Shown here: one piece after another, positions 1 through 36,041 of the stretch
How positions within the stretch are numbered: position 1 is the first letter of the stretch
How the letters are laid out: every line of letters starts with the position of its first letter
Assembly: GCA_003211555.1 (NCBI GenBank)
Contig: QCSH01000010.1
Location: forward strand, 1 to 36,041
DNA length: 36,041 nucleotides
Direction of reading: 5' to 3'
Source: Pelagibacteraceae bacterium AG-470-G21
GTDB lineage: Bacteria; Pseudomonadota; Alphaproteobacteria; Pelagibacterales; Pelagibacteraceae
Notes under the pieces: generated by a model
Seen by the model: only the letters and a program-made list of their open reading frames with translations
What the model was told of the DNA's origin: nothing
Databases searched by the model: none
Made by a program: the position numbers and the translations under genes

Positions 1-394
1 AGGCAAAGTTGTCCTCAATTCTTACTTTGAAGAAAAAAAAGTTTAATTTTTCTCCATTAAATAACTTTTTAAAAATTCCAGAAGTAGTTATCGTCACTAG
101 TGCGACATAAAGAAATATATGATTTAATTTGGCAATTAATTTTTGTCCCATAAATGACGCAGGCATTAATTTTGGAGATTTACTAAAAAATTTAAAAATC
201 AATCTAAATATTGTTAAGTAAAATACAGTTATACCAGCAATAACATGTATGTTTTCAATTGTTATTCTTAAGTCTGAAAAGTCAAGTCTGACCAATATAA
301 ATCCCATTGGTATTTGAAAAATTAAAATCAAAAAAGTGAACCAATGAAAAAATTTAGCTAACCAATTATATTGATGTACTGTATTATCTTTCAT
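1..394 (-). CDS. Cytochrome b561 family protein (3' end beyond window)
   Basis: Translating the minus strand from the ATG at 394-392 gives an uninterrupted frame to the window edge (about 131 codons), so the C-terminus is missing. The protein opens with a charged stretch followed by NWLAKFFHWFTFLILIFQIP, and further on has ENIHVIAGITVFYLTIFRLI. Histidines inside hydrophobic helices in the arrangement W..K.FHW and N.H...G are typical of the bacterial cytochrome b561 (CybB-like) family, a di-haem b inner-membrane electron carrier. The start codon overlaps by two bases an ATG of the opposite strand, and the gene is divergent from a cytochrome c' gene. A b561 next to a class II cytochrome c is a common pairing and suggests the two exchange electrons. 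The family call is from recognisable helices only; the partner is inferred. Confidence 0.8.
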   Translation of the reverse strand, partial: MKDNTVHQYNWLAKFFHWFTFLILIFQIPMGFILVRLDFSDLRITIENIHVIAGITVFYLTIFRLIFKFFSKSPKLMPASFMGQKLIAKLNHIFLYVALVTITTSGIFKKLFNGEKLNFFFFKVRIEDNFA

Positions 395-413
395 GCTTTA
401 TTCTATAAATATT

Positions 414-857
414 ATGAGACATTTGAAAATATTTTTTTTTGTAACACTGATCTGCGTAGTTAATACTAATATATATTCTGAAGAAAGTGCAAAAGATATA
501 ATTGAGAAAAGAAAATCATTATTTAGCGCAAATTATAAGACAGCAAAAAGAGTTGATATTTTATCAAAAGATTTAGAATTTGAGAAAGCTAGTAAATTTA
601 TGAAAGAGATGAGTGAAAATTATTTAGAATTGTTAAACCTTTTTCCTGAAAATACTAAAGAAGGACATGGAACAGAAGCATTACCTAGTATCTGGGAAAA
701 TAAAGATGAATTTAATGCATTGATGCAAAAATCCTCAGATGACATGATTAAACTAGCGAGCGTTATAGAGGAAAGTGATGATATAAGAGCAACATTAAAA
801 CAGTACATGTGGAAAAATTGTAACGCTTGTCATAGTAAATTTAGGAAACCACACTAA
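414..857 (+). CDS. Cytochrome c' / c556-type class II cytochrome c
   Basis: This periplasmic single-haem cytochrome of 147 residues has its only haem-binding motif, CNACH (C136, C139, H140), ten residues from the C-terminus. That is the hallmark of class II cytochromes c, which form a four-helix bundle. The N-terminus MRHLKIFFFVTLICVVNTNI is a signal peptide. The ATG at 414 is preferred over the in-frame ATG at 393 because it gives a clean signal peptide and avoids overlapping the divergent b561 start. The stop is four bases before the next gene. Class II cytochromes c carry electrons or bind NO; which applies here cannot be told. The divergent b561 is a plausible partner. Confidence 0.85.
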   Translation: MRHLKIFFFVTLICVVNTNIYSEESAKDIIEKRKSLFSANYKTAKRVDILSKDLEFEKASKFMKEMSENYLELLNLFPENTKEGHGTEALPSIWENKDEFNALMQKSSDDMIKLASVIEESDDIRATLKQYMWKNCNACHSKFRKPH

Positions 858-861
858 TAAA

Positions 862-1305
862 ATGAGCGCCGAAGCTATAAAATTTAATTGGTCATGTAAA
901 CATACATGGAAAAGAAGTGCTAAAAATACTGGTTGGTGTTTACTGGGATGCGCAATTGGAGATTTGGGAACAATTTTATTTTTTCAAATTACTAAAATTC
1001 CTTTTCCTGTTTTAGGTATTATGACTTTAGCAATTATAAATGGATTGATTACTAGTATAATTTTAGAAACTATAATCTTACTAAGACAAAATCTTGACTT
1101 CTCTAAAGCATTCAAGACTGCATTAGGAATGAGTTTCATATCTATGCTTAGTATGGAAATTGCAATGAATGTCACGGATGTGATTTTGACAGGTGGTGCA
1201 ATTTTAAATTGGTGGGTGGTTCCAATTATGCTTATTGCTGGTTTTTTAACTCCATGGCCTTACAATTACTGGAGATTAAAAAAATATAATATTGCTTGTC
1301 ACTAA
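862..1305 (+). CDS. DUF4396-type four-helix membrane protein
   Basis: This 147-residue protein has about four hydrophobic helices (roughly residues 22-42, 47-73, 82-105 and 112-134). Near the start it carries HTWKRSAKNTGWCLLGCAIGD, and near the end FLTPWPYNYWRLKKY. These fit the DUF4396 family, whose members often lie near copper proteins and other metalloproteins or cytochromes. No catalytic motif is visible and the function is unknown. It starts four bases after the cytochrome c' stop and is probably co-transcribed with it. The assignment rests on recalled family motifs and was not searched. Confidence 0.7.
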   Translation: MSAEAIKFNWSCKHTWKRSAKNTGWCLLGCAIGDLGTILFFQITKIPFPVLGIMTLAIINGLITSIILETIILLRQNLDFSKAFKTALGMSFISMLSMEIAMNVTDVILTGGAILNWWVVPIMLIAGFLTPWPYNYWRLKKYNIACH

Positions 1306-1337
1306 AAATATCACTATATCAAATTTGATTTTCAAAA

Positions 1338-2273
1338 ATGTCAAAAGATTTAATCACAATAAATAATTTATCTAAAGTATATGACAATGGTTTTAATGCT
1401 TTAAAATCTGTAGATTTAAAAATAAAGCAAGGCGAGATAATCGCAATGCTAGGACCTAATGGTGCCGGCAAAACCACATTAATTAGTATTGTTTGTGGAA
1501 TTGTAAAACCTAGTTCTGGGGAAATAACTGTAGATGGATATGATATAATAAAAGATTATAGAGAGACAAGATCTAGAATAGGTTTGGTTCCACAGGAAAT
1601 TTCACTAGAACAATTTGAAACAGTTTTTAATAACGTTTCATATTCAAGAGGATTATATGGAAAAGGACCTAACCCTAACCATATAGAAAAAATATTAAAA
1701 GATTTCAGTCTTTGGGATAAGAAAGATTTAAGATTAAATCAGTTATCTGGTGGTATGAAAAGAAGAGTTATGATTGCCAAGGCATTATCACACGAACCTT
1801 CAATCTTATTTCTTGATGAGCCAACAGCTGGTGTAGATGTTGAGCTAAGAAAAGATATGTGGAAGGTGGTAGAGGGCTTAAGAAAAACTGGTGTAACTAT
1901 AATTTTAACGACACATTATATTGAGGAAGCTGAAGCTATTGCCGATAGGGTGGCAGTTATCAATCAAGGTGAGATCATAGTTGTGGATAATAAAATTGAT
2001 TTATTGAAAAAAATGGGACATAAAAAATTAACAATTGAATTACAAGATAAAGTTGAAAGTGTTCCAAGTGAACTTGATGAATATAATCTCTCAATTTCAA
2101 ATGATAAATATTCATTAATATATAATTATAATTTACATGCAGAGAGAACAGGTATTACTAAAATGCTTCAGGATTTAAAAAATGCGGGTTTACGAATGAG
2201 AGATTTAAAGACAGAGCAAAATAACCTTGAGAAGATTTTTGTTACATTGGTAAAGGAAAACAATGACGATTAA
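1338..2273 (+). CDS. ABC-2 type transporter, ATP-binding protein
   Basis: This 311-residue cytoplasmic ATPase has Walker A GPNGAGKTT (39-47), signature LSGGM (136-140), Walker B ILFLDE (156-161) and an H-loop TTHYIEEAE near residue 193. About 80 residues after the ATPase core form the regulatory tail usual in the CcmA/NodI/DrrA group of exporters. It overlaps the downstream permease by 11 bp, so the two are almost certainly translated together as one exporter. The substrate cannot be named; related pairs export polysaccharides, drugs or unknown small molecules. Thirty-two bases separate it from the DUF4396 gene. Confidence 0.92.
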   Translation: MSKDLITINNLSKVYDNGFNALKSVDLKIKQGEIIAMLGPNGAGKTTLISIVCGIVKPSSGEITVDGYDIIKDYRETRSRIGLVPQEISLEQFETVFNNVSYSRGLYGKGPNPNHIEKILKDFSLWDKKDLRLNQLSGGMKRRVMIAKALSHEPSILFLDEPTAGVDVELRKDMWKVVEGLRKTGVTIILTTHYIEEAEAIADRVAVINQGEIIVVDNKIDLLKKMGHKKLTIELQDKVESVPSELDEYNLSISNDKYSLIYNYNLHAERTGITKMLQDLKNAGLRMRDLKTEQNNLEKIFVTLVKENNDD

Positions 2274-3030
2274 CTTTCATGCATTAAAAGCAATTTATTT
2301 TCATGAAATGGATAGATTCAGAAGAACATTAATTCAATCTCTTCTTTCCCCAGTTTTATCAACGTCTTTATACTTTATAGTTTTTGGTTCGGTAATTGGT
2401 GATTATGTCGAAAATATTGATGGCATTAGTTATGGTTCTTATATTGTACCAGGTTTATTGATGTTAACCTTGTTAACTCAATCAATAAGCAACACTTCTT
2501 TTGGAATATTTTTTCCAAAGTTTAATGGAACGATTTATGAAATCCTAGCTGCACCAATTTCAACAACCGAGATTGTTATAGCTTATGTTGGAGCAGGGGC
2601 AACAAAAACATTATTAGTCGCTGCAGTAATTTTTTTTACATCACTTTTTTTTGCTGAGGTAAATGTAATGTTTCCTTTGCTAATGATTTTTCTATTAATC
2701 CTAGTTGCTTTTACATTTGCTTTGTTTGGATTTTTGATCGGTCTCCTAAGCAAAAATTTTGAGCAAATGTCTATAATTCCCACAATAGTTATAACGCCAA
2801 TGGTTTTCCTAGGTGGTAGTTTATACTCTTTAGATATGCTTCCAAGTTTTTGGCAGACAGTCACATATTTTAATCCTGTTGTATATCTGGTTAATGGACT
2901 AAGGTTTTCATTTTATGGAGTATCAGATTTTAACATATGGATAAGTATATCAACAATGATTTTGTTTTTAATTGTTTGTGTGACACTGGTGGCAACCATA
3001 TTAAAAAAGGGTTATAATATAAAAAATTGA
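2263..3030 (+). CDS. ABC-2 type transporter, permease
   Basis: This 255-residue integral membrane protein has about six hydrophobic segments and an ABC-2 permease signature in its last third (FLGGSLYSLDMLP followed by FNPVVYLVNGLRFS). The N-terminal amphipathic piece FHEMDRFRRTLIQSLLSP is typical of the coupling region. It overlaps the ATPase gene by 11 bp and pairs with it as a half-size exporter. The resemblance is to the YadH/NodJ type. The substrate is unknown. Confidence 0.9.
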   Translation: MTINFHALKAIYFHEMDRFRRTLIQSLLSPVLSTSLYFIVFGSVIGDYVENIDGISYGSYIVPGLLMLTLLTQSISNTSFGIFFPKFNGTIYEILAAPISTTEIVIAYVGAGATKTLLVAAVIFFTSLFFAEVNVMFPLLMIFLLILVAFTFALFGFLIGLLSKNFEQMSIIPTIVITPMVFLGGSLYSLDMLPSFWQTVTYFNPVVYLVNGLRFSFYGVSDFNIWISISTMILFLIVCVTLVATILKKGYNIKN

Positions 3031-3031
3031 T

Positions 3032-3199
3032 TTGACTGTTGATCAAATAATCCCAGCTATTTTTTTAATCCTAGTCTTAATATTAGTATTGCCAAATTTT
3101 TTAAGATCAAATTCAAATATTAAACAATTATTATCAAACTTTTCAATTTGGATAATAATTATATTAGTAATATTTGGTTTGATGTATTTTTTGATGTAA
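3032..3199 (+). CDS. Small membrane protein, 55 residues (TTG start)
   Basis: Hand translation from the TTG at 3032, one base after the permease stop, gives 55 residues: a short polar start (TVDQ), a hydrophobic helix rich in I and L, the polar stretch LRSNSNIKQLLSNFS, and a second helix ending YFLM. The frame closes at 3197-3199. No ATG is available upstream in this frame. The two-helix pattern, the tight spacing and the use of nearly all the space between neighbours support a real gene. I do not recognise the family. It may be a small partner of the exporter or of the next small protein. Confidence 0.5.
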   Translation: MTVDQIIPAIFLILVLILVLPNFLRSNSNIKQLLSNFSIWIIIILVIFGLMYFLM

Positions 3200-3207
3200 A
3201 AAGAATT

Positions 3208-3372
3208 ATGATTAAATTTATTCTTCCAGCTGTATTACTTATTTTGATAATTGTTTTTTGGAACAAGATAAATGAGTTTCTGATGGAAAAATTTAAAATC
3301 AAACTGAATTATATTTCTATTATTATATTAGTACTTATTTTAGTTGTTTTGTCTTTATTGTTATATTTCTAA
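3208..3372 (+). CDS. Small membrane protein, 54 residues
   Basis: The ATG at 3208, eight bases after the previous small gene, gives 54 residues. There are two hydrophobic helices (roughly 4-18 and 34-53) separated by a charged linker, NKINEFLMEKFKIK. A longer reading from an ATG at 3148 overlaps the upstream gene and adds an unconvincing N-terminus, so 3208 is chosen. It has the same topology as the preceding protein, so the two may act together. It ends six bases before the TSUP permease gene. No family is recognised. Confidence 0.55.
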   Translation: MIKFILPAVLLILIIVFWNKINEFLMEKFKIKLNYISIIILVLILVVLSLLLYF

Positions 3373-3378
3373 ATTAAA

Positions 3379-4122
3379 ATGGAAATTAATTTAATTTTTT
3401 TTTTAAGTGTAGTTCCAGCTATCATATTATATGGAATTGCAAAATCTGGTTTAGGAGGATCAATATCATTAATTTCAGTTCCATTAATGACCATTGTGAT
3501 GCCGCTGAATCAAGCACTCGCTATCATTTTACCTATATTAATCTTTTCAGATATAATCGCGGTTTATAGATTTAGAAAAGAATTTGATTTTGGAACCCTA
3601 AAATTAATTGTTCCATTTGCAGCTCTTGGAATAATAATTGGCTCATTAACCTTTACGTATTTTTCAGAGGATTTACTTAAATTAATTGTTGGAATTATGG
3701 GTTTTTTATTTGCTGGGCACTATTTTATTTTTAAAAAAGAAAAAACTGTACCCTCAAAGAAGAATTTTATTAAAGGAGCGATTTGCTCATCTATTGCAGG
3801 TTTTTCTAGCTTTTGTGTTCATGCTGGTGGCACTCCAACGAGTCTTTATTTGCTTCCATTAAGACTTAAAAAAGAAATTTATGTAGGAACAAGAATAATT
3901 TTTTTCAGTTGTGTAAATATAATTAAGCTCCCTTTATATATTTATCTATCTATGATGAATTTTGAGACTTTTTATCAATCTGCTGCCTTATTTCCTTTAG
4001 CGATAATAGGAATAATAATTGGATATAAATTACTTAAAATAATAGAGGAAAATTTATTTTATAACATTATTTACGGTTTAATCTTAATTAGTAGTTCAAA
4101 ACTTATATTTGATTTCTTATGA
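3379..4122 (+). CDS. TSUP (TauE/SafE) family permease, short form
   Basis: This 247-residue protein has about eight membrane helices and the TSUP features: a glycine-rich segment KSGLGGSISLISVP in the first helix and a matching half-way segment FSSFCVHAGGTPTSLYLLPL. TSUP proteins move sulfite, sulfoacetate, sulfolactate or other small anions, usually outward. It follows the small membrane proteins with a six-base gap and is followed by a strong hairpin. A second, longer member of the family lies at 23329-24414 beside the sulfur genes. Substrate and direction are not determined by sequence. Confidence 0.85.
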   Translation: MEINLIFFLSVVPAIILYGIAKSGLGGSISLISVPLMTIVMPLNQALAIILPILIFSDIIAVYRFRKEFDFGTLKLIVPFAALGIIIGSLTFTYFSEDLLKLIVGIMGFLFAGHYFIFKKEKTVPSKKNFIKGAICSSIAGFSSFCVHAGGTPTSLYLLPLRLKKEIYVGTRIIFFSCVNIIKLPLYIYLSMMNFETFYQSAALFPLAIIGIIIGYKLLKIIEENLFYNIIYGLILISSSKLIFDFL

Positions 4123-4125
4123 TTA

Positions 4126-4152
4126 TATCAGGCTTCACACTGAAGCCTGATA
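4126..4152 (+). terminator. Perfect 12-bp hairpin after the TSUP gene
   Basis: The arms TATCAGGCTTCA and TGAAGCCTGATA pair perfectly around a three-base loop, four bases after the TSUP stop. There is no run of T directly after the stem, so it may work as an mRNA 3'-end or stability hairpin rather than a classic intrinsic terminator. Transcription probably ends here, because the next gene has its own promoter and riboswitch. Confidence 0.65.
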
Positions 4153-4259
4153 AGTAATTAACTAAAAAGGAAGGAACTTATATTTAGATTCATATTTCAA
4201 ACAAAATAAAAAAAAATTGTTAATTTTACTTATCTGTTATGCAATTTTTGATTAATAAC

Positions 4260-4287
4260 TTGAAATATTTTCTTGTGGCTTTATAAA
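4260..4287 (+). promoter_or_regulatory. Candidate sigma-70 promoter before the TPP riboswitch
   Basis: TTGAAA at 4260-4265 and TATAAA at 4282-4287 are separated by 16 bases, each with one mismatch to the sigma-70 consensus. The predicted start, around 4294, falls at the 5' edge of the riboswitch core, so the leader would be almost entirely aptamer. The genome is AT-rich, so chance matches are common. Confidence 0.4.
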
Positions 4288-4353
4288 TTTAACGGGGTGC
4301 TTATAAGCTGAGAAATACCCATAGAACCTGTCCGGTAATTCAGAAAGGGAAAA
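4288..4353 (+). promoter_or_regulatory. TPP (thi-box) riboswitch
   Basis: The conserved thi-box elements appear in order: ACGGGGTGC (4292-4300), GCTGAGAAATACCC (4307-4320), AACCTG (4325-4330), CCGGTAAT (4332-4339) and a closing AAGGGA (4345-4350). The variable P3 segment is very short (TTATAA). The 3' end of the aptamer is itself the ribosome-binding site (AGGGA, three bases before the ATG). Binding of thiamin pyrophosphate would therefore be expected to hide the Shine-Dalgarno and repress translation. I do not see a strong P1 stem; only a few A-T pairs are available. Confidence 0.93.
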
Positions 4354-5784
4354 ATGAATAGCTTAAATATAATTGGTCAATCAACAGCAATAATATTAAT
4401 AATTACTTTATCCTTATTGTTTGTATTTGTTGGAATTTATTACTCAAAAAAATTTAAAGGATTAGATAATTATTTAATAGCAAATAGGTCTATTGGAACA
4501 TTATCTTTAACTACAAGCCTTGTTGCATCTGCTTTAGGTGCATGGATTTTATTTGGCCCTTCTTCTGCTGCTACATGGGGCGGTATTGGAGCTGTAATTG
4601 GATATTCTCTTGGAACTGCATTTCCTCTTTTTATTTTAATTTACCTCGGTGAAAAATTTAGAAAAAGTTATCCTAAAGGTAAAACTATCATTGAGATAGT
4701 ACGTTTAAGATTTGGATCAAATCTTTACAAGCTTATTTTAATTTTTTCTATTTTTTATATGACAATTTTTTTAATTGCAGAAGTGACGGCTGTAGCTTTT
4801 TTAATAAAATATATATCAGGCACAGACTTATGGATTACTTCATTAATCGTAATATCTTGTTCCTTGTTTTATACTTTGTACGGTGGTTTAAGAGCATCAT
4901 TAATTACAGATAATATTCAATTTTTCGTATTTTTAGCTTTATTGCTTATATGTTTAATCTTTATATTTTCAATAGACACAAACAATTATGGATTTGAAAT
5001 TATTAAAAATAATAATCCTCAACTGTTAAGTTTTAAATATTTGCCAAATTACACCGCAGGTATAACTTTTTTTATAGCTGTAGCTGCTACAAATTTATTT
5101 CACCAAGGAAATTGGCAAAGAGTTTATGCAGCAAAAAATATTGAAGTATTAAAGAAAAGTTTAGTTATTTCTTTTTTTATTATAATCCCAATAGTTTTTT
5201 TTATGGGATTTAGTGGTTTAGTAGCTATATCACTGGATCAAAATGTAATTCCTGATCTAGCATTTTTTTCACTTCTTCTTGAAAAAAATTTAATAATATT
5301 TTCTGTAATGATTGTGATTCTGGCAATTTCTTTAACAATTAGTAGTATTGATACTCTTATCAATGCAATATCAAGTTTGGTAATTGTTGATGTTGATAAA
5401 ATAATAAATATAAAAAAAAATAAACTAAATATCTCTAATCAATTTGTTATTTTTTTATCTATGATTGCTTTTTTTGTAGCCTCAAAAGGATTTAGTATTC
5501 TATATTTATTCTTGATAGCTGATTTGTTTTGTTGTGCAGCTGTGCTAAGTGTATTTTATACATTTTATTCTAAATCTTATAATGAAAAAAATGCTTATAT
5601 TTCTATTATAATAGGACTGGTAGCTGGATTGCTTTTTTTTCCAAGTCCAGACTTTTCTAAGTCAATATTATTTGGAATTATTTTACCAATTGATATAGCT
5701 CCCACATATATTTCTCAATCTTTGCTATTTTGCTCATTTATAGTAGCCACCTTGTCACCAATAATAGCTTGGAGATTGAAATAA
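4354..5784 (+). CDS. thiV: Sodium:solute symporter, probable thiamin-precursor (HMP) transporter
   Basis: This 476-residue sodium:solute symporter (SSS family) has about 13 membrane helices and family features such as YYSKKFKGLDNYLIANR near residues 29-45 and LGAWILFGPSSAATWGG near 62-78. It sits directly behind a TPP riboswitch. In SAR11 a riboswitch-controlled SSS gene of this type, named thiV, has been proposed to import 4-amino-5-hydroxymethyl-2-methylpyrimidine (HMP), which these bacteria need because they lack thiC. The family call is from sequence. The substrate is inferred from the riboswitch and from this published SAR11 arrangement. Other pyrimidine or thiamin-like substrates are possible. 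Repression by thiamin pyrophosphate is expected. Confidence 0.85.
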   Translation: MNSLNIIGQSTAIILIITLSLLFVFVGIYYSKKFKGLDNYLIANRSIGTLSLTTSLVASALGAWILFGPSSAATWGGIGAVIGYSLGTAFPLFILIYLGEKFRKSYPKGKTIIEIVRLRFGSNLYKLILIFSIFYMTIFLIAEVTAVAFLIKYISGTDLWITSLIVISCSLFYTLYGGLRASLITDNIQFFVFLALLLICLIFIFSIDTNNYGFEIIKNNNPQLLSFKYLPNYTAGITFFIAVAATNLFHQGNWQRVYAAKNIEVLKKSLVISFFIIIPIVFFMGFSGLVAISLDQNVIPDLAFFSLLLEKNLIIFSVMIVILAISLTISSIDTLINAISSLVIVDVDKIINIKKNKLNISNQFVIFLSMIAFFVASKGFSILYLFLIADLFCCAAVLSVFYTFYSKSYNEKNAYISIIIGLVAGLLFFPSPDFSKSILFGIILPIDIAPTYISQSLLFCSFIVATLSPIIAWRLK

Positions 5785-5825
5785 TTAATGTTTATTAAAA
5801 TAATAAATATTATATAATTTATCAT

Positions 5826-6935
5826 ATGCTGAATTTTGTTATTCCTTTCATTATATTAATTGCTGTCGTGGTTTTTATACATGAATATGGCCACTACTAT
5901 TTTGCAAAAAGATATGGAGTTGGCGTAACTGATTTTTCTATTGGTTTTGGTCGTGAATTATTCGGATGGAATGATAAATCTGGAACTAGATGGAAAATAT
6001 GTTGGATTCCTTTAGGAGGATACGTTAAATTTTTTGGTGATAGAAATGTATTTTCTCAGGCAGATCAAGAGGAGCTTTTAAAAAAATACAGTAAAGAAGA
6101 TCAAGGTAAATTATTTGTTACAAAGCCTTTATATCAACGCGCATTGATAGTTGCTGGAGGACCTTTAGCAAATTTTATATTAGCTTTATTTATTTTTACT
6201 TTTATTTACATGTTTGCAGGTAAAGATTTTACTCCTGCAGTTATTGATGAAGTGTTAAAAGAAAGTCCAGCTGAAGTTGCTGGAATGCAAAAAAATGATG
6301 TAATAATTGAAATAGACAATGCTAAAGTTGAGAGTATTCTTGATGTTTCTAAATTAATTGCAATGTCAACATCAGAATTTATTGATTTTAAAGTTTCTCG
6401 GTATGATCAAGAGATAATATTAAAGGTTAAGCCAAACTTTGTAGATAGTGTTGATGAATTAGGAAATAAATTAAAGAAAAGGATGGTCGGCATTAAATTA
6501 AGTCCTTACAATAATCAGATAACTCATAAAAAACTTGGACCTGCACAAGCCATAATGCAATCTTTTAATGAAGTTTATTTTGTAACAACATCATCTTTAA
6601 AATATCTTGGTGCAATGTTTACTGGTGCTGGAGATAGTTCACAATTAGGTGGACCGATTAGAATTGCAAAAATTTCTGGGCAAGTTGCAGAATTTGGAAT
6701 TGTTCCTTTTATAAGCATGATGGCATATATATCTATAAGTTTAGGATTAATTAATTTATTCCCAATACCTTTATTAGATGGAGGACACTTAATGTTTTAT
6801 GCATTTGAAAAAGTTTTAGGCCGACCGTTAAGCCAGAAAACACAAGAAGGTTTTTTTCGAATCGGAATGTTTTTGTTACTTTCCCTAATGTTTTTCGCCA
6901 CTTTTAATGATCTTAAGGATTTAGGCTTATTTTAA
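5826..6935 (+). CDS. rseP: RIP metalloprotease RseP (site-2 protease)
   Basis: This 369-residue inner-membrane zinc protease has HEYGH at residues 19-23 in the first helix (zinc ligands H19 and H23, catalytic E20), one PDZ domain at roughly 125-205, and the second metal-binding motif LLDGG with D318. It cuts membrane-embedded anti-sigma factors and signal peptides. The length fits the short alphaproteobacterial form with a single PDZ domain. In many alphaproteobacteria rseP lies between dxr and bamA; here it stands between thiV and an HU gene, so it is not in that envelope cluster. A weak hairpin follows the stop. Confidence 0.93.
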   Translation: MLNFVIPFIILIAVVVFIHEYGHYYFAKRYGVGVTDFSIGFGRELFGWNDKSGTRWKICWIPLGGYVKFFGDRNVFSQADQEELLKKYSKEDQGKLFVTKPLYQRALIVAGGPLANFILALFIFTFIYMFAGKDFTPAVIDEVLKESPAEVAGMQKNDVIIEIDNAKVESILDVSKLIAMSTSEFIDFKVSRYDQEIILKVKPNFVDSVDELGNKLKKRMVGIKLSPYNNQITHKKLGPAQAIMQSFNEVYFVTTSSLKYLGAMFTGAGDSSQLGGPIRIAKISGQVAEFGIVPFISMMAYISISLGLINLFPIPLLDGGHLMFYAFEKVLGRPLSQKTQEGFFRIGMFLLLSLMFFATFNDLKDLGLF

Positions 6936-6952
6936 GCGTTTTTGAACTGTAA

Positions 6953-6978
6953 AAAAAGCCAGTATTTATTGACTTTTT
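6953..6978 (+). terminator. Weak hairpin with T-run after rseP
   Basis: An A-run followed by GCCAGT pairs imperfectly (one mismatch, one G-T pair) with ATTGAC plus a T-run around a four-base loop. It begins 17 bases after the rseP stop. The shape is terminator-like, but the stem is short and AT-rich. Confidence 0.35.
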
Positions 6979-7086
6979 GCAATACTATATCTTGTTACTC
7001 TTTTAAAATTATATACTAAAAAAAAGCTTGAATTATCAATGATTTTGTTAAGTATAGTTTTATAAACCCATAAAACCGGAGCTAAA

Positions 7087-7362
7087 ATGAACAAAAAACA
7101 ATTGATTGCTAAATTAGCTGGTTCGTTAAATCAAAGCAAAGCAGATGCAGAGCGTACTTTTGATACTATAACGAATACAATACTAGATGCGTTGAAAAAC
7201 GATGATTCTGTTAAAATAGCTGGATTTGGTACATATAAAGTGGCTAAAAGAAAAGCCCGAATTGGACGAAATCCAAGAACGGGTGAACAAATCCAAATTG
7301 CTGCTTCTCAAAAGGTGAAGTTTTTACCTGCAAAAGCCCTAAAAGAAGTTTTCAATAAGTAA
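7087..7362 (+). CDS. hup: DNA-binding protein HU
   Basis: This 91-residue protein of the HU/IHF family starts MNKKQLIAKLAGSLNQSKAD and carries the beta-arm DNA-binding signature GFGTYKVAKRKARIGRNP. HU is a small histone-like dimer that bends DNA and compacts the nucleoid. The sequence fits HU better than IHF because of the IGRNPRTGEQIQI arm. The gene is monocistronic: about 150 bp of untranslated DNA precedes it and a 16-bp terminator hairpin follows. A CCGGAGC ribosome-binding site is seven bases before the ATG. Confidence 0.95.
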   Translation: MNKKQLIAKLAGSLNQSKADAERTFDTITNTILDALKNDDSVKIAGFGTYKVAKRKARIGRNPRTGEQIQIAASQKVKFLPAKALKEVFNK

Positions 7363-7368
7363 ACTTAT

Positions 7369-7410
7369 TAACAGCCTTTATTATTAAAAATCTGATAATA
7401 AAGGCTGTTA
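7369..7410 (+). terminator. 16-bp hairpin terminator after the HU gene
   Basis: TAACAGCCTTTATTAT (7369-7384) pairs perfectly with ATAATAAAGGCTGTTA (7395-7410) around a ten-base loop, six bases after the stop codon. No long T-run follows. The perfect symmetry would also let it act in the reverse direction, but no minus-strand gene runs into it. Confidence 0.75.
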
Positions 7411-7504
7411 CTACATGCAATAACTGCATATCTCATTTAATTAACAATCAATAGTTTTTAGTTAAATTAAATTTATAAAACCTTCTTTTAACATTGGAGG
7501 TTAA

Positions 7505-8806
7505 ATGAAAAAACATTTAAAAAAACTTGTTAGTCCTATTGTAAGTTTGTTTTTCTTACTAGGTATGACAAGTACAGGTTTCGCTGAAACTACAGTCTCC
7601 GCAGAAGTTCAAGCAATTTTTAACTCATTTTTATTTTTAGTTTGTGGTTTTCTAGTCATGTTTATGGCTTGTGGATTTGCAATGCTAGAGTCAGGAATGG
7701 TGACTTCTAAGAGTGTATCTGTAATTTGTGCGAAAAATATTGGCTTATATTCAATAGCTGGAATTATGTTCTGGATGGTTGGATATAACCTAGCTTACGG
7801 AATTCCAGAAGGTGGATACATAGGAACTTTCACACCATGGTCTGACGCGAGTGCTGTTGATACTGGATATGCAGATGGATCAGATTGGTATTTCCAAATG
7901 GTATTCTGTGCAACTACAGTTTCAATTGTATCAGGTACATTGGCAGAAAGAATTAAATTATGGCCTTTCTTCTTATTTGCAGCAATTTTATCAGGAGTTA
8001 TTTATCCAATTGTCATGGGATGGCAGTGGGGTGGTGGCTGGTTAGCCGCTTTAGGTTTCTCTGATTTTGCTGGTTCAACACTTGTACACTCTACTGGTGG
8101 TGCAGCTGCATTAGCAGGAGCAATACTATTGGGTGCAAGAACAGGAAGATTTGATAAATCGGGTGCAGCAAAACCTATGAAACCATTTGCAGCTTCATCT
8201 ATACCATTAGTTACAGTTGGAGTATTTATATTATGGTTAGGTTGGTTCGGTTTCAACGGTGGTTCACAATTAGCTATGGGAACTTTCGATGATGCTGTTG
8301 CTGTATCAAATATTTTTATTAATACAAACTTAGCAGCGTGTGGTGGTGTTTTAGCTGCAGCAGTTATGACTAGATTGTTAGCTGGTAAAACTGATGTAGT
8401 ACAAATGCTTAATGGTGCGATTGGTGGATTAGTAGCAATTACTGCTGAGCCATTAGCTCCAGCACCTATTGCAGCAATATTTATCGGTGCTATTGGAGGA
8501 ATTATAGTTGTATTTGGAACTAAACTTCTTTTCAATTTCAAAATTGATGATGTTGTTGGTGCAGTACCTGCTCACTTGTTTGCAGGAATTTGGGGAACAC
8601 TTGCAGTTCCATTAACAAATTCTGATGCAAACTTTAGTGCACAGTTGATCGGTGTAATTTCGATTAATGCTTTTGTGTTTGTGGTTGCCTTTATTGTGTG
8701 GTCAATCATGAAAAATACAATGGGTATTAGATTGAGTAAAGAAGCCGAATTGAAAGGTACAGATGTTACCGAAACAGGTGTCATCGCTTACGCAATACGA
8801 GACTAA
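7505..8806 (+). CDS. amt: Ammonium transporter (Amt/MEP)
   Basis: This 433-residue inner-membrane trimeric ammonium channel has an N-terminal signal sequence ending about TGFA (residues 22-27) and then eleven membrane helices, as in AmtB. The two pore histidines are present in their usual contexts: H195 in LVHSTGG and H357 in VPAHLFAG. The family motif DWYFQMVFCATT is also present. A strong TGGAGGT ribosome-binding site stands six bases before the ATG. No glnK (PII) gene follows, although many bacteria pair the two. It is monocistronic, with a bidirectional terminator downstream. Confidence 0.96.
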   Translation: MKKHLKKLVSPIVSLFFLLGMTSTGFAETTVSAEVQAIFNSFLFLVCGFLVMFMACGFAMLESGMVTSKSVSVICAKNIGLYSIAGIMFWMVGYNLAYGIPEGGYIGTFTPWSDASAVDTGYADGSDWYFQMVFCATTVSIVSGTLAERIKLWPFFLFAAILSGVIYPIVMGWQWGGGWLAALGFSDFAGSTLVHSTGGAAALAGAILLGARTGRFDKSGAAKPMKPFAASSIPLVTVGVFILWLGWFGFNGGSQLAMGTFDDAVAVSNIFINTNLAACGGVLAAAVMTRLLAGKTDVVQMLNGAIGGLVAITAEPLAPAPIAAIFIGAIGGIIVVFGTKLLFNFKIDDVVGAVPAHLFAGIWGTLAVPLTNSDANFSAQLIGVISINAFVFVVAFIVWSIMKNTMGIRLSKEAELKGTDVTETGVIAYAIRD

Positions 8807-8833
8807 ATTTAACTCCCTCCCTTAAGTTAAATC

Positions 8834-8864
8834 AAAAAAGGCCCCTTTTTGGGGCCTTTTTTTT
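8834..8864. terminator. Bidirectional intrinsic terminator between amt and bcp
   Basis: A GC-rich stem, GGCCCC (8840-8845) with GGGGCC (8851-8856), has a five-T loop and is flanked by six A before and eight T after. It therefore looks like an intrinsic terminator on both strands. It serves the converging amt and bcp genes and overlaps the bcp stop codon. Confidence 0.92.
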
Positions 8865-9327
8865 AATCTATACTTTTTAAAAATTTCAATACATCTTTCG
8901 CATGATCTTTAACCTTTACTGAACGCCATTCTTTAATGATTTTATTATCCTGTAAAAGAAAAGTACTTCTAATTAAGCCCATAAATTCTCTTCCCATAAA
9001 TTTTTTTTTACCCCATACTTTATAAGCCTTAATAGCCTCTAACTTTGTATCTGCAACTAGGTCGAATTTTATCCTATATTTATTGCTAAATTTTTTATGA
9101 CTTTCCATATTATCTTTAGAAATTCCAATTACTTCACAATCTAATTTTTTAAATTGAGATAAAAGTGAGTTAAAATCTTTTGTCTCAAGTGTACAACCTG
9201 GTGTGTTGTCTTTAGGATAGAAATACAAAACTTTATATTTGCTCTTTATTTTTTTTAATTCGAGAACATTGGTGTTTAAGGATGGTATTTTAAAGTTTGG
9301 CGCAATTTTTTGTGTATTCTTAGACAT
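8863..9327 (-). CDS. bcp: Thioredoxin-dependent peroxiredoxin, BCP/PrxQ type
   Basis: This 154-residue cytoplasmic peroxiredoxin reduces hydrogen peroxide and organic peroxides with thioredoxin. The active site YPKDNTPGCTLE contains the peroxidatic C45. In Escherichia coli Bcp the partner cysteine is five residues further on (C50); here that position is lysine. Either a later cysteine (C64) resolves the sulfenic acid or the enzyme works as a one-Cys peroxiredoxin. Its start overlaps the upstream glycosyltransferase gene by eight bases, so the two are probably one transcript. Confidence 0.92.
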   Translation of the reverse strand: MSKNTQKIAPNFKIPSLNTNVLELKKIKSKYKVLYFYPKDNTPGCTLETKDFNSLLSQFKKLDCEVIGISKDNMESHKKFSNKYRIKFDLVADTKLEAIKAYKVWGKKKFMGREFMGLIRSTFLLQDNKIIKEWRSVKVKDHAKDVLKFLKSID

Positions 9328-10291
9328 TTTCGTTTTCTTTCCAAAGTTTTAAGTAGTTAATATATGGTGATAAACCATAAGACGAATTAACATTTGTCAT
9401 ATGAACTGCAAGTGATTTTAAAGGCGATATACAGATTTCTTGTTTATATATTTCATTTATATATTTTTCAAAAGGATCATTTCTTGAAATACATGTATTA
9501 TAAAAATTTTCCCAATATTTTTGTAAATGATCTTTAGAAGTTAAAAAAGTACATAAAGTTGTATTTATTGTTCTCCAATGCCTACTACTACCACTCAAAA
9601 TGTTTGTATTATTAATTTCACTGTACAAATAGGGGTAATCTGAAGGACAAACGAAAATATCTCTCTTAAGTTGAGATGATATTCTTTCAAAAGTTTCTAT
9701 CATTTCAATTAGACATTCTTTTTCATGTAAATAATCGTCTTCAACAAAATAAATTAAGTCTTTTGTATTAATTTTAGCGGTTTCGTAACATTTTAATAAA
9801 CTAGATAAATTTCCAAATGTTTCTAAGTTTTTATCAAATTTTATTTTATTTTGATATTCTTCATTGTTATGACTTAAAATTTCATAGTTAAAATTACTTT
9901 TTTTAAGAATACTTTCAAAAATATTTTTACCACTTTGATTATTACTATTATCTACAATCATTATTTTAAATTTTATGTCTTCTCTGTTAGAGTAAAGAAA
10001 TTTTAAAGATCTAACTATCGATATCAAAGATCTTTTAGCATATTCAATTTTCTTTTCTTCAAATATCCTCTTTTTGTTTTGATCCCAAATAAGAATATCA
10101 ATATTTGTTCTAAATATTATTAAAAAATCAGTTACTTTCCTTGTTAATTCTACTTTTCCAAGTGGAATAACAATGGATTTATTTTTTTTTTTATCTTTAT
10201 TTTCAAAATTTAAATTAGATTGTTCAATAATTTCCAAACCAAACTTTCTGGCAATTTGTACAATTAATTTTTTTATGATGCTTTTTTTCAT
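9320..10291 (-). CDS. Glycosyltransferase, GT-A (GT2-like)
   Basis: This 323-residue protein has a nucleotide-sugar-binding core: a Rossmann-like strand KFKIMIVDNSNN (residues 108-118), a central helix NLSSLLKCYETAK, and the acidic motif LIYFVEDDYLHE (179-190), where the EDD replaces the usual DxD metal site. There is no clear signal or membrane helix, so it is probably cytoplasmic. It is not embedded in a polysaccharide locus; it is linked only to bcp downstream, and faces a rhodanese gene across 29 bp. Codon use is extremely AT-rich and the protein is lysine- and asparagine-rich. The acceptor and sugar are unknown. Confidence 0.75.
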   Translation of the reverse strand: MKKSIIKKLIVQIARKFGLEIIEQSNLNFENKDKKKNKSIVIPLGKVELTRKVTDFLIIFRTNIDILIWDQNKKRIFEEKKIEYAKRSLISIVRSLKFLYSNREDIKFKIMIVDNSNNQSGKNIFESILKKSNFNYEILSHNNEEYQNKIKFDKNLETFGNLSSLLKCYETAKINTKDLIYFVEDDYLHEKECLIEMIETFERISSQLKRDIFVCPSDYPYLYSEINNTNILSGSSRHWRTINTTLCTFLTSKDHLQKYWENFYNTCISRNDPFEKYINEIYKQEICISPLKSLAVHMTNVNSSYGLSPYINYLKLWKENENV

Positions 10292-10320
10292 TTATTCTGA
10301 TATTAAATATTCTAAATTAT

Positions 10321-10707
10321 ATGAGTATAAAATCATCGCAAGAATTAGTTTCAGATGCACTTTCTCAAATTAAAACATTAACGCCAACTGAGGCATTAGA
10401 ACTAGCTAATAACAATAAATGTAATTTAATAGATATTAGAGACATAAGAGAATTAGAAAAAATGGGAAGAATTGAAAATTCTCTTCATATACCGAGAGGA
10501 ATGTTAGAGTTTTGGATGGATCCAGAAAGTCCGTATTTCAAAGAAGGGAAGATTGATATGAATAAAGAAATGGTTTTATTTTGTGCTGGTGGATTAAGAT
10601 CTGCTTTGGCAACTAAAACACTTAAAGATATGGGTTTCGAGAAAATATCTCACATAGATGGTGGTTTTTCACAAATGAAAAATAGTGGTTTTAAAGTAGA
10701 TAAATAA
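10321..10707 (+). CDS. Rhodanese-like domain protein
   Basis: This 128-residue single-domain rhodanese has an active-site loop CAGGLRS with C88, in the usual position after the strand EMVLFC. The CH2A-like LIDIRDIRELEKMGRI and HIPRGMLEFW stretches are also typical. Such proteins carry sulfane sulfur as a cysteine persulfide for sulfur transfer or detoxification. It is divergent from the glycosyltransferase and converges on the ABA4-like gene with only two bases between. No partner is visible, so the sulfur donor and acceptor are unknown. Confidence 0.9.
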   Translation: MSIKSSQELVSDALSQIKTLTPTEALELANNNKCNLIDIRDIRELEKMGRIENSLHIPRGMLEFWMDPESPYFKEGKIDMNKEMVLFCAGGLRSALATKTLKDMGFEKISHIDGGFSQMKNSGFKVDK

Positions 10708-10709
10708 AA

Positions 10710-11183
10710 TTAATCAAATAAAGTAATTCTTTTAGCAAAAAATATTCTCATTACCCAATAGATAAATAATCCCAAAGGTCCAATAAAGTATGTAATTATC
10801 AAAGGAAAGAATATTATAATCTTCGATATATAAAATCTTTGACTATCTCTTACGATCCATGCACCACAGAATAAGTTTATAGATAAGAAATGTATCCAGA
10901 ATAAAATTAAAAATTCATTATTTTCAAATAATTCTGCTAAGTCGTAAAAACTTAAATATAAAATAAAGTTTTTATCAAATTCATATCCTGCAAAGAAAAA
11001 AATATATAATAAATAAACATATACACTTGTTAAAATAAACGTAGGTATGATCGAAGTTACAAATATTCCACAAACTTTTGATTGTGGAAAAACTATAAGC
11101 ATAAACCAGAAAGGGATTACACCTATATTCAACCACATATAAATCATTTCTATTGTAAAAAATGTAAATATTTGTTCAATCAT
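10710..11183 (-). CDS. ABA4-like (DUF4281) membrane protein
   Basis: This 157-residue protein has about four membrane helices. The second half carries the conserved family pattern: LFWIHFLSINLFCGAWIVRD, then FFPLIITYFIGPLGLFIYW and a final basic tail. Plant ABA4 takes part in neoxanthin formation. The bacterial members are uncharacterised but widespread in marine alphaproteobacteria. No carotenoid genes are in this window. It starts 27 bp from the divergent recX. The family is recognised from memory of the motif; the function is unknown. Confidence 0.75.
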   Translation of the reverse strand: MIEQIFTFFTIEMIYMWLNIGVIPFWFMLIVFPQSKVCGIFVTSIIPTFILTSVYVYLLYIFFFAGYEFDKNFILYLSFYDLAELFENNEFLILFWIHFLSINLFCGAWIVRDSQRFYISKIIIFFPLIITYFIGPLGLFIYWVMRIFFAKRITLFD

Positions 11184-11210
11184 CTTGGTTATATTATATT
11201 AAATAAGTCA

Positions 11211-11774
11211 ATGATTCCTATAAAAAATAAAAAAAAAAATTTAGAAGCCACAATTGATGAGATGAGAAACTTCGCACTAAATTATGTTGAAAAATTTGCC
11301 CCATCAAAACAACAGCTAAAAACATATCTTTTAAAGAAATATTTAAGATCTAAAATTGACAATGTGAAAAGAAGCAATATTTCTGATTTAATTGAAATTG
11401 TTACAGAGGATTTGGAAAAATCAAAATTTATTAACGATAAGTTTTATTCAGAGGCAAAAGCTAAAAGTCTTATTCAAAGAGGATCATCAATTAATAAAAT
11501 TAGAAATTATTTAATTGGCAAAGGTATTGGTGATAAATATATTAAAAATACTATAGAACAAATTAATGAAAAAAATGAAGATCAGGATTTTTTTTCTGCC
11601 ATAAAAGTATGTAAAAAAAAAAGAATTGGCCCATCAAGAGCAGATGATAATAGACCTTTATTTTATCAAAAAGATATCGGAGTTTTGGCTAGAGCAGGCT
11701 TTGATTTTGAAGTTTCTAGGAGAGTGATGGATTTAGATAAAGATGAATATTTAAAAATTATTAATCTTCTTTAG
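11211..11774 (+). CDS. recX: Regulatory protein RecX
   Basis: This 187-residue protein belongs to the RecX family, which blocks RecA filament growth. It shows the family's repeated three-helix units: FALNYVEKFAPSKQQLKTYL, then KSFINDKFYSEAKAKSLI-like units with a central GSSINKIRNYLIGKGI, and a C-terminal unit VLARAGFDFEVSRRVMDLD. The ATG at 11211 is used; a longer frame from 11082 would overlap the divergent ABA4-like gene and adds unrelated sequence. recA is not adjacent. The 3' end overlaps the small minus-strand gene by 14 bp. Confidence 0.85.
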   Translation: MIPIKNKKKNLEATIDEMRNFALNYVEKFAPSKQQLKTYLLKKYLRSKIDNVKRSNISDLIEIVTEDLEKSKFINDKFYSEAKAKSLIQRGSSINKIRNYLIGKGIGDKYIKNTIEQINEKNEDQDFFSAIKVCKKKRIGPSRADDNRPLFYQKDIGVLARAGFDFEVSRRVMDLDKDEYLKIINLL

Positions 11775-11907
11775 TTTTGTTATTTTTATCTTCTAGATAA
11801 TATTGAATTTTATTTTTGATATAATTTTTAACCATTACAAAAACTATAAGACCAAAGATAGAAACTGATACAATAATAATTAATATTATCCTTAATTGTT
11901 CACTCAT
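11761..11907 (-). CDS. Small single-helix membrane protein, 48 residues
   Basis: Hand translation of the minus strand from the ATG at 11907-11905 gives MSEQLRIILIIIVSVSIFGL and more: one membrane helix (about residues 5-26) followed by the charged tail KNYIKNKIQYYLEDKNNKTKED. Its ATG shares one base with the TGA of the cysQ-like gene upstream, the pattern of translational coupling, and this supports a real gene. Its end overlaps recX by 14 bp. The family is unknown. The single helix with a charged cytoplasmic tail suggests an inner-membrane peptide. Confidence 0.65.
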   Translation of the reverse strand: MSEQLRIILIIIVSVSIFGLIVFVMVKNYIKNKIQYYLEDKNNKTKED

Positions 11908-12680
11908 CAAATATTTTTGTTTCTTTTTAAAATTATACTTGGGTTTTTAAAGCCTTCTTTGCCATAAAGTATTTCATTTCCATCAAAATCTGTAATTATA
12001 CCACCCGCATTTTCAAGAATTGCATGACCTGCAGCTATATCCCATTCACATGCTCTTGGTTCTGCTACATAACCATCATATTCATTTGCAGCTATAACGC
12101 AAAATTTTAAAGAACTTTTCATTCTTTGATAGCCACTAACATTTAATTTTTTGAAAATTTTATTTATTTCTGGTTTTATTTTATTTGAATACGAAACAAA
12201 TTTAATTTTATTATCTTTTGAATTTTTAGAAGTATCCATCTTTTGGATACTATTTCCAATTTTTTCAAAAGAATTATTTTTTCCGTAAGAATAAAACAAT
12301 CTATTTTTAGCTGGAGCGTATATTATTCCTGCTACGGCTTGTTTATTTATTATTAACCCTGCATTTAAAGTAAATTCATCTAAATTATTTATATAATCAT
12401 AAGTTCCATCTATTGGATCTATTAACCAAAAATTTATTAAATCTTTTTTGGTTTTATTATGACTAGTTTCTTCCGAGACAATTGGTATATCAGGAGTTAA
12501 CACTTTGATCTTTTCAATTAAAATTCTGTTAACTTCTAAATCACCATTACTGACAGGTGTATTATCATCTTTGATTTGTTTTATTAATCCTTGTTCTCTT
12601 AGTTTAAGAGATAATTTTCCTGCATACAAAAAAGTATCAATCAACTCTTCAATTATTTCTCTAATTTGATTTTCATGCAT
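11907..12680 (-). CDS. cysQ: Inositol monophosphatase family, probable 3'(2'),5'-bisphosphate nucleotidase
   Basis: This 257-residue magnesium-dependent phosphatase has the three metal-site motifs of the family: VSEE (68-71), WLIDPIDGTYDY (85-96, with D88 and D91) and CEWDIAAGHAILENAGG (211-227, with D214). The wording resembles CysQ, which hydrolyses 3'-phosphoadenosine 5'-phosphate left over from sulfate activation or carrier-protein modification. An inositol-phosphatase role cannot be excluded. It begins one base after the DUF3553 gene stop and is coupled to the small membrane protein downstream, giving a three-gene operon. Confidence 0.85.
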   Translation of the reverse strand: MHENQIREIIEELIDTFLYAGKLSLKLREQGLIKQIKDDNTPVSNGDLEVNRILIEKIKVLTPDIPIVSEETSHNKTKKDLINFWLIDPIDGTYDYINNLDEFTLNAGLIINKQAVAGIIYAPAKNRLFYSYGKNNSFEKIGNSIQKMDTSKNSKDNKIKFVSYSNKIKPEINKIFKKLNVSGYQRMKSSLKFCVIAANEYDGYVAEPRACEWDIAAGHAILENAGGIITDFDGNEILYGKEGFKNPSIILKRNKNI

Positions 12681-12681
12681 A

Positions 12682-12849
12682 TTATTGTATTTTTTCCAAT
12701 TCTATATTATTAGAATTTATAACTTTCTTCCCAACATTTTCGAAGTTTACTGTTACTTTTTCTTTTATAATTGACTGAACTTGTCCAATACCCCAATCTT
12801 TATTGTTGGGATTAATAACTTTGTCACCTGGTTCAAAATCTAAAATCAT
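12682..12849 (-). CDS. DUF3553 small protein, 55 residues
   Basis: Translating the minus strand from the ATG at 12849-12847 gives a 55-residue protein starting MILDFEPGDKVINPNNKDWG, then IGQVQSIIKEKVTVNFENVGKK. The PGD.V.NP...DWG.GQVQS pattern matches DUF3553, a small beta-barrel-like domain also found at the C-terminus of some UvrD-type helicases. It is upstream of and nearly touching the cysQ-like gene and 40 bp from the divergent mnmA. The function is unknown; a nucleic-acid-related role is inferred only from the helicase association. Confidence 0.8.
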   Translation of the reverse strand: MILDFEPGDKVINPNNKDWGIGQVQSIIKEKVTVNFENVGKKVINSNNIELEKIQ

Positions 12850-12889
12850 TTATTTTACTTATAATTGAAATGAGTATAAATACCACCAA

Positions 12890-14008
12890 ATGAATTCAGA
12901 TTTAAATTCTATTGGACTCAATAAAAAACCATCTGATACAAAAGTAATTGTTGCAATGTCAGGTGGAGTTGACTCATCCACGGTAGCTGGTTTGATGAAA
13001 ATGCAAGGTTATAGTGTAATAGGGATCACATTAAAGTTATATAATGACAGCAAAGAAGTTGTTAAGTCCAAAGTTTGTTGCTCAGGTCAAGATGTTATTG
13101 ATGCAAAAAGAGTTGCTAATAAATTGGGTATAGATCATCAGATACTTTATTATCAAGATAAATTTAAACAAGGTGTAATTGATAATTTTGTTGATAGTTA
13201 TTTAAAAGGAGAAACACCGATACCGTGTGTGCAATGTAATCAAACTGTAAAATTTAAGGACTTATATCAAGTTGCAAAAGAATTGAAGGCAGATGCATTG
13301 GTAACTGGTCATTACGTAAAAAATATTACTCAAAATAATAAAAACAATATGTATAGAGCTTTAGATGAAAATAGAGATCAAAGTTACTTTTTATTTAATA
13401 CTACTAAAGAACAATTAAATTATTTGCGTTTTCCATTAGGTGGTATGCTTAAAGATGAAACAAGAGTTATTGCAAAAAAACTTAATTTAAACGTTGCAGA
13501 TAAACCAGATAGTCAAGATATATGCTTTGTGCCTAATGGAGATTACTCATCAGTTATAAAAAAATTTAAGCCTGATGCTTTAAAAAAAGGAAATATTAAG
13601 AATATTAATGGTGAGGTAATTGGAGTTCATGATGGAATAATTAACTTTACTATTGGTCAAAGGAAAGGAATTAAGCTGGCTAACAAAGAAGCTTTATATG
13701 TAATAAAAATTAATGCAGAAAATAATGAGATAATTGTTGGTCCAAGAGAGAATCTTGGCAAAAAGAAAATTAATTTAAGAAATATAAATTTACTAACAGA
13801 TAGTAAAGAATTGAATGATGACGTGCTTGTAAAAGTTAGATCAACTGGAAAATTGTTAAATGCAAAAGTAAACTTATTTAACAACAATAATGCAGAAGTT
13901 AATTTAGTTAATTCAGAAGATGGAATATCACCAGGTCAGGCTTGTGTATTTTATAAAAAAGACCAATATGGTCATAAAGTTCTTGGTGGTGGTTGGATTA
14001 AAGAATAA
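12890..14008 (+). CDS. mnmA: tRNA-specific 2-thiouridylase MnmA
   Basis: This 372-residue cytoplasmic enzyme thiolates the wobble uridine (U34) of tRNA for Lys, Glu and Gln using persulfide sulfur and ATP. It has the PP-loop SGGVDSS (24-30), catalytic C116 in PCVQCN and the second active-site C212 in [12 protein letters not shown], corresponding to C102 and C199 in Escherichia coli. The C-terminal barrel with FTIGQRKGI and [11 protein letters not shown] is complete. The length is normal. It is divergent from the DUF3553 gene and ends five bases before the stop of a tiny minus-strand gene. Confidence 0.97.
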
Positions 14009-14013
14009 TTATT

Positions 14014-14097
14014 CTACTTTTTTTTATTCTTTTTTCTTGCTCTTCTTTTTTTAGAGCCCATTTTTCTTCGGCCTCTATGTTTTTTTGGGTATCCCAT
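14014..14097 (-). CDS. Tiny highly basic protein, 27 residues
   Basis: The minus strand from the ATG at 14097-14095 reads MGYPKKHRGRRKMGSKKRRA followed by RKKNKKK and a TAG stop. About 60% of residues are K or R and none is acidic. AGGAGA lies four bases before the ATG, one of the best ribosome-binding sites in the window. It is tail-to-tail with mnmA (five bases between), and its upstream region is shared with the divergent metC-like gene. It resembles small ribosome-associated or nucleic-acid-binding peptides such as bTHX in size and charge, but I cannot match it to a named family. Confidence 0.65.
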   Translation of the reverse strand: MGYPKKHRGRRKMGSKKRRARKKNKKK

Positions 14098-14173
14098 AAT
14101 CTCCTTAGTTTTACAATTTTATTGACTTATTTCAGGGATATAGCATTGTAAATATAACTAATCAATTTTTATT

Positions 14174-15352
14174 ATGTCTAATTCTATCAAAACATTTTTA
14201 AAACAAGTTGGAAAAGATTATCAATCACAATCGGTTAATCCACCAGTGGTAAGAGCATCCACTGTTATTTTTAAAACTATTCAAGATATAAAGAAAACTC
14301 AAAGTAAATACAAAAAAAACCCGTTAAGTAAAAATTTTGATTATGGTAGAAAGGGAACATCAACAACCTTCGTATTACAAGATTTGTTAAGAAAAATCGA
14401 AAATGCTTATCAAGTTTATTTAACTCCTACTGGTTTTGGAGCAGTTTTTCTTGGAATTATTAGTATAGTTCGACCGGGCGATGAAATTATAATTACAGAC
14501 TCTGTATACTCTCCAACAAGGTTTTTAACCGAAGAATATTTAAAAAAATTCAATATATCTGCCATCTTTTATGATCCAAAAAATATAAATGATTTAAAAA
14601 GAAAAATTACAAATAAAACAAAACTCATTTTTGTTGAAAATCCAGGAAGTAATACTTTTGAATTTCAGGATTTAAATAAAATATTATCTTTTGCAAAAAA
14701 GAGAAATATTTTTACAGCAATAGATAATACATGGGGAACTCCATATTTAATTAAACCATTAGACTTAGGCTTTGATATGTCTATTGTATCTGCAACAAAG
14801 TATTACTCTGGTCATTCTGATGTAATGGGAGGTAGTCTAGCTATTAATAAAAAACTGTTCAAGAAAGTTGAATTAAGCCAAAAGGCAATTGGTTCTAGGT
14901 TAGGTCCCGATGATGCATATTTGATTATCAGAGGATTAAGAACATTAGATATAAGATTAGACAAGCATCAACAAAATGCCTTAAAAATTGCTAAGTTTTT
15001 TAGCAAACAAAGAAAGGTAAAAGAAGTTTTTTATCCATTCAAAAAAAATACCAATCAATACAAAATGTGGAAAAAATATTATTCAGGTGCTTCAGGATTA
15101 ATGGGAATTAAAGTTTTATCTAAAAATAAAAATTCAGTTATAAAGTTTTTAAATAAACTTAAATTATTTTCCTATGGATATAGTTGGGGTGGTTTTGAAA
15201 GTTTAGCATTATATCAAGACAAATTAGCGCTGGGTAATAGAAGTTACACGAAACTTAACAACAATGAACATATCATTAGGTTACACATAGGATTAGAAGA
15301 TCCAAATGATTTGATTGCTGACATCAAACAAGCTATTAAATCAATAAGATGA
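14174..15352 (+). CDS. metC: Cystathionine beta-lyase (Cys/Met metabolism PLP enzyme)
   Basis: This 392-residue PLP enzyme of the Cys/Met metabolism family has FDYGRKGTST near 55-64, DNTWGTPY near 184-191, and the PLP lysine K209 in SATKYYSGHSDVMGG. The last is the wording typical of MetC-type beta-lyases rather than gamma-synthases. The expected reaction is cleavage of cystathionine to homocysteine, pyruvate and ammonia; side activity on cysteine is common. The stop overlaps the MFS gene by four bases (ATGA), so the two are coupled. A TTGACT at 14122-14127 could be part of its promoter, but no good -10 accompanies it. Confidence 0.87.
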   Translation: MSNSIKTFLKQVGKDYQSQSVNPPVVRASTVIFKTIQDIKKTQSKYKKNPLSKNFDYGRKGTSTTFVLQDLLRKIENAYQVYLTPTGFGAVFLGIISIVRPGDEIIITDSVYSPTRFLTEEYLKKFNISAIFYDPKNINDLKRKITNKTKLIFVENPGSNTFEFQDLNKILSFAKKRNIFTAIDNTWGTPYLIKPLDLGFDMSIVSATKYYSGHSDVMGGSLAINKKLFKKVELSQKAIGSRLGPDDAYLIIRGLRTLDIRLDKHQQNALKIAKFFSKQRKVKEVFYPFKKNTNQYKMWKKYYSGASGLMGIKVLSKNKNSVIKFLNKLKLFSYGYSWGGFESLALYQDKLALGNRSYTKLNNNEHIIRLHIGLEDPNDLIADIKQAIKSIR

Positions 15353-16569
15353 ATGAAACAAATTTTTTTCCTACAAAAAAAGCATTAATAACAATAATTG
15401 CTGCTTCAGTAGTTGTAATTATTTCTTTAGGAATAAGACAAACTTTTGGATTGTTCTATTTTGACTTTGCAACCGACCTAGATATTACAATTACCCAATT
15501 TGGTTTCACAATGGGTTTGCAATTGCTCTTATGGGGAGTTTTTAGTCCCATGTTTGGAATTATAACTGATAAGTATGGTGGTAATGTTGCAATATTTATA
15601 GGATTTGTATTTTACTTAATAGCAATTTTGCTCTTTTACTCAGGATTTAATACTGGATATTATTTTACAGTAACTATAGGAATTTTAGTAGGTGTTGGAC
15701 TTGGTTCAACAGCTATCAGTATACCTGTCTCAGTAGTTGCAAAACATTTTCCTGTATCAAGCAGAACCATAGCTACAGGAATAGTTACCTCAGCAGGATC
15801 ATTTGGATACTTTATCTCTCCATTAATCACTAGATATTCGTTAGTAGAAAATGGATGGGAAAATACCATGTTGTATTTTTGTTTCTTTTTAGGTTTGGGA
15901 TTAATAGTTGCTTTATTCGTATCAACTCCAAAAATTCCAGCTGGTACTAATCAAAGTAATAATCAAACAGCAAGAGAAGCATTGAAGGAGGCATTCTCTA
16001 ATAAAAGTTATATTTATTTAACCTTAGGTTTCTTTGTATGTGGATGGCATATAGCTTTGGTTGCAACACATATCCCAACTTATATGATTGATAAAGGATT
16101 ACCAGACTGGTGTGCGGCTATGGTCCTCGCTTTAATAGGATTATTTAATATGGTTGGAACTCTTATCAGTGGTTATCTCGCAACAAAACATAGTCAAAAA
16201 ATTCTTTTAAGTATAATTTACTTATTAAGAGGTGTTTCTATAATTTATTTTATATTTTTGCCTCCTAGTGTATTTAATTCAATAATTTTTGGTGTAACAT
16301 TTGGTATGCTTTGGTTGTCAACTGTTCCACCAACTAATGGAATTATAGGTAAAGTTTTTGGCACTAAATATATTGGACTACTTTATGGAATTGTATTTGT
16401 AAGTCATCAAATTGGATCATTTCTTGGGGCCTATTTAAGTGGTGTTTTCTATGAGCTTAATGGTAATTTTGATTACGCTTGGTACATATCTATCGCATTA
16501 TCTATTTTTGCTGGTGTGATACACCTACCTATAAAAGAGAAGCCAATTGAAAGACCCCAAATCGCATAA
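15349..16569 (+). CDS. MFS transporter, OFA/monocarboxylate-like
   Basis: This 406-residue protein has twelve predicted membrane helices. It carries the major facilitator loop motif MFGIITDKYGGNVAIFIG after the second helix and RQTFGLFYFDFATDLDIT early on, typical of the MFS group annotated as OFA or MCT-like carriers. Members move small carboxylates or are of unknown substrate. It overlaps metC by four bases and pabB by about 23 bases. Its position suggests co-expression with metC, but no metabolic link can be read from sequence. Confidence 0.88.
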   Translation: MNETNFFPTKKALITIIAASVVVIISLGIRQTFGLFYFDFATDLDITITQFGFTMGLQLLLWGVFSPMFGIITDKYGGNVAIFIGFVFYLIAILLFYSGFNTGYYFTVTIGILVGVGLGSTAISIPVSVVAKHFPVSSRTIATGIVTSAGSFGYFISPLITRYSLVENGWENTMLYFCFFLGLGLIVALFVSTPKIPAGTNQSNNQTAREALKEAFSNKSYIYLTLGFFVCGWHIALVATHIPTYMIDKGLPDWCAAMVLALIGLFNMVGTLISGYLATKHSQKILLSIIYLLRGVSIIYFIFLPPSVFNSIIFGVTFGMLWLSTVPPTNGIIGKVFGTKYIGLLYGIVFVSHQIGSFLGAYLSGVFYELNGNFDYAWYISIALSIFAGVIHLPIKEKPIERPQIA

Positions 16570-17761
16570 ACTCAAATTTAATCACTATTTAGAAAAGCTA
16601 TATCAGTCAGATAAAGCAATGATAATTTATAAAGTTGATCAAGGCTACGATATTTATACAGACTTTTCAAAAAAAATAAATTTAACAAAACAAAATATAC
16701 ATAAATTTTTAAATTCCTTTGAAAAAACAACTTATAAAAAACAAACTGATCAATATGTGGGTTTTTTTGGATATGAAATATTAAATCACTTACTTGGCAT
16801 AAAAATTAATAAACAATCAAAAAATGGTTTTTATAAAGGAGTTTTTTATAAACCTGAAACTATTATACAAATTCGAGACAATATCTCTATTTTTTCTAAC
16901 AAAAAAAAACAAGAATTTAATAAATATTTTAAACCAACTAAAATTTTATCACCTTTTAAATTAAATATTAAATATCAAAAATACAAAAAAATATTCGATA
17001 TTTTTTCTAAAAAAATAAGGCAAGGAGAAACTTATCAAATAAAAATTTGTACAAAATATCGTAATAAATCATCAATTAATCCAATAAATTTTTTCTGGAG
17101 ATTAATGAAGTCAAATGCATCACCAGAATCATTTATGATAAGAGATAAAAATTATTCAATTGTAAGCTGCTCACCTGAAACTTTATTGTTAAAAAAAGGC
17201 AACAAAATTATTACCAAGCCAATAGCTGGCACATTAAGAAAAAGCAAAAAAACAAATATGTCTAGTGCATTAAAGTTCTTCAGAAATAACTCAAAAGAGA
17301 CCAAAGAACACAATATGATTGTTGATATGGAAAGAAATGATTTGTCTAGAGTTTGTGTTCCAGGGACTGTAAAAATCGATAAAGAAAAGTATGTTGAAGA
17401 ATATAGACATTTATTTCATTATGTAACATCAATATCTGGAAGCCTAATAAAGGACATGACGATAAAAAATATTATTAAATCCATGATGCCCGGTGGATCT
17501 GTTATAGGTTGTCCTAAAATAAGAACATTGGAATTATTAAATCAACAAGAAAAAGAGAACAGAAATATATTTACTGGCAGTTTTGGCTATATAAAATTTA
17601 ATAAAGATATGAGGTTTAATATAATAATAAGATCTATATTAAATTATAAAAATACCTCAGAAATATCCGCAGCATCTGGAGTTGTTTTAGATAGTGCAGC
17701 AAAAAAAGAATTTAATGAAAATTTTATAAAAGCAAAATCTTTATTAGAACTATATAAATGA
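16547..17761 (+). CDS. pabB: Aminodeoxychorismate synthase component I-like (PabB/TrpE family)
   Basis: This 404-residue chorismate-binding enzyme is shorter than typical TrpE. It has ETKEHNMIVDMERNDLSRV (251-269) and MPGGSVIGCPK (314-324); the PGGS wording favours PabB. The catalytic-region motif reads PIAGT with alanine at 227, where Escherichia coli PabB has the lysine of PIKGT; alanine is usual in anthranilate synthase. Downstream pabA-like and pabC-like genes support p-aminobenzoate synthesis. A TTG at 16547 is taken as start, inside the MFS gene. The later ATG at 16619 would remove LEKLYQSDKAM, part of the normal N-terminal fold. Confidence 0.82.
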   Translation: MKDPKSHKLKFNHYLEKLYQSDKAMIIYKVDQGYDIYTDFSKKINLTKQNIHKFLNSFEKTTYKKQTDQYVGFFGYEILNHLLGIKINKQSKNGFYKGVFYKPETIIQIRDNISIFSNKKKQEFNKYFKPTKILSPFKLNIKYQKYKKIFDIFSKKIRQGETYQIKICTKYRNKSSINPINFFWRLMKSNASPESFMIRDKNYSIVSCSPETLLLKKGNKIITKPIAGTLRKSKKTNMSSALKFFRNNSKETKEHNMIVDMERNDLSRVCVPGTVKIDKEKYVEEYRHLFHYVTSISGSLIKDMTIKNIIKSMMPGGSVIGCPKIRTLELLNQQEKENRNIFTGSFGYIKFNKDMRFNIIIRSILNYKNTSEISAASGVVLDSAAKKEFNENFIKAKSLLELYK

Positions 17762-18324
17762 TTTATATAATAGATCACCAGGACTCATTTACATGGAATG
17801 TAGTTCATCAGTTCTCCCAGTTTGATAAAGTTTATTGTTCAAATTATTTTGAAATAAATAACAATTTATTAAATAAAGCAAATACAATTGTATTATCACC
17901 TGGACCAGGTTCACCCAATGATTATCCTAATACTTCAAAAATTTATCATAAATTTAAAGGAAAAAAAAAAATCATAGGCATTTGTTTAGGATACCAACAA
18001 ATATTACATTGCGAAAAAGCAAAAATAATTCAACAAAAGAGAATATTTCATGGTTATCAGTCTGAGGTAAAAGTTATTTCAAACAAATCAATTTTTAGAA
18101 AGAACTCAAAATTTAAAGTAGGAAGGTATCATTCACTTAAGCTTCAAGAGCCATTTATTAAAGAAAATTTTGAAATTACTATTAGATGCGCTAAAACTAA
18201 TATAGCTATGGCTTTTGAAAATAAAAGAGATGATGTATATGGTTTTCAATTTCATCCAGAATCTTTTTTAACAACAAATGGTAAAATACTTATTAAAAAA
18301 ATCTTACAGTCGAAAAGATCTTAA
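17758..18324 (+). CDS. pabA: Glutamine amidotransferase, PabA/TrpG type
   Basis: This 188-residue class I glutamine amidotransferase supplies ammonia to the chorismate-using subunit encoded just upstream. The triad is visible: C76 in GICLGYQ, H166 and E168 in FQFHPES. The oxyanion strand LSPGPGSP is at 47-53. It overlaps pabB by four bases (ATGA), the usual arrangement for paired subunits. PabA and TrpG cannot be told apart by sequence, and one subunit often serves both; the neighbours favour p-aminobenzoate. Confidence 0.9.
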   Translation: MIYIIDHQDSFTWNVVHQFSQFDKVYCSNYFEINNNLLNKANTIVLSPGPGSPNDYPNTSKIYHKFKGKKKIIGICLGYQQILHCEKAKIIQQKRIFHGYQSEVKVISNKSIFRKNSKFKVGRYHSLKLQEPFIKENFEITIRCAKTNIAMAFENKRDDVYGFQFHPESFLTTNGKILIKKILQSKRS

Positions 18325-19054
18325 AGAAAAAGAATTTAAAGATCTATGGAATGCCCATGGGGTTTTTACAACCATGTGGATCTACGGAAAACCTCAAAAA
18401 ATTTTATTTTTTAAAGAACACATAACAAATCTTATTAAGTCAACCAAGACTTACAAAATTTACGATCAAAATTTAAAAAAAAATATATTTAAAATAATAA
18501 AATCTAATTTAAATAAACAAAAAAAATACAATCATTTATTGAGAGTTGCAGTTACAAAAAATTTAATTTCTATTTCTTTGAGAAATAAATTGAAAATTAA
18601 AAAAAATCTACAAATAAAGTTAGTTGATTATAATAGAATAAATCCTGAGCACAAAAACCTTAAATATAAATTTATTTTAAAAAATTTATCCAAAATGGAT
18701 AATACAAAATCAGATATTGCGCTTTGTTCAAATGGAAAAATTCTTGAAACTGGAACATCAAATATTATTTTTACTAAAGATAATGAATATTATTCTCCAT
18801 TAAGAAAATTTTATCGAGGAGTTAATCTTAGGTTTTTTGAAAAACATTTTAAAATAAAAAAAACTAATATTACTATAGATAATCTAAACGATTTCGATGA
18901 GATACTTTTAATAGGGTCTGGAAAAGGAGTATCTACTGTTTCATCTATTCAGAAAAAAAAATGGAACAGAAAAAAATATAAATCTTATGAAACGTTTATA
19001 AGTAAATATAAAACTCAAATACTAAAACAAAAAAAATTGAGTAGTTATTTATGA
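18278..19054 (+). CDS. pabC: Class IV PLP aminotransferase, probable aminodeoxychorismate lyase
   Basis: This 258-residue fold-type IV PLP enzyme shows the N-terminal domain start WNAHGVFTTMWIYGKPQKI, the PLP lysine region LKYKFILKNLSKMD (K129 or K131) and ILETGTSNIIF (155-165), the conserved E-x-T/S-N block. As PabC it would release pyruvate from aminodeoxychorismate to form p-aminobenzoate for folate. The start at 18278 overlaps pabA by 47 bases; no in-frame ATG lies after the pabA stop before the domain begins. The sequence is lysine-rich and divergent, so branched-chain or D-amino acid aminotransferase cannot be excluded. It overlaps the HIT gene by four bases. Confidence 0.8.
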   Translation: MVKYLLKKSYSRKDLKEKEFKDLWNAHGVFTTMWIYGKPQKILFFKEHITNLIKSTKTYKIYDQNLKKNIFKIIKSNLNKQKKYNHLLRVAVTKNLISISLRNKLKIKKNLQIKLVDYNRINPEHKNLKYKFILKNLSKMDNTKSDIALCSNGKILETGTSNIIFTKDNEYYSPLRKFYRGVNLRFFEKHFKIKKTNITIDNLNDFDEILLIGSGKGVSTVSSIQKKKWNRKKYKSYETFISKYKTQILKQKKLSSYL

Positions 19055-19449
19055 AAAATCCTAATGACCCATGTATATTCTGTTTTTCAAAAAAAAAAGA
19101 TTATCTGTTTGAAAATCAACTTGCTTATGCAACTTCTGACACATATCCTGTTTCAAAATTTCATTCACTTATTATTCCCAAAAGGTGTGTTAAGAATTAT
19201 TTCGATTTAACTTCAAAAGAAATCTTAGCGTGTAATAATTTAATAAAAAAATTAAAAAAAAAAATTGAGAAAAATGATTTATCTGTAAAAGGTTTTAATA
19301 TTGGTACCAACTCAGGTAAGGTTGCTGGACAATCTATTAATCATTGCCACATCCATTTGATTCCTAGGCGAAAAAATGATGTCAAAAATCCTCAAGGTGG
19401 TGTGAGAGCTGTAATTTCCTCAAAACAGCATTATGTAAGGAAAAAGTAA
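19051..19449 (+). CDS. HIT family nucleotide-binding protein
   Basis: This 132-residue member of the histidine-triad superfamily has NHCHIHLIPRR with H98, H100 and H102; H100 is expected to be the nucleophile. The N-terminal CIFC and following cysteines could bind zinc, as in some HIT hydrolases. Family members hydrolyse AMP-linked or dinucleotide substrates. It is the last gene of the metC-to-HIT chain, overlapping pabC by four bases, and is followed by a 106-bp gap before aprM. The substrate is unknown. Confidence 0.9.
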   Translation: MKNPNDPCIFCFSKKKDYLFENQLAYATSDTYPVSKFHSLIIPKRCVKNYFDLTSKEILACNNLIKKLKKKIEKNDLSVKGFNIGTNSGKVAGQSINHCHIHLIPRRKNDVKNPQGGVRAVISSKQHYVRKK

Positions 19450-19555
19450 ACTTTATTAACATTTTTTTCTAAAGATGAGATTATTAGTCAGTTGAACTAA
19501 TATTTTTTATAGATTATGAGATTAATTTTATATTATATTTAGCGGAGATAATAAT

Positions 19556-20350
19556 ATGTTCACAACAAATCCATTTGCTGTTCTTTCTTCAACAGTCCCT
19601 TCAATTGCTTTGCAGGGATTTGTTTTATTAATGTTGGCATTAATAATTATAGGTACACTTATGGATATAATTCATAAAAAAAATGTAAAATATTTTTTTA
19701 ATAATGCAAAGAAAGCAAAAAAGGCAGCAAGTAGAGAATTAAGTCTTGGAGAGAAGACTGCGATAATTTCTAAAACAGTAGTACACGATATTGGTACAAC
19801 ATCTGAATTAGGTTTAGGCAAAAGAAGATTTGCTCATGTCTTAGGAATGTATGGAACGATATTATTTTGGATAGGATCGGGAGTTATGATATTTGGATAT
19901 TCTTCACCTACAGCAGTAACACCGTCTATATGGCCAATCATATGGCACGCAGGTGCTATCTTAACCTGTTTAGGTGCTTATTGGTTTTGGTTTTTTTTGA
20001 GAGTGGATGTATCTGCAGAAGCACACTCAGTTTTTAGAATCATTAAAGCAGATTTATTTGTATTAGCTTTGGTATTATCTTCTACATTTGGTCTTGCTTG
20101 GTCATACTTTCAATATGCTGAATCAACCGGTTTAAGTATTCTGTTTTTAATTTTATTTGCGGGTGCAAATATAGTTTTATTTGGTGGTGTATACTGGTCT
20201 AAATTTGCTCATATGTTTTATAAACCAGGCGCTGCTATTCAAAAAAATTTAGCTGAAGCAGATGGTTCAAGAGATAATTTACCACCTCCAGCTGATGCTA
20301 AAGAGCAATTTGGACTTGGGATTAAGCGTGAGGCACCAAAGCACTATTAA
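19556..20350 (+). CDS. aprM: APS reductase-associated membrane anchor AprM
   Basis: This 264-residue protein has about six membrane helices. Histidines in the membrane region (FAHVLGMYG and IIWHAG) could bind haem or quinone, and FLRVDVSAEAHSVFRIIKAD occurs between helices. Its place directly before aprB and aprA, and its size, fit AprM, the membrane protein thought to pass electrons between APS reductase and the quinone pool in organisms without QmoABC; SAR11 is a known case. GGAG lies eight bases before the ATG. The call is mostly contextual. An earlier promoter may lie in the 106-bp gap, but no clear motif was found. Confidence 0.82.
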   Translation: MFTTNPFAVLSSTVPSIALQGFVLLMLALIIIGTLMDIIHKKNVKYFFNNAKKAKKAASRELSLGEKTAIISKTVVHDIGTTSELGLGKRRFAHVLGMYGTILFWIGSGVMIFGYSSPTAVTPSIWPIIWHAGAILTCLGAYWFWFFLRVDVSAEAHSVFRIIKADLFVLALVLSSTFGLAWSYFQYAESTGLSILFLILFAGANIVLFGGVYWSKFAHMFYKPGAAIQKNLAEADGSRDNLPPPADAKEQFGLGIKREAPKHY

Positions 20351-20389
20351 TATGATTGATAAAATTTTAAAGAAAGGTAATAACTAGAT

Positions 20390-20860
20390 ATGTCAACTTT
20401 TGTATACATGACGAGATGTGATGGTTGTGGTCATTGCGTAGATATATGTCCATCAGATATCATGCACATAGACGAAACTATTAGAAGAGCAAAAAATATA
20501 GAACCAAATTTTTGTTGGGAGTGCTACTCATGTGTTAAAGCTTGTCCTAATCATGCAATTGATGTAAGGGGCTATGCCGACTTTGCTCCAATGGGTCATA
20601 GTGTTAGAGTTAGAAGAGAAGAAGAAAAAGGAACTATTTCTTGGAGAATAAAATTTAGAAATGGAACAGAGAAAAATTTTGTGTCACCAATAACAACAAA
20701 ACCTTGGGGAAAATTTATTCCAAAATTAGCGGAAGCTGACACTCCTAATCAAGGCGAAATTAATTCACAAATTTTATATAACGAGCCCCATGGTTTAAAT
20801 ACAGAAAAAGAATTACCTACGTTAGATAAAAATTCATTTAAGCAAGGCGTTTACTATTAA
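20390..20860 (+). CDS. aprB: Adenylylsulfate reductase, beta subunit
   Basis: This 156-residue iron-sulfur subunit binds two [4Fe-4S] clusters, with C10, C13, C16, C20 and C42, C45, C48, C52 in the ferredoxin-like pattern. The C-terminal tail (about 100 residues) wraps the alpha subunit in known structures; here it includes SWRIKFRNGTEKNF and TKPWGKFIP. With AprA it interconverts sulfite plus AMP with adenosine 5'-phosphosulfate; in an aerobic marine bacterium the oxidative direction is expected. The stop TAA shares its last base with the aprA ATG, so the subunits are translationally coupled. Confidence 0.95.
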   Translation: MSTFVYMTRCDGCGHCVDICPSDIMHIDETIRRAKNIEPNFCWECYSCVKACPNHAIDVRGYADFAPMGHSVRVRREEEKGTISWRIKFRNGTEKNFVSPITTKPWGKFIPKLAEADTPNQGEINSQILYNEPHGLNTEKELPTLDKNSFKQGVYY

Positions 20861-22719
20861 TGGCTAAGCATAAGACAATTATTGAGGAATGTGATGTATT
20901 AGTTGTTGGTGGTGGAATGGCTGGAACAGGTGCCACATTTGAAGCAAGGCATTGGGGCAGAGACCTAAAAATAATCTGTGTTGAAAAAGCAAATATAGAT
21001 AGAAGTGGTGCTGTTGCACAAGGACTTTACGCTATTAACTGTTATATGGGAATGCAGTGGGGCGAGAACATGCCAGAGGATCATGTAAGGTACGCTAGAA
21101 ATGATTTAATGGGATTAGTTAGAGAAGATTTAGGTTATGATATGGCTCGTCACGTAGACTCAACTGTTCATATGTTTGACGAATGGGGTCTTCCAATGAT
21201 GAAAAATAAAGAAACTGGAAGATATCAAAGAGAAGGTAAATGGCAGATAATGATCCACGGTGAAAGTTACAAACCAATTGTAGCCGAAGCTGCAAAAAAA
21301 TCTGCTGATAAAATTTATAACAGAATAATGATAACACATCTTTTAAAAGATGAGAAAAACCCAAATCGAATTGCTGGTGCTGTAGGATTTAATGTTAGAA
21401 CTGGAAATTTTCATGTATTCAAATCAAGAACAGTAGTTGTTTCTGCTGGTGGAGCTTCACATATCTTTAAACCAAGAGCAGTAGGTGAGGGTATGGGAAG
21501 AACTTGGTACGCACCATGGAGCAATGGTTCTGCTTATGCTTTACCTATTCAAGCAGGAGCCAAAATGACTCAAATGGAAAATAGAATTGTGCTTTGTAGA
21601 TTTAAAGATGGGTATGGTCCAGTTGGAGCATACTTCTTACATTTAAAAACCTACACTCAAAATGCTAATGGCGAAAATTATGAGAAGAAGTGGTATGATG
21701 CTACGAAAAAACTTGTTGGTGAATATATAGATCATCATCCAACTCCAACATGTTTAAGAAACCATGCTTTTATTCAAGAAACAGCTGCAGGCGGTGGACC
21801 AATCCACATGGTTACAAAAGAAGCATTCCAAGATCCGCATTTAGAAACAATTGGATGGGAAAACTTCTTAGGAATGACTGTTGGACAGGCAGTTGTTTGG
21901 GCTTCTCAAAATATTGATCCAAAATATACAAATCCTGAATTAACAACTTCTGAGCCATATGTAATGGGATCTCATGCTACATGCTCTGGAGCTTGGGTAA
22001 GTGGACCAGAGGATATAGCTCCTGATGAATATTTCTGGGGTTACAACAGAATGATGACTATTGATGGATTATTTGGAGCAGGAGATGCGGTAGGCGGAAG
22101 TGCACATAAATTTTCATCTGGCTCATTTACAGAAGGCAGATTAGCCTCCAAAGCAGCGGTTAAATATATTCAAGATAAAAAAGCTGATGATATTGAGATT
22201 TCTGATGAACAATTAGAGAAATTAAAAGAGGAAATATTCAAGCCGATTGAGAATTATACAGTCGGGAGAAACGAGATTACAGGCGGAACTGTTTCTCCAA
22301 GCTACATTTTGCCTATACAAGGCTTACAAAGACTGCAAAAAATCATGGACGAATATTGCGGTGGATTGACTAATAATTATATGACTAATGATAATCTACT
22401 TAAAAAAGGCTTAGAACAATTACAATTACTTCAAGAAGACTTAGATCATGTTGGAGCTGAAGATTATCACCAATTGATGAGGGCATGGGAGCTTAAGCAT
22501 AGAGCTGTAACTTCAGAATGTGTTGCTCATCATACATTATTTAGAGAAGAAACGCGTTGGCCAGGCTATTATTACAGAGGTGATCATATGAAACTTGATG
22601 ATGAAAACTGGCACTGTTTAACTGTTTCTAGAAGAGATCCTGAAACCGGAAAATTTGAAATGGAGAAAAAGCCTGTTTATCATATAGTTGATGATAAAGA
22701 GAAGAAGCAAGCTTCCTAA
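20860..22719 (+). CDS. aprA: Adenylylsulfate reductase, alpha subunit
   Basis: This 619-residue flavoprotein has the FAD-binding DVLVVGGGMAGTGATFEA at 12-29, IDRSGAVAQGLYAINCYMG near 47-65, and the late FAD site DGLFGAGDAVGGSAHKFSSG near 405-425. Full length and intact motifs indicate a working enzyme. It oxidises sulfite with AMP to APS; ATP sulfurylase (sat), needed to turn APS into sulfate and ATP, is not in this window. Neighbouring suyAB and xsc both make sulfite, giving it a source of substrate. Nine bases separate it from the next gene. Confidence 0.97.
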   Translation: MAKHKTIIEECDVLVVGGGMAGTGATFEARHWGRDLKIICVEKANIDRSGAVAQGLYAINCYMGMQWGENMPEDHVRYARNDLMGLVREDLGYDMARHVDSTVHMFDEWGLPMMKNKETGRYQREGKWQIMIHGESYKPIVAEAAKKSADKIYNRIMITHLLKDEKNPNRIAGAVGFNVRTGNFHVFKSRTVVVSAGGASHIFKPRAVGEGMGRTWYAPWSNGSAYALPIQAGAKMTQMENRIVLCRFKDGYGPVGAYFLHLKTYTQNANGENYEKKWYDATKKLVGEYIDHHPTPTCLRNHAFIQETAAGGGPIHMVTKEAFQDPHLETIGWENFLGMTVGQAVVWASQNIDPKYTNPELTTSEPYVMGSHATCSGAWVSGPEDIAPDEYFWGYNRMMTIDGLFGAGDAVGGSAHKFSSGSFTEGRLASKAAVKYIQDKKADDIEISDEQLEKLKEEIFKPIENYTVGRNEITGGTVSPSYILPIQGLQRLQKIMDEYCGGLTNNYMTNDNLLKKGLEQLQLLQEDLDHVGAEDYHQLMRAWELKHRAVTSECVAHHTLFREETRWPGYYYRGDHMKLDDENWHCLTVSRRDPETGKFEMEKKPVYHIVDDKEKKQAS

Positions 22720-22728
22720 CCATTTTAA

Positions 22729-23079
22729 ATGAGTATTGTCGAAAAATCGGACGAAGAAATCATTAAAATTGCTGATCCTATTTGGGAAAATATGGTTAGA
22801 TGTTCCAATATGAAAGATTACGGGGGTTTCACTAAAGATTTATCATCACAAATGCTTTATGGAGCTAATGAGGTAGAGCTTGGCAAACAATGGGCAAGTA
22901 ACAAACTTATTTCAAGCCTTAAAGAAGGATGTAAAGCTATTGGGTGTCTGCGGAGAGGACTTTACGTAACAGTCGTCTATAAACAAAACAGTACAGAGAT
23001 ACCAGGTGACTTTTTGGGTAGGTTAGTTTTAGGAGAAGAGGGTGATGAGATCAAAGTGTTCGGAGCAACTATTTTTTAA
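22729..23079 (+). CDS. Conserved-looking 116-residue protein of the apr operon, function unknown
   Basis: This is a soluble protein with no signal peptide or membrane helix, two cysteines in the segment KEGCKAIGCLRRG, and an N-terminal half rich in aromatic and acidic residues (PIWENMVRCSNMKDYGGFTK). The pattern W..MV..SN..DY..F...LS..M with a following beta-rich half could fit an NTF2/SnoaL-like fold, but this is only an impression. It begins nine bases after aprA and is surely co-transcribed. A role in APS reductase assembly or in handling sulfite is possible; nothing in the sequence proves it. Confidence 0.75.
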   Translation: MSIVEKSDEEIIKIADPIWENMVRCSNMKDYGGFTKDLSSQMLYGANEVELGKQWASNKLISSLKEGCKAIGCLRRGLYVTVVYKQNSTEIPGDFLGRLVLGEEGDEIKVFGATIF

Positions 23080-23130
23080 AATTACTAAATTAACCTTTTC
23101 ATTTTATAAAACTTGTGTTATTTCGCAATT

Positions 23131-23277
23131 ATGTTCCAAGTTTTTAATCAAAACTTAAAGAAAGTCCCTTTATATCTATCAAATCAAATTTCAAAAATTA
23201 TCAAATCTTTTTTATATCTTTTTATATTTTTAACTTGGGCAATTATCATTCTAGGAACATTCCAAAGTTTTATTTAA
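23131..23277 (+). CDS. Small single-helix membrane protein, 48 residues
   Basis: Hand translation from the ATG at 23131 gives 48 residues: an amphipathic start MFQVFNQNLKKVPLYLSNQI, then one strong membrane helix FLYLFIFLTWAIIILGTF and a TAA stop at 23275-23277. It fills most of the otherwise empty 250 bp between the apr operon and the TSUP exporter. The ribosome-binding site is weak. The topology is reasonable for a real membrane peptide, but an AT-rich region can give such frames by chance. Confidence 0.45.
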   Translation: MFQVFNQNLKKVPLYLSNQISKIIKSFLYLFIFLTWAIIILGTFQSFI

Positions 23278-23328
23278 TATAATCTTATAATTATTGACTT
23301 TAGTTTATGAGAGGAATAATTAGATTAT

Positions 23329-24414
23329 ATGGAATATTTTCTTCCTATTGCACAAGTCGAAATTAATATACTTTACATTTTTGGATTAAGTCTAGTAGTT
23401 GGAATATTATCCGGACTATTTGGAGTTGGCGGTGGATTTTTAATGACACCGTTTTTAATATTTTTAGGAATTCCTCCTGCATATGCCGTTCCAAATGAAG
23501 CAAGTAATATTTTAGGAACTTCAGTATCAGGATCCACAACTCATTATTTAAAAGGTACTCTTGATTATAAAATGGGTTTAATGATTGTTGTTGGCGGGAC
23601 TATTGGAACATTATTAGGTATTTTAACTTTTACTTACTTCCAAAATATTGGAAAAATAAATATCGTTATCTCTTTGGCATATATGTATATATTAGCTATT
23701 CTTGGAACTTTAATGCTGATTCAAGGTGTTTCAGAAATTGATAAAGCAAGAAAGAAAATTGTAGTAAGAAAAAAATTACATACTCATTATTGGATACATG
23801 GTTTGCCATTCAGAATGCGTTTCAAAAAATCTAAACTTTATGAAAGTGCTTTTACACCTATTATAATTGGTTTAATTGTTGGATTTATTGCTGCAATAAT
23901 GGGTGTTGGTGGAGCATTTATTCTTGTTCCAGCTATGATTTATATAATTGGTATGCCAACAAAACTTATTCCAGGAACTTCATTATTTGTCACAATATTT
24001 GTTAGTGCGATTGTAACTGTTTTACATGCTTTTAACTATGGAACCATAGATTTAATTTTAGTTTTTGTTCTTATATTAGGTTCAATTATTGGTGTTCAGT
24101 TTGGACAAAAAATTGGAGAAAAAGTTGACAGTTCTGAATTTAAAACAATTTTAGCAATACTTCTTTTGCTTGTTGGAATTGCTATTGCTTATGATACTTT
24201 TATAAAAGATGATATTGTTGTTGAAACTGTTGTTAATGGTACTTCAAGTCTAGGAAATATTGCACAATTTATTTTAGATTATTCTAAAGATCTTCCAGTT
24301 TTCTATGGACTTACCTCAGTAGTTCTAGCAGTGGTATTGGGGATTGGTGCTGCTGTTTTAAGAAATTTTATTTCCAAATGGAATACAGCACGCGAAGCTA
24401 AACTAAAAGCTTAA
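23329..24414 (+). CDS. TSUP (TauE/SafE) family sulfite/sulfonate exporter, long form
   Basis: This 361-residue protein has about eight or nine membrane helices and two internal repeats, each with the TSUP signature: [21 protein letters not shown] near 32-52 and [21 protein letters not shown] near 190-210. A basic loop of about 40 residues joins the repeats. Members export sulfite or sulfoacetate, or take up small sulfur anions. Its position between the APS reductase operon and suyAB/xsc points to export of sulfite or sulfate produced by sulfonate breakdown. It ends tail-to-tail with suyB with a four-base overlap. Confidence 0.88.
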
Positions 24415-25577
24415 GCACTTCTGTATAATTTAGTCATCACAAATTCTTTATGACCTAATGCTTCAGCACATGTTAATCTACCATTTGCCACTCTAATAGT
24501 TGCCTTTATTAACTCGTCTCCAGCCTCATCCAAATTCATTTCTCTTGATAAAATTTTTGAGACATCTACATCAATATGTTCACTCATACTTTTTGCTGTA
24601 AGAGGGTTGGCTGTTAGTTTCACAACTGGCTCAATTGGATTTCCAATTATATTTCCTTGTCCAGTTGGAAATAAGTGTAAATTAAATCCACCAGCTGCTT
24701 GTAGAGTAACGCACTCAGCAGCTGCTGAAGATGTATCCATAAAATATAGACCAGGTCCTTTGGTTGGCTCTTCTGCGGGTTCAAGAACATCAATAAATTG
24801 ACATCCTCCAATCTTTTGAAAGTTTCCAAACGCTTTTTCTTCAATAGTTGTAAGTCCTCCTGCAATATTCCCAGCAGTTGGTTGGCTTTCAGAAAGATCA
24901 TCTGTAGCTTCTTTTAAAATGAAGTCATTATATGAATTCCACGTTTTTCTGAATTTTTCTTGAGCCTCGGGTGTTTTTCCTCTTTTTTCACATACAGTTT
25001 CTGCTCCTGTTAACTCTGATGTTTCACCAAAACATAAATGAACACCTAAAGGTTCCAATTTGTCCATTAAATTTCCAACAGTTGGATTTGATGCTAAACC
25101 AGATGTAGTATCAGACTCTCCACATTTTACTGATATCCATAGGTCACTAATTGGACGCTCCTCTCTTTGTTTTTCTGATGCCCAAATTGAAAATTCTTGA
25201 GCTTTTTTAGAGACTTTTGCTATTGTATCTATATCCCCAACTCCTTCTATGCTAAATCCCTCAACAGGTTTGCCCGTGGTAGCTATTGCATCAACAATTC
25301 TCTTTGTCCATTTTGGTTCAATTCCTATAACAATGACAGCTGCAACATTTGGATTTCTTCCTGTACCAATCATAGTTCTAAAATGAAGTTCTAAGTCTGC
25401 ACCAAATTGTAATCTTCCATAAGAATGCGGAAGTGCAATTGTTCCTTTTATATTATTAGCTACTGCTTCAGCACATGCATTTGAAATATCATCGACTGGT
25501 AGAATTATTACATGATTTCTAGTTCCAGTTCTTCCGTCTTCTCTTTTATAACCTAAAAATGTTTTTGGAATTTCCAT
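24411..25577 (-). CDS. suyB: (2R)-sulfolactate sulfo-lyase, beta subunit
   Basis: This 388-residue large subunit of the UxaA/SuyAB-type lyase family begins [20 protein letters not shown] with the conserved [10 protein letters not shown]. It continues with [24 protein letters not shown] (a probable metal or cluster cysteine) and [12 protein letters not shown]. With SuyA it splits sulfolactate into pyruvate and sulfite. The ATG at 25577 is chosen because it follows the suyA stop by one base; a longer start would overlap suyA. The whole sequence reads closer to SuyB than to altronate or galactarate dehydratase, and the xsc and apr neighbours agree. A different hydroxy-acid substrate remains possible. 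Confidence 0.85.
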
Positions 25578-25578
25578 A

Positions 25579-25866
25579 TTACCATTTCTTTGTTTTAACA
25601 TTATGAACATGAACATGTTCACCTTTTTTTATTGATTTAACTACTTTGCCAATATCATGACCATATTTTAAAATTGTATCTCCTTCATCAAGATCGGTCA
25701 TAGCAATTTTATGACCTAAAGGTATTTCATCCATTGATTGAATTTTTACAGATTTATCATTTTCCATAATCCAACAATCACAGTCTTGCTTTGGTGTAAT
25801 TTTTTCAATAACTACAACGCCTACATTGTCTTTTTCATCGTGGATTATAATATCTGTGCCAGCCAT
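25579..25866 (-). CDS. suyA: (2R)-sulfolactate sulfo-lyase, alpha subunit (SAF domain)
   Basis: This small 95-residue subunit has the SAF-domain pattern [22 protein letters not shown] and ends [10 protein letters not shown], as in the N-terminal domain of UxaA-type dehydratases and in SuyA. The ATG at 25866 is preferred. A TTG at 25899 would add eleven residues, but the ATG form matches the usual SuyA length. It is directly upstream of suyB with one base between, so the two subunits are translated together. The promoter region is shared with the divergent xsc. Confidence 0.85.
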
Positions 25867-25897
25867 TGTGACGATTTCTTTGTTTGAAATTTCAGAC

Positions 25898-25942
25898 AAT
25901 ATATATATGAATTGGACACTTTAACAATTAAAAAAATATAAT
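25898..25942. promoter_or_regulatory. Back-to-back promoter candidates between suyAB and xsc
   Basis: Toward xsc: TTGGAC (25912-25917), 19 bases, then TATAAT (25937-25942). Toward suyA: TTGTTA (complement of 25922-25927) followed 16-18 bases later by TATATA/TATATT (around 25905-25898). The two -35 regions lie within the same 16 bp, so one bound regulator could control both sulfonate genes. The motifs are by eye in AT-rich DNA. Confidence 0.4.
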
Positions 25943-25957
25943 TAATAGGGATTTGAA

Positions 25958-27742
25958 ATGGCTAAAATGACAACTGAAGAAGCTTTTGTAAAAGTTTTAC
26001 AAATGCATGGTATTGAACATTCATTTGGTATCATTGGTTCTGCATTCATGCCAATTTCAGATCTTTTTCCTGAAGCAGGAATTACTTTTTGGGATGTTGC
26101 CCACGAAACTAATGGTGGATTAATTGCAGATGGTTACACTAGAGCTACTGGCAAAATGTCAATGGTCATTGCTCAAAACGGACCGGGCATAACAGGATTG
26201 GTTACTCCAATTAAAACTGCATACTGGAATCATACACCATTATTATTAGTTACTCCTCAAGCTGCTAATAAAACTATGGGTCAAGGTGGTTTTCAAGAGG
26301 TTGAACAAATGAATTTATTTAAAGACATGGTGTGTTATCAAGAAGAAGTTAGAGACCCGTCAAGAATGGCAGAAGTTTTGAACAGAGTAATAGAAAAAGC
26401 ATTTAGAGGGTCAGCGCCTGCACAAATAAATGTACCGAGAGATTTTTGGACACAAGTTATAGATATAGAATTACCTCCAATTGTAAGATTTGAACGACAA
26501 GGTGGAGGAAAAGATGCAGTAGATAGTGCTGCTAAACTTTTATCAGAAGCTAAATTTCCAGTTATTTTATCTGGTGCTGGAGTAGTTATTGGAGATGCAA
26601 TTGACGACTGTAAAAAACTTGCAGAAAAATTGGATGCCCCTGTCTGCAATGGATATCAACATAATGATAGCTTCCCAGGAAGTCATCCTTTAGCTGTTGG
26701 TCCACTTGGATATAACGGATCTAAAGCTGCAATGGAATTAATATCAAAAGCAGATGTAGTTTTAGCGTTAGGTACAAGACTAAATCCTTTTTCAACACTA
26801 CCAGGTTATGGAATTGATTATTGGCCAAAAGATGCAACTATTATCCAAGTGGATATGAATGCAGATAGAATTGGTTTAACAAAAAAAGTTACTGTTGGAA
26901 TTTGTGGTGATGCTAAAATGGTAGCACAACAAATTTTACAAAAACTCTCTCCAAATGCTGGAGATAATGGAAGAGAAGATAGAAAAAACCTTATCCATCA
27001 AACAAAATCAGCATGGCTGCAAACTCTTACTAGTTTAGATCATGAGGATGATGATCCAGGAACAGTATGGAATAAAGAGGCAAGAGAAAGAGATAAAGAT
27101 AGAATGTCTCCAAGACAAGCATGGAGAGCTATTCAAGCTGGTTTACCTGAAGACGTTATAATTTCTAGTGACATTGGTAACAATTGTGCAATTGGAAATG
27201 CTTACCCAACATTTGAAAAACCAAGAAAATATTTAGCACCTGGTTTATTTGGACCATGCGGTTACGGTTTTCCTTCAATACTTGGAGCGAAAATAGGTTG
27301 TCCTGATACTCCTGTAATAGGTTTTGCTGGAGATGGTGCTTTTGGAATTAGCATGAATGAAATGAGTTCCTGTGCAAGAGAAGAATGGCCTTCAATAACA
27401 ATGGTTATATTCAGAAATTATCAATGGGGAGCTGAAAAAAGAAATTCAATTTTATGGTTTGATGATAATTTTGTAGGAACTGAATTAGACCCAGAATTAA
27501 GTTATGCTAAAGTTGCAAATGCATGTGGATTAAAAGGTGTTATCGCAAATACAATGGAAGAAACAACTAAAGCAATTAAACAATCATGTTTAGATCAGAA
27601 AAAAGGAATTACAACATTTATTGAAGTTGTTCTAAACCAAGAATTGGGTGAGCCATTTAGAAGAGATGCTATGAAAAAACCAGTAAAAGTAGCTGGTATC
27701 AGCAAAAATGATATGAGACCTCAAAAGTCTCTTGTTAGTTGA
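25958..27742 (+). CDS. xsc: Sulfoacetaldehyde acetyltransferase
   Basis: This 594-residue thiamin-diphosphate enzyme cleaves sulfoacetaldehyde with phosphate to sulfite and acetyl phosphate. The N-terminus MTTEEAFVKVLQMHGIEHSF, then TPQAANKTMGQGGFQEVEQM, is the typical Xsc wording. The activating glutamate is E50 in VAHETNGG, and the ThDP-binding GDG sits in GFAGDGAFGISMNEM near residue 466. The full length is present. Substrate could come from taurine, isethionate or other C2 sulfonates; the matching upstream enzymes (tpa, tauXY, iseJ) are not in this window. AGGGA precedes the ATG. The thiamin dependence links it loosely to thiV. Confidence 0.96.
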   Translation: MAKMTTEEAFVKVLQMHGIEHSFGIIGSAFMPISDLFPEAGITFWDVAHETNGGLIADGYTRATGKMSMVIAQNGPGITGLVTPIKTAYWNHTPLLLVTPQAANKTMGQGGFQEVEQMNLFKDMVCYQEEVRDPSRMAEVLNRVIEKAFRGSAPAQINVPRDFWTQVIDIELPPIVRFERQGGGKDAVDSAAKLLSEAKFPVILSGAGVVIGDAIDDCKKLAEKLDAPVCNGYQHNDSFPGSHPLAVGPLGYNGSKAAMELISKADVVLALGTRLNPFSTLPGYGIDYWPKDATIIQVDMNADRIGLTKKVTVGICGDAKMVAQQILQKLSPNAGDNGREDRKNLIHQTKSAWLQTLTSLDHEDDDPGTVWNKEARERDKDRMSPRQAWRAIQAGLPEDVIISSDIGNNCAIGNAYPTFEKPRKYLAPGLFGPCGYGFPSILGAKIGCPDTPVIGFAGDGAFGISMNEMSSCAREEWPSITMVIFRNYQWGAEKRNSILWFDDNFVGTELDPELSYAKVANACGLKGVIANTMEETTKAIKQSCLDQKKGITTFIEVVLNQELGEPFRRDAMKKPVKVAGISKNDMRPQKSLVS

Positions 27743-27788
27743 GATTAATAAAATTTCATTATAAAAATAATTAACTGTCAGGAAATAA

Positions 27789-29366
27789 ATGAAAGTTAAA
27801 AATATTCTTTTTATAATGGCCGACCAACTCAGGTGGGATTATCTTTCATGTTATGGCCATCCCCATTTAAAAACTCCTCACTTAGATAGCTTAGCAAAAA
27901 AAGGTGTAATGTTTGAGTCCGCTTATGTTCAGGCACCTGTATGTGGCCCATCGAGAGCATCTTATTACACAGGAAGAACAGTTTTTAGTCATGGTTCAAC
28001 CTGGAACCAAGTACCACTTCCAATTGGTGAATTAACTATTGGCGATTATTTGAGACAGTCAGGAATAAAAACTTGTGTTGTTGGCAAAACACATATGAGA
28101 CCTGATATTAATAGCATGAATAGATTAGGAATTTCAAAAACAACAGAGATTGGTTCTGTTGTAATGGAGCCTGGGTTCGATCCTTATGAGAGAGATGATG
28201 GTCTTCATCCAAACAACATTATGAAAAGATCTGAAAAAGAACTATCCTATAACGAATGGTTAAATAAATTAGGATATAAAGGAGATAATCCATGGGATAG
28301 CTGGGCTAATTCAGTTGAAGGAGAAAATGGAGAAGTTCTAAGTGGATGGAGATTAAGAAATTCAAATAAACCATCTAGGTTACCAGAAAAACACTCAGAA
28401 ACTGCATTTATGACTAATAGAGCTATCGATTTTATAAAAGAAACTAAAGAACAATGGTTTTTACATCTATCTTATATAAAACCACATTGGCCTTATATTG
28501 CACCCGCGCCATATCATAATATGTATTCACAAAATCAATTTTATCCTGTTCAAAGATCAGACTCAGAAAAAAATATTAATCATCCTGTCTATAAAGCTTT
28601 TATGGAGAACAGTATTTCAAAAACATTCTCACAAGAAAACGTAAGAGAGACAGTTCTTGCTGGTTATATGGGTTTAATTAAACAAATTGACGACAATCTA
28701 GGAAGACTTTTCAAATTTTTGGAAGAAAATGGAAATATGCAAGATACTTTGATAGTTTTTACATCAGATCATGGAGATTATCATGGTGATCATTGGCTTG
28801 GTGAAAAAGAATTATTTCATGAACAAATAGTTAAAGTTCCGATGATTATTTATGATCCAAGTGAAGAAGCAAATAAAACCAGAGGAAAGAAAGAGAAAAG
28901 ATTTATAGAGGCAATTGATTTACTTCCAACATTTTTAGATGCCGTTGAAAGTAAAGCAAGCAAACACAGACTTGAAGGTTCTTCTTTAATTCCAATATTA
29001 AGGGGTGAAAAAATAAGTAAATGGAGAGAAAGTGTATTCAGTGAGATAGACTATTCATTTAATGAAGCCAGAAAAATTTTAAACATAGGTGCGTCAGATG
29101 CAAGAGCTTATATGATTAGAAATAATAAATGGAAATATATTTATTATAAAGGTTTTCCACCTCAACTATTTGATTTAGAAAAAGATAAAGATGAATTTAA
29201 TGATCTTGGTCAATCTAAAGATCATCAAAATATATTAAATCAAATGAAAGATATTTTACTAGAAAGATTAACAGATCGAAAAAATAGAACCACCGCCGAT
29301 GATGAATTTGTTTTAAAAGAGAGAGATTATTCTGAAGATGGTGGTATAATGATTGGTGTTTGGTAA
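27789..29366 (+). CDS. Type I sulfatase-like hydrolase (alkaline phosphatase superfamily)
   Basis: This 525-residue enzyme has the formylglycine signature CGPSRASYYTGR with C52 as the modified residue, MADQLRWD with metal ligand D12, and a second metal site SDHGDYHGDHWLGEKELFHE near 330-349. DQ in place of DD, and CGPSRAS, are shared with choline sulfatases and phosphonate monoester hydrolases, so sulfate-ester and phosphonate or phosphate-diester substrates are both possible. There is no signal peptide, so it is probably cytoplasmic and acts on an imported compound. It starts 46 bp after xsc and ends flush against dctM on the other strand. A formylglycine-generating enzyme or anaerobic maturase is not in the window. 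Confidence 0.87.
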   Translation: MKVKNILFIMADQLRWDYLSCYGHPHLKTPHLDSLAKKGVMFESAYVQAPVCGPSRASYYTGRTVFSHGSTWNQVPLPIGELTIGDYLRQSGIKTCVVGKTHMRPDINSMNRLGISKTTEIGSVVMEPGFDPYERDDGLHPNNIMKRSEKELSYNEWLNKLGYKGDNPWDSWANSVEGENGEVLSGWRLRNSNKPSRLPEKHSETAFMTNRAIDFIKETKEQWFLHLSYIKPHWPYIAPAPYHNMYSQNQFYPVQRSDSEKNINHPVYKAFMENSISKTFSQENVRETVLAGYMGLIKQIDDNLGRLFKFLEENGNMQDTLIVFTSDHGDYHGDHWLGEKELFHEQIVKVPMIIYDPSEEANKTRGKKEKRFIEAIDLLPTFLDAVESKASKHRLEGSSLIPILRGEKISKWRESVFSEIDYSFNEARKILNIGASDARAYMIRNNKWKYIYYKGFPPQLFDLEKDKDEFNDLGQSKDHQNILNQMKDILLERLTDRKNRTTADDEFVLKERDYSEDGGIMIGVW

Positions 29367-30677
29367 CTATGGATACATCAAACTTGGTAAATATAAGCAT
29401 AAAGCCGGAAAAGCAATTAATAATCCCAATCTAACAACATCAGTAATTAAAAAAGGTAGTGTTCCAAACCATATTGTTTGCAATGGAGTTTTGTTCATAA
29501 CACCCTTTATCACGAACAAATTCATTCCAACAGGTGGGGATATCAAACCAAATTCAACAACTATTACAGCAAAAATTCCAAACCAAACTGGATCAATACC
29601 TGCATCAGCAATAACAGGATAAAAAACAGGTATTGTTAAAAATAGCATCGCAAGAGAATCCATAACGGTTCCTAAAACTAAATAAATTGCGCATATAACT
29701 AAAATAATACCCAATGGTGTTAGTTGAAGATCGTTTATGAAATCTACAACCGTGAAAGGTAATTGGGTAACAGTTATTAAAAAATTAAACACACTGGCTC
29801 CAATAACAATTAAATAAAGAGCCCCAACTGTTTTAATAGTATCCCAAATTGAATTTTTTAGTAATTCAATAGTTAATTCACCTCTCAAGAAAATAAATAA
29901 AATTACTAAAATAACACCAACAGCAGCACTTTCTGTTGCTGTAAAAAATCCAAGATAAAGACCTCCCATAATAATTGCAAAAATTAAAAAAATCGGAAAA
30001 ACTTTTGTTAATGCAGAAATCCTGTCTTTTGTGGTCATTTTTTCTCCATGACCACCTTGATCTGGATAAATTAATAAATAAACTCTAATTGCTATCATAT
30101 ACAAAACAACAGCAATAAGCCCCGGTATAAGAGCAGCAAAAAATAGCTGTTGTATAGATTGTTCTGTTAAATATGCATAAATAATTAATATTACACTTGG
30201 AGGAATGATTATTCCTAATGTTCCACCTGATGCAACAGAACCGCTTATCAAAGCATCGCTATATCCATGTCTTTTCATTTCTGGTCCAGCCATTTGAGAC
30301 ATGGTAGCTGCAGTAGCAATTGAAGATCCACAAATCATTCCAAAACCAGCGCATGCTCCAACAGTAGACATTGCTAATCCACCTTTATAATGACCAACTA
30401 CAGCATAAGCTGCATCATATAAATTTCTAGAAAGGTTTGCCCTATTAGCAAGATTACCCATTAAAACAAAAAGAGGCAAAACAGACAATGTATATTTTGA
30501 TACAGCTTCAAACGGAGCAGTTCCTAAAACAAAAAGAGCTTGTTCAAAACCTGTAATTAAGGCAAATCCAGTAAATCCAACTATAAGCATTGAAATTCCT
30601 ATTGGTACATTTAGAGCCATGAGAATTAACACTACTAAGAAAGATAATGAGCCACTTATAATTGGATCAAAACTCAC
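29367..30677 (-). CDS. dctM: TRAP transporter, large permease subunit DctM
   Basis: This 436-residue protein with about twelve to thirteen membrane helices belongs to the DctM family. It has GMICGSSIATAATMSQMAGPEM, LGIIIPPSVILIIYAYLTEQS and, near the end, FGLISPPVGMNLFVIKG, all usual in TRAP large permeases. It uses the sodium gradient with DctQ and the periplasmic DctP to import organic acids. It overlaps dctQ by four bases. The binding protein is encoded on the opposite strand past the FAH-family gene, an unusual split. Confidence 0.94.
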   Translation of the reverse strand: MSFDPIISGSLSFLVVLILMALNVPIGISMLIVGFTGFALITGFEQALFVLGTAPFEAVSKYTLSVLPLFVLMGNLANRANLSRNLYDAAYAVVGHYKGGLAMSTVGACAGFGMICGSSIATAATMSQMAGPEMKRHGYSDALISGSVASGGTLGIIIPPSVILIIYAYLTEQSIQQLFFAALIPGLIAVVLYMIAIRVYLLIYPDQGGHGEKMTTKDRISALTKVFPIFLIFAIIMGGLYLGFFTATESAAVGVILVILFIFLRGELTIELLKNSIWDTIKTVGALYLIVIGASVFNFLITVTQLPFTVVDFINDLQLTPLGIILVICAIYLVLGTVMDSLAMLFLTIPVFYPVIADAGIDPVWFGIFAVIVVEFGLISPPVGMNLFVIKGVMNKTPLQTIWFGTLPFLITDVVRLGLLIAFPALCLYLPSLMYP

Positions 30678-31150
30678 AAATTTTTGCCTTTCAAAGTATT
30701 AATTAACCAAAAAACAATTGCGATAACACTCAGCCACATGCCAATAGATGCAGCATAGTAAAATGGATAGAAATATATTTCTAAATCAATGGTAACTCTT
30801 TCATTTTTAAAAAAAGCCATAGCCTCTCTTGTAGTAGCGTAAGCCATCATAGACATAACAATTATCATTAGAATAAATCTAAAAATATTTATAAAAACCT
30901 GAAATGTATTGTTTGGAATATTTTTAATAAAATCTGCTGAAACATTTGCATTTAAAAAAAATGCTCTCGGCATTGCTAAAAATGCAACAAGTGCCATACC
31001 GAATTCAACCAATTCTATTGTTCCAGTAACAGGAGAATTAAGAAATCTTCTTCCAAATACATCACAAAAAGTTAACACAGCTAAAGATAATAATATTAAT
31101 CCTGAAATTATAGCTGAGAGATCAAATATGTTATTAATTTTAAATTTCAT
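30674..31150 (-). CDS. dctQ: TRAP transporter, small permease subunit DctQ
   Basis: This 158-residue protein with four membrane helices shows typical DctQ wording: ALVAFLAMPRAFFLNANVSA in the middle and the preceding FGRRFLNSPVTGTIELVEFG. It is the first gene of the dctQM pair and is divergent, with a 53-bp gap, from the FAH-family gene. The gap probably holds promoters in both directions, but I see no clear motif. Confidence 0.92.
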   Translation of the reverse strand: MKFKINNIFDLSAIISGLILLSLAVLTFCDVFGRRFLNSPVTGTIELVEFGMALVAFLAMPRAFFLNANVSADFIKNIPNNTFQVFINIFRFILMIIVMSMMAYATTREAMAFFKNERVTIDLEIYFYPFYYAASIGMWLSVIAIVFWLINTLKGKNL

Positions 31151-31203
31151 TCGATAAACTTTCTTCTAATTTATCAGAGTTTAACGTATAAAGTTATAAA
31201 AAT

Positions 31204-32061
31204 ATGAAATTTATCTCTTTCAATCATAACAATACTGAAAAATTTGGAATAATCGAAAATAATGTAATTACCGACTTAACTGGAAAAATTTCAGATGCTA
31301 AAAGTTTAAAAGAATTAATAAAGATAAAAAAGATTAATGATGCAAAAGAATATGCGAAAAATAATCCTGGAAATATAAGTCCAAATGAAATTCATTACTC
31401 TCCAGTAATACCTAATCCGGGTAAAATTATTTGTGTTGGTTTAAATTATAGTGAACACGTAAAAGAGACTAATCGTACAATAGAGGAAAACCCAGTAATA
31501 TTTCATAGGTTTCCAGAAAGCCAGACTTCACATTTGCAACCAATACAAAGACCAACTGTTTCTGAAAGTTTAGATTTTGAAGGCGAAATGGCTGTCATTA
31601 TGGATGAGGGTGGCAAACATATAAAAACAGAGGATGCGTTAAAGCATATTGTTGGTTTTTCTTGCTACAACGAAAGCACTGTTAGAGATTGGCAAAGACA
31701 TACTAGACAATTTGGTATGGGAAAAAATTTTGAAAAGACTGGAAGTTTTGGCCCTCATATGGTTTTAGCAGAAGATATTCCAGATTACAAAAGTTTAACA
31801 ATAGAGACTAGGCTTAATGGTGACGTAATGCAAAATGCTAAACTAAGTCAATTAATTTTTGATATACCGATTTTAATTTCTTATGTATCCAAAGCTATGG
31901 CATGGAGAGCAGGTGATGTTCTAGTAACAGGAACTCCTGGTGGAGTAGGCTTTAAAAGAAATCCGCCTGTTTTTATGAAACCTGGAGATAATGTTGAAGT
32001 CGAAATCACTGATATTGGTGTTTTATCTAACACTATTAAGGATGAAATAATCTCAAATTAG
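31204..32061 (+). CDS. Fumarylacetoacetate hydrolase (FAH) family protein
   Basis: This 285-residue FAH-family enzyme has KIICVGLNYSEHVKETN near 76-92, metal-binding glutamates in SLDFEGEMAVIM near 123-134, the GKNFEKTGSFGP block near 173-184, and TGTPGGVGFKR near 241-251. Members act on 2-oxo acid or beta-diketone products of ring cleavage: hydrolysis (fumarylpyruvate, fumarylacetoacetate), hydration or decarboxylation. Together with the extradiol dioxygenase downstream it probably handles a meta-cleavage product. The exact reaction cannot be told. Its 3' neighbour is dctP, 36 bp on. Confidence 0.9.
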   Translation: MKFISFNHNNTEKFGIIENNVITDLTGKISDAKSLKELIKIKKINDAKEYAKNNPGNISPNEIHYSPVIPNPGKIICVGLNYSEHVKETNRTIEENPVIFHRFPESQTSHLQPIQRPTVSESLDFEGEMAVIMDEGGKHIKTEDALKHIVGFSCYNESTVRDWQRHTRQFGMGKNFEKTGSFGPHMVLAEDIPDYKSLTIETRLNGDVMQNAKLSQLIFDIPILISYVSKAMAWRAGDVLVTGTPGGVGFKRNPPVFMKPGDNVEVEITDIGVLSNTIKDEIISN

Positions 32062-32097
32062 AGTTAAAATTTTAATATAAATTTTAGAGGGAGAAAT

Positions 32098-33111
32098 ATG
32101 AAAAACAAAATAATTGGATTTGTTTTTGGTGTTTTAAGTTTAGGTATAGTAAATGCTGCTTCAGCAACTGAACTTAAACTTGCTACATTTGAACCACCAA
32201 AAGCATTTATCGCAAGCAAAATTCTTGCTGCATGGGCTGACAAAGTAAACGAATGTTCAGCTGGTGCGGTTAATGTTAAAATGTTTGCAGGAGGTGTGTT
32301 AGGAAAACCACCACAACAATATGATATTGTCACAAAAGGTGTAGCAGACATTTCATGGACGGTACTTGGATATATAGGAGGACAGTTTCCACTTAGCTCT
32401 GTAATCGAACTACCTTTTTTAACAAAAACTTCAAAAGCAGGATCTAGAGCTCTAAATACTCTTTATGAAGAAGGTTTTTTAGATAAAGAGATGGCTGGGA
32501 TTAAACTAATTGGTTTACATTCTAATCCTGGATACCAAATACATATGAAGACAGACAAAGTTGTAAGACCTGCTGACTTCAAAGGTAAGAAAATGAGAGT
32601 ACCAAGTAAAATTGCTGGAACAATTTTAAAAACTCTTGGAGCAACTGGTGTAAGAGTACCAGCTCCTGGAACATCAGAAGCACTTAACAAAGGTGTTATT
32701 GATGGAACACCATTTCCTTATACTGCAATTGGATCTTTTAGATTATTTGATGTAACTAAATATCACACAGAAGTTAACATAACTAATGCAACATTTGGTT
32801 TGATAATGAATCAGGGTAAATACGATGGATTATCAGCTAAAGGCAAAGGATGTGTAGACAAATTTAGTGGTCAGTGGTTCGGAGATTGGGCATCTGGATT
32901 GATAGATAGTCAAAATGCTAAAATGAGAGTTGAGGTAGAGAATAAACCTGGACATGAAATCATTGTAGCTTCTGATGATGTTATAGCTGAATATAAGAAA
33001 ATATTAGCACCCATCGAAGCAAATTGGCTTGCTGAAATGAAAGGCAAAGGCCTTGATGGTGACGCAGTCCTAAAAAGAGCAAGACAAATAATATCCAAAA
33101 TAGACGGTTAA
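32098..33111 (+). CDS. dctP: TRAP transporter substrate-binding protein DctP
   Basis: This 337-residue periplasmic binding protein has a signal peptide ending ASA before TELKLATFEPP (cleavage near residue 23). DctP features follow: FAGGVLGKPPQQYDIVTKGVADISW near 62-86, and DFKGKKMRVPS, in which the arginine expected to pair with the ligand carboxylate is present (R165 region). The ligand is therefore probably a carboxylate. GAGGGAG lies a few bases before the ATG. A 10-bp hairpin follows the gene, fitting the usual need for more binding protein than permease. Confidence 0.93.
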   Translation: MKNKIIGFVFGVLSLGIVNAASATELKLATFEPPKAFIASKILAAWADKVNECSAGAVNVKMFAGGVLGKPPQQYDIVTKGVADISWTVLGYIGGQFPLSSVIELPFLTKTSKAGSRALNTLYEEGFLDKEMAGIKLIGLHSNPGYQIHMKTDKVVRPADFKGKKMRVPSKIAGTILKTLGATGVRVPAPGTSEALNKGVIDGTPFPYTAIGSFRLFDVTKYHTEVNITNATFGLIMNQGKYDGLSAKGKGCVDKFSGQWFGDWASGLIDSQNAKMRVEVENKPGHEIIVASDDVIAEYKKILAPIEANWLAEMKGKGLDGDAVLKRARQIISKIDG

Positions 33112-33123
33112 TTTAAAACATTT

Positions 33124-33155
33124 TTTGAGCCTGTATTTAATAATGCAGGCTCAAA
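33124..33155 (+). terminator. Hairpin after dctP
   Basis: TTTGAGCCTG (33124-33133) pairs with CAGGCTCAAA (33146-33155) around a 12-base loop. There is no T-run on the 3' side, and the dioxygenase gene begins 22 bases later. It may be a partial terminator or an mRNA-stabilising hairpin that raises dctP expression over the genes downstream. Confidence 0.6.
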
Positions 33156-33177
33156 CTTAATCTTGTATAATAATTTA

Positions 33178-34152
33178 ATGGCAATACATGCTTTAAGTTA
33201 CATCGGTGTTAATTCTGATCGAATTGAGGATTGGTCAGACTATTCAAGAAAATGCTTAGGAATGCAACAAGTAGATAGAGCAAAAGACTCTCTGTCTTTC
33301 AGAATGGATGATCAAAAGCAAAGATTAGTTGTAACAGGAGATACTGGAGATAGCTTAGCATTCATGGGTTGGGAAGTTGAGAAAAAAGAAGATTTAAAAA
33401 TGTATGCTGATCGTCTTGAGAATAATAATATCCCAGTAACTTATGGACAATCCTCATTTGCAGATAAAAGATTTGTTAAAGATTTAATTTATTTTAAAGA
33501 CCCTCAAGGCAATCAGATAGAATTGATATTTGACCCAATGAAAGATAACGATCCTTTCAAACCATCTAGACCAATTTCTGGATTTAAAACTGGTGCATTA
33601 GGAATGGGCCATGTTGTTTTACATGCCAAAGATTTTAATAAACTTGTTCCTTTCTATAAGGACCTTTTAGATTTTAAAATTAGTGATTATAGCAATACAC
33701 CAATTTCATTATGTTTCTTTCACGTCAATGGTAGACATCATAGTTTTGCATTATTTGGATCGGGTCAACAAGGATTTCACCATTTTATGGTCGAGTACAA
33801 TTCTTTAGATGATGTTGGACAAGGATATGATTTAATGAATTTAAAAGATGATAAAATTGCTTATACAATGGGAAGGCATACTAATGATTACATGACCTCA
33901 TTTTATTCAATAACACCATCAGGATTTTTTGTAGAAAATGGGTGGGGCGGAAGAATAATTGAACCTAAAACATGGGAAGCCATTGAAACTTTTGAAGGCC
34001 CAAGCTTTTGGGGACATGAAAGATTGTATTTACCAGAAGAGGAAAGAAAAAAATTTAGAGATAAAAGAATGCAAACTGCTGCAGAAGGTAAACAAGCTCC
34101 TTTATTAATTGATTGCCCTTGGCTATATTCAAATATAGCTAAAAAAAAATAA
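33178..34152 (+). CDS. Extradiol (VOC-fold) ring-cleavage dioxygenase
   Basis: This 324-residue two-domain type I extradiol dioxygenase is built like 2,3-dihydroxybiphenyl dioxygenase (BphC). The three iron ligands are visible in the second domain: H145 in MGHVVLHAKD, H202 in FHHFMVEY and E253 in FVENGWG. The second-shell residues are also present: the histidines of NGRHHSFALF, and the histidine of GRHTNDYMTSFY. The enzyme should therefore open a catechol-like ring next to the two hydroxyls. The ATG at 33178 is used; an upstream TTG at 33163 adds only five residues. The substrate is a catechol derivative, not identified. Twelve bases separate it from the monooxygenase. Confidence 0.92.
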   Translation: MAIHALSYIGVNSDRIEDWSDYSRKCLGMQQVDRAKDSLSFRMDDQKQRLVVTGDTGDSLAFMGWEVEKKEDLKMYADRLENNNIPVTYGQSSFADKRFVKDLIYFKDPQGNQIELIFDPMKDNDPFKPSRPISGFKTGALGMGHVVLHAKDFNKLVPFYKDLLDFKISDYSNTPISLCFFHVNGRHHSFALFGSGQQGFHHFMVEYNSLDDVGQGYDLMNLKDDKIAYTMGRHTNDYMTSFYSITPSGFFVENGWGGRIIEPKTWEAIETFEGPSFWGHERLYLPEEERKKFRDKRMQTAAEGKQAPLLIDCPWLYSNIAKKK

Positions 34153-34163
34153 ATTTAAAATTA

Positions 34164-35609
34164 ATGAAAGAATATGATGCAGTAATTGTTGGATTAGGTC
34201 CAACAGGTGGAACTTTAGCAAACTTATTAGCTATCCAAGGTTATTCAATTTTAATTTTAGAAAAAGAAAATAGTTTTTACCCTCTTCCAAGAGCAGTCCA
34301 TTTTGATGACGAAGTTATGAGAGTATTTCAAACAATTGGAATTACAGATAAATTTCTAAAATATACTCTAATTAATAAAGGAACTAAGTTTGTAAATAAA
34401 AAGGGTGATGTAATTTTAGATTGGCCAAGACCAAAAGAAGTCACTGAAAATGGATGGTATCCAAGTTATAGATTTCATCAACCTGATTTAGAAAGACAAT
34501 TACGAAATAGACTTAAATCTTTTAAAACAGTTTATATCCAACAAAATACTAAACTCTTAAAAGCTACAAATACTAAAAATAATGTTCAAATAATCTATCA
34601 AGACATAAAACAAAATAAAATTTTAAATATTAAAGCTAAATATTTAATTGGTTGCGATGGTGCTAATTCTACAGTCCGAAATCAAATAAAAACAAATATG
34701 AGTAATTTAGGATTTACTCAAAAATGGGCAGTAGTTGATCTAATTTTGAAAAAAAAGAAAAATAATCTTCCAGATCGAACAATTCAATTTTCAAATAAAG
34801 TAAGACCAGCAACTTATTGCAGAAATGTAGGCAGAAGAAGAAGGTGGGAGTTTGTAATCAATAACAACGAAAGAGAAGAAACTATTATGTCTGAAAAGTA
34901 CATATGGAACTTCCTTAAACCATGGCTTAGCAAAAAAGATGCTATTCTTGAAAGAAAAACTATATACACATTCAAATCCGCAATTAGCAAAAGATGGAGA
35001 AAAGGTAGAATCTTTATTGCTGGTGATGCTGCGCACTTGATGCCACCTTTTATGGGTCAAGGAATGTGTGCTGGAATAAGAGATGTATCAAACTTGTCAT
35101 GGAAATTATCACTTTGTTTAAAGAATAATCATTCAGACAAATTATTAAACACATACCAGAGTGAGAGATACTCAAATGTAAAAGAGTATGTGAGTACAAC
35201 TATGAGAATGGGTTCATATATAAATGCAGTTAGCTCAACAAAAATTACAAAAAATATTTCTTCGAATAAAGAAGGAGTAAAATCTATGAAATCTATCAAA
35301 CCAAAATTAGGAAAAGGTTTAGGAAAAGTTAATGACAAACTGAGAGGTAAAATATTTCCTCAGTTTAAATTAAAAAATGGAAAAAATTTAGATGAAAAAT
35401 TTTCTTTTAAACCTATTGTAATAATTTCACCAAAATTAAAGAAAAAAATCTCCAAAAAAATTAATCATGTTCTATCAAATAATGTATATGGTTTAAGTAA
35501 ATATCTTAACAAAATAAAATCTGAAGGACTTATAGTTAGACCAGATAGATTTATAATTGGAGCAATAAAATCTGAAAAAATTTCAAAAATAAAAAACTAT
35601 TCAATTTAG
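34164..35609 (+). CDS. FAD-dependent aromatic monooxygenase, MhpA-like
   Basis: This 481-residue flavoprotein of the p-hydroxybenzoate hydroxylase class has the FAD-binding VIVGLGPTGGTLANLLA (8-24), LPRAVHFDDEVMRVFQTIG near 43-61, the DG motif LIGCDGANSTVRNQI near 162-176, and IFIAGDAAHLMPPFMGQGM near 283-301. The middle resembles 3-(3-hydroxyphenyl)propionate hydroxylase. It should add a hydroxyl ortho to an existing phenol and so supply the catechol for the adjacent dioxygenase. The C-terminal domain (after about 370) is lysine-rich and divergent. The 3' end overlaps the DUF849 gene by nine bases, tail to tail. Confidence 0.88.
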   Translation: MKEYDAVIVGLGPTGGTLANLLAIQGYSILILEKENSFYPLPRAVHFDDEVMRVFQTIGITDKFLKYTLINKGTKFVNKKGDVILDWPRPKEVTENGWYPSYRFHQPDLERQLRNRLKSFKTVYIQQNTKLLKATNTKNNVQIIYQDIKQNKILNIKAKYLIGCDGANSTVRNQIKTNMSNLGFTQKWAVVDLILKKKKNNLPDRTIQFSNKVRPATYCRNVGRRRRWEFVINNNEREETIMSEKYIWNFLKPWLSKKDAILERKTIYTFKSAISKRWRKGRIFIAGDAAHLMPPFMGQGMCAGIRDVSNLSWKLSLCLKNNHSDKLLNTYQSERYSNVKEYVSTTMRMGSYINAVSSTKITKNISSNKEGVKSMKSIKPKLGKGLGKVNDKLRGKIFPQFKLKNGKNLDEKFSFKPIVIISPKLKKKISKKINHVLSNNVYGLSKYLNKIKSEGLIVRPDRFIIGAIKSEKISKIKNYSI

Positions 35610-36041
35610 ATTTAATTCTTCTTTGATAATTTTTATTTTTGTTTCATTATCTTTAGCAACCTCACCTGAGGGAAGATATAATGAATTTTCAAATCCAATT
35701 CTTATTTTTCCACCAAGTTTTATTGCTTCTTTTAAGCAAACAAATTCTTCTTTTTCAAAAGCACATATAGCCCAATCTGCTTTAAATTTATTTTTTTCTA
35801 ATTTTTCTAAATAAAAAGGTATTTTATTTGGATCACTTATTTTCCCAGTATAGTGACCTATTACAAATAAGCACCATGAGTTGTTTTTTTCAATTTCAGA
35901 TTTATTTAATACATTTGAAAGTAAATCAATATCTTCTGGCTCATGGCAAATATGCTGAACATTAATTTTTTCATCTGATAAATATTTATAAAGTTTTATA
36001 TCTTCATCAGTTGGATTTCTGCTTGGAATTAATTCTCTAAT
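35601..36041 (-). CDS. Beta-keto acid cleavage enzyme (DUF849/BKACE), C-terminal part
   Basis: The last 146 residues of a minus-strand gene run off the window edge, starting inside IRELIPSRNPTDEDIKLY. They include VQHICHEPEDIDLLSN and a C-terminal LGGKIRIGFENSLYSSPSGE, which matches the barrel end and strand-8 motif (GG.vRVGfEn) of DUF849 enzymes. BKACE proteins condense a beta-keto acid with acetyl-CoA to give acetoacetate and a new CoA ester, using zinc. The zinc-binding HxH and the start lie outside the window. Its nearness to the aromatic genes suggests a lower-pathway role, but it is on the opposite strand and may be separate. Confidence 0.82.
   Translation of the reverse strand: MRELIPSRNPTDEDIKLYKYLSDEKINVQHICHEPEDIDLLSNVLNKSEIEKNNSWCLFVIGHYTGKISDPNKIPFYLEKLEKNKFKADWAICAFEKEEFVCLKEAIKLGGKIRIGFENSLYLPSGEVAKDNETKIKIIKEELNLN

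Follow-up and report, generated by a model that had tools for sequence, protein, structure and literature searches.

A putative mobile cassette for aromatic ring cleavage in SAR11 bacteria

We analysed a window of 36,041 nucleotides, the whole of contig QCSH01000010.1 from Pelagibacteraceae bacterium AG-470-G21, and found that positions 27,789 to 36,041 hold eight genes that probably make up a horizontally mobile SAR11 cassette for aromatic ring cleavage. The gene content and its conservation are observed in the sequences, and from them we infer the following working. A TRAP transporter (DctPQM) would take up an aromatic carboxylate that arrives, at least in part, as its O-sulfate, and a cytosolic sulfatase would release the phenol. 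Next, the monooxygenase would hydroxylate a dihydroxyarene with a resorcinol- or hydroquinone-type ring, the dioxygenase would cleave the ring of the resulting trihydroxyarene, giving a 2,4-dioxo (acylpyruvate) acid, and an FAH-family hydrolase would cleave this to pyruvate and a beta-keto-type acid, which may be passed on by a BKACE-like protein or by housekeeping enzymes such as acetoacetyl-CoA synthetase.

SAR11 is the most abundant group of ocean bacteria, with minimal genomes, and is usually described as living on small labile compounds. If the proposed working is correct, aromatic and perhaps sulfated aromatic dissolved organic matter would join the SAR11 diet, a proposition that can be tested with eight named genes. 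No report of such a cassette in SAR11 was found in the open-licence literature, as judged from search listings.

Gene content of the cassette

Profile searches recovered every gene that an earlier sequence-only reading of this DNA had named, including dctQM and dctP within about 8 kb (Table 1). That reading had also listed a DUF849 fragment. The gene does belong to the BKACE family, but it is not a fragment as such: the window is the whole contig and the gene is therefore cut at the contig end, and its complete form in 11 relatives encodes 259-261 aa. For the dioxygenase, relatives support the ATG at 33178 as the start and not the TTG at 33163 of the longest frame. Judging from the gene coordinates, the short gap between the divergent transcription units is a likely promoter region.

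Table 1. Features of the SAR11 cassette in window coordinates
Feature	Position	Strand	Length	Basis
arylsulfatase, SpAS1 type	27789..29366	+	525 aa	PF00884 E=1.4e-54
dctM, TRAP large permease	29367..30677	-	436 aa	PF06808 E=2.9e-93; TIGR00786 304 bits, cut-off 268
dctQ, TRAP small permease	30674..31150	-	158 aa	PF04290 E=6.4e-14
53-base gap separating divergent dctQM from FAH-dctP-dioxygenase-monooxygenase unit	31151..31203			gene coordinates
FAH-family hydrolase	31204..32061	+	285 aa	PF01557 (FAA_hydrolase) E=4.6e-60
dctP, TRAP solute-binding protein, TarP aromatic-acid type	32098..33111	+	337 aa	PF03480 E=7.7e-40
type I extradiol dioxygenase	33178..34152	+	324 aa	PF00903 Glyoxalase/VOC 3.1e-21; BphC_D1 (PF22632) 1.7e-10
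class-A FAD monooxygenase, PRK06183.1-3 subfamily	34164..35609	+	481 aa	PF01494 (FAD_binding_3) E=6.8e-63
BKACE-family gene	35601..36041	-	last 146 aa only	PF05853 E=5.3e-18, 65.8 bits, cut-off 24.8

Conservation within and outside SAR11

Of 80 SAR11 loci, 69 have all eight genes in the same order and orientation, and the remaining 11 are truncated where their contigs end. In a comparison with 12 other loci this order and orientation recurred every time, with all eight genes at 10 loci and the remaining two cut by contig ends. Hence the grouping is more than chance, and the data support the view that the eight genes act as one functional unit in SAR11. The neighbouring genes fall into 20 families upstream (72 loci) and 18 families downstream (70 loci), and such varied flanks argue for a single mobile accessory cassette. 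Of 399 genomes sampled from the SAR11 genus, 53 contain its dioxygenase. The sulfonate genes upstream (xsc, suy-like and tauE) were considered as further members and rejected, since they hold the window order at only nine of the 80 loci.

The sequence-only reading had proposed a search for the same gene order in other Pelagibacterales and in marine alphaproteobacteria; Pelagibacterales keep the full order, and alphaproteobacteria outside that group keep the core. Outside SAR11, loci with dioxygenase orthologs of at least 54% identity carried the monooxygenase in 12 of 12 cases, the FAH gene in 11 and a TRAP permease in six, these 12 loci not being independent (four come from one genus and two from near-identical plasmids). 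At seven loci with less than 49% dioxygenase identity none of the three was found. The dioxygenase tree, also suggested by that reading, placed the window enzyme with the dioxygenases that have FMO neighbours, in one clade of 18 with support 96/97; the tree held six SAR11 rows and had long branches among the outgroups, and L043, which contains an internal stop, was left out.

Alphaproteobacterial plasmid modules (Martelella, Rhizobium, Pannonibacter and Roseinatronobacter) resemble the cassette in that all six examined carry the orthologous dioxygenase (54-61%), FAH hydrolase and monooxygenase, and five carry a TRAP DctM. They differ from it in having regulator genes close by, in lacking the window's sulfatase type, in carrying a BKACE-family gene in one case only and, in two, in having a monooxygenase of another subfamily. 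In favour of the proposed working, a quinone-reductase annotation adjoins the unit in three of these six loci; against it, none of the eight cassette genes was identified as a quinone reductase in profile searches. The six come from nine plasmid records at E<=1e-50, H9 being used in the tree only and H2 (identity and score equal to H3) and H7 (same species as H5) lying outside the neighbourhood survey. Pairing of FMO and FAH points the same way as the proposed working: among the plasmid records listed (60 of 198 in one list and 40 of 706 in the other), 13 appear in both, and 10 of these have an FMO-FAH pair at most 2 kb apart.

Another likeness is plasmid pBAM2 of Aminobacter sp. MSH1, which serves 2,6-dichlorobenzoate catabolism. 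There too a VOC protein adjoins an FAH hydrolase, the latter 49% identical to that of the window, and the available text of PMC8460812 describes a TRAP system potentially for uptake. The plasmid departs from the window in its chlorinated substrate and its Rieske and glutathione enzymes, with no FAD_binding_3-type monooxygenase annotated in the stretch examined.

Ring-opening enzymes

The dioxygenase has VOC domains and aligns to 1HAN (200 bits). Residues H145, H202 and E253 are invariant in 13 sequences, and we take them to be the His-His-Glu iron ligands by analogy with the iron-binding residues of BphC, so that the extradiol dioxygenase with all three ligands, as first described, stands. The MhpA-like assignment of the monooxygenase likewise holds, with 498 bits to NF004829 against a cut-off of 390. 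Its GxGPxG, CDGA and GDAAHLMPP segments, representing the GxGxxG, DG and GD motifs, are invariant in 12 sequences, and together with the curated score they place it in the class-A FAD subfamily. Monooxygenase and dioxygenase are kept together across SAR11 and at every one of the non-SAR11 ortholog loci, which supports the earlier suggestion of ring hydroxylation followed by extradiol opening. From these sequence comparisons it is very likely that the cassette carries out aromatic ring cleavage.

Among the best solved matches of the monooxygenase are polyketide and rifampin oxygenases, as might be expected if the genes served to detoxify or tailor aromatic compounds or quinones and not to acquire carbon. 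We regard this as highly improbable, given a TRAP importer with aromatic-acid relatives, a ring-opening enzyme that adjoins an FAH hydrolase, and a set of eight genes in which neither export nor biosynthetic functions are represented.

The FAH hydrolase and the route of ring cleavage

In the FAH protein H85, E88, E126, E128, E157, R161, Q164 and K174 are invariant in 12 sequences. Matched by eye to FAHD1 on an alignment, it keeps the His-Glu lid dyad, the Lys, Arg and Gln, and two of the three metal ligands, while the third, D102 in FAHD1, is replaced by E157 (Glu for Asp). These residues point to an acylpyruvate C-C hydrolase, an assignment that we infer from sequence; the structure model (pLDDT 39.6) is too poor for structural claims. 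No NCBIfam model reached its cut-off, the best being didehydro-deoxyrhamnonate hydrolase (151 bits against 500).

Classical meta-cleavage relies on a C-C hydrolase of the alpha/beta fold, and in the named comparison genes one bphC adjoins bphD and one hsaC adjoins hsaD. Among the eight cassette genes we found no alpha/beta-fold C-C hydrolase, hydratase, aldolase, dehydrogenase or tautomerase. The meta-cleavage core proposed by the sequence-only reading therefore stands as a unit of hydroxylase, extradiol dioxygenase and FAH hydrolase, but not in its classical form, since the FAH protein sits where the alpha/beta hydrolase would be expected. An FMO, an extradiol dioxygenase of type I and an FAH protein occur together as a unit in both SAR11 and non-SAR11 loci. 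Because FAH replaces the alpha/beta C-C hydrolase, a trihydroxyarene/acylpyruvate route fits better, and we give about an even chance to such a route, which would yield pyruvate and a second acid.

In a classical route the monooxygenase would instead, like MhpA, produce a simple catechol carboxylate. The dioxygenase would then give a 2-hydroxy-6-oxo-dienoate, a housekeeping alpha/beta hydrolase encoded elsewhere would split it, and the FAH protein would act as an isomerase, decarboxylase or hydratase. The MhpA-like score of the monooxygenase is in keeping with this, as are BphC as the closest solved structure of the dioxygenase, the second-best model of the FAH protein, which is the HpaG isomerase/decarboxylase and not a hydrolase (148 bits, under the cut-off of 276), and its second solved-structure match, which is titled decarboxylase. 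We nevertheless judge it unlikely, as the downstream enzymes are absent from the eight genes and FAH accompanies all but one of the 12 non-SAR11 dioxygenase orthologs; the shape of the ring-cleavage product, on general chemical grounds, may also speak against it.

The trihydroxyarene route has parallels in known pathways. In the orcinol (5-methylresorcinol) pathway, hydroxylation to a trihydroxybenzene is followed by extradiol opening to a trioxo acid and hydrolysis to pyruvate and acetoacetate-level carbon. The likeness is one of reaction logic and not of compared genes, and, should import prove to be TarP-like, the cassette substrate would bear an acid group. In the 2,4-dinitrotoluene pathway DntB is MhpA-like and DntG belongs to the FAH family. 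By its description, the DntB-DntD-DntG system shares the logic of a monooxygenase, an oxygenase acting on 2,4,5-trihydroxytoluene and a bifunctional isomerase/hydrolase, whereas the cassette involves no nitro chemistry and includes genes for a TRAP importer, a sulfatase and a BKACE-like protein. The available text of PMC3757077 and PMC10602510 has this lower pathway end in pyruvate and propionyl-CoA. The riboflavin/lumichrome pathway was considered because its end products are pyruvate and acetoacetate, and was rejected as its enzymes, so far as the available text of PMC12746152 describes them, differ. The 4-hydroxypyridine and 2-isopropylphenol clusters, as given in the available text of PMC7356986 and PMC12442392, were also rejected, having the FAH gene in common but not the gene set. 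Concerning the second product, 12 of the 13 genomes with the dioxygenase have an acetoacetyl-CoA synthetase scoring over its cut-off, which favours the proposed working; against it, no CoA transferase (PF01144) was found in the 13.

Aromatic import

The solved sequences nearest to DctP include TarP_Sse, GOS aromatic-acid SBPs, TarP_Csal and TarP_Rhp. Judged by entry titles, six of the eight relatives at E<=1e-40 are named for aromatic acids, some of them being forms of one protein and two titles being incomplete. This supports the suggested import of aromatic compounds and a TarP-type DctP, which shares the sequence family of the TarPQM transporters at only 20-26% identity in alignments from a poor model. 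With a pLDDT of 52.6 that model does not allow structural claims, and the fold search supplied entry titles and identities, its ranks not being used as evidence.

The sulfatase and the BKACE-like protein

The sulfatase-like enzyme was correctly recognised from its CGPSR formylglycine motif, which is intact (C52-R56). It is accompanied by a K100/H102 pair, and C52, K100 and H102 are invariant in 12 sequences. A Lys/His pair sets arylsulfatases apart from phosphonate hydrolases (PMC5488252), and the best solved relatives are 4UPI (637 bits) and 4UPL (622 bits), whereas 2VQR, a phosphonate monoester hydrolase, scores 247 bits. The enzyme thus resembles the SpAS1 arylsulfatase (4UPI) in family, active-site pair and CxPxR-type motif. 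No signal peptide was seen by eye.

Unlike the SpAS1 system, the SAR11 carriers examined have no recognised FGE or anSME. Matches to the FGE model occurred in two of 13 genomes (G000 and G068), and both were rejected as FGE, being EgtB. The anSME model TIGR03942 was over its cut-off in none of 17 genomes, with weak matches (<=35 bits against 349) in 10. The genomes screened are 60-96% complete. Matches to the FGE model were also seen in five further relatives, outside the sorting into FGE and EgtB. At the 12 non-SAR11 ortholog loci the window's sulfatase type was not a module member, with two distant 25% matches only. The sulfate-ester step is unproven, because the sulfatase belongs to the unit in SAR11 only and because neither maturase was found, and we hold the case for a sulfate ester as native substrate to be evenly balanced. 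One enzyme question that the cassette raises is how a sulfatase with a CxPxR motif matures in cells that have no recognised maturase.

It could be that the ring-opening core is real and that the sulfatase, as a general sulfate-ester scavenger, and the BKACE-like gene are separate functions at its edges. Both genes do lie at the cassette ends, the modules outside SAR11 lack this type of sulfatase and have a BKACE-family gene at one of their 12 loci, and no maturase was found in the carriers examined. Moreover, the distance between sulfatase and dctM reaches 1.9 kb in some relatives, with an extra gene there at 40 loci. Against this, the 80 SAR11 loci contain no counterexample: either gene is missing only where the contig ends first, despite the diversity of flanking families. 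We therefore consider separate edge functions somewhat unlikely.

On a bolder reading, roughly an eighth of the species in the SAR11 genus might eat sulfated phenolic acids by a self-contained mobile route of aryl-sulfate import, desulfation and trihydroxyarene opening, in which the sulfatase obtains its formylglycine from a maturase new to SAR11, or needs none, and a BKACE-fold finisher with lost catalytic residues performs new chemistry. Taken as a whole this reading is rather doubtful.

The BKACE step is unproven because the catalytic residues are altered, and the role of a BKACE-fold protein of this kind is a second enzyme question. The IHxHxR motif is present in 11 complete rows and GFE in 12 of 12. 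The same 12 rows all depart from Kce at Glu143 (Ile or Leu) and Asp231 (Asn), whereas L130 and the genome's own BKACE paralog keep Glu and Asp at these two catalytic positions.

Organisation and conservation of the cassette

The host genome comprises 1.11 Mb in 34 contigs and is an estimated 84% complete; contig C10 is the entire window, and the eight cassette genes occupy its final 8.3 kb. A 53-base gap separates the divergent dctQM genes from the four-gene unit running from the FAH hydrolase to the monooxygenase, and the dioxygenase most likely starts at the ATG at 33178.

Features of the window and of other loci discussed in the text
Feature	Source	Position	Strand	Remark
Fumarate-reductase-type flavoprotein	window	20860-22719		upstream of sulfonate genes
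Sulfonate cluster	window	23329-27742		TauE-like exporter, galactarate-dehydratase-family protein with small partner, xsc
Sulfatase	window	cassette gene 1	+
dctM, dctQ	window	cassette genes 2-3	-
FAH hydrolase, dctP, extradiol dioxygenase, FAD monooxygenase	window	cassette genes 4-7	+
BKACE-family gene	window	cassette gene 8	-	end only; runs past contig edge
Second BKACE (L001)	host contig C13	17785-18648		full-length
EgtB	SAR11 locus L044	3817-5037
EgtB	SAR11 locus L045	3199-4299
Plasmid module (L155)	Phaeobacter gallaeciensis pP128_c	53067-65921

We searched the host genome and 120 relatives for the dioxygenase and found it in 13 of the 121. Gene order and relative orientation were identical throughout the 12 other carriers, 10 of which have all eight genes while contig ends truncate the other two. 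A scan of named genomes gave 404 stretches encoding a relative, and the best 80 of these were analysed. All are titled Pelagibacteraceae, Pelagibacterales or Alphaproteobacteria bacterium; most carry AG isolate numbers, which we take to denote single-cell genomes, and some titles start with MAG. In these best 80 of 404 loci, all eight genes occur in the same order in 69, and in the other 11 the contig stops before each absent gene, leaving no more than 121 bases of space. The first frame upstream of the sulfatase belongs to 20 families (across 72 of the 80 loci) and the first frame downstream of the BKACE gene to 18 (across 70). Since the block holds its own order while its neighbours change, it is a mobile accessory cassette. 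A sample of 399 genomes from the genus contained the dioxygenase in 53 cases, 7 of them among the 57 genomes that are at least 90% complete.

The sulfatase-dctM interval is an insertion hot spot, with an extra frame, from six families, in 40 of the 80 SAR11 loci (L046-L125) and insertions also in loci L016, L017 and L023. The inserted genes include a 107-aa hydrophobic protein without a Pfam match, a PhyH oxygenase and a ROK kinase.

Orthologs outside SAR11

Class-level (385 genomes) and phylum-level (398 genomes) samples and a plasmid collection yielded orthologs, and 12 non-SAR11 loci with dioxygenase identity of at least 54% were compared within some 10 kb. These loci are not independent: two lie on almost identical Martelella plasmids, and four share a genus. 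All 12 encode the FAD monooxygenase and 11 the FAH hydrolase; a TRAP large permease occurs in 6, a distantly related sulfatase in 2 and a BKACE-family gene in 1. Where dioxygenase identity falls below 49%, each of the five is found in none of seven loci. The monooxygenases of L130 (Roseinatronobacter) and L131 are only 26% similar to that of the cassette, and the former gives its highest scores with other subfamilies. A tree of 29 dioxygenases, among them named bphC, nahC and hsaC, has a branch (support 96/97) that sets apart the 18 with a monooxygenase nearby. The six SAR11 rows form one clade (100/100), which weakly joins an alphaproteobacterium, G333 (84/79).

The monooxygenase-dioxygenase-FAH core, often with TRAP genes, occurs in other alphaproteobacteria, and we know of no characterised member there. 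All enzyme families of the cassette are already known; our search of open-licence papers found no report of the cassette in SAR11. The FAH hydrolase and monooxygenase also co-travel more widely: they lie at most 2 kb apart in 10 of the 13 plasmid records common to both partial match lists. In the remaining three (Phaeobacter) the listed sites are 22 kb apart, and in the one inspected another MhpA-annotated gene adjoins the FAH gene.

On pP128_c a VOC protein, an FAH hydrolase (52% to that of the window) and an MhpA-annotated monooxygenase are consecutive, and two TAXI-type TRAP binding proteins are close by. This is perhaps the same logic with a different importer.

Proposed pathway

Eight solved sequences match DctP at E≤1e-40, namely TarP_Sse (coumarate), two GOS marine proteins titled as specific for aromatic acids, two forms of TarP_Csal, TarP_Rhp (4-hydroxyphenylacetate) and two whose titles end before the ligand. 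For the Rhodopseudomonas TarP, PMC3610893 gives nM Kd values for coumarate, caffeate, ferulate and cinnamate and an absence of 4-hydroxybenzoate binding.

The dioxygenase is BphC-type with all three ligands present, and the 481-aa monooxygenase has intact flavin motifs. The FAH hydrolase shares with FAHD1 its Lys, Arg and Gln, the His-Glu dyad and all but one of the three metal ligands, that one being Glu in place of Asp (residues after PMC7116474). No curated FAH model reached its cut-off for this protein; the top two were those for a diketo-sugar-acid hydrolase, at 151 bits with a cut-off of 500, and for the HpaG isomerase/decarboxylase, at 148 with a cut-off of 276. Judged by sequence, action by hydrolysis is favoured, not proven.

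Classical meta-cleavage products require an alpha/beta hydrolase; an FAH-type hydrolase requires as its substrate a 2,4-dioxo acid, and this is what extradiol cleavage of a ring carrying a third hydroxyl gives. For this reason we propose that the cassette monooxygenase would convert a dihydroxyarene to a trihydroxyarene, as does the monooxygenase of the orcinol pathway. The DNT pathway offers a second precedent for this step (PMC3757077 and PMC10602510). Quinone-reductase annotations adjoin three of six plasmid modules, in agreement with quinone-forming trihydroxyarenes, although the single one scanned matched no Pfam family other than zinc-dehydrogenase.

A resorcinol carrying a side chain R would end up as pyruvate and R-CO-CH2-COOH. 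The latter is a BKACE substrate class, which would account for the eighth gene. Its conversion by the BKACE-like protein would be the weakest step because the active site is changed: the metal residues are retained, but in all 12 rows Kce Glu143 is replaced by Ile or Leu and Asp231 by Asn, changes shared by neither the Roseinatronobacter protein nor the host's own paralog. DUF849 includes groups that are not BKACEs (PMC4922564). Acetoacetate could be used by the host; a survey of the 13 dioxygenase-bearing genomes found acetoacetyl-CoA synthetase above its cut-off in 12 and a PF01144 CoA transferase in none.

The host's second BKACE keeps both Glu and Asp and adjoins a frame resembling, by eye, a dehydrogenase. 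It recalls the carnitine-type SAR11 island of PMC12421898, an island distinct from the cassette, on which a BKACE for betaine and carnitine is published.

Sulfatase and its maturation

The sulfatase scores 637 bits against SpAS1 (4UPI) and 247 bits against a phosphonate monoester hydrolase, and it has the K/H pair that sets arylsulfatases apart from such hydrolases (PMC5488252). It is probably cytosolic, since inspection of its N-terminus by eye shows no signal peptide. Searches for the maturases that make formylglycine found no FGE in 13 genomes, where the matches in two proved to be EgtB, and in 17 genomes no anSME score above its cut-off, 10 of them giving weak matches at the radical-SAM level; incompleteness might conceal a maturase in any single genome, less easily in all. 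Either the sulfatase is matured by an unrecognised maturase or it works some other way.

EgtB, of ergothioneine synthesis, is encoded in SAR11 genomes (L044, L045), and its match to the Pfam FGE model is a trap in sulfatase maturase searches.

Neighbouring sulfonate genes

In the sulfonate cluster xsc encodes sulfoacetaldehyde acetyltransferase, and the galactarate-dehydratase-family protein and its small partner, which has no Pfam match, are presumably suyAB-like, by position. In 9 of the best 80 of 404 loci the cluster adjoins the cassette, arranged as in the window; in one further locus of the 80 xsc alone does so, inverted.
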